Shown one piece after another: positions 1 through 64,000 of a stretch of DNA of 64,000 nt. The translations under genes were made by a program, and so were the position numbers. This DNA comes from Antrihabitans auranticaus (lineage in GTDB: Bacteria > Actinomycetota > Actinomycetes > Mycobacteriales > Mycobacteriaceae), in assembly GCF_016481275.1 (NCBI RefSeq), contig NZ_JAEMNW010000002.1, forward strand, positions 310,001-374,000, read 5' to 3'. Numbering within the stretch: position 1 is the stretch's first letter; the number at the start of each line of letters is the position of its first letter. The notes below the pieces were generated by a model that saw only the letters and a program-made list of their open reading frames with translations, did no database searches and was not told the DNA's origin.

Positions 1-226
<226 letters not shown>

Positions 227-685
227 TCAGCCGGGTAGACCGGCGAGGCCGGTGGCGAGGTCCGGCAGGTTGAGGGCCTCGATGGCCTGCTGCCGGACGT
301 CCGCGCACGTGGTCGTCGTGATCTTGTCAGGAATGGTGCGGTCGGTGAGAACCCTGCTGTTCAGCGCGAGCCCACCTGCGTTGAACGCCCACTCCTGCAC
401 CGTGATGTTGAGCGCGGGTGTGCTCAGCGTAGGGCCCTGAACACGCCAATCCGACAGCTGCCCTTCGATTCTCGTGCAGAGATCCTGCTGGCGGTCCGCG
501 GCGATATCGGCGACGCCGCCCGAATCGGTGGTCGGGGGCGCCGGTGGCGTCGTCGGTTTGGCCGAACTGGTCACCGGACCCGACGACCCCGTCGGCTCGT
601 TCTCGGGCGAGCCACATGCAGCCACGAGCGTGACGGTGGCGGCGGCGCCGATCAACATCGCAATTGCGTTGGGGCGAACTCGCAC
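227..685 (-). CDS. Putative secreted lipoprotein of unknown function
   Basis: 152 residues. The N-terminus (RVRPNAIAMLIGAAATVTLV, then AAC) is a lipoprotein signal peptide with lipobox VAAC, followed by a Ser/Thr/Pro-rich linker of about 35 residues and a small folded region with two further cysteines (DLCTRIEG and TTTCADV) that could form a disulfide. I chose the GTG at 685 because it has a GAGG ribosome site 7 nt upstream and places the signal peptide at the N-terminus; an in-frame ATG at 754 would add 23 polar residues. The protein should be membrane-anchored on the outer face. I do not recognise the family. It directly precedes the proline iminopeptidase gene. Confidence 0.7.
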   Translation of the reverse strand: MRVRPNAIAMLIGAAATVTLVAACGSPENEPTGSSGPVTSSAKPTTPPAPPTTDSGGVADIAADRQQDLCTRIEGQLSDWRVQGPTLSTPALNITVQEWAFNAGGLALNSRVLTDRTIPDKITTTTCADVRQQAIEALNLPDLATGLAGLPG

Positions 686-826
686 TGGAGACCTCACTTC
701 TCGTCGGAACTTCTCACTCGAGTGTGCCATTACGACGAGAGTGGCCGGGGTCACCGCAACCCGGCGAGTGTGCAGCTGCTGTCGCGAAAGTCGAGGAAAC
801 GCGTCAGAAAGTGCACACTCGGCGGG

Positions 827-1672
827 TCAGAAGCTGTGCTCCTCGGCAGGGAAGGTACCCCTGCGGACCTCGTCGCGGTAGGCGATCGCGGCGCTGCGCA
901 GCTCATCGCCGACGTTGCCGAAGCGCTTCACGAACTTGGCCGTCTTGCCGTTGGTGAAACCGGCCATGTCCTGCCAGACCAGCACCTGCGCGTCACACTC
1001 GTGACCTGCGCCGATGCCGATCGTCGGGATTGTGAGCTTGCGTGTGACCTGACCGGCCAGCTGGGCCGGAACCATCTCCATGACGACCGAGAAAGCGCCG
1101 GCTTCCTGTACGGCGATGGCGTCGGCAACGAGCTGCTCGGCACCGTCGCCACGGCCCTGCACGCGGAAGCCGCCAAGCGTGTTCACGCTCTGCGGGGTGA
1201 AGCCGATGTGCGCCATGACCGGAATACCGGCCGCTGTGATCGCCGCGATCTGCTCGACCATTCGCTCGCCACCCTCGAGTTTGACGGCGTGGGCCTGACC
1301 TTCCTTCATGAACCGAGTCGCCGTGGCCAGCGCCTGCTGGGCCGAGGACTCATAGCTGCCGAAGGGGAGGTCGGCGACGACGAGAGCGTGCGGTGCACCG
1401 CGAACCACGCCGCGGACCAGCGGAATCAGCTCGTCGATGGTGATCGGAACCGTTGTGTCATAGCCGTAGACGACGTTCGCCGCCGAGTCGCCCACGAGAA
1501 GTACGGGAATCTCCGCTTCTTCGAAGATGCGCGCGCTCGAATAGTCGTAAGCCGTCAGCATTGCCCAGCGGTCACCGGAAGCCTTCATCGCCTGCAGATG
1601 GTGCACGCGGGTCTTGCGGCGAGCGGACGTGGTAGCGGCGCCGTAGGCGTTGTTCATCTCGCTGTTGGACAT
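827..1672 (-). CDS. panB: 3-methyl-2-oxobutanoate hydroxymethyltransferase
   Basis: 281 residues, normal for PanB. The enzyme adds a hydroxymethyl group from 5,10-methylene-tetrahydrofolate to 2-oxoisovalerate, giving ketopantoate, the first committed step of pantothenate and CoA synthesis. Family motifs are clear: [10 protein letters not shown] near residue 38, [17 protein letters not shown] with the metal-binding aspartate, [16 protein letters not shown], and [10 protein letters not shown] with GIGAG further on. The ATG at 1672 has an AAAGGGAC ribosome site. It is cytoplasmic and stands alone here. In M. tuberculosis panB (Rv2225) likewise sits next to the Hip1-like and CYTH-CHAD genes. Confidence 0.97.
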
Positions 1673-1792
1673 CTTTGTCCCTTTCGTACCTCGAGGCCTG
1701 TGCAGGTCCCCGGGAATGGGTTGATGACGTTCCTTAGTCTGCCACTTGCATTGGCGTCGTGGACGTGCAGTTCGTCACACCCCGTCCCCGCC

Positions 1793-1839
1793 GAGTTTGT
1801 AGGAAAACCCCCGGAGAGCGGGGATTTTCCTACCAACTC
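1793..1839. repeat. Palindromic element, left copy
   Basis: An imperfect hairpin sequence. The arms GTAGGAAAACCCCCG and CGGGGATTTTCCTAC surround a GAGAG loop, and the pairing extends outward into GAGTTTG and CAACTC. The first 41 nt (1793-1833) match 2752-2792 at 39 of 41 positions in the same orientation. This copy lies in the divergent region between panB (starts at 1672) and the AbiEi/DUF559 gene (starts at 1886). It could work as a transcript hairpin or be a mobile palindrome. Confidence 0.9.
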
Positions 1840-1885
1840 AGGGTGGCCGCGGAACCCACCGTGCAGATTCGGCGTCCAAGGTTGC

Positions 1886-2761
1886 ATGACGGTGAAAGAA
1901 GTACACGCCGCGATGGCTAAACAGGACGGCGTGATCACGTTGGCGCAGGCCAGAACTGCCGGGATGTCGAACACGGCCGTCGAAAGGCGGGTCGCATCGG
2001 GGGAGTGGGTGCGGCTCCATCAGGGCGTTTTCCTCCGATCCGACCGGGAACGGTCGCACGCAGTGTCATTGCGGGCAGCGGTCTATTCGGCGGGTGCGGA
2101 CGCAGTCGCATACGGGCCGAGCGCAGCATGGTGGCACCGGCTCCTGGAGCGCCCGCCCCACCAGCACTGGATCACAATTCCCAAGCAGCGCAGACTCTCT
2201 CGTTCGACGCAGATTCGGCTTCGCCACCGGGACGTGCACCCGGCCGATGTCGGGACGGTACGTAATCTGCGCACGACCAGCTTGCCGCTGACCGTCCTCG
2301 AGGCCGCGGTCGAACTGCGCGCCGGGTCAGCGATGATGGACCGCGCCCTGCAGCGGCGGACCAACTTGCGAATGCTCGAAGCAGCGCACACACGAAATTC
2401 GACGCGCGCGGGCGCGGCCCGCGCAGGTCGGCTTTTGCTCGCCGCGGCAGACGGCGGTGCATCGGAAGCCGAACGCAGGTTCCAGCACCTGTTGCGCGAG
2501 CGAGGGGTGACCGGTTGGACAGAACATTTCTGGAGCTGCGGTTTCGAGATCGACGTCGCTTTCGTTCGGGAACGGATTGCCGTCGAAATCGACGGTTGGG
2601 CGTGGCATCGCGACGCGGATCGGTTCGCCCGTGACGCCGAGCGCCAGAACATCCTGGTCAACGCCGGTTGGCGGGTCCTGCGGTTCACGTGGCACCACGT
2701 CGTTTTCGAACCGGAAGTAGTGATCGGCGCAGTAATCGACGCGCTCGCGCCGAGTTGGTAG
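1886..2761 (+). CDS. AbiEi-type N-terminal domain plus DUF559 (Vsr-like) endonuclease domain protein
   Basis: 291 residues. Residues 1-60 resemble the winged-helix AbiEi antitoxin N-terminal domain (EVHAAMAKQDGVITLAQART, then SGEWVRLHQGVFLR). The C-terminal part, about 195-290, is a DUF559/Vsr-like fold of the PD-(D/E)xK nuclease type: FEIDVAF with Asp223, VEIDGWAWH with Glu234, then a basic helix and NAGWRVLRFTW. No partner toxin (AbiEii nucleotidyltransferase) is adjacent, so I would not call it a working type IV toxin-antitoxin system. The open frame continues far upstream, but the ATG at 1886 begins the conserved domain. The gene is bracketed by two copies of a 41-bp palindrome; the right copy includes its stop codon. 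Function is unproven. Confidence 0.85.
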   Translation: MTVKEVHAAMAKQDGVITLAQARTAGMSNTAVERRVASGEWVRLHQGVFLRSDRERSHAVSLRAAVYSAGADAVAYGPSAAWWHRLLERPPHQHWITIPKQRRLSRSTQIRLRHRDVHPADVGTVRNLRTTSLPLTVLEAAVELRAGSAMMDRALQRRTNLRMLEAAHTRNSTRAGAARAGRLLLAAADGGASEAERRFQHLLRERGVTGWTEHFWSCGFEIDVAFVRERIAVEIDGWAWHRDADRFARDAERQNILVNAGWRVLRFTWHHVVFEPEVVIGAVIDALAPSW

Positions 2762-2792
2762 GACAACCCCCGGAGAGCGGGGATTTTCCTAC
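2752..2792. repeat. Palindromic element, right copy, overlapping two stop codons
   Basis: 39 of 41 bases match 1793-1833 in the same orientation; the differences are at positions 6 and 13 of the element. The hairpin arms are GTAGGACAACCCCCG and CGGGGATTTTCCTAC. It covers the last codons and TAG stop of the AbiEi/DUF559 gene and ends on the first base of the stop triplet of the converging methyltransferase gene. It is therefore well placed to terminate both transcripts. Confidence 0.9.
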
Positions 2793-3625
2793 TACGCGCT
2801 ACCCAGGTAGGTCGACTCCAGGACCAGGTCTTTCAGCACCTTCTGGTACTCGGCGTGGGTGTCGTGCTCGACGGTCGACCACAGGGTTGTCTCGTTGGCG
2901 CGCATGTAGGCGAGGTAATCCGGGGCACCGGGGGTCTTCACGTTGTCAGCGACGACGACGCTGCCCTCGTGCAGCCAGTCCTCGGCCATGATTCGGCGCA
3001 GGTCGGGCAGGTAGGCGGACTTCAGGTGGTCGACAAAGACGAAGTCGAGTGCTCCGCCGCCGAATCCGTACTCGTTGCGCAGGCGGGCGATGGTTCCGCC
3101 ACTGTCGCCGAGCATTCCGACCACCGCGGTGATGCGGTGGGCGACGCCGGCGTGCTCCCAGATCTGGCGGGCGATCGCGGCGTTCGCCGAGTTCGGCTCG
3201 ATTGTGTAGAGATGCGCGCCCGCGGGCATCGCGCGAACCGTCCGGAGCGCGCTGTAGCCGCAGTAGGTGCCCAGTTCGAGCAGCAGCTTCGGCTGCGCGC
3301 GCGCGACGGCCTTGTCGAGGATGAGACCCTTCTCGTCCCCGATATTGATCAGGAAGCTTCGGTTGCGCGCGAACTCGTCGATCGCGCGGATGACGTCGTC
3401 GAGGTCGCCCCGGCGCGCATTCTGCGTGACATACGCCGACAGCGCGCGTTCGCGGCCGTCACCGATCTGGCCGGTCTGCAGTAGGTGCGGCATTCCGACG
3501 GCCATTCGCAGCACTGACCAGCGCAGAAAGGGAATCGGGTTGCCTGCGGCGCGGTTTGCGGCGACGGCGCCTGCAAGCACCGCGCCGTAGAGCACGGCCT
3601 TGCGCAGTACACGTGGTGCAGTCAT
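2792..3625 (-). CDS. Catechol O-methyltransferase-like SAM-dependent methyltransferase
   Basis: 277 residues from the ATG at 3625, which has GAGAGG upstream; the open frame extends 35 codons further without homologous sequence. The body is close to animal COMT: INIGDEKG near 94, the SAM motif LLELGTYCGYSALR at 115-128, and TIEPN for ribose binding. The metal site is FVDHLK with Asp199 and Lys202, plus VADNV with Asp227 and Asn228, then PGAPDYLA. These match the Mg2+ and catechol residues of COMT, so methylation of a catechol-like hydroxyl is likely. The substrate is unknown. A hydrophobic N-terminal stretch (about 10-25) could associate with the membrane. It converges on the nuclease gene and diverges from the Hip1-like gene. 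Confidence 0.88.
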   Translation of the reverse strand: MTAPRVLRKAVLYGAVLAGAVAANRAAGNPIPFLRWSVLRMAVGMPHLLQTGQIGDGRERALSAYVTQNARRGDLDDVIRAIDEFARNRSFLINIGDEKGLILDKAVARAQPKLLLELGTYCGYSALRTVRAMPAGAHLYTIEPNSANAAIARQIWEHAGVAHRITAVVGMLGDSGGTIARLRNEYGFGGGALDFVFVDHLKSAYLPDLRRIMAEDWLHEGSVVVADNVKTPGAPDYLAYMRANETTLWSTVEHDTHAEYQKVLKDLVLESTYLGSA

Positions 3626-3822
3626 GGCTGCAGTCCTCTCACCGAATTTCGACGCCCTCGACCGCGGTCGACTATCCGCGCACACTGGAACTCTAATTCG
3701 GCCACGCCGCCAGGCGTTGGATCTGCGCAAATTCGCAAGCTTTCCCGTGGTGCCGCGCTGCTTCGAGCGCCGCGCAGGTGCACGACACCGGCACCTTCTC
3801 GGTCCGTGGCACCATCTTGGGT

Positions 3823-5382
3823 ATGCCGATCCCGAGCCGTACCCGCGTCGTCGCGGTTATTGCATTCTGCGTTGCTGGAATGCTCGCCTCCTGCGCGAAA
3901 GATCCGAGCCCGAAGCCCGAATCGACAACCAGCGCACCGACGTCGAACGGTTCGAGCGAGCCAGGGCTGGAGAGGTTCTACTCCCAGACGCTCTCGTGGG
4001 GATCGTGCCGGGACTTCGAATCGGGCGATTCGCCCCTTCGTGGCTCTGTCGAATGCGCGTACCTCGAAGTGCCTGTCGATTACGACGAGCCGGACGGCGA
4101 AACCGCGCAGATTGCCATGTCCCGCGTCGAGACGAACGGTGACAAGGTCGGCTCACTGCTGTTCAACCCGGGCGGTCCCGGTCAGCCGGGACTGTGGATG
4201 CCCGGCAACTTCGCAAGGTCACCACTCGCCGAAAGCTTCGATCTCGTCGGATTCGACCCCCGCGGCGTCGGCGCGTCGACACCGGAGGTCCGCTGCCTGA
4301 CCGATGCGGAGACCGACGCCGAGCGGCTCGACCTCGACATCGATATGAGCCCCGAAGGCATCGCGCAGACCGAGAAGGAAGAAAAGGACTTCATCGACAA
4401 GTGCGTCGATCGCGTCGGCAAAGACGTTCTCGAACACACCGGTACGCGTGAAGTCGTTCGCGATATGGACGTGATGCGGGCGGTGCTCGGCGACGAGAAG
4501 TTGAGCTACGTCGGGTTCTCCTACGGAACGCGAATCGGCGCGGCCTATGCGGAAGAGTTCCCCGACAAGGTCCGGGCGCTGGTTCTCGACGGCGCGGTGG
4601 ATGCCTCCCAGGACCCGAACGAAGAGCTTGTCGAGCAGTACGAGGGCTTCCAGAAGGCATTCGACGAGTTTGCGGCCGATTGCGCGACGAAGTCCGACTG
4701 CCCGCTGGGAACCGATCCGCGGCAAGCGGTCCCGGCCTTCCGTGCGCTTGTCGAGCCGTTGGTCACAACGCCCGCGCCCGCAGGTGGCGACCGGGTGCTC
4801 AGCTACGGCGACGCCCACACCGGCGTTGTTCAGGCGCTGTACTCGCCGCAGTTCTGGCCCGATCTGGAGGCGGGACTGCAGGAGCTGAAGCAGGGCAAGG
4901 GCGACACGTTGCTCGCTCTGGCCGATCTCTACGAGGGACGCGCCGAGGACGGCACGTACCAGAACACGAACGACTCGTTCCTGGCGATCAGGTGCGTCGA
5001 CGACCCGCGAATCACCGACAGGGCGGTCGCGGGGCAGACAGAGGCGAAGGTGCGCGAGGTTGCGCCGTTCCTCGACGACGGCCGCGGCACCGGGCAGGCA
5101 CCACTGGACGACTGTGCGTTCTGGCCCGTCCCGAACAGCAGTATGCCGCACGAGATTTCGGTCGACGGACTGCCGAAGATCGTTGTCGTTTCCACGACGC
5201 AGGATCCCGCGACGCCGTATCAGGCCGGTGTCGATCTGGCGCGCCAGCTGGACGGTTCGCTGATCACCTTCGACGGCACACAGCACACGGTGGCGCTGAC
5301 CGGTGAGTCCGATTGTGTCGACGACGCGGTCATCGCGTACCTGAAGGATCTGACCGTGCCGGCCGAGGGACTGCGTTGCTGA
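3823..5382 (+). CDS. Hip1/CaeA-like secreted lipoprotein serine peptidase (tripeptidyl aminopeptidase family)
   Basis: 519 residues. The N-terminus is a signal peptide with lipobox MLASC, so it is an exported, membrane-anchored alpha/beta hydrolase. The motifs are FNPGGPGQPG (oxyanion hole), FDPRGVG, and the nucleophile elbow GFSYGTR with Ser233. The C-terminal TAP-type domain carries the likely catalytic His488 in GTQHTVALTG. Cysteines such as those in NDSFLAIRCVDD and SDCVDD probably pair. Position next to panB and glnA2, and the Ser position (228 in M. tuberculosis Hip1), indicate an Rv2224c orthologue, an envelope protease that processes GroEL2 and affects cell-wall properties in mycobacteria. 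I chose the ATG at 3823 because it begins the signal peptide. Only one copy is present, unlike the Rv2223c/Rv2224c pair. Confidence 0.9.
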   Translation: MPIPSRTRVVAVIAFCVAGMLASCAKDPSPKPESTTSAPTSNGSSEPGLERFYSQTLSWGSCRDFESGDSPLRGSVECAYLEVPVDYDEPDGETAQIAMSRVETNGDKVGSLLFNPGGPGQPGLWMPGNFARSPLAESFDLVGFDPRGVGASTPEVRCLTDAETDAERLDLDIDMSPEGIAQTEKEEKDFIDKCVDRVGKDVLEHTGTREVVRDMDVMRAVLGDEKLSYVGFSYGTRIGAAYAEEFPDKVRALVLDGAVDASQDPNEELVEQYEGFQKAFDEFAADCATKSDCPLGTDPRQAVPAFRALVEPLVTTPAPAGGDRVLSYGDAHTGVVQALYSPQFWPDLEAGLQELKQGKGDTLLALADLYEGRAEDGTYQNTNDSFLAIRCVDDPRITDRAVAGQTEAKVREVAPFLDDGRGTGQAPLDDCAFWPVPNSSMPHEISVDGLPKIVVVSTTQDPATPYQAGVDLARQLDGSLITFDGTQHTVALTGESDCVDDAVIAYLKDLTVPAEGLRC

Positions 5383-5420
5383 CCGCATCGTCTCGACACG
5401 ACGCGTTCGAACTAAAACCG

Positions 5421-5468
5421 GTAACAATTGCGCGATGTAACACAAAGTTAACGCCAGGTGCATAGTCT
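5421..5468 (+). promoter_or_regulatory. glnA2 promoter region with GlnR-like half-sites
   Basis: GTAAC at 5437-5441 and TTAAC at 5448-5452 are 6 nt apart, like the gTnAC-n6-GaAAC pattern bound by actinobacterial GlnR. Another GTAAC lies at 5421-5425, but its spacing is not canonical. TAGTCT at 5463-5468 is a plausible -10 element 7 nt before the ATG, suggesting a leaderless transcript; no ribosome site is visible. GlnR binding here is tentative. Confidence 0.4.
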
Positions 5469-5475
5469 CGCGGGC

Positions 5476-6816
5476 ATGGATCGCCAAAAGGAATTCGTGC
5501 TCCGGACCCTCGAAGAGCGCGACATTCGATTCGTCCGACTGTGGTTCACCGACGTGCTCGGTTACTTGAAGTCCGTGGCGATCGCACCCGCCGAACTCGA
5601 GGGTGCATTCGAAGAAGGAATCGGCTTCGACGGGTCCGCGATCGAGGGCTTCGCGCGGGTTTCGGAGGCCGACATGGTCGCGCGTCCCGATCCGTCGAGC
5701 TTCCAGATCCTGCCGTGGGCGACGAGCAAAGGCCACCAGCACTCGGCACGCATGTTCTGCGACATCTCGATGCCGGACGGTTCGCCGTCGTGGGCGGACC
5801 CGCGCCACGTCTTGCGTCGTCAGCTGAACCGTGCGGGCGATCTCGGTTTCACCTGCTACGTCCATCCTGAAATCGAGTTCTTTCTGCTCGAGAACGGACC
5901 TCAGGACGGATCGACACCCGTACCCGCGGACACCGGTGGCTTCTTCGACCAGGCGGTGCACGACACGGCACCGAACTTCCGTCGTCATGCCATCGACGCG
6001 CTCGAATCGATGGGCATCTCGGTCGAATTCAGCCACCATGAAGGAGCGCCGGGCCAGCAGGAGATCGACCTGCGCTACGCCGACGCGCTGTCGATGGCCG
6101 ACAACGTGATGACGTTCCGGTACGTCGTCAAGGAGGTCGCGATCGAAGAGGGCGTGCGCGCGACCTTCATGCCGAAGCCCTTCAGCGATCAGCCGGGCTC
6201 GGCGATGCACACCCACATGAGCCTTTTCGAGGGCGAGGTCAACGCGTTCCACAACCCGGACGACCCGAGCCAACTGTCGGAAACCGCGAAAGCGTTCGTT
6301 GCCGGAATCCTCGAGCACGCCAGCGAGATCAGCGCCGTCACGAACCAGTGGGTCAACTCCTACAAGCGTCTCGTGCACGGTGGTGAGGCCCCGACGGCGG
6401 CGTCATGGGGCCGTTCGAATCGGTCTGCGCTCGTTCGAGTTCCGATGTACACGCCCAACAAGGCGTCGTCGCGTCGTGTCGAGATCCGCAGTCCAGATTC
6501 GGCCTGCAACCCGTACCTGACGTTCGCGGTGCTGCTCGCCGCCGGACTGCGCGGCATCGAGAAGGGTTACACCCTTCCGCCAGAGGCCGAAGACGACGTC
6601 TGGTCGCTCACCTCGGCCGAACGACGCGCGATGGGCTACCGGGAGTTGCCGGGCAGCCTGCACGAGGCGTTGCAGGCGATGGAGAAATCGGAATTGGTCG
6701 CCGAAGCACTCGGCGAGCACGTTTTCGACTTCTTCCTCCGCAACAAGCGTCGCGAGTGGGCTGAATATCGCAGCCACGTAACGCCTTTCGAACTGAAGGA
6801 ATACCTCGGGCTGTAG
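5476..6816 (+). CDS. glnA2: Type I glutamine synthetase, GlnA2 subgroup
   Basis: 446 residues, the same length as M. tuberculosis GlnA2. The enzyme family makes glutamine from glutamate, ammonia and ATP as a dodecamer. Visible motifs are GFDGSAIEGFARV, the metal-binding YVHPEIEFFL, ATFMPKPF, GSAMHTHMSLF and NSYKRLVHGGEAP. In the region where GlnA1 has its adenylylation loop (LYELPPEE), this protein reads VWSLTSAERRAMG and has no target tyrosine, so GlnE should not modify it. Such paralogues can be minor glutamine synthetases or act on other substrates, so the in vivo role is uncertain. It is followed rightward by a hydrolase and glnE, as in mycobacteria. Confidence 0.93.
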   Translation: MDRQKEFVLRTLEERDIRFVRLWFTDVLGYLKSVAIAPAELEGAFEEGIGFDGSAIEGFARVSEADMVARPDPSSFQILPWATSKGHQHSARMFCDISMPDGSPSWADPRHVLRRQLNRAGDLGFTCYVHPEIEFFLLENGPQDGSTPVPADTGGFFDQAVHDTAPNFRRHAIDALESMGISVEFSHHEGAPGQQEIDLRYADALSMADNVMTFRYVVKEVAIEEGVRATFMPKPFSDQPGSAMHTHMSLFEGEVNAFHNPDDPSQLSETAKAFVAGILEHASEISAVTNQWVNSYKRLVHGGEAPTAASWGRSNRSALVRVPMYTPNKASSRRVEIRSPDSACNPYLTFAVLLAAGLRGIEKGYTLPPEAEDDVWSLTSAERRAMGYRELPGSLHEALQAMEKSELVAEALGEHVFDFFLRNKRREWAEYRSHVTPFELKEYLGL

Positions 6817-6855
6817 CGGCCACGCGAGGGCGCGCCGACTGGTAGAAACCTCACC

Positions 6856-7917
6856 ATGAAGGTTCTCGTCGCCGTCTGTGCGCTGCTGCTGGTTCTCTCG
6901 ACAGGTTGCGGGTCCGACGACGTCAAATCGTCGTCGGCCGGCACCGGAACCGACACCGAGGTAGCGTTCGACAGCGGTTCCCTCACGATTCACGGCAGCC
7001 TCAGGATGCCTGACAATCCGGGAGACCAGGTCCCTGCTTTTCTGTTGATCGCAGGCAGCGGGCCGACCGATCGAAACGGTGACAGCGTCATCCTCCCCGG
7101 TTCGATCGGCACGCTCGACTTCCTTGCCGACGAACTCGCGCGCAACGGGTTCGCGTCGCTGCGCTTCGACAAACTCGGCACGGGCGCCACAGGGGTCGGC
7201 GGTCTGACCAACGAGGACATCGGCCAGCTCGGGTTCGATGCGCTGATCAACGAAGCGGCCGACGCCCTGCGGTTTCTCGCCGCGCAGGATGGAGTCGACG
7301 AGAGTCGCTTGGGCGCAATGGGCCACAGCGAAGGTGCGTTGATCGCCCTCGCACTCGCGACCGGGAAAGCGGGAGATGTCCCGGCCCTGACGTCGTTGGC
7401 GCTCGTCCAGCCGGCGAGCGAACGAATACTGGATACGCTCACCAGACAGATCACGGCTCAGATCGATACGGCTGTGGGCGGCGGGGCGCTCCCGCCCGAA
7501 GAGGGTGACGCGCTGCGCGATGCCCTGTCCGGGGCGGTCGCGGAATTGCGTGCAGACGGCACGGTCCCCGACAACCTGCCGCCGCCACTGCAGAACGCGG
7601 GACTCGTGCCACTCAACGCAAAGGCCCTCGCAGGCGAGGATCGCCTCGATCCGATCGTTCTCGCGGGCGAGGTCAAACCGGGCACACCGGTCCTGACGAG
7701 TTGTTCGGCGAAAGATATCCAGGTGCGGTGCGAGGACGTCGACCGGCTCGACGCGGCCCTCGCGCAGACGACACTGACTGCAATCAAGCTCACCGACACC
7801 AATCACGTACTCAAGGTCGTCGGCGACCGGCCCTCGACCGGTGCGGAGTACGTCGAGCCGCTGCCGTTCTCACCACAGTTCGCCACCGATCTCTCGGGGT
7901 GGCTGAAGGCACTGTGA
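6856..7917 (+). CDS. Secreted lipoprotein alpha/beta hydrolase
   Basis: 353 residues. The N-terminus MKVLVAVCALLLVLSTGC is a lipoprotein signal with lipobox LSTGC, so the protein is anchored outside the membrane. The hydrolase core shows LLIAGSGPTDRNGDS (oxyanion strand), RFDKLGTGA and the nucleophile elbow GHSEGAL. A late His in TDTNHVLK could complete the triad. The pattern is that of DUF/BAAT-like dienelactone hydrolases and acyl esterases; I cannot name a substrate. It sits 39 bp after glnA2 and 65 bp before glnE on the same strand. Confidence 0.8.
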   Translation: MKVLVAVCALLLVLSTGCGSDDVKSSSAGTGTDTEVAFDSGSLTIHGSLRMPDNPGDQVPAFLLIAGSGPTDRNGDSVILPGSIGTLDFLADELARNGFASLRFDKLGTGATGVGGLTNEDIGQLGFDALINEAADALRFLAAQDGVDESRLGAMGHSEGALIALALATGKAGDVPALTSLALVQPASERILDTLTRQITAQIDTAVGGGALPPEEGDALRDALSGAVAELRADGTVPDNLPPPLQNAGLVPLNAKALAGEDRLDPIVLAGEVKPGTPVLTSCSAKDIQVRCEDVDRLDAALAQTTLTAIKLTDTNHVLKVVGDRPSTGAEYVEPLPFSPQFATDLSGWLKAL

Positions 7918-7971
7918 GGCGTCCCGGTTGCGAAGCCCGGGTGCAACGCCACTTATCTCAACTCCGCCTGT

Positions 7972-7977
7972 AGGTTT
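7972..7977 (+). promoter_or_regulatory. Possible -10 element of a leaderless glnE promoter
   Basis: TAGGTT fits the actinobacterial -10 pattern TANNNT and ends 5 nt before the ATG of glnE. No Shine-Dalgarno sequence is present. Transcription would begin at or next to the start codon. Confidence 0.4.
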
Positions 7978-7982
7978 GGGGC

Positions 7983-10900
7983 ATGGCTCGACCGCCGACT
8001 GCTCGTTCATCCGTTCCTGGCGCAGGCCGACTCGGACTCGTTGCTCCATCGGCCCCGGCAGATCTGGCCACCCTGGGTTGGGTGGATCAAGACAGCATCG
8101 AACTGCTCTGGTCGCTGTCGCGGGCACCGGACGCGGACCTGGCGCTCCGCACGCTCGTCAGACTGCAATCGGCCCTCGAGAGCGGGTGGGGCGAGCTCGA
8201 AACGGCGCTTCGCGAGGACAAGGCGCTGCGCGGCCGGCTCTTCGGACTCATCGGAGCATCGAGTGCGTTCGCCGACCACGTGGTCGCCGACCCTGACGCG
8301 TGGAAACTTCTGCAGGGCACGACGCTCCCGACACGGGAACAGTTGGTCGCCGATCTGGTCGGCGTCGTGGACGGCACTCCGGAGACCGGGCCGAACGCGT
8401 CGCCGATGCTGTTTCGCGCGGGGATCACCGGCCCGACCGTCATACCGATCTTGCGGAAGCGATACCGCAACCACCTGATGGTGCTCGCTGCGGTCGACCT
8501 CGCTGCCGTCGTCGAGAACGAGAAGGTGCTGCCGTACCAGGTGGTCGGCCGCCATCTTGCCGACCTCGCGGATGCCGCCCTGACGGCCGCACTCGCGGTC
8601 GCCGTCGCCACGGTGTACCCGAACGAACCGTGCCCCGCTCGCCTGGCCGTGGTCGCGATGGGCAAATGCGGTGCGCGGGAACTGAACTACGTGAGCGATG
8701 TCGACGTCGTCTTCGTTGCCGAACCCGCCGACCCCCGTGCCAGTCGCATGGCGGGGGAGATGATGCGCATCGGCACCGCTGCGTTCTTCGAGGTCGACGC
8801 TGCGCTGCGGCCAGAGGGAAAGCAGGGCGCTCTCGTCCGCACACTCGAGTCGCACGTCGCGTACTACAAGCGGTGGGCCAAGACCTGGGAGTTTCAGGCG
8901 TTGCTGAAGGCGCGTCCGATGACCGGCGACCTCGAACTGGGCAAGCAATACCAGGACGCGCTGCTGCCGATGGTGTGGACGGCATCCGAGCGCGAGGCCT
9001 TTGTCCCCGAGGTACAGGCAATGCGCCGCCGGGTCGAGGAGAACGTTCCCGAGGATCTCCGCGAACGTGAGCTGAAACTGGGTCGCGGCAGTTTGCGCGA
9101 CGTCGAGTTCGCGGTCCAGCTCTTGCAACTGGTGCACGGGCGAACCGATGAGGCACTGCACGTCACCGGAACCGTCGAAGCGCTGATGGCTTTGGCGGCG
9201 GGTGGTTACGTCGGCCGTGACGATGCCGCGAATCTGACTGCGTCCTACGAATTCCTGCGCCTGCTCGAGCACCGGCTGCAGTTGCAGAAACTCAAGCGAA
9301 CGCACACGCTGCCCAAACCCGAGGACGAAGAGGCGCTGCGGTGGCTGGCGCGCGCGGCGCATGTCCGGCCGGACGGTCGCAACGACGCACTCGGCGTGCT
9401 GAATGCCGAGATCAAGCGCAATGCGCACCGGATTCGCCGGTTGCATTCGAAGCTGTTCTATCGGCCGCTGCTCGAATCGGTTGCGCGGCTGGACAAGGAA
9501 GCCGTCGCACTCAGCCCCGACGCCGCGGTTCGGCAGCTCGCGGCGCTCGGATACACCGCGCCGGAGAATGCGCTCGGGCACCTGAAAGCCCTTGCCGCCG
9601 GGCCGGAGCGAAAGGGCCGCATTCAGGCGCTGTTGCTACCGACCCTGCTCGAATACCTCGGGGACACACCTGATCCGGATGCTGGTCTGCTGAACTACCG
9701 GCGTGTGTCGGAAGCGCTCAACGATCAGATCTGGTTCCTTCGGGAGCTTCGTGACGAGGGCGCGATCGCGCAGCGCTTGATGCTCGTGCTCGGCTCGTCG
9801 GCGTATGTGCCCGGCCTGCTGATGAAGGCGCCGGAAGTGATCAGGCTCTTCGCCGACGGACCGCACGGACCGCTCCTGCTCGGACCCGACCCTGCCGACG
9901 TCTCGCGCGGCATCGTCTCCTCGTCGGCTCGCTACGACGATCCGAAGCGGGCTGTCGCCGCAGCGCGCTCGCTGCGTCGCCACGAACTCGCACGAGTGGC
10001 ATCGGCAGACATTCTCGGCATGCTCGATGTGCCGCAGGTCTGCCGAGCGTTGTCCTCGGTGTGGGCTGCGGTCCTCAACGCGTCGCTCGAGGCAGTAATC
10101 AAGGGGACCGAGGCCGAACGAGGAAAGCCGGCGCCCGGAACATTCGGCGTCATCGGTATGGGCAGGCTCGGCGGCTACGAGTTGGGCTACGGTTCCGATG
10201 CCGACGTGCTGTTCGTCTGCGACCCGAAGCCCGGGGAAGACGAAACCGACGTGGTCAAGTGGGCCAACAGCGTCGCCGAGCGTGTGACGAAGCTTCTCGG
10301 CGCCCCGAGTACGGACCCGCCGCTTCAGGTCGACGCGGGATTGCGCCCGGAGGGGCGCAACGGCCCACTCGTGCGGACGCTGGCCGCCTATGAGGCCTAC
10401 TACGCGCAGTGGGCGCAGGCGTGGGAGGTCCAGGCGCTGCTCAGAGCACATCAGATGGCTGGCGACGAAGAACTGGGTGTTCGCTTCCTGCACGTCATCG
10501 ACAAGGTCCGCTATCCGGAGGGCGGGATATCGGCGGACGCCGTCCGCGAGATCAGGCGGATCAAGGCCCGCATCGATGCCGAACGACTCCCGCGCGGCGC
10601 CGACCCGGCGACCCACACGAAGTTGGGTCGCGGCGGACTGGCCGACATCGAGTGGACGGTGCAACTGCTTCAGCTCAAGCACGCACACGAATATCCGTCG
10701 CTGCACAACACCTCGACGCTGGAGACGCTCGATGCGATCGGCGCGGCACAGTTGCTGTCGGAATCCGACGTCGACCTGCTGCGCGATGCGTGGATCACGG
10801 CCACCCGGGCCCGCAACGCGCTGGTTCTCGTGCGCGGCAAACCCACCGATCAGCTACCGGGGCCAGGTCGGCTGCTGTCGAACGTTGCGAAGGTCGCGGG

Positions 10901-10994
10901 TTGGGAGACCGCTGACGGCGGCGCCTTCCTCGATCACTACCTGCGCGTGACGCGACGTGCGAAGGCCGTCGTCGAACGGGTCTTCGGCGGCTGA
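7983..10994 (+). CDS. glnE: Bifunctional glutamine synthetase adenylyltransferase/deadenylylase
   Basis: 1,003 residues with two nucleotidyltransferase halves. The first has [20 protein letters not shown] near residue 225; the second has [20 protein letters not shown] near 725. Each is followed by the paired KLGRG motifs ([19 protein letters not shown] and [19 protein letters not shown]). The family adds AMP to, and removes it from, a tyrosine of GlnA1 to tune its activity to nitrogen supply; in GlnE the N-terminal half usually removes and the C-terminal half adds. The target, GlnA1 Tyr406, is encoded 6 kb away. The order glnA2-hydrolase-glnE on one strand facing glnA1 matches M. tuberculosis. 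Confidence 0.97.
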
Positions 10995-11023
10995 CAAAAA
11001 CGACTCTGTGGCACTCTGATGCG

Positions 11024-11980
11024 GTGTACCGCAACTGGGGGAGAACGGCGATCGTCGTAATCGGTTGGCTCGCAGTGGCGGTCGGGCTGTTCGGTACCGC
11101 GCTGCACTGGTCGAACTCCGCGTACCGACCGTTCGTACTCCTTGCGTCGTTCGCACCGTACGTCATGTCGGCCGGTGTGCTCGGGCTGCTGGTTCTGCTC
11201 GGGGTCCGGCACTGGCCCGGTGTGGTTGCGGCGGGGCTGGTCGTAGGTGCTGCGCTCTGGACCCAGGTTCCGGCGTACGTCGCGAACGGCGCGGGGGGAT
11301 CCGGGCCGGAACTGACGCTGATGCAGGCCAACATTCTGTTCGGCGGCGGTGACGCCGAGGCCATCGTTTCTGCGGTCGGTGCACATGACGTCGACGTGCT
11401 CACGCTCGAGGAGTTGACCGACGAAGGTCTAGCGAAACTCGAAGCCGAGGGTATCGACCGGCTGCTGCCGTATCGCTTCGTCGAAGCGGGCCCCGGTGCT
11501 GTCGGCACAGGAATCTGGAGCAGATACCCACTCGAGCAGGGGGTGAAGTACGAAGGCTTCATTCTCGATCAACTGTCGGCACGCCTGATCCTGCCGACCG
11601 GTCGCGCGACAGTGTTCGCCTTTCACCCTGTGCCGCCGTATCCCGGTGGACCCCAGCGGTGGATAACCGAGATGGAGCGCATTCGCGAGATCCTCGACGC
11701 CGTTCCCGCAGACAGTGGGCCGGTGCTCGTCGGCGCGGACTTCAATGCCACGCGCGATCATTCGCGCTTCCGCGAGTTGGTCGACGGCCGTTTCGAGGAT
11801 GCCGCCGACCAGTCCGGAGCGGGCCTGCTCGCTACCTACCCGGCAGACCGCTGGTGGCCTGCAGTCATCGGCATAGACCACGTTCTCGTCGCCGGTGCAA
11901 CCGCGAGTGAGGTTGTGGCCGTTACTATTCCGGGCTCCGATCACAAAGCGGTGATCGCGAAGATCAGGCTCGGCGCGTGA
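11024..11980 (+). CDS. Membrane-anchored endonuclease/exonuclease/phosphatase (EEP) family protein
   Basis: 318 residues from a GTG at 11024. The first 85 residues hold three hydrophobic segments (about 8-26, 37-60 and 68-88). The outer domain follows: TLMQANILFGGG, LTLEELTDE, FAFHPVPPYPGG, VGADFNATRDHSRF and PGSDHKAVIAKI. These are the catalytic motifs of the EEP fold (Asn, Glu, His, D-x-N and SDH). Members include DNases, sphingomyelinases and inositol phosphatases; the membrane anchoring suggests an extracytoplasmic substrate. It starts 29 bp after glnE. Its last 17 bp overlap the end of the converging ParA gene. Confidence 0.85.
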   Translation: MYRNWGRTAIVVIGWLAVAVGLFGTALHWSNSAYRPFVLLASFAPYVMSAGVLGLLVLLGVRHWPGVVAAGLVVGAALWTQVPAYVANGAGGSGPELTLMQANILFGGGDAEAIVSAVGAHDVDVLTLEELTDEGLAKLEAEGIDRLLPYRFVEAGPGAVGTGIWSRYPLEQGVKYEGFILDQLSARLILPTGRATVFAFHPVPPYPGGPQRWITEMERIREILDAVPADSGPVLVGADFNATRDHSRFRELVDGRFEDAADQSGAGLLATYPADRWWPAVIGIDHVLVAGATASEVVAVTIPGSDHKAVIAKIRLGA

Positions 11981-12731
11981 GGCCCGCTGCCTTCGCGCAT
12001 TCCGACCACAACTCTCCGTATGCGTGCGCAGCGGGACTGTTCGGCGCGAAGTAGGGGAGCGGTTCACGGCGCACCGACATTCGCTCGATCGCGGCAATCG
12101 CCGGAATCACCGTCGTGCTGACACCCGACCGTCCAACCGGCAACGACTCGATGATCTCGCGGTGCAGCGTCTTGCGCCGGTCTGCCATCGAGACGAACGC
12201 CCTGACCTTCGGCTTCTTGCCGACGAACGTGTCGATGAATTCCGTCAGCTGATCGAACGTGCGGAGCGCGAGCACAGTCGGCACGACCGGCACGAGTACG
12301 ACGTCTGCCGCGTGCAGCACATTCTCCGAGACGAGCGAAAGGCTCGGTGGGGTGTCGAGGAAGACGACGTCGTAGTCGTCGAGATCGTTCAGCAACTTCG
12401 CAATCGCGCGCGTGGTCTGCTTCTGCTTGTGGTCGGCTCGGGCGAGGTCGAGATCCATGTTGCGGTAGGTGAAGTCGGCGGGCAGGAGGTCGAGACCTTC
12501 GAAATCCGTGCCTTTCAGCGCGGCATCGATCGACCCCTTGCGACGCACGAGCTTCTCGCTACCGCCTTTGACGTACGGCTTGATCTTGAACAGAAAGGTT
12601 GCGGCGCCCTGTGGGTCGAGGTCCCAGAGCAGGGTGCGGTAGCCGTCTTTTGCTGCGAGGTATGCGAGGTTTACCGCAGTCGTGGTCTTACCCACGCCGC
12701 CTTTGATCGTGTAGGAGGCGATCACCTTCAC
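11964..12731 (-). CDS. ParA/MinD-family ATPase without an adjacent ParB
   Basis: 255 residues from a GTG at 12731. It has the deviant Walker A motif KGGVGKTT at 10-17, the switch region WDLDPQGAATF, and Walker B VVFLDTPPSLS. ParA-type ATPases form dynamic patterns on the nucleoid or membrane and position cargo such as plasmids, chromosomes or storage granules. No parB or parS-like sequence is nearby, so this is an orphan. Its start overlaps the stop of the CYTH-CHAD gene by 4 bp (GTGA), showing tight translational coupling. That neighbour binds polyphosphate in other systems, which suggests a role with polyphosphate rather than DNA (inference). Confidence 0.88.
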   Translation of the reverse strand: MKVIASYTIKGGVGKTTTAVNLAYLAAKDGYRTLLWDLDPQGAATFLFKIKPYVKGGSEKLVRRKGSIDAALKGTDFEGLDLLPADFTYRNMDLDLARADHKQKQTTRAIAKLLNDLDDYDVVFLDTPPSLSLVSENVLHAADVVLVPVVPTVLALRTFDQLTEFIDTFVGKKPKVRAFVSMADRRKTLHREIIESLPVGRSGVSTTVIPAIAAIERMSVRREPLPYFAPNSPAAHAYGELWSECAKAAGLTRRA

Positions 12732-14269
12732 GGGAGCATGGCCTCGATCCGCTGATGTGCCTTGGTCCCGAGGTAGCGCTCGAGTTGGTCGGTCAATGCG
12801 CCGCGTGCTTCGCGCTGCTGGCGACCGAATCGTGCCGACAACTCGCCCATGGCGAGGAGGGTCGCGGCCGGTGGTGCCTGCGCGGCAAGCATTTCCTCGG
12901 CGAACCTGCGGAGGCCGTGACTTTGCATCTCACCGTCCTGGAAGTCGCCGAGGATGTCCTGCAACGACTTCAGGTCCTTGATCGCCGCCCTGTGCGTTTC
13001 GGTGTCGCACACGGGTGCGCCGAACTCGAGCAAGTATCGAAGTTCCTTGCAGCGCTTGCGCAGCGAGTGGACGTCTTCGGATTCGGATTCCGGTGTGATG
13101 GCGCGCGCGATCTTGACGACCTTCTTGTACACCCGCTTGATTCTTTGTGTCACGAGGTCGCCGGCAGTCGTTCGAGCGTCGCCCCGGCTTGCTTCGGCGG
13201 TTGTCACTGCGGTCAGGTCAGCCCGCCAGTCGGCAAACAATTGCGCAAACCTCTTCGACTCGAGCGCGCGAACGAGCTTGCGGCGCTCGGCGTCCCGGGT
13301 TGCAGTGAGATGGTCGCGGAAAGCATCGAGATCGCGCGGCTCGCCGACCGTGAGCCACTGTGCTAGCTCGGGGAGCTCGAGTAGGTATACGTCGAGATCG
13401 CGCGTGGGCGTGGTGACGTCACCCAGCAGTCGAAAGTCTGACTCGTAGCGCGAAATATCGAACGGCAGTACATCCCCGACCAGCTTCAGCATCGATCGCG
13501 TGCGCCGAACCGCGACACGCATGTCGTGCAGGAACTCCGAATCGTGGTCCGCGATCACGCCGTCGACGGTGGCAGTAATGGCGTCGGCAAAGCCTGCGAG
13601 GGCGTTCGCAACGGCCATGTCAGCAGGAGTGTCGACCGTGAAGGTCGGCGCACTCGCGACGATCGGCAGGCCGGCATCGGCGAGGAGAGCGTCGTAGAGA
13701 CTTTCACTCGCACGATCGAACCGGTCGAGTTTCAACAGTGCTTTGCCGACCCGGGCGCCGTCGGTGCCGTAGCCGAGCACAGGACGCACCACTAGACGAG
13801 CGAACGCGCGCGTTGCGGGTGCCACGCCCTCGGCGCGAGTCACGTCGAGCCGAACAACGATCTTGCCGTCGCCATTGTGGACCGTGACCTCTTGTTGCTG
13901 CGTCCGGCATTCGAAGACGGGCGCAATCGCCCTGATCCACATCGGACCCGCGACACCGTCACGCAGCGGCCCTTCCGGCAACGCGTCGACCAATGCGGGC
14001 CACACCAGCGCCGGACCGAGTTCGCTGCGAAGTTCACCGCTGCCCGTCGTCAGAACAAGAGCACCAGCGGTGTCGTCATGCTCGTGCCGGAGGATGGCGC
14101 CCTTCGACCGGAGGCGCCAATCGGCGGTGTCGAGGTAGCTGCTGTCGTGCGATCGCACCGGGCCGAACGCGACCTCGTACCGGTCTCCGAGGGTTGCCAA
14201 ATCGGCCGCGAGATCGGTCTCGGGGTCTGCGTGCCATTGGAGCGTCAGCGGATCGGGGGGGTTCGCCAC
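12728..14269 (-). CDS. CYTH-CHAD domain protein (Rv2226-like)
   Basis: 513 residues from a GTG at 14269. The N-terminal half is a CYTH domain of the triphosphate tunnel superfamily, with sequences such as SSYLDTADWRLRSKGAILR and GALVLTTG. The C-terminal half, about 230-510, is a histidine-rich helical CHAD domain with FLHDMRVAVRRTRSMLKL and VHSLRKRCKELRYLLEF. CYTH domains act on triphosphates or inorganic polyphosphate; CHAD domains bind polyphosphate and are found on polyphosphate granules. The predicted role is polyphosphate binding or hydrolysis in the cytoplasm. It heads a two-gene unit with the ParA ATPase. The position near panB and glnE matches Rv2226 in M. tuberculosis, which lacks the ParA partner as far as I recall. 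Confidence 0.9.
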   Translation of the reverse strand: MANPPDPLTLQWHADPETDLAADLATLGDRYEVAFGPVRSHDSSYLDTADWRLRSKGAILRHEHDDTAGALVLTTGSGELRSELGPALVWPALVDALPEGPLRDGVAGPMWIRAIAPVFECRTQQQEVTVHNGDGKIVVRLDVTRAEGVAPATRAFARLVVRPVLGYGTDGARVGKALLKLDRFDRASESLYDALLADAGLPIVASAPTFTVDTPADMAVANALAGFADAITATVDGVIADHDSEFLHDMRVAVRRTRSMLKLVGDVLPFDISRYESDFRLLGDVTTPTRDLDVYLLELPELAQWLTVGEPRDLDAFRDHLTATRDAERRKLVRALESKRFAQLFADWRADLTAVTTAEASRGDARTTAGDLVTQRIKRVYKKVVKIARAITPESESEDVHSLRKRCKELRYLLEFGAPVCDTETHRAAIKDLKSLQDILGDFQDGEMQSHGLRRFAEEMLAAQAPPAATLLAMGELSARFGRQQREARGALTDQLERYLGTKAHQRIEAMLP

Positions 14270-14318
14270 GGAAATAGGATCCTCGCTCGTAGTGTCGCCG
14301 ACAGCTCCAGCCTACTGG

Positions 14319-16352
14319 TCAGATGCGATCGATGAGATGCCGGTCGAACCGGATCAGCCGACCGTAGTTCTCGCGCGAAATGCGTTCGTTCGCACCATGA
14401 ATTCGCTCCAGATCGGCCTGGTCGACGATGATCGGAGCAAAGTTGATACGCGCCTTCGCGACGTCGTTGTAGTGGCGGGCGTCGGTAGCTCCAGGGACGA
14501 GGCCGGTCGTGATTGCGACGTCCGGAATCAGGTCGCGGACGATCTCGGCGACGAGCGTGAAGGCCGGATCGTCACTCGATGTCAGCGGCGATGGTTCGGC
14601 GCGCATGCCTGGTGCTAGTTGTACCGTCACGCGGTCGTCCGCGATGACGTCGCGACAGTGCGCGAGGACGCCGTCGACGGTGTCGCCCTGCAGAATGCGG
14701 AAGTTGACCAGCGCTTCTGCATGTTGTGGAAGGACGTTCGCTTTGACGCCACCGCGGATGACGGTCGGTGCCGTCGTCGTCCGGACCAGGGCTTCGGTTT
14801 GCGGTCTGCTTGTCAGGATGCGCGTGATCACGGCACCGAGCCGGTCGGCGGAGCCAAGCAGCGTCCGTCGCGGTTCGGTCATGAAGGGCGCCAGCCGTTT
14901 TGTCATGTCGAGTACCACCGGCGTCATGCGCAAGGGCATCGGAGTGTCCTGCAGCGCCGCGACCGCGCGCGCGATCCGCCCGACGGCAGTCTGTTTCGGT
15001 GGCATCGACGAATGCCCGCCGATGTCGTCGGTAGACAGCGCCACGGTCGCGAAGCCCTTCTCGCCCAACATGATCGACGCGACAGGTCGATCGACGCCGT
15101 CGACCACGCCACGCGTCACCACGCCGCCCTCATCGAGGAGGAAGTCGGGCCGGATGCCGTTGCGCCGGAAGTGTTCCGCGATCTGCTCGGCGCCGTTCTC
15201 CCCGCCGATTTCCTCGTCGTGACCGAAGGCGAAGTACACCGTGCTACGCGGCGTAACCCCGTCGGCGAGCGCTAGTTCGATTGCCTCGAGCCACGCGAGA
15301 ACACGACTCTTGTCATCGATAGCGCCACGGCCCCAGATGAATTCGTCGTCGACGACACCGGCAAACGGCGGATGCGTCCACCTGGCGCGGTCGTCCACGG
15401 GGACCACGTCCATGTGCGCGAGGAACAGTCCGGCCGCGCGGTTGGACTCTGCGCCCGGCCACGTGTAGAGCCTGCTGTGGCCGAACTTCTGCAGTTTCAG
15501 CGTGGCATGCACCAGTGGGAACGACTCCTCGAGATGCTCGCCGAGTTCGACGAACGGATCGTCGACGCAGTCGGCGGGGTCTTCGTAGGACACCGTCTCC
15601 ATCCGCAGCGCGCGGGCGAGTCGCTCGACAACCGCGTCACCAGGATCGGTCGCCAGGTTCGACAGTCCCATCGAGTAGGCAGTCGGCGGCAGCGGACCCG
15701 TCAGACGAGCACGCAGTCGTGGCAATCGGCTGTCGACGGGTCCCTCGTCGACCGTGATCGCCGTCTGGCCTAGCCGCCATTCGCCGTCGGACGGCTCGCC
15801 CAACAGGATTTGCAGGCCCCGTCCGGTCCGTCCGCGATCGTCGGAAATGATTGTGAGGCGGGTGATTCCGGGCCCGGTAGCCTCGGTTCGTCGCGTGCCA
15901 CCGGCTTCGATGAGCAGTGGCAGCGTGGGATCGTCGGGTGTCGCGATCCGCGTCGGCGCATCGGTGCCGTCCTGCGGCAGCTCGGTGGGATCGTCGGCGG
16001 TAAATCCGTTGGCGCGCAGGGCCGCGAGGCGTTCGTCGAGGTCGTCCACCCGCAGCACGAGCGCGATGAGTCCGGTCGAGTTCGCGAGTCCGTCGGCGAT
16101 CCGTCTGTCAGCGGGACTCTTGCCCCCGCCGAGCAGCGGCTGCAGTCCGGGCGCTTTGGCGAGCAACCGGATGGCGCTGCCGAGCGTCGACGATCCGTAC
16201 GACACCAGCTCGAGGTGCGCACCGTCGCTGCAGGGGATGACCGCATTCGTTTTCGGGCCCGGCGTGACGGTCACCCCCGCCGCCCGGAATTCGAGCATCG
16301 CCCGATCGAGGTCTCGAACCGCCACAACGAGGTGATCGACCGCGATAGTCAC
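14319..16352 (-). CDS. VOC (glyoxalase-like) domain fused to M20-family metallopeptidase
   Basis: 677 residues from a GTG at 16352, where VTIAVDHLVVAVRDLDRA begins a VOC fold. Residues 1-225 form the glyoxalase-3-like region (VIPCSDGAHLELVSYG, LLIEAGG, GLQILLGEP). From about 228 (Met codon at 15671) the chain is a complete M20 peptidase of the PM20D1/carboxypeptidase S type: FLAHMDVVPV with His313 and Asp315, WGRGAIDDKS, FGHDEEIGGENG, a lid domain and GATDARHYND. Such enzymes cleave or form N-acyl amino acids or dipeptides. The open frame runs upstream to 16706, but that part overlaps the EthD gene and has no domain. No stop or frame change separates the halves, so this is either a true fusion or a lost stop codon. 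The ribosome site is weak. Confidence 0.82.
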   Translation of the reverse strand: MTIAVDHLVVAVRDLDRAMLEFRAAGVTVTPGPKTNAVIPCSDGAHLELVSYGSSTLGSAIRLLAKAPGLQPLLGGGKSPADRRIADGLANSTGLIALVLRVDDLDERLAALRANGFTADDPTELPQDGTDAPTRIATPDDPTLPLLIEAGGTRRTEATGPGITRLTIISDDRGRTGRGLQILLGEPSDGEWRLGQTAITVDEGPVDSRLPRLRARLTGPLPPTAYSMGLSNLATDPGDAVVERLARALRMETVSYEDPADCVDDPFVELGEHLEESFPLVHATLKLQKFGHSRLYTWPGAESNRAAGLFLAHMDVVPVDDRARWTHPPFAGVVDDEFIWGRGAIDDKSRVLAWLEAIELALADGVTPRSTVYFAFGHDEEIGGENGAEQIAEHFRRNGIRPDFLLDEGGVVTRGVVDGVDRPVASIMLGEKGFATVALSTDDIGGHSSMPPKQTAVGRIARAVAALQDTPMPLRMTPVVLDMTKRLAPFMTEPRRTLLGSADRLGAVITRILTSRPQTEALVRTTTAPTVIRGGVKANVLPQHAEALVNFRILQGDTVDGVLAHCRDVIADDRVTVQLAPGMRAEPSPLTSSDDPAFTLVAEIVRDLIPDVAITTGLVPGATDARHYNDVAKARINFAPIIVDQADLERIHGANERISRENYGRLIRFDRHLIDRI

Positions 16353-16372
16353 GCTGGCCAGGGTAGTGCGGG

Positions 16373-17080
16373 CTACATGATCGCGCTGCGGCCGGATAGC
16401 GGTTCCGGTTCGCCGAGCACGTACCTGCTCGTCGGAATCACGTCGATGTTGCGGTCCGCGCCGAACCTCGCCACCGAAGCGGCCATCACGCCGACCCGTC
16501 GCAGCAGTTCGGCGTGGTTGCCGCCGGACCCGTAGAAGGCATGCGGATCGGTCAGCGCCTCGATCGGAAAGAGTTCTTCGACGATGCCGTCGACCTGCGG
16601 CGCAGCGTCGGTGAGAGCCGCGATGACCACGTTCTGTACGTACCCGAACGTTGCTTGAGTGTCTATTGCCACGGACGTGTGGTCGTCGTGCCAGCGCCGC
16701 AGCCACTCGCCGGGAGTCAGGTCCGGCGGTCGGCGCAGGAGCGCGATGTTGGCGAGGCCGGGCGTGCGTTCACCGAACTCGGTTGGGGGAGGGCGCAATC
16801 GAACCGTCTCTGCCACTTCGTAGCCCACCACTGTGTGGGCAAGGGCGCTGAGGTCGGGCGCATGTTCGGGCCACCAGGCCTGCACGACTGCGGTGACCGG
16901 CTCGCGGAAAGTGGTCAGCCGCAACATCGCGGTAGCGACAGCTGAATCGCTGACGTCGACGTGGACGGTCTGGCCTCGCAGCGCTTCGCGTAGCTGTGCG
17001 AACCACGCGTCGTCAGCGCCTGTGTGCCACAGCAGATGGACGGACTTGCGCAGTAGTCCTCTGCCGGTCGCGGGGGCCAT
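16373..17080 (-). CDS. EthD domain-containing protein
   Basis: 235 residues. The C-terminal half has the EthD pattern: IALLRRPPDLTPGEWLRRWHDDHTSVAIDTQATFGYVQN. EthD is a small ferredoxin-like alpha/beta fold found in degradation operons for ethers and in polyketide and aromatic pathways; some members are cofactor-free oxygenases or cyclases, and most are uncharacterised. The N-terminal half may be a second, diverged copy (KSVHLLWHTGADDAWFAQL). The gene ends 20 bp before the VOC-M20 gene on the same strand and probably forms a unit with it. A strong terminator at 17097-17155 separates it from glnA1. Function cannot be set from the sequence. Confidence 0.78.
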   Translation of the reverse strand: MAPATGRGLLRKSVHLLWHTGADDAWFAQLREALRGQTVHVDVSDSAVATAMLRLTTFREPVTAVVQAWWPEHAPDLSALAHTVVGYEVAETVRLRPPPTEFGERTPGLANIALLRRPPDLTPGEWLRRWHDDHTSVAIDTQATFGYVQNVVIAALTDAAPQVDGIVEELFPIEALTDPHAFYGSGGNHAELLRRVGVMAASVARFGADRNIDVIPTSRYVLGEPEPLSGRSAIM

Positions 17081-17096
17081 GGAGTCAGACTAAACG

Positions 17097-17155
17097 CCGA
17101 ACGGGCGGCTATTGCAGCATCGCCCGGGAGCGAATCGCAATAACCGCCCGTTCGG
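17097..17155 (-). terminator. Strong hairpin terminator downstream of glnA1
   Basis: The inverted repeat has a perfect 12-bp outer stem, CCGAACGGGCGG with CCGCCCGTTCGG, and a 6-bp inner stem, TATTGC with GCAATA, around a 21-nt loop. It lies between the glnA1 stop (17172) and the EthD gene start (17080), both leftward, and should end the glnA1 transcript. There is no long T run, as is usual in actinobacteria. Confidence 0.85.
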
Positions 17156-17171
17156 GAGGTTGTCGACCGAT

Positions 17172-18608
17172 TTACACGTCGAAGTAGAGCTCGAATTCGT
17201 ACGGGTGCGGACGCAGGTTGACCGGCTCGATCTCCTGCTTGCGCTTGATGTCGATCCAGGTCTCGATCAGGTCGGACGTGAACACGCCACCCTCGGTGAG
17301 GTACTCGTGATCCTGCTCGAGGCGGTCGATGACCGACGCCAGGCTCGTGGGAGCCTGCGGGATGTTCTTGGCCTCCTCGGGCGGAAGCTCGTAGAGGTCC
17401 TTGTCGACCGGTGCCTGGGGCTCGATCTTCTTCTTGATGCCGTCGAGGCCGGCGAGCATCTGTGCGGCGAACGACAGGTACGGGTTACCGGACGAGTCGG
17501 GCGCGCGGAACTCGAGACGCTTGGCCTTGGGGTTGTTGCCCGTGATCGGGATACGGACGGCGGCCGAACGGTTGCGCTGCGAGTACACCAGGTTGATCGG
17601 CGCCTCGTAGCCCGGGACCAGGCGGTGGTAGGAGTTCACCGTCGGGTTGGTGAAGGCGAGCAGCGACGGCGCGTGGTGCAGGATGCCGCCGATGTAGTGG
17701 CGAGCCAGATCCGACAGGCCTGCGTAGCCGGCCTCGTCGTGGAAGAGCGGCTTGCCGTCCTTCCACAGGGACTGGTGGACGTGCATGCCCGAGCCGTTGT
17801 CACCGAAGAGCGGCTTCGGCATGAACGTGACGGTCTTGTCGTGCTGCCACGCGGTGTTCTTCACGATGTACTTGAACAGCTGCAGATCGTCTGCAGCGGC
17901 AAGCAGGGTATTGAACTTGTAGTTGATCTCGGCCTGACCGGCCGTGCCGACTTCGTGGTGGCCACGCTCGAGCTCGAAGCCCGCGTTCTGCAGGTTCGTG
18001 GCGATCTCGTCGCGCAGGTCGACGTAGTGGTCGTACGGGGCCACCGGAAAGTAGCCGCCCTTGGGGCGAACCTTGTAGCCGCGGTTCGTCGAGCCGTCCG
18101 GGTTCTTGTCGGCGCCGGTGTTCCACCAGCCGGAGACCGAGTCGATTTCGTAGAACGCGCTGTTGACGCTCGACTCGTAACGGATCGAGTCGAAGATGTA
18201 GAACTCCGCTTCGGCACCGAAGTACGCGGTGTCGGCGATGCCCGTGCTGAGCAAGTATTCCTCGGCCTTGCGCGCGATGTTGCGGGGGTCGCGGCTGTAG
18301 GACTCACGGGTGAACGGGTCGTGCACGAAGAAGTTGATGTTCAGCGTCTTCGCCGCACGGAACGGGTCGAGCTGCGTGGTGGTGAAGTCGGGGAGGAGGA
18401 GCATGTCCGACTCGTGGATCGACTGGAAGCCGCGGACGGACGAGCCGTCGAACGCGAGGCCTTCCTCTGCGAGGTCCGTCGTCAAGGACTTTGCCGGAAT
18501 GGAGAAGTGCTGCTGAATGCCGGGCAGGTCGCTGAACCGGACGTCGACGTACTCGACGTTCTCCTCGGCTATGAATTTGATGACCTCTTCGGCCGTGCTG
18601 AACGCCAC
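17172..18608 (-). CDS. glnA1: Type I glutamine synthetase, adenylylated form
   Basis: 478 residues from a GTG at 18608 with GAAGGAG upstream. The main ammonia-assimilating enzyme, a cytoplasmic dodecamer. Motifs are [55 protein letters not shown], and the adenylylation loop [16 protein letters not shown] with target Tyr406 (Tyr397 in Escherichia coli). The matching modifying enzyme GlnE is encoded in this window. A GlnR-type box lies about 95-120 bp upstream. The gene ends at a strong hairpin. It stands alone on its strand, with the RDD gene diverging on the other side. Confidence 0.98.
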
Positions 18609-18703
18609 TCTGTTTGCTCCTTCAGTTCGGTTCCCAGCCCAGAATGCACATGGATATTTCGTGCCTCGTCGACCAGACGCTATGGATCAGGTGTTGCCCA
18701 ATG

Positions 18704-18730
18704 GTCAAGCTTGTGTTTCGCCAGTGTTAC
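18704..18730 (-). promoter_or_regulatory. GlnR-type box upstream of glnA1
   Basis: On the minus strand the sequence reads GTAAC (18730-18726), 6 nt, GAAAC (18719-18715), 6 nt, TTGAC (18708-18704). The first two elements match the actinobacterial GlnR consensus gTnAC-n6-GaAAC exactly, and the third continues the 11-bp periodicity. TTGACC can also serve as a -35 element, with TAGCGT about 20 nt downstream as a possible -10. This suggests nitrogen control of glnA1. Confidence 0.7.
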
Positions 18731-18867
18731 ACGTGCAGTCAGGGACGCGATCACCCTGCCCGGACGAAGCGGCGCCGGTGTGACCGAGCGCACTCATCCT
18801 GCCACCGTGCTGGTGGGTTCGCGACTTGGGGGAGGACTTCCGCGACCGGAACCGGCCAAGCGGGGCA

Positions 18868-18873
18868 TATTCT
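18868..18873 (+). promoter_or_regulatory. Possible -10 element of a leaderless RDD-gene promoter
   Basis: TATTCT matches TANNNT and ends 6 nt before the ATG at 18880; no ribosome site is seen between them. Confidence 0.4.
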
Positions 18874-18879
18874 GGGGAC

Positions 18880-19356
18880 ATGGCACGGATAACGGGCGAA
18901 TGGCTCAACGGGCCGTCGGCTGCCCTCCCGCACGACGGACCGAACGCGACGCCGAAGTATCGCGGTGAACGACTCGGGCTCCCCGAGAACGGTCCGGGCT
19001 CGCTTGCCCTGTCCGGTCGAAGGGTTGCCGCGTTGACGATCGACTGGCTGATGGCTCTCGGAATTTCGGCGCTCATCGTCGGCAGCGGCGGACTCGGCAC
19101 CAGCATTTCGACGATCACCCTCCTCGTTTGGGCGGTGATCGGCGTCGTCGGCGTGACGTTGTTCTCCTACACACCGGGACAGCTCGTCGTCGGTATTCAG
19201 GTCGGACGCATCGACAATGTGCCGCGCGTCGGCGTGGTCCGCGCGATCGTTCGGACGTTGCTGCTCGCGCTTGTCGTGCCGGCGGTCATCACCGACGTCG
19301 AAGGCCGCGGTTTCCACGACCGCCTGTCGAAGACGGTCGTGGTCCTCGCTCGCTGA
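18880..19356 (+). CDS. RDD-family membrane protein
   Basis: 158 residues from the ATG at 18880. A polar N-terminus of about 45 residues precedes the RDD pattern: SGRRVAALTIDWLMALGIS (Arg and Asp in the first membrane segment), then LVWAVIGVVGVTLFSYTPGQLVVGIQV and AIVRTLLLALVVPAVITDVEGRGFHDRLSKTVVV. Three hydrophobic segments are visible. RDD proteins are small integral membrane proteins, some linked to ion or osmolyte transport; this one is unassigned. It matches Rv2219A, which is also next to glnA1. It converges on the DUF4191 gene with 43 bp between stops, filled by an 18-bp tandem repeat. Confidence 0.85.
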   Translation: MARITGEWLNGPSAALPHDGPNATPKYRGERLGLPENGPGSLALSGRRVAALTIDWLMALGISALIVGSGGLGTSISTITLLVWAVIGVVGVTLFSYTPGQLVVGIQVGRIDNVPRVGVVRAIVRTLLLALVVPAVITDVEGRGFHDRLSKTVVVLAR

Positions 19357-19402
19357 GCCGGGTCAGCTCGCTGAGTCAGGTCAGCTCGCTGCAGTCACGT
19401 CA
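19348..19402. repeat. 18-bp tandem repeat between convergent genes
   Basis: Three units begin with GCTCGCTG: 19348-19365, 19366-19383 and 19384-19402. The first two differ at two positions; the third is diverged and one base longer. The array covers the stop codon of the RDD gene (19354-19356) and the stop codon of the DUF4191 gene (19400-19402). Confidence 0.8.
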
Positions 19403-20143
19403 GCGGCGGCGGATCGTCCGCTGTACGCCCTTCATCTTCGCTCCGCCGGGCAGCGGTCCCTTCGGAAGCGCCGGTCCGCCACGGGCGCCGAGGGCCGACA
19501 AGCGGGATTCGATGTTGTCCATCCGCTTGGTGTCGATGTTGTTCGGCAACTTCATCAGGTACTTCTGCAGGTCCTTCAATGCGACCTGGCCTTCGTCGTT
19601 GCCGATGATCACGTCGTAGATCGGCGTGTCACCGACCAAGCGAGCGGTCTTCTTCTTCTCCTGCGCGAGCAGGGTTTTGACGCGGTGCGGTGCACCTTCG
19701 GCAACGAGGATCACGCCCGGCTTACCGATGACGCGGTGCACCGCGTCCATGTGCGCAGTACCGACCACCGCAGAGTTGACGCGCCATGCGCCCTTCAGGT
19801 TGTCGAGCACCCACGCGGCCGCGCCGGCCTGCCCCTCGGCCTTGCTGTAAACGGTCTTTTGAACGCGGCGCCCGAAGATAATGAATGCCAGCAGCACGCC
19901 GATGAGAATGCCGAGCGGCAGCAGGAAGAACAGCCCGCCGACGAAAATTCCGATCAGGACGAACACGACAACCGAAGCGACGAAGGCTCCGATCATCCAG
20001 GGCAACAGCAGCTTGTCTTCTTTGCGCTGCAGGTTGAAGGCCTGCCAGAGCTGTGACCTGCGCTCTTTCGACGCCTGCTTCTTCGCTGCCTTTGCCGCAG
20101 CCTTCGCTTCCTTGCTGGGCTTAGCACCCTTGCCGTTCGCCAT
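19400..20143 (-). CDS. DUF4191 integral membrane protein (Rv2219-like)
   Basis: 247 residues. A lysine/alanine-rich N-terminus (about 1-30) is followed by two close membrane segments (about 48-70 and 73-92, PWMIGAFVASVVVFVLIGIF and LPLGILIGVLLAFIIF). A soluble C-terminal domain follows, with GVILVAEGAPHRVKTLLAQEKKK and IYDVIIGNDEGQVALKDLQK, and a basic tail. The domain is conserved in actinobacteria and has no known function. It is the last gene of the leftward dlaT-lipB-lipA group, 44 bp after lipA, as in mycobacteria. Confidence 0.85.
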   Translation of the reverse strand: MANGKGAKPSKEAKAAAKAAKKQASKERRSQLWQAFNLQRKEDKLLLPWMIGAFVASVVVFVLIGIFVGGLFFLLPLGILIGVLLAFIIFGRRVQKTVYSKAEGQAGAAAWVLDNLKGAWRVNSAVVGTAHMDAVHRVIGKPGVILVAEGAPHRVKTLLAQEKKKTARLVGDTPIYDVIIGNDEGQVALKDLQKYLMKLPNNIDTKRMDNIESRLSALGARGGPALPKGPLPGGAKMKGVQRTIRRR

Positions 20144-20187
20144 GCCACAAGCCTAACGCCATGGCGGCAGCGAAATTCCGGTGAGTA

Positions 20188-21234
20188 CTACCGCGCGCTC
20201 GCGAGGCGGGAGATCAGCGAACTGGCCTCTTGGGACGCGCTGCCTTCCTGCGCCAGATGTGCGAGATCGGGGGAGATCTGCCGGCCATGATGGGCCATCG
20301 CCTGCGCGTAGAGCCGGCCTGCGCGGTAGGACGACCGGACCAGCGGACCGGCCATGACACCGGCGAACCCGAGTGCCCGTGCAGTGTCGGAGTGCTCGAC
20401 GAACTCCTCCGGCTTCACCCACCGCTCGACCGGATGGTGGCGCGGCGACGGGCGCAGGTACTGGGTGATCGTGATGATGTCGCAGCCTGCCTCGTGAAGA
20501 TCCTGCAGCGCGGCCGTGACCTCGTCCGGCGTCTCGCCCATACCGAGGATGAGGTTCGACTTGGTGACGAGGCCGTCTTCGCGCGCAGCCGTGATGACGT
20601 CGAGCGAACGCTGGTAGCGGAACGCGGGCCGGATCCGTTTGAAGATGCGGGGCACTGTTTCCAGGTTGTGCGCCAATACCTCTGGACGGGACTCGAAGAC
20701 TTCGGCCAGCAGCTTGGGGACCCCGTTGAAGTCCGGGATCAGCAACTCGACGCCCGTGCCCTGGCAGGCGTCGTGAATTCGGCGGACCGTCTCGGCGTAG
20801 AGCCACGCACCGCCGTCTTCCAGATCGTCGCGCGCGACGCCCGTGATCGTCGAATACCGGAGGCCCATCTGCTGGACGCTCTCGGCAACTCTCCGCGGTT
20901 CGTCACGGTCGAGGTCGGCCGGTTTGCCCGTGTCGATCTGGCAGAAGTCGCAGCGCCGCGTGCACTGTTCACCGCCGATCAGGAACGTGGCCTCGCGGTC
21001 TTCCCAGCACTCGTAGATGTTGGGGCAACCTGCCTCTTCGCAGACGGTGTGCAGGCCCTCACGTTTCACCAAGCCCTTGAGTTCTGTGTACTCCGGACCC
21101 ATCTTCGCTCTGGTCTTGATCCAGCCGGGCTTGCGCTCGATCGGGGTCTCGGCATTTCGCACTTCGAGTCGCAGCAGCTTTCGCCCCTGGGGAGCGGAAC
21201 CCGCTCCTTGGTCGTTTCGCGCCTCGATGCTCAC
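20188..21234 (-). CDS. lipA: Lipoyl synthase
   Basis: 348 residues from the GTG at 21234; a GTG at 21240 is also possible, but GAAGG sits 9 nt before the first and only 3 nt before the second. A radical-SAM enzyme that inserts two sulfurs into protein-bound octanoyl groups. The auxiliary cluster motif is [13 protein letters not shown], and the radical-SAM motif is [23 protein letters not shown] and the octanoyl-binding region are also present. It works on lipoyl domains loaded by LipB, encoded 25 bp upstream, for use by the E2 enzyme of the same operon. Confidence 0.97.
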
Positions 21235-21265
21235 TCGCACTCACCTTCAGAATTCGGTGTTCGGT

Positions 21266-21979
21266 TCAGGTCTTCGATGGTAAGCGTGCTGCCAAATCGT
21301 GTGTGGCGACGGGAAGCAGGCCATCGAGCGCTTCCGTCACCGCAACGGCAACTCGGTCGACGACGTCGTCGACCGTCACATCACGGCCCAGTTCATCAGT
21401 TAACGACGTCACGCCTGCGTCGCGTATTCCGCACGGCACGATCGTGTCGAAAGCGTCGAGCTTCGAATTGCAATTCAGCGAGAAGCCGTGCAGCGTCACG
21501 CCGCGTTGCACTCGCACGCCGATCGCCGCGATCTTGCGCTCGGGCTTCCAGCGACCATCGGTCGACGCCGTCAGCCACACGCCCGAACGGCCCTCGACTC
21601 GGCCGCCCGCGATGCCGAAATCTGCACACACGCTGATGAGTGCCTCCTCGAGAAGGCGGACATAGCGAACGACGTCGATCGGTTCCGCGAGCTTGACGAT
21701 CGGGTAGCCGACGAGCTGCCCGGGGCCATGCCAAGTGATCTTGCCGCCGCGGTCCACATCGATCACCGGAGTGCCGTCGATCGGACGATCTTCGAGGGAG
21801 GTCCGTCGGCCCGCCGTGTACACGGACGGGTGCTGGAGCAGCAGCAGACGATCTGCACCGACGTCGATGGCACGGTCCGCTGCGATTTGCCGTTGCAGTT
21901 CCCACGCTTCGACGTAATCGATCATGCCGAGCCGATCGACAACTATCGGCTCGTTCGACGATCGGGCTGATCCGCTCAT
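21266..21979 (-). CDS. lipB: Octanoyl-[acyl-carrier-protein]:protein N-octanoyltransferase
   Basis: 237 residues. The enzyme moves octanoyl from acyl carrier protein to the lysine of lipoyl domains. Motifs include [15 protein letters not shown], the hallmark [35 protein letters not shown] with the catalytic lysine, and [14 protein letters not shown] with the catalytic cysteine. The ATG at 21979 is 1 bp after the stop of the GNAT gene. It lies in the same leftward unit as dlaT and lipA, so substrate and both lipoylation enzymes are made together. Confidence 0.97.
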
Positions 21980-21980
21980 A

Positions 21981-22502
21981 TCACGACTCTAACCGGGTCG
22001 GAGGAGTACTCGCCGGTAGCGTCAGCTGCATCAATGTCAGATCCAACCAGCGGCCGAACTTCACACCGACCTCCGGCAACTGCCCCACGATTCGAAAGCC
22101 GAACTTCTCATGTAGCGCGATCGACGTCGTGTTCGCTGTTTCGATCCCGGCGACGACGGCATGGATTCCGGCCGCTCCTGCACGCCTGAGCAATTCGGTC
22201 AACAACAGGGACGCGATACCGCGCCTGTGGAAGTCGGCGGCGACATAGACCGAGTTCTCGACGGTGTACCGGTACCCGGACTTCGGTCGCCATGGACCGT
22301 ACGTCGCATAACCCGCGACGACCTCGTCGACAATGCAGACGAGGACCGGGAAGTCTGCCGCCCGGCGCTGCTCGAACCACGCGAGCCGGTCGGCGAGGTC
22401 GACCTGCTGCTCATCCCAGATCGCCGTACTTTCGGCGATCGCGTTGTTGTGGATGTCGAGAATTGCCGGCAGGTCGTCGATCTCGGCGTCACGGATCAGC
22501 AC
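21981..22502 (-). CDS. GNAT N-acetyltransferase, phosphinothricin acetyltransferase-like
   Basis: 173 residues from a GTG at 22502. It begins [20 protein letters not shown] and carries the acetyl-CoA loop [17 protein letters not shown] and [23 protein letters not shown]. These are typical of the PAT/Bar and MddA group, which acetylates small amines such as phosphinothricin, methionine sulfoximine or methionine sulfone. Methionine sulfoximine inhibits glutamine synthetase, but a link to the nearby gln genes is only a guess. The start overlaps the stop of the upstream epimerase gene by 1 bp, and lipB follows after 1 bp. A metabolic link to lipoylation is not evident. Confidence 0.85.
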
Positions 22503-23386
22503 TAGCGGTTGGCCGCTTCCAGTGCTTCGCCGATCGTGTTGTGCGAGAACTCGAATCCGGCTGCTTCCAGCGCGGCCGGAATCACTCGCGGACCGTGCAG
22601 CAACTCCTGGGCGATCTCACCCAGTGCCGCCGACAGCAGAAATCGCGGCACGATCAAGGGCGCGGGGCGATGCATGGCCTTCGACATCGCGCGGTTGAAC
22701 TGAGCGTTGGTGACCGGTGCCGGTCCCACGAGATTGACGGGTCCGGAGATCGAGTCGTTCGCCAGCACGAACTTGATCGCGTCGATCTCGTCGGCGAACG
22801 ATATCCACGGCACGTACTGGCGGCCACTTCCGAGGCGGCCACCGAGTCCGACCGAATAGAGCAGCCGAAGTTGGCTGAGCATGCCGCCACGACGCGTGAG
22901 AACCGATGCGCTGCGCAGCAGCACGGTGCGCGCACCGGCTGCCTGCGCGGGCGCAGTCGCAGCTTCCCAATCGCAGCAGAGGGTGGGCAGGAAGCCCGAA
23001 CCCGCAGGGCTGCGCTCGTCGACTATCCGGTCGCCGGTATCGCCGTAGTAGCCGGCACCGCTGGCGTTCAGCAGAATCGGCACGCCCAAGGCCGCGACCT
23101 CGTTGGCGAGGACGTCGGTCGGGGTGATGCGGCTGTCGCGCAACTGCTGCTTGACCGCGCCGGTCCACCGCTTTTCGTTGACGCCCATGCCGCACAGGTT
23201 CACCACGGCGTCGGCACCGCGCAGTGCGATCGGATCGATGATCGCCTGCGCCGGATCCCACTGGTACTCGTCGGCACCAGCGGGAGGTCGGCGAACCAAA
23301 CGGACAACGTCGTGCCGGTCATGACGCAGCGCCGCAACCAGGGCAGTACCGATCAGGCCGGACGAGCCGGCTATGGCGATCTTCAT
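22502..23386 (-). CDS. TIGR01777-family NAD(P)-binding epimerase (SDR39U1-like, Rv2216-like)
   Basis: 294 residues from the ATG at 23386. The N-terminal [19 protein letters not shown] is the extended-SDR cofactor motif. [29 protein letters not shown] and [13 protein letters not shown] are family signatures. The enzyme's substrate is unknown; E. coli YfcH and human SDR39U1 are relatives. The open frame extends 27 codons further upstream, but those codons overlap the dlaT end and lack similarity. The gene starts 7 bp after dlaT ends, the same arrangement as Rv2215-Rv2216 in M. tuberculosis. Confidence 0.9.
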
Positions 23387-23393
23387 ACAGCCG

Positions 23394-25166
23394 CTACAGG
23401 CCCAGGTCTGCCTCGAACGATGCCTCTTCGAGTCGGTGCCTGATCGTTGTGAGGAAGCGGCCGGCATCGGCGCCGTCGACCAGTCGGTGGTCGTAGGTCA
23501 GCGGCAGGTAGCACATCGAGCGCACGCCGATCGATTCGTTGCCGAACTCGTCGGCGACGACGACCGCGCGCTTCACGATCGCCCCTGTGCCGAGCATTGC
23601 TGCCTGCGGCGGAACCAGGATCGGCGTGTCGAACAACGCGCCCGCACTGCCGATGTTGGTGATCGTGAACGTGCCACCCGACAGTTCGTCGGGCTTGAGT
23701 CCACCGGTTCGCGCACGACCGGCCACGTCTGCAATCGCGCGCGCCAGGCCGGCGAGTGAGAGGTCGCTCGCGTTGTGGATCACGGGGGAGAGCAGACCCT
23801 GTTCGGTGTCGACCGCGATACCGAGGTGAACGGCTGCGTGGTAGGTGATCTGCTTGTTCGGCTCGTCGTAGCTGGCGTTCACGTTCGGGTGCACGCCGAG
23901 TGCCTCGACGACCGCCTTCGCGAAGAACGGCAGGAACGTCAGATTGACACTCTCGCGTTCCTTGAACGCGTTCTTCGCCTTGGTGCGAAGCGCGGCGATC
24001 CGGCTGACGTCGACCTCGTGAACCTGCGTCAACTGTGCGGTCGTCTGCAGGGACTCACGGGTCTTGATCGCGGTGATCTGACGAATGCGGTTCGCCTTCT
24101 GCGTCGTTCCGCGCAGTGCGGCGACCTCTGGGCGTGCCTGCGCAGCAGCGGGCTTCGCGGCAGGCTTGGACTCGGCAGCCGGGGGAGCGGCGGCGGGTTC
24201 GGGTGCCTTCTTCGATTCGGCAGCGGCGAGCACATCCTGCTTGCGGATGCGTCCGCCGACCCCGGTGCCCTTCACTGCCGACAGGTCGACGTCGTTCTCC
24301 GCGGCGAGCTTGCGCACGAGCGGCGTGACGTAGGGCGAGCCGTCGCTGGATTCGGCCGCGGGTGCCGATTCTTCCTTGGGCTCGGGCTTGGCTTCCTTTT
24401 TGGGCTCAGCCTTGGGTTCGGGCTTCGCCTCTTGCTTGGGCTCGGGTTGTTTGGGTTCGGGCTCCGGTTCCGGCTCGGGCTCTGGTTCCGGTTCGGGCTC
24501 AGGTTCCTTCTTCGACTCGGCGGGCGAGCCCGAGCCGACCACGGCGAGTTGGCCACCGACCTCGACGACGTCGTCTTCTTCGGCGGTGATTTCGAGCAGC
24601 GTGCCCGCGACAGGAGATGGGATTTCGGTGTCGACCTTGTCGGTCGACACTTCGAGGAGAGGTTCGTCGACCGCGACCTCGTCGCCGACCGCCTTCAACC
24701 AGCGGGTGACGGTGCCTTCGGTCACGGACTCGCCGAGCGCGGGCATGGTGATCGGAGTACCCGATCCGCCACCCGAGGACTTCGGCTTCTCGTCCTGCTT
24801 GGGCTCATCTTCCGGCTCCGGCTCCGGCTCGGGCTCGGGTTCCGGTTCGGATTCCTGCTCGGATTCGGGCTCGCTTGCGGCCTCGTCGGCCGAGTCGCCG
24901 GAATCGTCGGAGTCGCTGCCGCCCTCTTCCGCGTCACCGATAACGCCCAGTTCGCCGCCGACCTCGACGACGTCGTCTTCCTGCGCGGTGATCTTGGTGA
25001 GAACGCCGGCCGCGGGAGACGGAATTTCAGTGTCGACCTTGTCCGTGGACACTTCGAGTAACGGTTCGTCGACTTCGACGGTGTCGCCTTCTTGCTTCAG
25101 CCATCGAGTCACCGTCCCCTCAGTGACGCTCTCGCCAAGAGCTGGCATTTCAACGGAGAAGGCCAT
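23394..25166 (-). CDS. dlaT: Dihydrolipoamide acyltransferase (E2) of the pyruvate/2-oxoacid dehydrogenase complex
   Basis: 590 residues from the ATG at 25166 (GAGGAG upstream). Two lipoyl domains carry lysines at 43 and 177, both in [12 protein letters not shown]. They are joined by long, low-complexity Glu/Pro/Lys linkers (about 98-130 and 215-285). A peripheral subunit-binding domain follows ([29 protein letters not shown]), then a catalytic core with the active-site [14 protein letters not shown]. Often annotated sucB, but the M. tuberculosis orthologue Rv2215 is the E2 of pyruvate dehydrogenase and also serves peroxidase recycling. It opens the operon with the epimerase, GNAT, lipB and lipA genes, which supply its lipoyl cofactor. 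Confidence 0.95.
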
Positions 25167-25444
25167 GACAGTTGACTCCTCGAAGGGTTGAGTTCGGTAG
25201 CCAGGCGGACGACTCCTGGTCGTCCACCATTGTGCTTTGCGATTGTGTTTCGTGCGGGCACTTGCTGCGATCTTCATCCTTGCATCCCGCCGAATCGCAA
25301 GCGCGCGCGGACCGGTCGAATTCGATGGAGGTCTGCGCCGTGATATTAGGGAGGCGGACCGAAGGGCGACGCCGAAGATCGTTCCGAGCGAACCACTGGC
25401 ACCATGGTGTGAACGCTCGTCGTGCGGACGGAAGGGAGGCGAGG

Positions 25445-25774
25445 GTGGGGTTGTTGGATCGCTTCTCGCGGCGCGGAGGCAAGCAGGCCGGAGTCGCCGG
25501 CAAAGATGCGGCATACCTGGCCGACTGGGTACGCACGCACATCGGTGTCGAGGGATACATCGAACCCAAGACGACGGTGACCGACGTGACCGCTGTACTG
25601 ATCGCAACCGACGGCGAATGGACGCGCCGGATCGTCGGGGAGAAGGGCGCGCATCGACTCGCGAAAGACCTCGGGATCCCGGTGTACGACGTTCGTAAAA
25701 CTGGCTATCCGCAACGAATGCGCGACTACGACGCGCGCAAGAAGATCGAGCGCCGACGCCAGGCCGAGGGCTAG
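25445..25774 (+). CDS. Conserved small actinobacterial protein of unknown function
   Basis: 109 residues from a GTG at 25445 with GGGAGG just upstream; the frame is open further back but without a better start. The sequence [13 protein letters not shown] leads to [12 protein letters not shown], then [27 protein letters not shown] and [19 protein letters not shown]. Members are sometimes annotated as oxidoreductases without support. I recognise only a conserved actinobacterial pattern; the fold looks like a small alpha/beta domain with a basic tail. It diverges from dlaT across 278 bp and its TAG overlaps the stop of the converging hydrolase gene. Confidence 0.75.
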
Positions 25775-26553
25775 GCCAGGAACTCGACAAGAGCGTCGGC
25801 GAGCACATCTGGTGGGACGACGTGTTCGTGGCCGGGCAGCACGAGAAGGCGTCCGGCAGGGAGCGCGTCGGCGATCCGGCGATTGATGTCGATCATCCAT
25901 GCCGGACTTGCACCACCTGCAAGCACGAGGGCGGGCACGGATACACCTTCAGCTTGCTGCTCCGGAGTTCTACCGTCCCGGCTGTCTGCGCCGGTCAGCG
26001 CGTAGTCGTAGATAACCGTCGGCGCGTGCGCGAGCAGCGCGGGATCGTGTGCCAGCTGCTCGACGATCTCGGGCGGCATCCCCGTCGATGACAGAAACAG
26101 GTCGACGACCTCGCGGCGGCGGCCCTGCGCGAGCAGTGCGCGTATCTGTTCGGCCTCGTCCATTTCTGCGCGGCGCTCCTCGGCGGAGCCGGATCCGAAC
26201 GGCGCCTCGTGGAGCACGATCCTGTCGACGGGGAGGCCACGCGCTGCGGCATGCAATACGAGTGCGGCACCCGAGGAGTGTCCGTAGAGCGCTGCCGTTC
26301 CGCCGGCGGCTTCGATGAGGGCGGCGATGTCTTCGACCTCACGCTCGATGGCATAGGGCGCGGTGTCGCCGCTTGCGCCGCGTCCGCGCCGGTCGTAGTT
26401 GAGCACGGTGCTGTTGCGTGCGAGTGCGACCGCGGTCGGGTGGTAGGTCGCGCCGCCCTGCAGCGCGCCCGCGACCACGATGATGGTTTTGCCGGCACCG
26501 AGGCGTTCGAAAGCGATCCGGGTGCCGTCCGCCGACGTGACCTGCTCGTCCAT
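25771..26553 (-). CDS. Alpha/beta hydrolase under TetR control
   Basis: 260 residues from the ATG at 26553. The fold shows [11 protein letters not shown] (oxyanion strand), [12 protein letters not shown], the nucleophile elbow [11 protein letters not shown], and a late [10 protein letters not shown] with the likely catalytic histidine. It is a soluble esterase or hydrolase of unknown substrate. It is divergent from the TetR gene, and the 77 bp between them hold a 48-bp double operator. The usual reading is that the TetR protein represses this gene until a ligand, perhaps the hydrolase substrate, appears. Confidence 0.85.
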
Positions 26554-26570
26554 GGCGTCTCCTGAAAAAT

Positions 26571-26618
26571 AGTACTGGACCGTACAGTACCCAACCGAGT
26601 ACTGTACGGTCCAGTACT
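26571..26618. promoter_or_regulatory. Double TetR operator between the hydrolase and regulator genes
   Basis: A perfect 20-bp inverted repeat (AGTACTGGACCGTACAGTAC at 26571-26590 and its reverse complement at 26599-26618) with an 8-bp spacer. Each arm is itself a palindrome of GTACTG, 7 bp and CAGTAC, so two TetR dimers could bind side by side. It lies 18 bp from the hydrolase ATG and 13 bp from the tetR GTG and could control both. Confidence 0.9.
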
Positions 26619-26630
26619 TGAGGAGAACTC

Positions 26631-27266
26631 GTGGCTGAGCAACACGGAGAGCAGATGGGGCGGTCGGCGACGAAGCGGCGGTCGATCCTGACAACGGCCC
26701 GAACGCTTTTTCTGCATAAGGGATTCGACGGCGTGAGCATGGACGAGGTCGCGGCGCTTGCCGCGGTGTCGAAGCAAACGGTCTACAAGCAGTTCTCCGA
26801 CAAAAAGTCGCTGTTCGTGGCCGTCGTGACCGGCGACATCAACGAAACCGAAGCGCTTACACACGACATGGTCGCCGCGCTCGCCGGCAGCACGGACCTC
26901 GCCGAGGACCTTCGGGAGTTCGCACGCCACCATGTCGTCGAGGTGACGCGGCCGCACTTGATCGCGCTGCGGCGGATCATGATTGCGGAGGCGGAGCGGT
27001 TCCCCGAGTTGGCGAAGACGTGGTACGCCAGCGGCCCCGAGCGCGCTCATGCTGCATTTGCAGAATTGTTCGAGGGTCTTCACCGTCGCGGCTTGCTCAG
27101 GGTCGACGATCCCGACCTTGCAGCCCAGCACTTCAACTGGCTGATCCTGTCGACCCCGCTGAACAAAGCGATGTTCGACGCAACGGTGCAGTTCACTGCG
27201 CATGAACTGCACCGCTACGCCGATGAGGGAGTGCGCGTGTTCCTCGCCGCCTACGAGGCGGCCTAA
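26631..27266 (+). CDS. TetR/AcrR-family transcriptional regulator
   Basis: 211 residues from a GTG at 26631, with TGAGGAG upstream. The N-terminal DNA-binding domain is [20 protein letters not shown], then [27 protein letters not shown] with the helix-turn-helix. The C-terminal domain resembles the AefR-like type ([35 protein letters not shown]). It probably represses itself and the divergent hydrolase through the operator at 26571-26618. The ligand is unknown. Its stop codon overlaps that of pepA. Confidence 0.92.
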
Positions 27267-28777
27267 CCGTTCGCCGCGACGTCTTCGAGGACGGCGATCA
27301 GCGTGCGCACGGGGACTCCGGTGCCGCCCTTACTGATGTAGCCGAACGGGCCACCGGTGTTGTATGCGGGCCCAGCAATGTCGACGTGCGCCCAGGCGAC
27401 GCCTTCGGGCACGAATTCCTTGAGGAAGATGCCCGCCGAGAGCATGCCGCCCCACCGGTGGTTCGTGACGTTCGCGAGGTCGGCTACGCGGGAATTCAAG
27501 TCGGCGCGCAGCTCATCGGGAAGCGGCATGGGCCACCCGTTCTCGCCGACCTCCTGCGAAATTCGGGCGACGCGGTCACGGAACTCGTCGGTACCCATCA
27601 CACCCGGAGTCCGAGTCCCCAGCGCGACCATCTGCGCGCCCGTGAGCGTTGCTGTGTCGATGAGGTACGCGGGGTCGTCGGCGCACGCACGCACTATGGC
27701 GTCCGCGAGAATCAGCCGGCCCTCGGCGTCGGTGTTGATCACCTCGACCGTCGTGCCGCCGTACTGGGTCAGGACATCGCCCGGTCGCTGGGCCGTGTCG
27801 GATGGCATGTTCTCCGCCATCGGAACGGTCGCGGTGACGTTTACGTCCAGGCCGAGCTTTGCTGCCAATGCGACGGTCGCGATGACAGCGGCGGCGCCCG
27901 CCATGTCGGAGGTCATGTTTTCCATGCTCGCCGCCGGCTTGATCGAGATGCCGCCTGTATCGAATGTGATGCCCTTGCCGACGAGGGCTACCAGCGGCGC
28001 GTCGGACTTGGCGCTCGCGTACTTCAGACGGACCAGACGGGGGAGCCGCGACGAGCCCTTGCCGACGCCGAAGATGCCGCCGTAGCCGCCCTGCTCGAGT
28101 GCCTTGTCGTCCAGTATCTCGACCTCGAGGCCAGCGGCCTTGCCGATCGCCTGCGCACGGCTCGCGAATTCCGCGGGATAGAGATGACTCGGCGGTGTGT
28201 TCACGAAATTGCGGGCAGTCGCGACTGCCTCGGCGATCGCGACCGACCGGGCGAGCGTGGCGTCAGCTTTTTTGGCCGTGCTCAATAGTTCGACGCGGCC
28301 GACCGGCTTCGCGTCGTCGTCGGGCGCAGATTTCGCCTTGAATTCCGAGAAGGTGTACGCACCCAGATAGAAGCCTTCCGCGGCGGCGCCCAGATCCACT
28401 GCCGACAGCGTGGTCGCGGCGGTGCCGACCCCGGTCAACGAACGTGCGGCAATGCCTGCCGCTTTGCGGACCTTTTCAGCGGTCACGCCGTCGGCCTTGC
28501 CCAGGCCGACCGCGACGACACTTCCAGCCGAAAGCGCCGTGGGTGCGGGGATCCGTGTGAGTTCGTCGGCCTTGCCCTTCGCACCGACGGCTGTCAGCGC
28601 TGCGACGAGATCTGCGACGACATCGTCCGCAACGAAGCCATCGCCGACCACAGCGGTCGGGCCGTCTTCGCCGGAATACAGACCGATCACGAGAACATCG
28701 GCACCGTCCGAGAGCGAACCGGCGATCGCGAGCTCGGGCCCGAGGGGCGACGATTCGGTGACGTTTTCGGAACTCAC
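27263..28777 (-). CDS. pepA: Leucyl aminopeptidase (M17)
   Basis: 504 residues from a GTG at 28777, which has AAGGAG upstream. A cytoplasmic zinc/manganese aminopeptidase, usually a hexamer. The C-terminal catalytic domain has [30 protein letters not shown] and the signature [13 protein letters not shown]. The N-terminal domain of about 170 residues is of normal size. The mycobacterial equivalent is pepB (Rv2213), also close to gcvT and ilvE. It converges on the tetR gene with a 4-bp overlap of stops and diverges from gcvT. Confidence 0.96.
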
Positions 28778-28876
28778 GGCGACTCCTTGCGTTGGCGGCA
28801 GGTGCAACGACCAATGCTAGCGAGGGTGCACGACAGGCCATTTGGTCAGCGCACTGTTTGTGTCTGCCCCGTCGAC

Positions 28877-28882
28877 TAGCGT
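28877..28882 (+). promoter_or_regulatory. Possible -10 element of a leaderless gcvT promoter
   Basis: TAGCGT fits TANNNT and ends 8 nt before the gcvT ATG; no Shine-Dalgarno sequence is present. No glycine riboswitch fold was recognised in the 113 bp between pepA and gcvT. Confidence 0.4.
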
Positions 28883-28890
28883 GCTGCACT

Positions 28891-29991
28891 ATGACCGACG
28901 CCGACCTGCTCCAAGGTCCTATCCACGCTGTCCATGCAGAACTGGGCGCGACCTTCGCCCCCTTCGGTGGCTGGGCGATGCCCGTCTCCTACTCCGGAAC
29001 TGTCGCCGAGCACACCGCGGTACGGACGACGGTCGGTCTGTTCGACGTCAGCCATCTCGGAAAGGCGACCGTATCCGGTCCCGGCGCAGCCGAATTCGTC
29101 AACTCGGCGCTGACCAACGATCTCGGCCGAATCGGTCCGGGCAAGGCGCAATACACCCTGTGCTGTGCACCGGACGGCGGCGTGATCGATGATCTCATCG
29201 CGTATTACGTGGCTGCCGACGAGATCTTTCTCGTGCCCAACGCCGCCAACACTGCTGCTGTTGTTGCTGAGTTGAAAGCAGCTGCCCCCGAGGGGATTTC
29301 GGTAGTGGATCAGCATCGTGACTACGCGGTGTTCGCTGTCCAGGGACCGAAGTCGACCGATGTGCTGAAAGCCCTCGGGCTGCCGACCGACATGGCGTAC
29401 ATGGCCTACGACGATGCGACCTGGGACGGTGTGCCCGTGCGAGTCTGTCGGACCGGGTACACCGGCGAGCACGGGTACGAGCTGTTGCCCGCGTGGGCCG
29501 ACAGCGAGCGTCTGTTCCGCGCCTTGCTGACGGCTGTCGGTGCGGCGGGTGGGGAACCTGCAGGTCTCGGCGCGCGCGACACCCTGCGGACTGAGATGGG
29601 CTACCCCCTGCACGGGCACGAACTGTCCCTCGAAATCTCGCCGTTGCAAGCGCGCTGCGGCTGGGCGATCGGGTGGAAGAAACCCGAATTCTGGGGCAGC
29701 GCCGCGCTCGCGCAAGAGAAGGCAGATGGTCCGCGGCGCAAGTTGTGGGGGCTGCGCGCGCTGGACCGTGGCGTGCTCCGTCAGGGGCAGTCCGTCCTGC
29801 GTGACGGAGCACCGGTCGGGGAGACCACATCGGGGACTTTTTCACCGACGCTGAAGGTCGGAATCGCGCTCGCGTTGATCGATTCCGATCCTGGTGTCGG
29901 GCCGGGAGACGAGGTCGAGGTGGACGTGCGCGGCCGCCGTCTGCGCTGTGCGGTGATCAACCCGCCGTTCGTGGAGGTCAAGACCAAGTGA
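28891..29991 (+). CDS. gcvT: Glycine cleavage system aminomethyltransferase (T protein)
   Basis: 366 residues from the ATG at 28891. It transfers the aminomethyl group from the H protein's lipoyl arm to tetrahydrofolate, releasing ammonia and methylene-tetrahydrofolate. Key stretches are [66 protein letters not shown] and [16 protein letters not shown]. The other glycine cleavage genes are not in the window. The M. tuberculosis orthologue is Rv2211c, which likewise neighbours pepB and ilvE. H-protein function needs lipoate, so the nearby lipA and lipB are functionally connected. Confidence 0.96.
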
Positions 29992-30022
29992 CTTCGGCGC
30001 GAGAGTTGACCAACACGTTGGA

Positions 30023-30028
30023 TACGAT
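30023..30028 (+). promoter_or_regulatory. Possible -10 element of a leaderless ilvE promoter
   Basis: TACGAT fits TANNNT and ends 6 nt before the ilvE ATG. A TTGACC at 30006-30011 is too close to act as its -35. Confidence 0.4.
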
Positions 30029-30034
30029 TGGGTC

Positions 30035-31138
30035 ATGACCGTTGCTGTCGAATTCACGCGCGCCCCGCACCCGTCTCCGTCCACGGCGGAGCAGCGTGCC
30101 GAAATCCTCGCGGCGCCAGGATTCGGCAAGCACTTCACCGACCATATGGTCGAGATCGACTACTCGGCAACCAGTGGCTGGTCCGCGGGCCAGACCTTGC
30201 CTTACAGCCCTATCCAGCTCGACCCGTCGGCGATGGTGCTGCATTACGGACAAGCGATCTTCGAGGGCTTGAAGGCGTACCGCCAGCCCGATGGTGGCAT
30301 CGCGTCGTTCCGGATCGATGCGAACGCTCGACGCTTCCAGACGTCTGCGCGCCGGATTGCGATGCCGGAGATGCCTTCCGAGCTGTTCATAGAGTCGATC
30401 CGGGAACTCGTCGACGTCGATCACGACTGGGTGCCCGCGGCCGGTGGCGAGGACGCGCTCTACCTGCGTCCCTTCATGTTTGCGACGGAGGTCGGGCTCG
30501 GCGTTCGGCCGTCGACCCACTACCGGTACCTGTTGCTGGCTTCGCCCGCCGGTGCGTACTTCCCGCGCGGCGTGAAGCCGGTCAGCGTCTGGCTCTCGAC
30601 CGAGTACGTTCGCGCGGCGCCCGGCGGCACTGGCGCGGCCAAGTTCGCGGGCAACTATGCCGCATCACTCGTTGCCCAGGCGCAGGCAGCCGAGCAGGGC
30701 TGTGACCAGGTCGTCTGGCTCGACGCGATCGAGCGCCGGTACGTCGAAGAGATGGGTGGAATGAACCTGTTCTTCGTCTTCGGGTCAGGTCCGGACGCGC
30801 GACTCGTCACACCCGAACTCTCTGGCTCGCTACTGCCGGGCATCACCCGCGATTCGTTGCTGACGTTGGCGACCGATGCCGGTTTCGCCGTCGAAGAGCG
30901 CAAGATCGCGACCGAAGAGTGGCAGAAGAAGGCGAAGTCGGGGGAGATCACCGAGGTGTTCGCGTGCGGCACCGCCGCCGTCATCACACCGGTCGGTTCG
31001 GTCAAGTACGCGGACGGTGAATTCACCATCGCGGACGGCGAACCCGGCGACGTGACCATGGCCCTGCGCGACACCCTCACCGGAATCCAGCGCGGAACTT
31101 TCGCCGACATCCACGGGTGGATGACAAAGCTGCGCTAG
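30035..31138 (+). CDS. ilvE: Branched-chain amino acid aminotransferase
   Basis: 367 residues. A fold-type IV PLP enzyme that interconverts Leu, Ile and Val with their 2-oxoacids, using glutamate. Motifs are [38 protein letters not shown], the PLP lysine in [27 protein letters not shown] and [14 protein letters not shown]. The length and pattern match actinobacterial IlvE (Rv2210c). It begins 43 bp after gcvT on the same strand but seems to have its own promoter. It ends 3 bp before the stop of the MBL hydrolase gene. Confidence 0.97.
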
Positions 31139-31141
31139 AAG

Positions 31142-31849
31142 TCAGCCCATCATCATTTGCCACTGCTCGAGCGAGCGCGGCCGGAACACGTAGTTGGTGT
31201 CGCGCACCGTCGACAGAGCTGCGCTCGGGTCCGTCGAGTACCAATGTCCCGGGAAGACGGTCGGGTCGCCGTCGAGCTTCGCGAGGTTCTGCAAACTCCG
31301 GAACATCTCGTCGGAATCGCCACCCGGAAAATCGGTGCGACCACACCCCTCGAGAAAGAGGGTGTCACCAGCGACCAGTCGGCCGTCGAGTAAGAAGCAT
31401 TGGCTGCCCGGCGTGTGGCCCGGTGTGTGCAGCAGTTCGATGTCGATTGCACCGACGCTGACCTTGTCGCGGTGTGCGTGCCCGGTGAGATCGTTCTCGG
31501 ATATCCCGGTGACCTGAGAAACCCATTTCACCTCATGCTCGTTGACGTGCACGGGTACTCCGACACGATCGAGCAGTTGGGCGAGGCCGGGCAACTTGAA
31601 CCCCATCATTTCGCCGCCGACGTGGTCGGGGTGATGGTGGGTGACGAGAACGCCGGACAGCCGCATGCCGTCCGCTTCGAGCGCGTCGACAAGGTCGCCG
31701 GCAGCGTAGGCGGGGTCTACGACGAGGCAGTCGCCTGTCTCGCGGTCGCCGATCAAATACGCGAAGTTGCGCATCTGGGTGGCGATCGGATCGCCGACGG
31801 CCCAATCGCGGCCGGCCAGCATTTGACGGAAATAGAGGCGATCGGACAT
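31142..31849 (-). CDS. MBL-fold metallo-hydrolase, glyoxalase II/persulfide dioxygenase-like
   Basis: 235 residues. The metal-binding signature VTHHHPDHVGG, HTPGHTPGSQCFLLDGRLVAGDTLF, and a C-terminal FPGHWYS give the standard two-metal site. EGCGRTDFPGGD is shared with ETHE1 persulfide dioxygenases and related glyoxalase II-like proteins. Which reaction it performs cannot be settled from the sequence; a mycothiol-linked thioester or persulfide substrate would suit an actinobacterium (inference). It is transcribed leftward, 30 bp beyond the cobS stop, on the same strand as cobS. Confidence 0.85.
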   Translation of the reverse strand: MSDRLYFRQMLAGRDWAVGDPIATQMRNFAYLIGDRETGDCLVVDPAYAAGDLVDALEADGMRLSGVLVTHHHPDHVGGEMMGFKLPGLAQLLDRVGVPVHVNEHEVKWVSQVTGISENDLTGHAHRDKVSVGAIDIELLHTPGHTPGSQCFLLDGRLVAGDTLFLEGCGRTDFPGGDSDEMFRSLQNLAKLDGDPTVFPGHWYSTDPSAALSTVRDTNYVFRPRSLEQWQMMMG

Positions 31850-31879
31850 CCGTCGACTGTATCTGTGCGCGGTGGGCGG

Positions 31880-32626
31880 TCAGATCCCGGCGGTCAATCC
31901 GGCCGCGGTTACCGACACGGCGATCTCGATGGTCGCGCCAAGGACGTCGCCGCTCAGCCCGCCGAACCGGCGGATGCAATGCTGCGCGACGGCCAATGAC
32001 GCGACCAATCCGAGCAGTACGACGAGCGGTCCCTGCCACACCGAGTCGGTGGACCACACCGAGACCGCTATCACGACCGCCGACCATGCCGCGCCTACGC
32101 CGATCGGTTGCGTACCGGCGACAAGGGCGCCGAATCCGGTGTCATCGGCGGCCGCGACGCCGCGTCGGCACGCGAGGACGACCGCCACACGACCGGCCGC
32201 TACCGCCACCGCCAGCGCAAGCCACGCGTCAGCCGAAACGAGGACGCCGAACGAGACTGCTTGCACACCAACCGAAATCACGATCGCGGCGACACCGAAC
32301 GGGCCGCACCCGCCCGACTTCATAACGTCACGGGCGCGCTCGGGCGGGCCGTAGCAACCGAGGCCGTCGAAGGTGTCGGCGAGGCCGTCGACGTGCATTC
32401 CCCGGGTGCTCAACGCCAACGCTGCGACAACGCCGAATCCAACGAGCAGGGGATCGAGCCCGGCGGCACCGAGCAGCCACGCAAGACCTGCGGCGACTGC
32501 GCCGAGTACAGCGCCGACGACTGGGACCCACGCAATTGCTCGGGCGCCGGTTCCGCGATCGACAGTCGACGGACCGCCGACAGGCAGGACTGTCAGCCAC
32601 GAGAACGCGAGCCGCGGGCCGGTCAC
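31880..32626 (-). CDS. cobS: Adenosylcobinamide-GDP ribazoletransferase (cobalamin synthase)
   Basis: 248 residues from a GTG at 32626. An integral membrane enzyme that joins adenosylcobinamide-GDP and alpha-ribazole in the last steps of cobalamin synthesis. It has several alanine/valine-rich membrane helices and the conserved GMHVDGLADTFDGLGCYGPPERARDVMKSGGCGPFGV signature (given here for 32340-32450 in part), with the acidic metal-binding residues. It starts 10 bp after cobT ends and is the last gene of the leftward cobU-cobT-cobS unit. Confidence 0.95.
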   Translation of the reverse strand: MTGPRLAFSWLTVLPVGGPSTVDRGTGARAIAWVPVVGAVLGAVAAGLAWLLGAAGLDPLLVGFGVVAALALSTRGMHVDGLADTFDGLGCYGPPERARDVMKSGGCGPFGVAAIVISVGVQAVSFGVLVSADAWLALAVAVAAGRVAVVLACRRGVAAADDTGFGALVAGTQPIGVGAAWSAVVIAVSVWSTDSVWQGPLVVLLGLVASLAVAQHCIRRFGGLSGDVLGATIEIAVSVTAAGLTAGI

Positions 32627-32636
32627 TGGTCGGTGA

Positions 32637-33677
32637 TCACTGTTTGTCTGTCACTCCGGCATCGCCGAACGTCGCCATCTCGGCGAGAGTGGCGATCGCC
32701 GCGTGCAGGACCGGCAGTGCAACCAGAGCGCCCGAACCCTCGCCCAGTCGCATGTCGAACTCGACCAACGGCTCGAGCCGAAGTTGACGAAGCGCCAGCG
32801 TGTGCGCGGGTTCGGTCGAGCGGTGTCCCGCTACCCACCAGGCCTTGGCGCCCGGTGCGAGATCCTCGGCGACCAACGCGGCCGCGGTAACGACGACGCC
32901 GTCGAGAATCACCGGCGTCCGTCGGATCGCAGCCTGCGCGAGAAAGCCTGCCATCGCGGCGAAATCGGCACCTGCCGCGACCCGCAACAACGTCACGGGT
33001 GCCTTCGCGACCGGACGAGCGCGTCGCATAGCGTCCCTGATTGCGGCTGTCTTGCGGCTCCAGGCGGCGTCGTCGATTCCAGTGCCTCGCCCGACAACAG
33101 CAACGGGCTCGCTGTTGGTCAAGGTAGCGATCAACACCGCTGCCGGTGTGGTGTTGCCGATTCCCATGTCGCCGGCGATGAGGAGGTCCGCACCGGAGTC
33201 GACCTCCTCGTCGGCGATGTCGCGTCCCGCCTGAATCGCCTGCTCGGCCTCGTCCTGGCTCAGCGCATCTTCGGTTGTGATCGTTCCCGACGATCGCCTG
33301 ACCTTGTGTGCGGAAATCGATGCGTCGGTGTCACCGTCGACGGCAATGTCGACGACCCGAACGCTCGCGCCGGCCACCGTGGCGAAAGCATTCACGGCGG
33401 CGCCGCCCGCGAGAAAGTTGCCGACCATCTGTGCAGTGACCTCGCTCGGAAAGGCCGAGACCCCGGTGCGCGCCACGCCGTGATCGCCGGCGAAGACGAC
33501 AACCCGCGGACGCGCGAAAGCGCGTGGGGGACAAGCGCCCTGGCACGCCGCGATCCAGTTACCGAGCTGTTCGAGTCGGCCCAGCGCTCCGGCAGGCTTC
33601 GTGAGTTGAAGTTGCCGGGCCTCTGCCTGCTTCCGGATCAGGTTGTCCGGCGGTGAGATCGGTGGAAACGCTGTCAC
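32637..33677 (-). CDS. cobT: Nicotinate-nucleotide--dimethylbenzimidazole phosphoribosyltransferase
   Basis: 346 residues from a GTG at 33677. It makes alpha-ribazole phosphate, the lower-ligand precursor of cobalamin. Motifs are [91 protein letters not shown] and [15 protein letters not shown] with the catalytic glutamate. It follows cobU by 12 bp and precedes cobS by 10 bp. No gene for making dimethylbenzimidazole is nearby. Confidence 0.97.
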
Positions 33678-33689
33678 GCGAAAGGCCTT

Positions 33690-34223
33690 TCATTTCAGCC
33701 GCATGGGCAAGCCCGCGACAACGAACACGACTTCGTCGCAGACGCTCGCGAGGCGTTGGTTGAGTGTGCCGAGCTCGTCGCGAAACAGCCTGCCCGACGT
33801 GGTCGCCGGGATGACGCCCTGCCCGACCTCAGGGCTGACCAGTACGAGGCGTTCACTGTAATCCGCAACGGCGCTGACAAGATCGACGGTGTCGACAGTG
33901 CCGCGCGGCAGCTCCCACGCGGCAGCCGAATCGATCTCGGCAGTCAGCCACGTTCCGATGTCGTCGACGAGGGTGGGGGAGTCGACTGCGCGCAGGGCCG
34001 CTGCCAGATCGGTGTCTTCGACGACGGACCACGTGCTGGGTCGCCTGGCCCGATGGGCAGCGATGCGGCGCTGGAAATCGTGGTCGGCGGCATCGACGCG
34101 CGCGGTGGCGATGTAGCGAACAGCCGATCCGGCAACGCTGGCCAATTGCTCGGCGTGCGCCGACTTTCCTGAACGCGCTCCACCCAGGACGAGTGTCCGG
34201 AGTGGCCGGTCGGCGGAAAGCAC
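33690..34223 (-). CDS. cobU: Adenosylcobinamide kinase/guanylyltransferase
   Basis: 177 residues from a GTG at 34223. It phosphorylates adenosylcobinamide and adds GMP. The P-loop VLGGARSGKSAHAEQL lies at the N-terminus; IATARVDAADHDFQRRIAAHRARRP holds the guanylylated histidine region; LVDDIGTWLTAEI and SPEVGQGVIPATTSGRLFRDELGTLNQ complete the family pattern. The frame is open further upstream into the regulator gene, but the GTG just before the P-loop is the natural start. It opens the cobU-cobT-cobS unit, 4 bp after the GlxA-type regulator gene. I saw no cobalamin riboswitch. Confidence 0.92.
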   Translation of the reverse strand: MLSADRPLRTLVLGGARSGKSAHAEQLASVAGSAVRYIATARVDAADHDFQRRIAAHRARRPSTWSVVEDTDLAAALRAVDSPTLVDDIGTWLTAEIDSAAAWELPRGTVDTVDLVSAVADYSERLVLVSPEVGQGVIPATTSGRLFRDELGTLNQRLASVCDEVVFVVAGLPMRLK

Positions 34224-34227
34224 GAGG

Positions 34228-35202
34228 TTAGACGCTACCAACCGGTGCTGTCTGGTTGCCGAAGCGGCGACGATAGTCGACCGGTGGAAGGCCGACGACC
34301 CGGTTGAAGTGATGGCGCAGCAATGCACCGGAGCCGAATCCGGAGCGGCTCGCAATGGCTTCCAGCCCCAAGTCGGTCTCCTCGAGCAGATGCTTCGCGC
34401 GGAGCACCCGCTGGTTCGTCAGCCACTTCACCGGTGTGGTTCCCGTCTCGGCGGCGAACTTTCTGGCGAACGTGCGCGTAGACATTGCTGACCGTGCGGC
34501 GAGGTCCTCGACGGTCAGAGGCAACTCCAGATTGGCGGTCATCCATTGCAGTATCGAGCTCAGGCTGTCCGAGCGGCATTCGACGATCGGCTGCTCTATG
34601 AACTGTCGCTGACCACCGTCGCGCTGCGGCGGCACGACCATGCGCCGAGCGATGGCGTTCGCGACGGAACTTCCGAGTTCGCGGCGGACGAGGTGCAGGC
34701 AGGCGTCGATGCCCGCCGAAGTTCCGGCACTCGTGATCAGGTTGCCGGCGTCGACGAACAACACGTCCGGATCGACGGTCGCCTTCGGGAACATCGCGGC
34801 GAGGTCGTCGGTGTAGCGCCAGTGCGTCGTGCACTTTCGGTCGTCGAGCAACCCGGCCGCGCCCGCGAGAAAGGCGCCGGAGCAGACGGTGAGCACGATG
34901 GCGCCGGCCTCGAATGCGTCCTGGATCGCTTCGATGATGTCGGGCGGATAGTTGCGGGTCTTCTTCGACGCGGGAATCGCAACGAGGTCGGCACCGCGCA
35001 ACCCGTCCAGCCCGAACTCCGGCGTCACGGTCACCCCGGGGCTCGACACCTGCAATTGCACGCCCGGTTCTCTGCCGCACACGCGAAAGTCGATGGCGGG
35101 CAACCCGTCATCGGTTCGGTCGAGGCCGAAAACTTCGCAGACGACGCCCAGTTCGAACATTGTCGCGGGCTCGACCAGCACGGTGGCAACCGTCTTCAAC
35201 AT
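34228..35202 (-). CDS. GlxA-family transcriptional regulator (DJ-1/PfpI plus AraC domains)
   Basis: 324 residues. The N-terminal 180 residues are a DJ-1/PfpI-like sensor domain with FELGVVCEVFGLDR and the cysteine elbow LTVCSGAFLAGAAGLLDDR, then THWRYTDDLAAMFP. The C-terminal 100 residues are an AraC DNA-binding domain (LEDLAARSAMSTRTFARKF-type helices and FGSGALLRHHFNRVVGLPPVDYRRRF). Such regulators often control catabolism of nitrogen compounds. The gene ends 4 bp before cobU, so they may be cotranscribed, but a cobalamin link is not otherwise shown. A 56-codon gene diverges from it. Confidence 0.9.
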   Translation of the reverse strand: MLKTVATVLVEPATMFELGVVCEVFGLDRTDDGLPAIDFRVCGREPGVQLQVSSPGVTVTPEFGLDGLRGADLVAIPASKKTRNYPPDIIEAIQDAFEAGAIVLTVCSGAFLAGAAGLLDDRKCTTHWRYTDDLAAMFPKATVDPDVLFVDAGNLITSAGTSAGIDACLHLVRRELGSSVANAIARRMVVPPQRDGGQRQFIEQPIVECRSDSLSSILQWMTANLELPLTVEDLAARSAMSTRTFARKFAAETGTTPVKWLTNQRVLRAKHLLEETDLGLEAIASRSGFGSGALLRHHFNRVVGLPPVDYRRRFGNQTAPVGSV

Positions 35203-35288
35203 CCGTCCAGCCTAGTTGGCAGAATATTGATGCACAACGTCAGTTCAGCCACTTTCGGCAGGAAATCTATGAACGCAAACTTACTGCC

Positions 35289-35459
35289 ATGAGTACTTCG
35301 ACGTTCCCCACACACTCGCTCACCGGCTTCGTCGAGCGGTTTCGCGACTTCTTCCGGCCTAGCGGCTACATGGGCAGCGGTTACCCGGCCGACCGCGACG
35401 CCGAGCGGATGTTCGCCGAGGTCATTGCAGTCGACCGGCGCGGGCATGGTGAGTGCTAG
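35289..35459 (+). CDS. Small hypothetical protein, possibly coupled to a 7-codon leader
   Basis: 56 residues: STSTFPTHSLTGFVERFRDF, then FRPSGYMGSGYPADRDAERMFAEV. It is not a family I know. Third codon positions are strongly G/C, as in neighbouring genes, which supports coding. It has no ribosome site of its own. Instead, AGGAAA at about 35259-35264 precedes an ATG at 35269 that opens a 7-codon frame (MNANLLP) whose TGA overlaps this ATG, so translation could be coupled. The gene diverges from the GlxA regulator, and its TAG overlaps the stop of the DUF3043 gene. Confidence 0.5.
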   Translation: MSTSTFPTHSLTGFVERFRDFFRPSGYMGSGYPADRDAERMFAEVIAVDRRGHGEC

Positions 35460-36097
35460 ACCGCGTCCCCGGGCTTCACGCGGGGCTTGGGCAGTCGCAT
35501 CTTCTTAATCTGCGACGCCCGGGTGAACGCGTACCAGCCGAGTTTGAACCCGGTGTCGGTGGCGTCGGGGAAGCGCTCGCGAACCCGGCGGTTCACCATC
35601 TTCCCGAGGTAGAAACCCTCGCCGAGCATGAACAGCATCATGATCAACATGGCAAGGGTGACGATCGAACTCAGCACGGGGCTGATGAACATCGTCGCGA
35701 TCAGAACCAGTGCGAGCGGCATGAACATGCCGACAAGGTTGCGTCGAGCATCGATGATGTCCCGGACGAACGCCTTGACGGGTCCCTTGTCGCGGGGCAG
35801 CAGATACTTGTCGTCGCCGGCCGCCATGCCAGCCCGGCGAATCTGCGCCGCCTCACGCCGCTGATTCGAAGCGGCTTTGCGATCCGCCTTCGAACCGCGA
35901 TTGGCGCGTTTGCGGGCGCGCGCCTCCTTCGCCGTCCTGGGCGCAGGCGCAACGGGTCCGCGGCGACGCGCCTCCGCGTCCTTGCGCTTCGGCGTTGGAC
36001 GCCCTTTTCCGAGGGAGACCGTCGCGGTCTCGGTCGACGATTCGGTTTCGGTGCTTCGGTCCGAGTCGTCGGAGCCACCTCGACGTAACAACTTCAC
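35456..36097 (-). CDS. DUF3043 membrane protein
   Basis: 213 residues. The first 90 are hydrophilic and highly basic (PKRKDAEARRRGPVAPAPR, RKRANRGSKADRKAASNQ), followed by DKYLLPRDKGPVKAFVRDIIDARRN, typical of DUF3043. Two membrane segments follow (LVGMFMPLALVLIATMFI and VLSSIVTLAMLIMMLFML). The C-terminus is basic again. The family is restricted to actinobacteria and has no known role; the mycobacterial gene sits beside the erpA-like and cobT genes, as here. It converges on the 56-codon gene and diverges from erpA. Confidence 0.88.
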   Translation of the reverse strand: MKLLRRGGSDDSDRSTETESSTETATVSLGKGRPTPKRKDAEARRRGPVAPAPRTAKEARARKRANRGSKADRKAASNQRREAAQIRRAGMAAGDDKYLLPRDKGPVKAFVRDIIDARRNLVGMFMPLALVLIATMFISPVLSSIVTLAMLIMMLFMLGEGFYLGKMVNRRVRERFPDATDTGFKLGWYAFTRASQIKKMRLPKPRVKPGDAV

Positions 36098-36435
36098 GAG
36101 TCCAGGCTATGGGAAGTTTCTGGAAATGGAGAATTCGGACTTGGGGAGCGTCGACCAGGCGGCTGTCGTGAGGGCTTCTCGGGCGCTGGTTCGCCGGGCG
36201 CCTGTTCGGTGGGCGAACCTGCGTGCCGATCGTCGAGGGGGCTGTTGTTGTGGTGGTTCGTTGGCGGATGGTGCGCTGCGCGCCTGTTCGGTAGGCAACC
36301 TCACGCGGCCGGCGTCGACACACCGTCGAGCACTGTGGGAAGTGTCGCCCGTCTGTCATTTCGAGGAATAGGCGTAGCGGGAGTACCGTTGAAGCGTTCA
36401 GAGAGTTTGAACGCGCGTGCCTACAGGGAGAGTCC
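36098..36435. other. 338-bp divergent intergenic region with a partial repeat pair
   Basis: No convincing gene. It holds two similar stretches, GGGCGCCTGTTCGGTGGGCG continuing AACCTGCG (36197-36224) and GCGCGCCTGTTCGGTAGGCA continuing ACCTCACG (36278-36305). The first is also part of an inverted repeat, GTTCGCC with GGGCGAAC. The erpA promoter must lie towards the right end; AGGGAGAG at 36425-36432 is its ribosome site. Confidence 0.6.
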
Positions 36436-36792
36436 ATGACTGTACAGAACGAGACCGCCACCACCACTCACGGCGTGAGCTTGAGCGATGCGGCTGCGGC
36501 CAAGGCCAAGGCTCTGCTCGACCAGGAAGGCCGTGACGACCTTGCGCTGCGGATCGCCGTGCAGCCCGGTGGCTGCGCCGGCCTGCGCTACCAGCTGTTC
36601 TTCGACGACCGGTCCCTCGATGGCGACCTGGTCAAGGATTGCAGCGGCGTATCGCTGATCGTCGACCGGATGAGCGCACCGTACGTCGAAGGCGCATCGA
36701 TCGACTTCGTCGACACCATCGAAAAGCAGGGCTTCACGATCGACAACCCGAACGCGACCGGTTCTTGCGCCTGCGGCGACAGCTTCAACTGA
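36436..36792 (+). CDS. erpA: HesB/IscA-type iron-sulfur cluster insertion protein
   Basis: 118 residues. A-type carrier that delivers Fe-S clusters to target enzymes. The three conserved cysteines are present: Cys47 in QPGGCAGLRYQ and Cys111 and Cys113 in the C-terminal GSCACGDSF. FVDTIEKQGFTIDNPNATGS is the family's second half. The M. tuberculosis counterpart is Rv2204c, which lies next to adoK (Rv2202c), the same relationship as here. Client enzymes might include LipA, which needs two Fe-S clusters, but that is inference. The gene is followed by a hairpin terminator. Confidence 0.93.
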   Translation: MTVQNETATTTHGVSLSDAAAAKAKALLDQEGRDDLALRIAVQPGGCAGLRYQLFFDDRSLDGDLVKDCSGVSLIVDRMSAPYVEGASIDFVDTIEKQGFTIDNPNATGSCACGDSFN

Positions 36793-36821
36793 CGCTCGGG
36801 TCACACGCGAATATCTCCTCT

Positions 36822-36852
36822 CAACGAGGTCCTTCGATGAAGGGCCTCGTTG
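36822..36852 (+). terminator. Hairpin terminator after the erpA-like gene
   Basis: CAACGAGGTCCTTC (36822-36835) pairs with GAAGGGCCTCGTTG (36839-36852) across a 3-nt loop; the only non-Watson-Crick pair is a U-G wobble. It begins 30 bp after the stop codon and precedes adoK. Confidence 0.8.
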
Positions 36853-36925
36853 AATCATGTCCAACCTCTCGGCCGAGTAGCCTCTCTTGACGCCGCTTGC
36901 CCACTCGTGGGCCCTGCGTCGCTAA

Positions 36926-37947
<1,022 letters not shown>

Positions 37948-37948
<1 letters not shown>

Positions 37949-38805
37949 TGCCGAAAACAGTTGTCATCACCGGTGCGAACGCAGGCATCGGTCTCGCAAC
38001 CGCGCACGATGTCGCCGCTCGCGGCGCCAAGGTGGTCATGGCGTGCCGGAACCTCGACAAGGCGAAAGCCGCGCGCGAAGAGATCCTGCAGCGCACGCCA
38101 TCGGCCGACCTCGAAATTATTTCGCTCGATCTCTCTTCGCTGGACCACGTCCGGCGCTTCGCTGCCGAACTCGCGGAGAACAATCCGCAGATCGACGCCC
38201 TGATCAACAACGCAGGCGCGTCTCCGGTGGGCCAGCAGTTCACCGAAGACGGCTTCGAGATGCAATTCGGTGCAAACTATCTCGGGCCGTTCCTGCTCAC
38301 CCACCTTCTGCTGCCGAACCTGAAGGCCGCCGAGTCGGGTGACGCGAGGATCGTCCACCTTTCCTCGATCGTGCACAACATCGGCGGTATCGATCCCGAC
38401 ACCTTCCGCGGGCGGAAGTTCTACTTCACGTTGACGGCGTACGCGCAGTCCAAGCTCGCGAACGCGATGTTCAACTACGCGCTCGCACGGCGCCTGCCGG
38501 AGGGGATCGCCACCAACGCGATGCATCCCGGCGGCGTCGACTCGGAGATCTACCGCGACCTGCCGAAGCCGATCTACAGCGTCTTTCGCCTCGCGCTCAT
38601 CTCGGCAGACAAGCCCGCAAAGCTCAGCGCGGACCTCGCACTGGCGCCTGAGCATCGCGGCCGGACGGGCGATTTCCTGACTGCCCAGCGACCACTGCCG
38701 GTCAGCCGGACGGCACGAAACCTCAAAAAGCAAGAAGATCTGTACCTGCGGAGCTGCACTTTCGTTGGAATCGACCCGATTCCGCCGTCGGACCGGAAAA
38801 ACTAG
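37948..38805 (+). CDS. Short-chain dehydrogenase/reductase, retinol dehydrogenase-like
   Basis: 285 residues from the ATG at 37948, overlapping the adoK stop. The cofactor motif is VITGANAGIGLATAHDVA, with ACRNLDKA after the second strand suggesting NADP(H). LINNAGA, VHLSSI, and the catalytic AYAQSK (Tyr and Lys) follow. TNAMHPGGVDSEIYRDL is typical of the retinol dehydrogenase/WW-oxidoreductase subgroup. The substrate is unknown, probably a hydrophobic alcohol or ketone. It lies between adoK and the sensor kinase on the same strand. Confidence 0.88.
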
Positions 38806-40548
<1,743 letters not shown>

Positions 40549-40576
40549 TCGAGAAGGACGAAGGTCCCGTGCCGGA

Positions 40577-40590
40577 GGGACTTTGGTCCC
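40577..40590 (+). promoter_or_regulatory. DosR-type box upstream of the CBS-domain gene
   Basis: GGGACTTTGGTCCC matches the core of the mycobacterial DosR (DevR) binding consensus GGGACTWWAGTCCC at 13 of 14 positions and is an almost perfect palindrome. Weaker related sequences flank it: GGTCCC at 40563-40568 and GGGTCCAAGTCC at about 40600-40611. It lies 88 bp before the ATG of the CBS gene. Confidence 0.7.
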
Positions 40591-40678
40591 ATGACTCGGG
40601 GGTCCAAGTCCGCTGGAATAGCGCCGGGCAAGGGTGGAAGCTCTATCGGACACCCAATCGAGGGAGACCGCGCATTCA

Positions 40679-41146
40679 ATGTCGATTTCCGATTTCCCCA
40701 TGCATTTCGACCCCACCGTGGAATCCATCTACGCGTTCGACCTGATGAGCACCCCAGTTGTCAGTCTGCAATCCGGTGCTCAGCTGCATGAAGTGCTCGA
40801 TGCCGTTATGGCGAGTGGGCTCGGCACCGTGCCGGTCCTCGACAACGCTGGAGCTGTGGTTGCCCTCGTCACCGAGGAATCGGTCGCCAAGGCAGAGATG
40901 CTCGGCCTGTGGTCGGGTGGAGTTAGCTGGTCCGACGTCACGCTCGCAAAACGGATGACAGCTGCGGTCTTCCACTTCGCCGAGCCGGCAGCCAGCGTCA
41001 CCATCCACACGCGCCTGACCGACATCGTCGACGTGATGCTTTCCAAGGGACTGCGCGCCATTCCCGTCGTCAGCAACGGGCAACTGTGCGGAATGGTGAG
41101 CTGGCGGAACATCTTCGCGGCAATGATGCGAAGCCACGGCGGTTGA
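40679..41146 (+). CDS. Two-CBS-domain protein, probable dormancy/hypoxia-regulon member
   Basis: 155 residues from the ATG at 40679; GAGGGAG lies 12 nt upstream. Two CBS motifs are visible: YAFDLMSTPVVSLQSGAQLH to VPVLDNAGAVVALVTEES (about 18-75) and AASVTIHTRLTDIVDVMLSK to IPVVSNGQLCGMVSWRNIF (about 100-150). CBS pairs bind adenine nucleotides. Mycobacterial DosR regulons contain a two-CBS protein, Hrp1 (Rv2626c), but sequence similarity beyond the fold is not evident. The DosR box upstream and the DosS-like kinase before it support control by low oxygen or NO. Confidence 0.85.
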   Translation: MSISDFPMHFDPTVESIYAFDLMSTPVVSLQSGAQLHEVLDAVMASGLGTVPVLDNAGAVVALVTEESVAKAEMLGLWSGGVSWSDVTLAKRMTAAVFHFAEPAASVTIHTRLTDIVDVMLSKGLRAIPVVSNGQLCGMVSWRNIFAAMMRSHGG

Positions 41147-41179
41147 GTCCGGACCCTCGGGTGGGCTCGAAGGTCTAGC

Positions 41180-41494
41180 GTGGACGGCGTGCAGAGAACG
41201 TCGGAGTCCGAAGCTGCCGCACCGATCGCGTGTTCACTCGGGGCGGCAGATTACTCGGACCGGATCACGCAGTGGCGCACTGTGCTCGACGGCTGTGACG
41301 TCGACGAGGTGCCGGGCGGCGCACGCGCGACGCTGCCCGCCGACCGCGCAGCCGACCTCGCCGCCCTCGTGGTCGCCGAACGAGAGTGCTGCGTGTTCCT
41401 GGATTTCACGATGGTCTTCCGGGACCGCGCTGTCGAATTGACGGTGACAGCTCCGCCGGGCGCGGAGGTTCTGGTATCGGAGTTGATGCGGTGA
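41180..41494 (+). CDS. Small cysteine-pair (CCxF) protein of unknown function
   Basis: 104 residues from a GTG at 41180 with GAAGG 6 nt upstream; a GTG three codons later is also possible. The sequence holds [19 protein letters not shown] and then [19 protein letters not shown], the only striking motif being the vicinal cysteine pair in ECCVFLDF. I recall such small proteins near metal-responsive genes of actinobacteria, but I cannot name the family with certainty. Metal or arsenic binding by the Cys pair is an inference. Its stop overlaps the GTG of the YnfA-like gene by 4 bp, so the two are coupled. Confidence 0.7.
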
Positions 41495-41826
41495 CGGTCG
41501 CGAAGTCGATCGCGCTGTTCGCGGTCGCCGCGGTGCTCGAGATCGACGGCGCGTGGCTCGTGTGGCAGGGGATTCGGGAGCACCGGGGCATGGTGTGGGC
41601 AGGCGTGGGTGTCTTGGCTTTGGGCGCATACGGATTCGTCGCAACGCTGCAGGCGGATGCGAATTTCGGCCGCATCCTCGCCGCCTACGGCGGCGTGTTC
41701 GTCGTTGGTTCGCTGGCGTGGGGAATGGTGTTCGACGGATTTCGGCCCGATCGCTGGGATGTGGTGGGTGCTGTAATCTGCGTGGTCGGCGTCGGGGTCA
41801 TCATGTACGTCCCACGCGCGGGGTGA
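41491..41826 (+). CDS. YnfA/UPF0060-family small membrane protein
   Basis: 111 residues from a GTG at 41491, the usual length of the family. Four membrane segments are visible. The N-terminal [20 protein letters not shown] carries the conserved membrane glutamate; [15 protein letters not shown] and [21 protein letters not shown] are also typical, and the last helix is [18 protein letters not shown]. The family resembles small multidrug resistance transporters; its substrates are uncertain. Gene order suggests it works with the cysteine-pair protein encoded just before it. Its end overlaps the Fic gene by 26 bp on the opposite strand. Confidence 0.88.
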
Positions 41827-42625
41827 GCGCACGCAGCAGCACGCCGAGGAACGGCCGGTGATCGGGAACACCGTCGCGGCGGAAGGGCATCGAATCGCGT
41901 GAGGCCTGCAGCCAGTCGGCGCGGGTGACCGCTGTGAGGTCAAGCCGCCGACCTGACCGTGCCGCGACACGTTGCAGGAACAGCGTGCCCGTGCGCCCGT
42001 TGCCTTCTCGAAAGGGATGGGTGTGGTTGTAGAGGGCGTACAACTGGGCCAGCCGGTAGGCGAGCACGCTGTCGGTGCCTGTCGAGCCGGCGATCTCTGT
42101 TGCGGTAGTGATTATTTCGGCCATTCGCTCGTCGAGAATATCGACGGGCGCGAACCATGAGTCACCCTTTCGAATGTCGACGATGCGGAGCCGGCCTGCC
42201 CACGAATACACATCGGCGAAGAGTTCCTGATGCAGCACAAGGGGATCCGCGACGCCGTCGGGCGAAGTCGTGCGGGTGTGCATTCGCACCAGGCGGCCGG
42301 CGGTGCTGACGAACTCCAAGTGCTGCAGGGCAGCGGCGTCCTCGATGTCGAAGTTGTTGCGCAACACAGTAGTCCCGGGAATCAGGTAGGGCCTGCGCCG
42401 CGCGATGAGCTTTCGTTGTCGGTGCCCGTGGTTCTCGCGTGCCCGGCCGAGATACTTGCCCAGGTACGCGCCGTACAAGACGCGGCCAAGCAGCAGATCG
42501 ACGAGGTCGCTGGTGTTCTCCGCGGTCGGGCTCCAGCCCTCGAGGGCCTCTGCTGCAATGGTTTGCAGCAGCGCGTCGCGTTGCTGCGCAGTGAGTCTCT
42601 GGTGCAGCGATCCGAAGTCGGTCAC
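41801..42625 (-). CDS. Fic-domain protein with a built-in antitoxin-like N-terminal helix
   Basis: 274 residues from a GTG at 42625. The Fic core at 203-214 reads [12 protein letters not shown]. It keeps the catalytic His and the GNGR nucleotide loop but has Thr instead of the second Arg of HxFx(D/E)GNGRxx[14 protein letters not shown] is the usual N-terminal lead-in. Residues 12-60 resemble a VbhA-type antitoxin ([20 protein letters not shown]), but the Ser/Thr of the inhibitory (S/T)xxxE(G/N) motif is Ala25. Fic enzymes usually attach AMP to proteins. The start overlaps the stop of the upstream nucleotidyltransferase gene by 4 bp. Toxicity or target cannot be judged from the sequence. Confidence 0.88.
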
Positions 42626-43647
42626 CGGTGCGTGAACGACGACGTCGACGCGAGAAAGCCGAGCTTGCGCCTGATGCGGGTGACCTCACGCCCAACTCCG
42701 CGGACCAGCGCGCGGTCGTGCGGCGGGAGCGAGGAGAGTGCCAGTTCGTCGTCGAGCGGCAGGTCCTGCGCGAGTAGTTGGGCGTGATGGTTCCAGCGAA
42801 TCCTGGTGAGAATCACGTGGCACTCGCGTAATACCGATGCGTCGTCGGCATCGAGGTACCGGCTGCCGCCGACAGCGGCGAGACGGTCGACGGTTGCCAG
42901 CGCCGGTACCCCCGCGCTCAGCGCTGCCCAGCGGGAAATCGCTACGATGGGTTGCAGCGCAGCAGCTTTGATGTCGACCCGGTCTTCCCGCGGAGCAAGA
43001 AGTCGGAGCCGCGAGGGGAAGTGCGCACGCGCTGCGAGGGTGTCGGTGAGCATGAAGGAAAGCGCGTTTTCGCGACCGCGTATCGCGTCGAGCAGGGCGA
43101 GCCGCAGGTCGTCGTTCGCGTCGCTGACGGACCGGGCATCGGCGAGGAGACCCGCCATCACTACCCCGCGATCGGCCACGGGGTCCGTTGTCCAGGAAGC
43201 GATTCCAGCAGTCCACTGTTCGGCCGTCCGGCAGAACCGGGCGCGCGAAGCCGTTGCGCCCTTGTCGTCGCCGAAGATCCGGCAGCGATCGAGGATCGCG
43301 TGTACGGACGCTGCGTGGTCGGCCGCGTGCCGCAGTTCGCTGTCCTCGTCGACGACGAGCATTGTCTCGACGTCGGAACCGGGCAGCGCTTCGCCGCGCG
43401 CGGTGCTGCCTGACACGTACCAGTTCCAGCTGGAACGCGACGCGGGGACACCGAATCCCGAGGCCGCGGCGACCCCACTGCGCACTACCGCCGACCAACC
43501 CGCCGCGAGGCGCGTTGGGGGCAGGCCGCGTGTCGCTGCAGCGGTGAGGACAGTGCGAGCGTGCGCTACCGCGTCGACGAGGGCCGCATCGTCGGAAGCC
43601 TCGTCGATCCGCTCGCACAACTCGACGGCGACCTCCGGGACGGACAT
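42622..43647 (-). CDS. Putative nucleotidyltransferase (DUF294/GlnD-like)
   Basis: 341 residues from the ATG at 43647; a GTG at 43707 would add 20 residues of low-complexity sequence, and neither has a good ribosome site. The nucleotidyltransferase signature is YVSGSTARGEALPGSDVETML, about residues 78-98 of this start. The following HAILDRCRIFGDDKGA and a helical C-terminal region resemble the putative substrate-binding domain of DUF294 proteins, which are related to the uridylyltransferase GlnD. The target is unknown. It is followed with a 4-bp overlap by a Fic gene, so two predicted nucleotide-transferring enzymes form one unit. The MMPL gene precedes it on the same strand. Confidence 0.82.
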   Translation of the reverse strand: MSVPEVAVELCERIDEASDDAALVDAVAHARTVLTAAATRGLPPTRLAAGWSAVVRSGVAAASGFGVPASRSSWNWYVSGSTARGEALPGSDVETMLVVDEDSELRHAADHAASVHAILDRCRIFGDDKGATASRARFCRTAEQWTAGIASWTTDPVADRGVVMAGLLADARSVSDANDDLRLALLDAIRGRENALSFMLTDTLAARAHFPSRLRLLAPREDRVDIKAAALQPIVAISRWAALSAGVPALATVDRLAAVGGSRYLDADDASVLRECHVILTRIRWNHHAQLLAQDLPLDDELALSSLPPHDRALVRGVGREVTRIRRKLGFLASTSSFTHR

Positions 43648-43722
43648 AGGCCCGATTGTGGCATCAGCGCTCGCCGGCCGCGCGGCAACGTCCGGCTCGT
43701 GACCCACTCGCCGAACAGGAAC

Positions 43723-45984
43723 TCACGACCGAGGGGACGTCCGCGGTCGTTCCGCAACCCGGACCCGTCGGCCGGGAAACCACCAGTTCCACGGACCGAA
43801 CAAGCGCATCAGCGCGGGCACCAGCACCAGCCGGATGACGATCGCGTCGATCGCAATGGCTATGGCCAGCGCGAGACCGATCTGTTTCAGTTCGAGTACC
43901 TCGGCCGTCACGAAGCTGCCGAACACGGCGACCATGATCGCCGCGGCCGCAGTGATCGGCCGGGCGGTGTGGTCGATGCCTTCGCACACGGCGTTCTCGT
44001 TGCGATTCGGGTCTGCGGTATCCCCGCCCTCCCAGCTCTCCTTCATGCGCCCGATGAGAAAGACCTCGTAATCCATCGACAGGCCGAAGAGCATCGCGAA
44101 CACGATCGTGGGGAGAAAGACCTGCAGGAATCCGGGGCTGTGGAATGCCAGCGCTGACGAGCCCCAGCCCCACTGGAAGATCGCGACCGTGAGGCCGATC
44201 GCCGCTCCGGTCGCAAGTAGGTTCATCGCGATCGCCTTGAGCGGCAGTAACAGGCTGCGGAAGATGAAGATCAGGAAGATCAGCGACGACAACAGCACCA
44301 GCGTGACGACCCACGGGAACTTGCTCGTGATCTCGTCGGAGATATCGATGAATTCCGCCGTCGCGCCACCGACATAGATCTCCGGTCCGTTGTCGGCACT
44401 GACAGCGGCCGCGGCAGCGCGAAGATCCAGGATCAGGTCACTTGCTTCGGTGGTGTCGAACGAAGTCGCCGGAATCGCGGTGATCATCATCCGCCCGTCG
44501 ACGGTCTGCGGGAAGGCATCCACGACATCGGGAAGATCCTGCAGCGCGGAGACGAATGCCATTGCGTCGGTCGTGTTCTGTCCACTGAGCGGGCCTTCGT
44601 CGGCACCCGTGACGACGATCTCGACGGGAGACAGCAAACCGGCCTGGAATTTCTCTTCGAGAACATCGAGGCCGTGTCCGGTCGGAGTGCCCGCCAGCGC
44701 GGGCAGGCCCATGTCCAGGCCGTACTTCAGGTCGGTCACGGGATAGGCGGCGAGGAGAAGGGCTGCGGTTGCGGCGAATCCGAAGAGCACCGGCCGCCGC
44801 ATGACAACCCCGGCCCAGCGTGCCCACATCCCAGCGGACCCGTCATGGTCGGCCTCGGAATGTGCGGGCCGCAGTCGCGCGGGGAGTGCGCCGCGATTCA
44901 CCGCGGGTCCGAGCGTGGCCAACAGCGCAGGCAGCAAAGTCAGCCCGACGATAAGAGTGCACACGACCGCGAGTCCGACGCCGACCGCAATTGCCCGGAA
45001 GATCGGCGCTTCGACGATGACCAGGGAGCACAGCGAGATCACGACGATGAGTCCGGAGGCGACGATGTTCTTGCCCGTGGTGGCGAGGGCAGCGCCGAGA
45101 GCGGCCGTGATCTCGGCCTCCTCGCTCCGGTGTTGGACGCCGCGAACCGCCAGCTCCTCGCGGAACCGCGTGACGAGGAACATTGCGTAGTCGATACCGA
45201 TTCCGGTGCCGATCATGGTGGCGATCGAGACGACGAGCGATGGCAGTGGCAAGAAGTGGGTCAGCAGGAACAGTGTGCCGATGCAGGAAAGAATTCCAGC
45301 AACCGCGACCGATATCGGCACAATTGCGGCAACGAAGGCGCCCAGCGCCAAGATCAACAGGATGAGTGCGACTGGAATGCCGAATGTCTCGGCCCGCTCG
45401 ACGTCGACCGTCTCGGCGTCGACGATGCCGTTCTGGATCGGCGAGTATCCGGTGACGACGACATCGATGTCAGCGGTCGAGGCGGCTGCCAGCGTTTCGG
45501 CGAGGTCGGCGGCTGTCGCGGATCGCTCCGCAACGCTGCCGTCGAGGCCGACGACAGCGAATGCGGACCTGCGGTCCTGCGAAATCTGGCGGTTGTCGAC
45601 GGGGCCCTGGACCGATACCACGCCGTCGGTCGTGCGGACGGCGTCGAGCGTGCGGGAGACGAGCGATCGGTACTCGGTCGAATCGAATGTGCGATCGGCA
45701 GAGTCGAATACGACGATGTTCTGTTCGGCGCCGAGTTGCGGGAAATACTCCTCGATCATCCGGTCGACAGACGTCGACTCGGCGACGTCAGCTGTGAAGT
45801 CCGGCGCTTCGAGGCGTGAATTCAGCGCGGGGTAGGCAAGGGCACACGCGACGAGGAGGGCTGCCCAGAGCGCAAGTAGGGGTCGGCGAAGCCGGGCGAT
45901 CGCCTGTGCCCATCGGTAACCGAGGCTAGTTCCCGCGGCCTCGACGGGCGGGCGTGGGCGGACGGTCGAGGTCGTATCGGCCAT
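43723..45984 (-). CDS. MMPL/RND-family transporter
   Basis: 753 residues from the ATG at 45984 with AAGGGG upstream. The layout is the standard twofold one: a membrane helix at about 33-53 (LLALWAALLVACALAYPALN), an outer loop of about 130 residues, five or six helices with the MMPL signature GTGIGIDYAMFLVTRFREEL, a second outer loop, and a matching set ending in FAMLFGLSMDYEVFLIGRMKESW. These proton-driven exporters move lipids and lipopeptides in mycolata. The size fits the shorter actinorhodin-cluster type rather than 950-residue mycobacterial MmpLs. It diverges from the NRPS gene across 373 bp, so export of the NRPS product is a natural hypothesis. Confidence 0.92.
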   Translation of the reverse strand: MADTTSTVRPRPPVEAAGTSLGYRWAQAIARLRRPLLALWAALLVACALAYPALNSRLEAPDFTADVAESTSVDRMIEEYFPQLGAEQNIVVFDSADRTFDSTEYRSLVSRTLDAVRTTDGVVSVQGPVDNRQISQDRRSAFAVVGLDGSVAERSATAADLAETLAAASTADIDVVVTGYSPIQNGIVDAETVDVERAETFGIPVALILLILALGAFVAAIVPISVAVAGILSCIGTLFLLTHFLPLPSLVVSIATMIGTGIGIDYAMFLVTRFREELAVRGVQHRSEEAEITAALGAALATTGKNIVASGLIVVISLCSLVIVEAPIFRAIAVGVGLAVVCTLIVGLTLLPALLATLGPAVNRGALPARLRPAHSEADHDGSAGMWARWAGVVMRRPVLFGFAATAALLLAAYPVTDLKYGLDMGLPALAGTPTGHGLDVLEEKFQAGLLSPVEIVVTGADEGPLSGQNTTDAMAFVSALQDLPDVVDAFPQTVDGRMMITAIPATSFDTTEASDLILDLRAAAAAVSADNGPEIYVGGATAEFIDISDEITSKFPWVVTLVLLSSLIFLIFIFRSLLLPLKAIAMNLLATGAAIGLTVAIFQWGWGSSALAFHSPGFLQVFLPTIVFAMLFGLSMDYEVFLIGRMKESWEGGDTADPNRNENAVCEGIDHTARPITAAAAIMVAVFGSFVTAEVLELKQIGLALAIAIAIDAIVIRLVLVPALMRLFGPWNWWFPGRRVRVAERPRTSPRS

Positions 45985-46357
45985 CGCAGCCCCTTGGTGT
46001 CGCGGCGGTTCGGTAGTTCCTGAATCTACGGTCGAAAGCGGAGAAACTGCAAGCGCCTTTCAGGTATCTATATGCGTATAAATGCATGTATTGCCGCCAA
46101 GCCAAGCCCGGACAAGTTCGCGTAGGACAGATCGGTGCCGGCCTACTGTGGCTGCCGACCCCGTCGCCACGGTGGCGGATGTGCTCTGCAAGTGTGCATT
46201 TCGTCCTGTTTCGAAGGCGGCGGTGTAACGGATCGGGTTGCTCGAGACGACAGGATGATTGCGGCTGTCCGCCGCGATCATCGGTACATTTGTGGGACTG
46301 CCTCGGTAACCGCCAGGGGCGGACTCGCCGGGTCGGATAGGGCTCCAAGTTGAAGTT
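45985..46357. promoter_or_regulatory. 373-bp divergent control region between MMPL and NRPS genes
   Basis: No convincing gene; short open frames here lack ribosome sites and coding bias. An AT-rich island at 46062-46092 contains an imperfect palindrome at 46070-46089 (ATATGCGTATAAATGCATGT, 14 of 20 symmetric positions). Reading leftward it offers TATAGAT as a possible -10 for the MMPL gene. No IdeR-type iron box or MbtH-like frame was seen. Confidence 0.5.
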
Positions 46358-49300
46358 GTGCGGGGATTGAACGCCGAAGAGATACGTTCATTTCCGCTTT
46401 CGCATGCCCAACTCGGTATCTGGCATGCGCAGCAGATTGCTGCCGACGCACCGATCACCATCTCCCAGTACGTCGAAATCAAGGGACCCTTCGACCCGGA
46501 GTTGCTCGCCGCGGTCGGCGTGACCGCGACGCACGAGTTCGGATCCCCGATGCTGCGGATCGTGGAAACCGATTCCGGTCCGCGTCAGATCGTCGACAAG
46601 ACGCTCGCCTCGTCGTCAGCGCAGCTCGACTTCCGTGGCCATACGGACCCGGTCGAAGCAGGTCTTGCATGGATGCGCGAGGAGTCGGCCGCTCCGCTGG
46701 ACATCGTTCGCGACCGACTCTGCGTCAACGCGATATTGCGGGTCGGCGACGACCACTACTTCTGGTTCTCCCGGATCCACCACATTGCGCTCGACGGGTT
46801 CGGCGCGATGAACGCGATGAACCGCTCCGCCGAGCTGTACACCGCACTGGTCTCCGGGACAGCGGCGCCGGCGACCCGTGCAAGCCCGCTCGAAGTGCTT
46901 GTCGACGAGGAAGCCCGCTACCGGGAGTCGACCCGATTCCTGTCCGACGGTGAGCACTGGGCGCAGCAGACCGCCGAGTTCCCCGGTCCGGTCACCTTGT
47001 CGCGATCGAATCGGGCGGGCCTCGCAGCCGGGTCGCTGATCTGCAGCGACGGCATGTCCGACGACTTCGACCGCGCGCTCGAACGGCTGAACACGACTCC
47101 GGCGCCGTTGCTCGTCGCCGCTTTCGCAGCGTTCCTGGCGCGGATGACCGCCGTCGACGACGTCGTGCTGAGCCTGCCCGTATCGGCGCGCACCTCGTTC
47201 GCCCTACGCCGGTCCGGCGGCATGGTGTCGAACGTCGTACCGCTGCGACTGCGAGTCGACCGCGACACCACGGTCGACGGCTTGGTCGCGGATGCCCAGA
47301 CGGCGTTGGTCGGCGCCCTGCGTCATCAGCGCTACCGCCACGAGGACATCCGCAAGGATGCTGGTCTCGCGCAGCGAGACATGTTCGGTCCGGTTGTGAA
47401 CATCATGATGTTCCACTCGGAGATCAAGCTCGGCGACGTCGTCGGCAGGCTGCACGTGCTCTCGACCGGTCCCGTCGAGGACCTCGCGGTCAATCTGTAT
47501 CCCGCCGTTGCCGGTGAACACACGCACATCGACTTCGAGGCGAACCCGTACCGCTACGACCACGCCGAACTGCGCGCTCACCACAGCCGGTTCCTGCAGT
47601 TCTTCGAGCGATTCGTCGCTGCGCGCGGTTCCGATCCGGTGCTGGCCGTCGACCTGCTCGACGAGACCGAGCTCGCCCTTGTCGCGCCCGTGCGCGGCGA
47701 GGCTGCGTCATCGCCGCGAACCCTCGCGCGGATCTTCGCGGATGCCGCGGCCGATCGACCCGACGCCATCGCCCTCGCCGAAGGTTCGACCGTGGTCTCG
47801 TACCGGCAGCTCGACGGTTGGTCGAATCACTTGGCGCGCGAGCTCATCGAGCGCGGCGCGGGTCCTGAAACGTTCGTCGCGGTGGCGATCCGTCGCTCGA
47901 TCGCGTCGGTCGTCGCGGTGTGGGCCGTCGCAAAATCGGGCGCTGCGTTCGTGTCGGTCGACCCGGATTATCCGGCTGAGCGCGTCGGCTTCATGATCGC
48001 CGATTCGAACGCGGTTCTCGGGCTCACATCGGCCGCCGACCTGGAGAACTTGCCAGGCAATGTCTCGTGGCACGTCGTGGACCCCGCCGAATGGCATGAC
48101 GCCGTGCCGGCGGAGCCTGTTCTGCAACCGGTGCGCATCGATTCGGTCGCCTACCTCGTCTACACCTCCGGCTCGACTGGACGGCCGAAGGGCGTAGCCG
48201 TTTCGCACTCCGGACTCGCGAACTTTGCCGCCGATCAGCAGCGGCGCTACCGGACGTCGGGTGAGTCGCGGATTCTGCACGTGTCGTCGCCCAGCTTCGA
48301 CGCGTCGGTGTTCGAGTACCTGCTTGCGTTCGGCGTCGGCGCGACCCTCGTCGTCGCTCCGGGCGATGCGTTCGGCGGTGCCGCACTCCACAGCCTCGTT
48401 GCGGCACAGCGCGTCTCGCATGCGTTCATCACGCCTGCCGCGCTGGCCTCGGTCGCTCCCGAGGGGCTCGACTGCCTGACCGACCTCGTAGTCGGCGGTG
48501 AGGTCGTGCCCGCCGAGTTGGTGGACCGATGGGCCGAGGCAGGCCGGCGCGTATTCGTCGCATACGGCCCGACCGAGACGACCATCATGACGACGATCAA
48601 CCCGCCGCACCGGCCCGGGGATACGCCGCTGATCGGCGGACCGATCCAGGGGACCCGAGCGGTTGTCCTCGACTCGTATCTGCGGCCGGTGCCGATCGGC
48701 GTTCCGGGGGAGCTCTACATCTCGGGCGTCGGTGTCGCACGCGGCTATCACCGACGTGGGGCGTTGACGGCGTCTCGATTCGTCGCCGATCCATGGGGTG
48801 CGGCGGGCGCCCGGATGTACCGGACCGGCGACATCGTCGCCTGGACGCCCGGCCTGACGCTCCAATTCATCGGGCGCACGGACGAACAGGTCAAGTTGCG
48901 CGGCCTGCGAATCGAACTCGGTGAGATCGATGCGGCGCTTGCGGCGCATCCTTCGGTGGGCTTCGGCGCGACCGTCCTGCGCACCTCGAGCCGTGGCGAA
49001 CAGGCGCTCGTTGCCTACGTCTGCCCCAGACACGAATGCAGTATCGACACAGTCGAGCTGGCGGCGCATCTGCACAGGATTCTGCCTGCGCACGAAGTGC
49101 CCGCCCATATCGTCGAACTCGATTACATCCCGCTGACGCCGGTCGGAAAACTCGATCGCAAGGCCCTGCCGGAACCGACGTACGCGGCCGAGTACCAAGA
49201 GCCGCGCACGCCCGTCGAGCACCTGCTCGCCGAGACGGTGGCGGACATCGTCGGCGCAACCGCGGTCGGCCGCGACGACAACTTTTTCGCACTCGGCGGA

Positions 49301-52300
49301 AACTCGCTTTCAGCAACACAATTGGCAGCACGCGCAGCCGCCGCACTCGGCGCCGAGCTGACAGTTCGCGACATCTTCGAAGCGCCTACCGTCGCCGCTC
49401 TGGCGGTCCGAGCAGCGGCGCGTACCGAACGATCGAGCTCACCGCGTTTGGTGAGCGGTGTGCGCCCGAGTGTGGTCCCGCTGTCACCGGCGCAGCAACG
49501 TCTGTGGTTCCTGAACCGGCTCGATCCGGCGTCGCCGGGGAGCAACATCCCCATTGCGCTGCGGCTGCGCGGACTACTGGACGCGGATGCCCTCGACGCA
49601 GCGATCCGCGACGTGCTCGTGCGGCACGAGGCACTGCGCACCCGGTATCCGGACACCGACGACGGTCCGCGTCAAGTCGTCCTCGATGCGGATGTGTTTG
49701 CGCTGCAGCGCAGTACGTGCGCCGAAGCCGAGCTGGATGACCGGCTGCTGGCATTCGCCGCGCACGGTTTCGACCTCGAGACCGAGCTTCCGGTGCGCGC
49801 ACTGCTACTCGGCGTCACTGCGGAATACCACGCGCTTGCCGTTGTCGTGCACCATGTTTCGGCCGACGGCTGGTCGATGGGTCCGCTGGCGCGCGATATC
49901 GCGCTGGCCTACGCTGCCCGGACCGCCGGCGGCGGACCGCAGTGGGCGCCGCTGCCGGTGCAGTACGCGGACTACACGCTGTGGCATCGCGAACTGCTCG
50001 GCGACGAGAGCAACCCGGCAACGGTGGGCGCCAAGCAGATCGACTACTGGCGACAGACCCTGGCGGGGCTCCCGGACGAGGTCCAGCTGCCGACGGATCG
50101 CGCCCGGCCGACGGCCCCGACATCTCGTTGCGGGCAAGTCGAATTCGACATCAATGCCGGTACTCATGCGCGCCTGCTCGCGTTGGGACGCAGCCACGAC
50201 GCGACGCTGTTCATGGTCGTCCACTCGGCGTTGGTGGTGTTGCTCAACCGGCTGGGCGCGGGCGACGACATCGCGATCGGAACGCCGATTGCCGGCCGCG
50301 GAGAACGTGGCCTCGACGATCTTGTCGGGATGTTCGTCAACACCCTGGTCCTGCGCACGTTGCCCGAACCCGGCGAGTCGTTCGCCCGGTTGCTCGAATC
50401 CTGCAGGGCGGCAGACCTCGCCGCATTCTCCAACGCAGACGTTCCGTTCGAGCGTCTCGTGGAAGTGCTGAACCCGGTTCGGTCGGCGGCTCGACATCCG
50501 TTGTTCCAGGTGCTGCTCGCGCTGCAGAACCTCGACCCGGCGCACCTGGAGTTGCCCGGCCTGTCGGTCGCGGTCGACGAGATCGATACGGCGTTGTCGC
50601 CGTTCGATCTTCACCTGACTCTGGTCGAGGCGCGCGCAGCCGACGGCGCGCCGGCCGGTCTTGCCGCGCGACTGCGCTACGCGAAAGACCTCTTCGACGA
50701 GGCGACGGCCATCGGCTTCGTCGCTACCTTCGGCCGGATTCTCGACGCCGTCCTGGCCGACCCCGCCGCTCCGATCGGTGACATCGCAATCTGCGACGCG
50801 GCCGAGCTCGACGCGTTACTCGTCGAGCCGAACGCGACTGCAGTCGAACTGCCGGACCTGACCCTGGCCGACCTGTTCGACGCGCAGGTCCAGCGCAGTC
50901 CCGATGCGATCGCAGTCGTGTACGAGGGTGCTGCGCTCACGTACGCAGAATTCGACGCGACGGCAAACAGGCTGGCGCGCAAGCTGATTGCCTCCGGCGT
51001 CGGCACGGAGTCGCGGGTGGGCCTCGCGCTCGCGCGATCCGTCGAGCTGCTGATCGGCATGTACGCCGTCGTGAAGGCCGGTGCCGCGTACGTGCCGATC
51101 GATCCGGATCAGCCGATCGAGCGGACTCGCTACGTCGTCGATACCGCCGAATGCGAATGCGTACTGACTGCCGGTGCCGTGGCCCTGGACCTCGCGCTGC
51201 CGACCTACGCGATCGACCGCCTCGACCTTTCCGGATTCAGCCCGGCGCCCGTTACCGATACCGACCGGGTGCGCAGGCTGCGCTCGGCGAACACCGCCTA
51301 CGTCATCTTCACCTCCGGTTCGACCGGGCGGCCGAAGGGTGTCGAGGTGTCGCATCGGTCGGCCGCAAACCTGTTGTGCTGGATGCAGACCGACCTGCCG
51401 ATCACCGCCGACGACCGCGTCGTCTTCAAAGCCCCGGTCACCTTCGACGTGTCCGTGTGGGAATGCTTCGGTGTCCTGGGCGTCGGCGGTCGGCTGGTCG
51501 TGCTCGCGCCCGACGGCCACCTCGACCCCGCGCACCTGATGGCGGTGATCGAGCGCGAGCACGTCACGATCGCCGAGTTCGTACCCACGATGCTGGATGC
51601 GCTGCTGTCGATGCCCGAGTTCGAACTGCCGGCGAGCTTGCGCATGATCTACGTCGGCGGTGAAGCGATCTCGCCCGCAACCGCGCGGCAGGTGACCGGT
51701 CGCGGCCTCCGGCTCGGCAACTTCTACGGCCCCACCGAGGTTGCGGTCACGGCGACGTACTTCGAGATTGCTCCTGCTGCACCGTATTCGGTCATGCCGA
51801 TCGGCCGGCCAGTGTGGAACACGACAAGCTTCGTGCTCGACGAACGGTTGCATCCGGTGCCGCCGGGAGTACCGGGAGAGCTGTATCTCGGCGGTGTCCA
51901 ACTCGCGCGCGGCTACGCGAACCGGGCCGACCTGACGGCGGACCGATTCGTCGCGAATCCGTTCGACGGATCGGGCACACGGCTGTATCGCACCGGCGAC
52001 CTCGTCAAGTGGAATTCGGCGGGCGAACTGATCTATCTGGGGCGTACCGACTTCCAGGTGAAGTTGCGCGGCCTGCGAATCGAACTGGGCGAGATAGAAA
52101 TCGCACTGCTCGCCGTGCCCGGCGTCGCACAGGCGGTGGTTCTCGTCCGGGACGACGGCTCCCACGGCGAGCGCCTGGTCGGCTATCTCGTGCCTGCCGC
52201 CGACCGCGTTCTCGACGTCGCCGACATCCGCCGGGCCCTTGCCACACGGTTGCCCGCGTACATGGTCCCCACCGATTTCGTCGTGCTGTCCGCACTGCCG

Positions 52301-55300
52301 ATCGGTTCCGCGGGCAAGCTGGACCGGAATGGGTTGCCTGCGCCCGACCACGCGCCCGTTCCGTACCGCGCGCCGCGAACACCGGTCGAGCAGATCGTCG
52401 CCGAAGTTCTGATCGAGGTTCTCGGTCTGCATCAGGTCGGTCTGGACGACGAATTCTTCGCCCTCGGCGGCAATTCGCTTGTCGCTATTCGGGTTGCGGC
52501 ACGCATTTCGGCTGCGCTGGGTGCCGCTGTGCCGGTGCGTGCGCTGTTCGAGGCCACGACGGTCGGTCAGCTTGCCGACCAGATCGAACTGGTGAGCGCG
52601 GGCGGCCATGCGCGTCCCGTGCTCGTAGCGCACGAGCGGCCCGAGCGTGCACCGCTGGCGCCGGCTCAGCAGCGGATCTGGTTCCTGAATCGACTCGAAC
52701 CCGAAGGCGCGCGTTACAACATCCCGTTGGCAGTGCGGTTCACCGGCCACCTCGACGTCCCCACCCTGGGCGCCGCCGTCCACGACCTGCTGGAGCGCCA
52801 CGAGTCGTTGCGCACCGTATACCCGGAATCCGTTTCGGGGCCGTATCAATCGGTCCACAGTGCCGAACCGCAGTCCCTGGAACCGGTTTTCGTGGCCGCC
52901 GACGAACTCGGGGCACACCTGCAGCGTTTTGCCGCACGGGGATTCGATGTCACGACTGACATGCCAGTGCGCGCCGCCCTGTTCCGGCTCGCTGCCGACG
53001 ACCATGTGCTCGCGCTCGTCATGCATCACATCGCGTCGGACGGAATGTCGATCGTCCCGCTGGCGGCAGACCTTGTCAGGGCTTTCTCAGCACGCGCCGA
53101 AGGGTATGCGCCCCAGTGGGTTCCGCTGCCGGTCCAGTACGCCGACTATGCCGTGTGGCAGCACGAACTGCTCGGCAGCGAGACGGACACCGAATCGCTC
53201 GCCACCCGCCAACTCGACTACTGGGCCCGTGCGCTCGACGATCTACCCGGTCGCACTGAGTTGCCCGCCGACCGGCAACGGCCGCCGAATCCCACCCAGC
53301 ACGGCGAGTCGGTCGGGTTCGACATTCCCGGCGAGCTGGTCGTCGGAATTGCGGCGCTCGCCGACGACCATCACGTCAGCCAGTTCATGGTGGTACACGC
53401 CGCGCTCGCAGTCTTGTTGCGCCGGTACGGAACCACCGACGACGTCGTGGTCGGCACTGCCGTGTCGGGTCGCGGCGACGCTGCCCTCGACGGACTCGTC
53501 GGAATGTTCGTCAACACACTCGCTCTGCGCGTTGCCGTCGAACCGGAAGCAACCTTCACCGCCGTTCTCGAACGAGCGCGCGACGCCGTGCTCGGCGCTC
53601 TCGGGCACAGCGACATCCCGTTCGACAAGGTCGTCGAAGTGCTCGACCCACCCCGCGAGCGTGGCGTTCACCCCTTCTTTCAGGTGGCGTTGCTCTTCGA
53701 CGATGCCGGTTTGACCGAGTTCGACCTGCCGGGTGTGCACACACGCGTCGAGCACATCGATCCGCATGTTGCTAAGTTCGACCTGCAGCTGACGATCGTG
53801 CCCCAGCCCGGTGGTGCGGTCCGTGGCGTTCTCACCTATGCCACAGAGCTTTTCGACGAGTCGACGGCACAATCCGTCATCGACCGCTTCCTGCGGATCC
53901 TGTCGTCGGTGGTCGCCGACTCGACCGCAACGGTCGGCGACATCGCCATCCTCGACGAGGACGAGATAGCTGCACTCGCACCGGTGCGCGGTCCTGATTC
54001 GACGTCGTCGCGGCTGCTCCCGGACGTCTTGGCCGCAGGCGCCGCGAAGAATCTCGACGCGGTGGCAGTGCTGTTCGATGGTGCCGAACTTCGCTATCGG
54101 CAGCTCGACGAGCGATCGAATCGACTGGCGCGCTTGCTGATCGACGACGGCGTCGGGCCCGAGTCCTGCGTCGCACTCGCTATGTCGAGGTCGATCGAAT
54201 TCATCGTCGCGGTATGGGCTGTCACCAAGACCGGAGCGGCATTCGTGCCCATCGACGTGCGGCAGCCGGTCGACCGCATCGCGCACATTCTCGCGCAGTC
54301 CGGGGCGGGCCAAGGCTTCCGGTCGGGTTCGGGGACACCCCTTCCCGAGTCGCTGCGCTGGTTCGACGTTGCAGAAGCCGAGGAACTGGCCGCAGGTAAC
54401 GAGAGCTCGCACGTGCCCGCAGCCGACCGCGGACTGACCGCCGACCACGTTGCCTACGTGATTTTCACGTCCGGATCGACCGGGCTGCCCAAGGGCGTCG
54501 CTGTCACACACAGCGGACTCGCGAACCTCGTCGACGAGCAGCTGTCCAGGTTCGGCGTCAGCGCGGATTCGCGAGTCCTGCACGCTGCATCCCCGAGCTT
54601 CGATGCCGCGGTATTCGAACTGCTGATGGCGTTCGGCGCGGGTGCCACGCTCGTCGTGTCACCGGCCGATGTGATCGGCGGGGCCGAGCTGGCCGGCGTG
54701 ATCGCGGACGGCAAGGTGACTCATGCCGTTCTCACGCCCGCCGTGCTCGGATCCGCAGACCATCGCGGTCTCGATCACCTGGAAACAGTCGTCGTCGCGG
54801 GCGATGTGTGCCCGCCCGAACTGGTCGCCCGCTGGGCACCGGGCAGGCGAATGTTCAACGCCTACGGACCGACCGAAACCACGGTGTGGGCGACGGTGAC
54901 CACACCGCTGGCGGTGGGCGCTACCGTCGCGATCGGTGCGCCGATTCGCGGCTTCGACGCCCTGGTCCTCGATTCGCGGCTGCATCCGGTTGCGCCCTGC
55001 GTCGTCGGCGAGTTGTATCTCGCCGGTCCGGCACTTGCGCGCGGATACGTGGGTCAGCCCGGCCGGTCGGCGGACCGGTTCGTGGCGAATCCGTATTCAG
55101 GCGGCGACGGCAGGATGTATCGCACGGGCGACCTCGTCCGGTGGCTGCCGGGCGGCGATCTCCAGTTCGTCGGACGCACCGACTTCCAGGTCAAGATCCG
55201 TGGCCTGCGAATCGAACTGGGTGAAATCGACACCGCGCTCGGTGCTGCGCCCAATGTCGAATTCGCTGTCACGATCGGCTATTCGGCGGGCGGGCACACC

Positions 55301-58300
55301 CAACTCGTCGCCTACGTTCTGCCACTGCCGGGCGCCGCGGTCGACGCCGTCGGACTCCGCGCCTGGCTGCGCCGGGTGCTGCCTGCCTACATGGTTCCGG
55401 CGGTCGTCGTGCCACTGCGTGAAGTACCGCTGACTCCGGTCGGCAAGCTCGACCGCAACGCGCTGCCGGTGCCCGACTTCGGGGCTTCCGCGCGCAGCTA
55501 CCGCGCGCCGGAATCACAGCTCGAGATCGTCGTCGCGAGTGTGTTCGGTGATGTGACCGGGACGGGCCGCGTCGGTCTGGACGACGACTTCTTCGAACTC
55601 GGTGGCAACTCGTTGTCCGCGACGCAGGTGGTCGCCCGCATCAGGGCCGAACTGGGCCGCCATGTGCCCGTCCGTGTCGTGTTCGACGCTCCGACTGTCG
55701 CCGAATTCGCCGCCGCGATAGAACCGATCGCGCGGACCGACCGTCCCGCGCTTGCCGTCGGTGCCCGGCCGGAGCGAATTCCACTCTCTCCGGCTCAGCT
55801 TCGAATGTGGTTCCTCAATCGGATCGATCCGGCGTCGGCAGCCAGCAATCTGCCGCTCGCGCTGCGCCTGGTCGGCGACCTCGACACCGACGCGCTGCAA
55901 CTGGCCATCGGCGACGTCATCGAGCGCCACGAAGCTTTGCGGACCATCTATCCTGACGCCGCGGTCGGCCCGCAGCAGGTCGTGTTACCGGCCGATCGCG
56001 TTGTGCCGAGGCTGGTTGCGATCGATTCGGATCGGAATTCGGTGCGGCGGGAGATCGCCGAAACGGCGCTGCGGGGCTTCGATATCACTGCCGAAGTGCC
56101 CCTGCGCGCCAGGCTGTTCCGTGTCGAGGCGGACGAATACGTCCTCGCGATCGTTGTGCATCACATCTGCGCCGACGGGTGGTCGCTCGGACCCCTCGCG
56201 CGTGATGTGAGCGTCGCGTACGCGGCACGGTCCCGCGGCGAGGCACCGGCGTGGGTGCCGCTGCCGGTGCAGTACGCCGACTACAGCGTGTGGCACAGAG
56301 TTGCCATCGGCAACGACGACGACCCGGCTTCGACGACCGCCCAGCAGGCACGCTACTGGCTGCGCCAGCTCGCGGGTGTTCCCGAACAGCTCGACCTCCC
56401 GACCGACCGGCCCCGTCCGGCAGTGCAGAGTTACGCCGGGCACACCGTGCGTTTCGCGATTGCGCCGCAGACCCACGACGGCATTCTCGACTTTGCCGTG
56501 CGGCACCGAGCTTCACCGTTCATAGTCACGCACGCCGCACTAGCCGTGCTGCTCGCACGGCTCACCAGCACGGGGGACATCGCGATCGGCGCACCGATCG
56601 CCGGGCGGGGTGAACCGGAACTCGACGAGCTGATCGGCATGTTCGTCAACACGCTCGTGCTGCGGACGGAGATCGATCCGTCGAAGGGGTTCGCCGAGGT
56701 TCTGGCGGCAGTGCGAGACGTCGACCTGACCGCATTCGGCAACAGTGACCTCCCGTTCGAGCGGCTCGTCGAGTTGAAGAACCCGGCGCGGTCGACCGCG
56801 CGCCACCCGCTCTTCCAGGTGGCGCTCACCTATCAGAACCTGCCGCACGTCGAGGTCACGCTGCCCGGACTGCGGCTGTCCCAGGTGCAAACCGATCTGG
56901 CCGTTGCGAAGTTCGATCTGCATCTGACGCTCGAAAGCCGCTACGACGCCAACGGCATACCGGAGCGCATCGACGGTTCCTTGACGTATGCGACGGACCT
57001 GTTCGACGAATCGACCGTTGCCGGTTTCGCGAAGCTCTACACCGACCTTCTCGCGCGACTGCTTCGCCATCCGCTGCTTCCGGTCGGGGATTTCGACATC
57101 GTCGGCGACAGCGATCGCGACCGGCTGCTGGTCGCGCAGAACGCAACCACGCGAACGCTTGCCGCGTCGACCCTCGCGGACGCTCGGCCCCGCACGGCCG
57201 AGGACGACACAGCTCTCGTGTTCGGCGCGGAGGTCGTCAGCTACGGCGAATTCGATCGTCGCGCAAATCGATTGGCGCGGGCCCTGATTGCGCGTGGCGC
57301 GGGTCCCGAGACGGTTGTGGCCGTCGCGATCCGCCGTTCGGTCGATCTGATCGTGGCGATCCACGGGATCGTGAGAGCCGGTGCCGCATACGTTCCGATC
57401 GATCCGGGTCAGCCCGCGGCGCGGACCGCGTACGTTCTCGACACGGCGGCGCCGTCGGTTGTGCTCACGACTTCGGAGGCGTCCGAATTCGCGGGCTACG
57501 AGGTCTTGCGCGTCGACGACTCAGCAATGCTCGAAGGTTTCGAATCCGCGCCTGTGACCGATGCCGATCGCCGGCTGCCGCTGCACCCGGCGAACACGGC
57601 GTACGTGCTCTTCACCTCCGGTTCGACCGGGCGGCCGAAGGGCGTCGCCGTGTCGCATGCGGCGATCGGCAACCGGCTGGCGTGGATGCAGGACGAGTAT
57701 TCGCTGACCGCGTCGGACGCGGTGCTGCAGAAGACGCCGATGACCTTCGACGTGTCGGTCTGGGAGTTGTTCTGGCCGTTGCAGGTCGGTGCCAGACTGG
57801 TCATCGCTGCACCCGACGGTCACCAGGATCCCGCCTACCTCGCGCGCTTGATCACCGAGCAGTCGGTCACGACGGTGCATTTCGTACCCTCGATGCTTGC
57901 CGTCTTTGCGGCCGAAGCTGCTGCCCGGCAATGCCATTCGCTAACCCGTATTTTTGCGTCCGGTGAAGCGCTGCCCGCCTCGGTCGCGATGCTCGCGCAA
58001 GAGATGTTGCCGCACAGCGCATTGCACAATCTGTACGGACCCACCGAGGCCGCGATCGACGTGACCTATCACCCCGTCGGACCCGTGGCCGCCGCTACTG
58101 TCCCGATCGGTATGCCGGTCTGGAACACCCGGGTCTACGTGCTGGACTCGCGCCTGCACGCCGTCCCGACCGGCGTGGTCGGCGAGCTGTACCTTGCCGG
58201 GGACCAGTTGGCGCGCGGCTACCTCGGCAGCCCGGATCTGACCGCCGACCGGTTCGTTGCCAACCCGTTCGGACCGGGCAGGTTGTACCGGACAGGCGAT

Positions 58301-59827
58301 CTGGTGCGGTGGAACCGTGACCACGAACTCGAATACGTGGGGCGCACGGACTTTCAGGTCCAGCTGCGCGGTCAGCGAATCGAACTCGGTGAGGTCGAAG
58401 CGGTCCTCGGCGCAGTTGCCGGTGTTCTGCAGGCCGTGGCCGTCGTACGCTCCGAGCAGTTGGTCGGGTACGTCGTCGGGTCGGAGATCGATCCAACGGC
58501 AGTCCTCGAAGCCGCGCGCCGGGTGCTGCCGGCCTACATGGTGCCCGCGCACGTCGTCGCACTCGACGCGCTGCCGCTGACGTCGAACGGCAAGCTCGAC
58601 CGTGCGGCGCTACCCGCCCCGACCGGCACCCAGCGGCCGTACCGCGCACCCGAGACCCCGCTCGAAACGGCCATCGCCGACGCGTTCGCCGAGTTGCTCG
58701 GGGTCGAGCGAGTCGGGTTGGACGACGACTTCTACGCTCTCGGCGGCAATTCGCTGCTTGCCGCGCGTGCCGTCGCGCGCATCCGCGATGTTGCTGCGGT
58801 GGACCTGCCGCTGCTGTGGTTCTTCGCGGACCCGAATCCCGGCTCGCTTGCGCGCCGCGCACTCGCGGCAGGCACCCTGTCGGAAAGCGCACTTGCAGAG
58901 GATGATTCAGCACTCGGTGTCCTGCTGCCGTTACGCGGCGGCAGCAACGAGCCGCTTTTCTGCGTCCACCCGGTGGTCGGGCTGTCCTGGTGCTACGCCG
59001 GAATGACCGCACAGCTGAACCACGACCGGCCGGTGTACGGACTCCAGTCCCCGGTGATCACCGAACCTGACATCGGTAGCCCGAGCATCGAGCAACTGAC
59101 CGATCGCTACGTCCGCGAAATTCGGGCCACCCAGCCCGAGGGTCCGTATCGCCTGCTCGGCTGGTCGCTGGGCGGGGTGATCGCGCATGCGATCGCGGTA
59201 CGGCTGCAGCGCGAAGGTGCGCAGGTGTCGTTCCTTGCGATGCTCGACAGCGGCTTCGGCGCGGGGTTGGACGCAGCGGGGCTGGACGCAGCGGGGTTGG
59301 ACGCAGCGGGGCTGGACGCGGGGAAGTTGGACGCAGCGGCGTCGGACACCGCCGTCGCGGCGCAGGATCGACTGCCGCGGGCCCGCGACCTGCTCGACGG
59401 TCTCGGCCTGGACCTGGGCACGGCGGTCGATCTGATCGATGCGCTCACGCTCGACGCAGTTGCGCCGACAGCAGGCCGCCTCGCGGAGCTTCTGGCTGCA
59501 CTGCCCGGCAGCTACAGCGGCCTCACACGGGAACGAATCGAGCGGATGATCGTGGCGGCAAGCGGATCCGCGGATGCGATTCGCTCGCACAGCCCCGGGG
59601 TATACGAGGGCGATGTTGTGTTCTTCACTGCGATCGAGGACGATCCCAGCGGGACGCGATTGGCGGATCTCTGGCGCCCGTTCGTCAGCGGTGCGGTCCG
59701 CAACCATGCGGTGCCGGCAGATCACTGGCGAATGATGTCAGCGGCTGCGACGTCGACGATCGCTCCGATCGTCGAAGCGGAATTGTCCGGTGAATTGATG
59801 AAGGTGGGAAACGACTATGCATCGTGA
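46358..59827 (+). CDS. Four-module non-ribosomal peptide synthetase with starter condensation and terminal thioesterase domains
   Basis: 4,489 residues from a GTG at 46358; a TTG at 46368 is an alternative and neither has a clear ribosome site. Domain order is C-A-T, C-A-T, C-A-T, C-A-T-TE. Condensation motifs are HHIALDG (141), HHVSADG (1165), HHIASDG (2223) and HHICADG (3268). Adenylation core motifs (YTSGSTG/FTSGSTG) are at about 602, 1651, 2703 and 3752. Carrier serines in GGNSL are 983, 2040, 3085 and 4132; the thioesterase serine in GWSLGG is 4270. No epimerase, methylase or reductase domains are seen. By the ten-residue adenylation code, module 4 reads DVWHFSLIDK, a serine code. An N-terminal condensation domain implies N-acylation, so the product is probably an acyl tetrapeptide ending in serine. 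MMPL diverges; an antigen-85-like gene overlaps its end. Confidence 0.95.
59263..59340 (+). repeat. 15-bp tandem repeats inside the NRPS thioesterase domain
   Basis: Units of GGGGYTGGACGCAGC follow one another four to five times, alternating T and C at the fifth base; the fourth unit is shortened and the last is altered (GGGAAGTTGGACGCAGC). They encode GLDAA repeats just after the nucleophile region, where thioesterases have a variable lid. Confidence 0.85.
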
Positions 59828-60809
59828 CAGGCTGCTCCGGCGCAAGAACCGGTTGGCTCGTTTTGTGAGTCTCGGGCTCATCGGAGCGCTCGCCATGCTG
59901 TGGCCTGCGGCGTCGGCGGGCGCTGCACCGACGCCGAATGCGCCGGGCGTGGTCGAGGTCTACGTCTACTCGCCGGCGATGGCGAAGAACATTCTGCTCA
60001 GGGTGATTCCGTCCCGGAGTTCCGGTTCACCGACGCTGTATCTCCTGAACGGTGCCGCCGGTGGTGAAGAGGCGCCGTGGGACTGGCTCGAGCACACCGA
60101 CGTCGTCAATTTCCTCTCCGACAAAGACACCAATGTCGTGATCCCGATCGGCGGGCGCGAAAGCTACTACACCGACTGGATTGCCGACGACCCCGTTCTC
60201 GGCCGCAACAAGTGGCGGACCTTCCTCACCCAAGAGTTGCCGCCGATCATCGATTCGATGTTCTCGACCAACGGCCGGAATGCGATTGCCGGACTCTCCA
60301 TGTCGGGAACCGCGGTGCTTGCCCTGGCGGAATCGGCGCCCGGACTGTATCGCAGCGTCGCGTCCTACAGCGGTTGCGCAGGCACCAGCGATCCGATCGG
60401 CCGTGCGTATGTGACGGCAGTGGTCGAGGGGCGCGGCGGCGGCAACGTCGCGAATATGTGGGGTCCGCCGAACAGTCCGCTGTGGGTCGAAAACGATGCG
60501 TTGATCAACGCGGAGAAACTGCGGGGGACCGCGCTCTACATCTCGGCGGGCAACGGTCTGGCAGGTCCGCACGACAACCTCGCCGGCCGCAATGTCGGGG
60601 GAGATCCTGTCTTCCTGGCCCAGCAGCTCGTGGTCAGCGGCACGATCGAGGCGGCCATCAATCAGTGCACGCAGAACCTGCGCGCGCGACTCGACGGTCT
60701 CGGCATTCCCGCGCAGTACAACTTCCGCCCCGCCGGCACGCATTCGTGGGACTACTGGCAGGACGACCTCCACACGTCCTGGCCGCTCATTGCGAACTCC
60801 CTGCGTTGA
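59817..60809 (+). CDS. Antigen-85-like secreted acyltransferase/esterase (mycolyltransferase family)
   Basis: 330 residues from the ATG at 59817, with AAGGTGGG 9 nt upstream and inside the end of the NRPS gene (11-bp overlap). A signal peptide (about 1-37, ending SAGAA) sends it out of the cell. The fold follows antigen 85: [28 protein letters not shown], the nucleophile elbow GLSMSGTAV with Ser161, [18 protein letters not shown] with the catalytic glutamate, and [12 protein letters not shown] with the histidine. Antigen 85 enzymes move mycolic acids between trehalose and arabinogalactan. Being coupled to an NRPS gene is unusual; it may acylate or release the peptide outside the cell, but this is not shown. 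Confidence 0.9.
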
Positions 60810-60837
60810 CGAGGAGTCGCTGAGCCCCCGCTACGCT
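60806..60837 (+). promoter_or_regulatory. Possible map promoter
   Basis: TTGACG (60806-60811) and TACGCT (60832-60837) are separated by 20 bp; the second ends 7 nt before the map ATG. No ribosome site lies between, so a leaderless transcript is plausible. The -35 overlaps the stop of the acyltransferase gene. Confidence 0.4.
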
Positions 60838-60844
60838 GGTAGCC

Positions 60845-61702
60845 ATGTCTGTACGAACCACGTTGGCGCCCGGCACTTTGTCGCCGATCCGTACCGTCCC
60901 GAAGCGGATCGAGCGGCCCGAGTACGTATGGAAGGCGACGGCCAAAGAGGGTAGTGAGCCGTGGGTCCAGACGCCGGAAACCATCGAGGCCATGCGAGTC
61001 GCGAGCAGGATTGCGGCCCGCGCGCTGCAGGAGGCCGGCAAGGCCGTGGCGCCCGGTGTGACGACCGACGAACTCGACCGGATCGCACACGAGTACATGC
61101 TCGACCACGGTGCGTACCCGTCGACGCTGGGCTACAAGGGTTTCGAGAAGTCGTGCTGCACATCGCTGAACGAAGTGATCTGCCACGGCATACCCGACTC
61201 GACGGTGATCCAGGACGGTGACATCGTCAACATCGACGTCACCGCGTACATCGGCGGCGTGCACGGCGACACGAACGCGACTTTCCTCGCGGGCAACGTG
61301 TCGGAGGAGAATCGCCTACTCGTCGAGCGCACACACGAGGCGACGATGCGGGCGATCAAGGCCGTCAAGCCCGGCCGGGCCCTCAACGTGATCGGCCGGG
61401 TCATCGAGGCGTACGCGAACAGGTTCGGCTACGGCGTGGTCAAGGACTTCACCGGCCACGGCATCGGAACCACCTTCCACAATGGGCTCGTGATCCTGCA
61501 CTACGACAAGCCCGAGGTCGCGACGATCATCGAACCGGGGATGACGTTCACGATCGAGCCGATGATCAATCTCGGAACCATCGACTACGAGATCTGGAAC
61601 GACGGCTGGACGGTCGTCACCCGGGACCGCAAGTGGACCGCGCAGTTCGAGCACACCCTCGTCGTCACCGAGACCGGCGCTGAAATCCTGACACTGCCTT
61701 GA
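60845..61702 (+). CDS. map: Methionine aminopeptidase, type I
   Basis: 285 residues. It removes the initiator methionine from new proteins. An N-terminal extension of about 40 residues containing PEYVWK and several prolines is typical of actinobacterial MapB (Rv2861c). The metal site residues lie in [30 protein letters not shown], and [10 protein letters not shown], with the late glutamate in [12 protein letters not shown]. The cobQ start codon overlaps its stop (TTGA), so the two genes are coupled though their functions are unrelated. Confidence 0.97.
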
Positions 61703-63177
61703 CAGATGCCCTGCTTGTAGCGGGATGCACCTCGGACGCCGGCAAGAGCGTTGTCGTCGCAGGCCTGTGCCGAATGCTTGCGCGCCAAGGCGTTTCGGTG
61801 GCGCCGTTCAAAGCGCAGAATATGTCGAACAATTCGGTGGTCACGCTCGACGGCGGCGAGATAGGGCGAGCGCAGGCGTTGCAGGCACAGGCGTGCGGAC
61901 TGGAGCCGAGCGTTCGGTTCAACCCCGTATTGCTGAAACCGGGCAGCGATCGGCGCTCTCAGTTGGTCGTGCGCGGCAAAGCGGTCGGGACGGTCGGTGC
62001 GCGCGACTACATCGAGCATCGAACCGAATTGCGTGCGGTTGTCGCGGCCGAGTTGGCAAGTCTGCGTTCGGAGTTCGACATGGTGATCTGCGAGGGCGCC
62101 GGCTCGCCCGCTGAGATCAACCTCCGAGCGACCGATCTTGCGAACATGGGTTTGGCGCAGGCCGCGTCGTTGCCCGTGATCGTGGTCGGCGACATCGACC
62201 GCGGGGGAGTGCTTGCACATCTCTACGGCACGCTCGCGGTCCTCGACCCTGCCGACCAGGCGTTGATCAAGGGTTTCGTGATCAACAAGTTCCGCGGCGA
62301 CGTCTCGCTGCTCGAACCGGGCCTGGAACGGTTGCGCGAGTTGACCGGTCGGCCGACGTTCGGCGTCATCCCGTATTCCGATGAGTTGTGGATCGACGCG
62401 GAAGACTCGTTGGGGACCGTCGGCGATGCAGCGGTCGGCCGACCGGGCCGGCCCGTCGGGTCCGACTGGTTGACCGTGGCGGCCATTCGTTTGCCGCGAG
62501 TCTCCAACTCGACCGATGTCGAGGCCCTGGCCTGTGAGCCGGGTGTTGCGGTCCGCTGGGTCACCGAACCATCGCGACTGCTCGACGTCGACCTCGTCGT
62601 CGTGCCGGGTAGCAAGTCGACCGTGACCGACCTGGACTGGCTGCGGCGCAGCGGAATTGCGGACGCGATCGGCAAGCGGGCCGCGGCCGGAAAACCCGTG
62701 CTCGGAATCTGCGGTGGCTACCAGATGCTGGGCAGGTGCATCGTCGACGATGTCGAGTCCGCCGCCGGACGGGTCGACGGGTTGGGCTTGCTGGATCTGG
62801 AGATCCGCTTCGAGTCCGAGAAGGTGCTGGCACAGGTCGCAGGATTTGCGGACGATATCCCTGTGCGGGGCTACGAGATTCATCACGGGCGCGTTGTGCG
62901 GTCAGGAGACGGACCGCTACTACAGACCGTGGACGGCGGAGACGAGGGCAGCGTCGCGGGGTCCGTATTCGGTACCCATTGGCACGGTCTGCTGGAGAGC
63001 GACGAATTTCGCCGGAGGTTTCTTACCCGAGTCGCGGAACTCAGCGGACGGTCGGGATTCGTGGTCGCACCCGCTACATCGGTGGCGGCCGTTCGAACGG
63101 CTCAGCTGGATCTGCTTGCCGACCTCGTCGAGCAGAATCTCGACGTTGCCGCGATTCGCACCCACGCGCGCAGTTGA
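61699..63177 (+). CDS. cobQ: Cobyric acid synthase
   Basis: 492 residues from a TTG at 61699 that overlaps the map stop; no closer ATG fits the conserved N-terminus [20 protein letters not shown]. The enzyme adds four amide groups to adenosylcobyrinic acid a,c-diamide, using glutamine and ATP. The N-terminal synthetase domain has [14 protein letters not shown] and [17 protein letters not shown]. The C-terminal class I glutamine amidotransferase domain has Cys338 in [11 protein letters not shown] and the histidine in THWHGLLE. It belongs to the same pathway as cobU, cobT and cobS 28 kb away. Confidence 0.96.
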
Positions 63178-63208
63178 GGCGCGCGCAGGTGCGAAACGTC
63201 AGTGCGGA

Positions 63209-63721
63209 CTATTCGATGACCTGGACGATGTCGCCGGGTTCGAGGTAGTCGTAGAACGCCTTCGCGCCGTCTTCGGTCATGCGGATGCAGCCATGCGACG
63301 GCAGATCTACGGGTCCGACGTGGAACGCGATGTCACCGTTGAAGAAGATTGCGTAGAACATGTCCGCGTGGTGCATGGTGCTCCAGTGATACGGCTTCTT
63401 GAACGCCACCTTGGTGATAGCGGCGGGCGTTTCGTATCCGGGCATGCCGTGCGAAATTCGGGTCGGGCCGTAGATCGTCCGGCCGTCGTCCATCAGCCAG
63501 GCTTCGTTCGTGGACTTCCGCAGGCACGCCTTGACACCCTGTGCCGTACACGGCGCCGGGGGCGGCGGCGGAGGTGGGATGATCGCCGGAATGCCGGGGA
63601 TGTCGGGGCCGCCGGGCCACAGCGGCTCAGCCTGGGCCGTGGACAGCATTCCGAGCGCAACGGATGCAACACCGACTAGGACGGCGGATCGTGCCGCCCA
63701 CGTGCGTAAACGATTCTTCAT
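63209..63721 (-). CDS. Secreted L,D-transpeptidase (YkuD domain)
   Basis: 170 residues from the ATG at 63721, with GAGAGG upstream. A signal peptide (about 1-31, ending STAQA) is followed by a proline-rich stretch (IIPPPPPPPAP) that probably spans part of the wall. The catalytic domain carries NGDIAFHVG with His134 and the active-site motif SHGCIRM with His143 and Cys145. Such enzymes form 3-3 peptidoglycan cross-links or attach proteins. At 170 residues it has only the catalytic domain, without the Ig-like domains of LdtMt2. It converges on cobQ with 31 bp between stops. Confidence 0.92.
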   Translation of the reverse strand: MKNRLRTWAARSAVLVGVASVALGMLSTAQAEPLWPGGPDIPGIPAIIPPPPPPPAPCTAQGVKACLRKSTNEAWLMDDGRTIYGPTRISHGMPGYETPAAITKVAFKKPYHWSTMHHADMFYAIFFNGDIAFHVGPVDLPSHGCIRMTEDGAKAFYDYLEPGDIVQVIE

Positions 63722-63953
63722 CAGGTTTTCGACCTCTCTACCCCGGGCCCACCACCCTGTGAAGCAATTGCAAAGGGGGAGGGGACGAACTTGACCATCA
63801 GTATGGGATCACATCCAGTGCCTGTGATCATTTCCGACGTTGGCTTCTGGGTCAAGAGTGGTGCGAGTGACAGATGGGACCATTGAGGTAACGATCTGAT
63901 CGCTACCCCAGCTGTTATCGCGTGCTCACTCTCGCGTCAGATGGTGAATCCCC
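63722..63953. other. Intergenic region upstream of the L,D-transpeptidase gene
   Basis: No gene seen in this 232-bp stretch. It must hold the promoter of the leftward L,D-transpeptidase gene. Near 63805-63835 are two direct copies of the related heptamers GGATCAC and TGATCAT, too weak to assign to a regulator. Confidence 0.4.
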
Positions 63954-64000
63954 TCATGCCGCGAACTCGGTGACAGCGTCGATGACGCGCGCGATCTGGT
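63954..64000 (-). CDS. C-terminal end of an unidentified protein
   Basis: Reading leftward from the window edge, one frame gives QIARVIDAVTEFAA followed by TGA at 63956-63954. The helix-like, alanine-rich ending and high third-position GC fit a real C-terminus, but 14 residues are not enough to name the protein. The rest lies beyond the window. Confidence 0.45.
   Translation of the reverse strand, partial: QIARVIDAVTEFAA

Follow-up and report, generated by a model that had tools for sequence, protein, structure and literature searches.

A nonribosomal peptide synthetase paired with a MytC-type mycoloyltransferase in Antrihabitans, and a possible class of O-mycoloylated peptides in Nocardiaceae

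In a 64,000-nucleotide stretch of Antrihabitans auranticaus DNA (the window, which is the whole stretch analysed), a four-module nonribosomal peptide synthetase (NRPS) gene overlaps the gene of a MytC-type mycoloyltransferase, and the two probably form a functional pair. Some other Nocardiaceae NRPS lines also carry predicted MytC-type enzymes. A bolder reading, at a probability of roughly 0.4, is that these loci specify a class of Nocardiaceae nonribosomal peptides that would receive an O-mycoloyl group beyond the cell membrane, from MytC paralogs dedicated to them and encoded alongside the NRPS, and would so be fixed in the mycomembrane.

Organisation of the locus

The NRPS, acyltransferase and MMPL transporter genes named in the preliminary description were recovered with their coordinates and with an 11-bp overlap between the first two, from open reading frames, Pfam domains and direct reading of the sequence. 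Together with two neighbours they are as follows.

37861-38805: SDR oxidoreductase, about 5 kb past the MMPL gene
42622-43707, minus strand: DUF294 protein
43723-45984, minus strand: MMPL transporter, MmpL3-like, with an MMPL domain (Pfam), divergent from the NRPS gene
46358-59827, plus strand: four-module NRPS gene, 4489 aa, C-A-T-C-A-T-C-A-T-C-A-T-TE
59817-60809, plus strand: MytC-type mycoloyltransferase, 330 aa, PF00756 (Pfam)

By Pfam, the NRPS reading frame holds four Condensation, four AMP-binding and four PP-binding domains and one Thioesterase domain. An intergenic gap of 373 bp separates it from the divergent MMPL gene. At its other end the overlap is set by the acyltransferase ATG at 59817 and the NRPS stop (TGA, 59825-59827), with a candidate ribosome site, AAGGTGGG, upstream of that ATG; map and cobQ follow the acyltransferase. 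Among the neighbouring genes scanned (37861, 38830, 40634, 41801, 42622, 60845, 61699 and 63209), neither an MbtH nor an acyl-CoA ligase gene was found and no tailoring gene was obvious, so that the earlier claim that all three were missing nearby holds for these neighbours, with the SDR oxidoreductase as its one exception. The sole MbtH match of the genome lies on another contig (C18:14757). Scans for sigma-70 promoters and terminators returned matches no more frequent than in shuffles, and a tRNA scan of the window returned none.

The acyltransferase belongs to the MytC branch

The antigen-85 label under which the acyltransferase was introduced is replaced here by that of a MytC-type mycoloyltransferase, on the basis of PDB matches, trees and sequence identity. 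Its top solved-structure match is MytC (Cmt1) at 260 bits, as against 156 for PS1 (MytA) and 106 for antigen 85-A, and its identity to MytC is 45% over 290 residues compared with 35% to MytA. In the trees it falls in the MytC branch, apart from antigen 85 and MytA, MytC itself being a long branch. Membership of antigen 85 proper (FbpA-C/MytA) was considered and rejected, as by trees and identity the enzyme does not group with the canonical copies of its own genome; candidates for these, with an AMP-binding ligase gene in the vicinity, lie at C18:441-444 kb. Mycoloyltransferases head the 31 PDB matches with E up to 0.01, and no enterochelin esterase is among them.

The catalytic triad of MytC, at positions taken from the portion of PMC11927696 that was available, aligns with the following codons of the window.

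60297-60299, plus strand: catalytic Ser161, equal to MytC Ser189
60648-60650, plus strand: Glu278, equal to MytC Glu310
60741-60743, plus strand: His309, equal to MytC His341

S161, E278 and H309 are invariant across 20 aligned sequences, as are C187 and C284, the two cysteines that align with the MytC pair. Read by eye, the N-terminus appears to be a signal peptide. MytC of Corynebacterium glutamicum is described in the same portion of PMC11927696 as O-mycoloylating polypeptide serines; mycoloylation of PorA from trehalose monomycolate (TMM) has been shown in vitro, the acceptor in PorA being serine 15.

Domains and predicted specificity of the NRPS

46388-47662, plus strand: C1, starter-type (lipid-loading) condensation domain by similarity, HHxxxDG present
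47798-49171, plus strand: A1, signature DAFFVGAIM
50939-52342, plus strand: A2, signature DVWEYGFVT, the same in A. stalactiti and in a relative from another genus (G027)
54095-55468, plus strand: A3, signature DAFVVAAVW
57239-58618, plus strand: A4, signature DVWHFSLID
58943-59752, plus strand: TE, terminal thioesterase, release

Under the specificity code, the A4 signature is one that we take to denote serine. No epimerase domain was flagged in the window NRPS. Residues 11-435, corresponding to C1, gave 7c1k (219 bits) and 7c1h (217 bits) as best PDB matches, and 7C1H is the starter C domain of RzmA according to the part of PMC7804268 available; the starter type was thus assigned from the best PDB match. 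By this measure C1 resembles lipid-loading starter domains, the feature that marks lipopeptide NRPSs.

Recurrence of the NRPS-mycoloyltransferase pair

Related loci retain the pair to different degrees. In Antrihabitans stalactiti the orthologous NRPS, with A-domain signatures near-identical to those of the window, keeps the acyltransferase, followed by map and cobQ; the layout is like that of the window, though here the acyltransferase gene starts with TTG and overlaps the NRPS gene by 14 bp. No MMPL gene is present there, and none stands between the NRPS and the DUF294 ortholog that adjoins it. In G027, a six-module NRPS relative has two Ser modules; the acyltransferase adjoining it is 62% identical to the window enzyme, and this locus likewise has no MMPL gene. 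The G027 enzyme is not clearly sister to the window enzyme in the tree, which leaves strict co-inheritance of NRPS and enzyme across genera unsupported. At the Nocardia loci read, the MytC-type gene lies immediately downstream of the NRPS, and some of these loci also contain F8, which resembles an epimerase gene, and F11, an enoyl-CoA hydratase gene. At two NRPS-linked loci in the genus a Lys/Orn monooxygenase gene (F35) adjoins the enzyme, implying that not all linked types are plain lipopeptides, and at loci L106 and L107 the two genes are convergent and divergent, respectively, and not operonic.

A mycoloyltransferase-family gene was counted as linked if an NRPS gene lay no more than 1.5 kb away, and the MytC clade used in the counts was the 60-row branch containing MytC (SH-aLRT 99), inside which all 30 linked rows fall. 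In four congeneric genomes, 10/26 MytC-clade genes are linked against 0/25 other family members (Fisher p 7e-4); on named contigs the figures are 19/33 and 0/13 (p 2e-4). The clade is multi-copy and most of its members are not NRPS-adjacent: 16 of the 26 genes in the genus and 14 of the 33 on named contigs are unlinked (one of the latter at a contig edge), and a family-wide sample of 60 regions held 14 that were linked and 44 without an NRPS. All 19 linked named rows are from Nocardia, five of them from N. cyriacigeorgica strains, and every row from Rhodococcus, Rhodococcoides and Gordonia is unlinked. In the tree that gave the 60-row branch, 15 Nocardia rows form a branch of their own, 14 of them linked and the other truncated by the end of its contig. 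A second tree, of 65 rows, places its 18 linked rows without exception in a 37-row MytC branch (support 93/84). In both trees, linked rows are mixed with unlinked ones. The all-linked 12-row branch of a 97-row tree partly reflects row choice, most unlinked congeneric rows having been omitted; with such rows included, the matching 24-row branch holds 18 linked, 5 unlinked and 1 undecided.

Enrichment of Ser/Thr signatures in the linked NRPS lines is suggestive at most. Extended reading of 11 linked lines found no Ser/Thr signature in one (G002 C12) or in the ORF adjoining the enzyme in another (G001 C41); linked lines L162, L166, L172, L175 and L210 show no Ser/Thr in the last two modules read. 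The control, with 1/6 unlinked loci, is weak, some of its loci being fragments.

Alternative explanations

The preliminary description treated the three genes as one island in which the MMPL protein would export the lipopeptide. Lipid export is a known function of MMPL proteins, and the divergent gene lies only 373 bp from the NRPS. The pairing of NRPS and acyltransferase recurs and is retained, but the membership of the MMPL gene is not: the NRPS relatives in A. stalactiti and G027 are without an MMPL neighbour, a finding that the description itself had named as counting against the island. Homologs with 52-61% identity occur at four places in three congeners, two of the four adjoined by a TetR gene, and no NRPS domains were detected within about 9 kb on each side of them. 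These loci rule out a conserved three-part unit that includes the MMPL gene, and a single pathway with MMPL export is improbable. It is also doubtful, though some observations favour it, that the MytC-like gene acts on envelope proteins or trehalose and owes its place near the NRPS solely to the size of the two families and their tendency to collect in variable regions. Solitary MytC-clade genes are common, and some occur in an array (L198); the interleaving of linked and unlinked rows and the position of the G027 enzyme point the same way. Against coincidence are the empty counts for other family members (0/25 and 0/13), the overlap and gene order kept beside map and cobQ in A. stalactiti, and the near-uniform Nocardia branch.

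A role as a secreted hydrolase of the NRPS product, cleaving an ester or lactone for release, self-protection or iron recovery, has precedents in Fes and IroE, which cleave siderophore esters and lactones. Fes-like enzymes presumably share PF00756 with the window enzyme, and the Lys/Orn monooxygenase at two linked loci would fit hydroxamate siderophores. This role is nonetheless quite unlikely, given that the window enzyme is nested within the mycoloyltransferase tree and that its best structural matches are mycoloyltransferases, with no enterochelin esterase among them.

Proposed mechanism and significance

The recurrence of the pair, together with the starter-like C1, makes a lipopeptide that is then mycolylated the best reading, and this part of the preliminary description is kept. 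The starter C domain, typed by similarity, would accept a fatty acyl group from an acyl-CoA or acyl carrier made elsewhere, and the four modules would extend it to acyl-X-X-X-Ser, if A4 selects serine as its signature indicates. The TE domain would then free the acyl-tetrapeptide, which may cross the membrane through an exporter, perhaps the MMPL protein in this species only. The MytC-type enzyme (Ser161-Glu278-His309), probably exported, would take a mycoloyl group from TMM and pass it on to a hydroxyl of the peptide, the serine side chain being the simplest candidate, by analogy with MytC acting on serine 15 of PorA. A mycoloyl group so placed would anchor the peptide in the mycomembrane. 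The complete series, from N-acylated tetrapeptide through export and serine O-mycoloylation to anchoring, is tentative and stands somewhat short of an even chance.

Protein O-mycoloylation has been described recently, and its donor, enzyme and serine acceptor are known in C. glutamicum. If the proposal is true, NRPS peptides would be a second acceptor class for mycoloylation, and secondary metabolites would have an extra route to anchoring in the mycomembrane. It would also help to explain the several MytC paralogs per Nocardiaceae genome and would give a handle on what large orphan NRPS genes make. The NRPS-MytC pairing is in itself a genome-mining rule that is directly testable. Neither such mycoloylation of NRPS peptides nor such a use of protein-type mycoloylation was found among the papers listed by searches of a mainly open-access literature.

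Comparison with known systems

The closest known enzyme is MytC (Cmt1) of C. glutamicum (PDB 4H18, 8QHF), which has the same triad and cysteines as the window enzyme and 45% identity to it. The acceptors of MytC are proteins, PorA among them, whereas the overlap of the window enzyme gene with an NRPS gene points to a small peptide as acceptor. Antigen 85 and MytA share with the window enzyme a superfamily and the presumed donor TMM, but differ in sequence (35% identity for MytA) and stand on separate tree branches. The mycobacterial glycopeptidolipid locus combines an NRPS with MmpL genes and yields an envelope lipopeptide, the first of these seen at the window as well and the second proposed for it; the window differs in having no glycosyl- or methyltransferase among its scanned neighbours and an MMPL link that is not conserved.

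Lipopeptide NRPSs with a starter C domain like that of the window include RzmA, CDA and families of Rhodococcus (PMC5550956, as far as that source was available), and the RzmA locus has no acyl ligase, just as none was seen at the window. Unlike the window, none of these was found to have a dedicated mycoloyltransferase, within the portions of PMC5550956 and the other sources available. In Nocardia, the available part of PMC7413640 describes GCF 6, a large NRPS of 7-13 modules, differing in this from the window NRPS, with an 'esterase' always nearby that is not called a mycoloyltransferase there. The nitropropane dioxygenase and metallopeptidase that it lists for GCF 6 were not seen among the genes scanned at the Nocardia loci; even so, GCF 6 would appear to be the same cluster as the Nocardia MytC-type loci read here. 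The association of an NRPS with an 'esterase' is already in print for Nocardia.

Architecture of the locus

The window belongs to a 6.5 Mb genome in 24 contigs, and its MMPL, NRPS and acyltransferase reading frames were found where the preliminary description had placed them, with the claimed domains present in a domain search.

43723-45984, minus strand: MMPL gene
46358-59827, plus strand: NRPS gene
59817-60809, plus strand: acyltransferase gene (MytC-type)

The acyltransferase start overlaps the NRPS stop by 11 bp, as had been described, and is preceded by a possible ribosome site; the layout is similar in Antrihabitans stalactiti, with a 14-bp overlap. The NRPS consists of four C-A-T modules followed by a TE domain, with no epimerase motif flagged. 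Among the matches to its first C domain, the lipid-loading starter domain of RzmA scores highest (219 bits), followed by EntF (186) and the CDA starter (164). The adenylation signatures are, in order, DAFFVGAIM, DVWEYGFVT, DAFVVAAVW and DVWHFSLID, the last of which we take to be a serine code; those of A. stalactiti are DAFFLGAIM, DVWEYGFVT, DAFVIAGVW and DVWHVSLID.

The MMPL gene and the conserved pair

The three genes had been read as one island whose suggested lipopeptide product would be exported by the MMPL protein and then mycolylated or attached to the envelope, but the trio is not conserved as a unit. In A. stalactiti the NRPS and an acyltransferase 69% identical to that of the window are followed by map and cobQ and preceded by the DUF294 gene, with no MMPL gene in between. 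The closest A. stalactiti homolog of the window MMPL (61%) is on a different contig, where its immediate neighbor is a TetR gene and genes for an acyl ligase and a polyketide synthase-like protein follow at a greater distance, and the MMPL homologs of two other congeners likewise lie away from NRPS genes. In G027, a genome of another genus, the NRPS occupies a 6765-aa frame with the same A2 signature as the window and two Ser modules; its end adjoins an acyltransferase 62% identical to that of the window, and there is another MytC-type gene on the opposite side of the NRPS. A tblastn search (E up to 1e-10) of the 51.9 kb read there gave no match to MMPL, DUF294, map or cobQ. The original observation stands, and the role given to the MMPL protein is not supported; the NRPS-acyltransferase pair that remains is better supported, and its reading more specific, than in the preliminary description.

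On the minus strand of the window (41801-45984), the genes for a Fic protein, a DUF294 protein and the MMPL transporter are tightly packed, with a 4-bp overlap and a 15-bp gap, and are possibly one operon; only the DUF294 gene among them adjoins the NRPS in A. stalactiti. MytC-type genes also occur near MMPL genes at L088 (G000:C18:328200-348100, in the window genome) and L096, where the stretch read contains no NRPS; these two loci and L117 form one clade.

Identity of the acyltransferase

Among the 31 solved-structure sequences matched, MytC/Cmt1 scored highest (260 bits), followed by PS1 (156) and antigen 85-A (106); the window enzyme is 45% identical to MytC across 290 residues and 35% identical to MytA (PS1) across 259. 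In a 99-row tree, where rows with an NRPS ORF within 4 kb were marked as linked, 30 of 30 linked rows fell inside a 60-row branch with MytC (SH-aLRT 99). A bootstrapped 65-row tree likewise placed all 18 linked rows inside a 37-row MytC branch (93/84); the deeper branches between it and the MytA-like copies are starred, and MytC itself has a long branch. All 20 sequences aligned have Ser161, Glu278 and His309 as well as two cysteines, and the first three of these residues align with the MytC triad S189, E310 and H341, as given in the part of PMC11927696 consulted. The same part reports that Ser15 of PorA receives mycolate from TMM via MytC in vitro, and about 30 proteins are O-mycoloylated, on Ser and less often Thr, according to the portion of PMC11066868 consulted. 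By analogy with its nearest characterized relative, the window acyltransferase would catalyze a mycoloylation step.

Ser or Thr signatures were surveyed in 11 linked loci read at length, including G027 and omitting G001 C38 (3.5 kb gap) and G002 C22 (broken enzyme gene). In nine of the 11, the NRPS line next to the enzyme carries such a signature, in G003 C12 and G001 C13 within a different ORF from the one adjoining the enzyme; G002 C12 and the enzyme-adjoining ORF of G001 C41 are without one. In five other linked loci (L162, L166, L172, L175 and L210) the last two modules were read and contained no such signature. Among unlinked loci of the window genome, some of them fragments, one of six carries Ser and Thr codes. 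The survey is at most compatible with a Ser/Thr acceptor.

Three consecutive genes of the canonical Ag85/MytA-like kind lie at G000:C18:441-444 kb (L092), close to an AMP-binding ligase gene; this is probably the mycolate core locus.

Recurrence of the pair

A family gene was counted as linked when a C- or T-containing ORF lay within 1.5 kb. The four congeneric genomes hold 51 family genes that score above 100 bits over an alignment of 220 aa or more, once weaker matches, fragments and two duplicate loci (L093, L094) are dropped. Linkage was found in 10 of 26 inside the 60-row MytC branch versus 0 of 25 outside (p 7e-4, related genes being treated as independent), and in 3/5 versus 0/5 in the window genome alone. 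The named contigs, an uneven sample because they were retrieved as matches to the window enzyme, gave 19/33 versus 0/13 (p 2e-4, again treating related genes as independent); L084, which adjoins an NRPS, was left out as too short, being cut by a contig end. All 19 linked rows come from Nocardia, with N. cyriacigeorgica strains accounting for five, and no row from Rhodococcus, Rhodococcoides or Gordonia is linked.

In a wider Nocardiaceae sample, the acyltransferase was matched (E up to 1e-90) in 99 of 151 genomes. Sixty regions were taken from the matches listed, namely the first 44 outside the genus, of which three had a common region and one was left out, and the last 20. Among these regions, several of them cut by contig ends, an NRPS ORF lies within 1.5 kb in 14, further off in two and is absent from 44; in 11 of the 14 it is upstream, on the same strand and within 1 kb. 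The NRPSs involved are of different types: the four-module one, long lines from Nocardia and Antrihabitans, one that adjoins a Lys/Orn monooxygenase gene, and a short line ending in a C domain. In the 99-row tree, a 24-row Nocardia and Antrihabitans branch contains 18 linked, five unlinked and one undecided row, and a 15-row Nocardia branch within it has 14 linked and one undecided. The trees require about a dozen changes in linkage, and the G027 acyltransferase is no clear sister of that of the window; repeated gain or loss of the pairing is therefore probable.

A MytC-type gene and a Lys/Orn monooxygenase gene adjoin an eight-module NRPS at G000:C1:378574-408167 (L087, L128, L129) and a six-module NRPS on G003:C2 (L116, L135); given this neighborhood, the product is perhaps a mycolate-modified hydroxamate siderophore. 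Single-module C-A-T-C NRPSs, with the C domain last and a common signature (DTVLLGACS), occur at G002:C12:196730-202098 (L057, L144) in A. stalactiti and G000:C19:434533-438984 (L152), and a MytC-type gene adjoins only the former. A broken MytC-type gene lies downstream of an NRPS with a final C domain at G002:C22:195692-196406 (L105), and L198 (G133:C24:1-16300) is an array of four nearly complete and more partial MytC-type genes on one strand.

Comparison with described systems

Our literature search, which covered sources in part, found no paper uniting an NRPS and a mycoloyltransferase in a single pathway. Many rhodococcal lipopeptides have been predicted (PMC5550956), and the words 'esterase', 'mycolyl' and 'MMPL' are absent from the main text of that paper. 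Among the neighbors scanned in the window no acyl-CoA ligase gene was seen, and the RzmA cluster, as described in part of PMC7804268, is likewise without an identified acyl ligase or ACP gene. In Nocardia, the sections consulted of PMC7413640 describe a family, GCF 6, in which an esterase and further genes invariably accompany an NRPS of 7-13 modules, and the Nocardia loci reported here fit that description in part.
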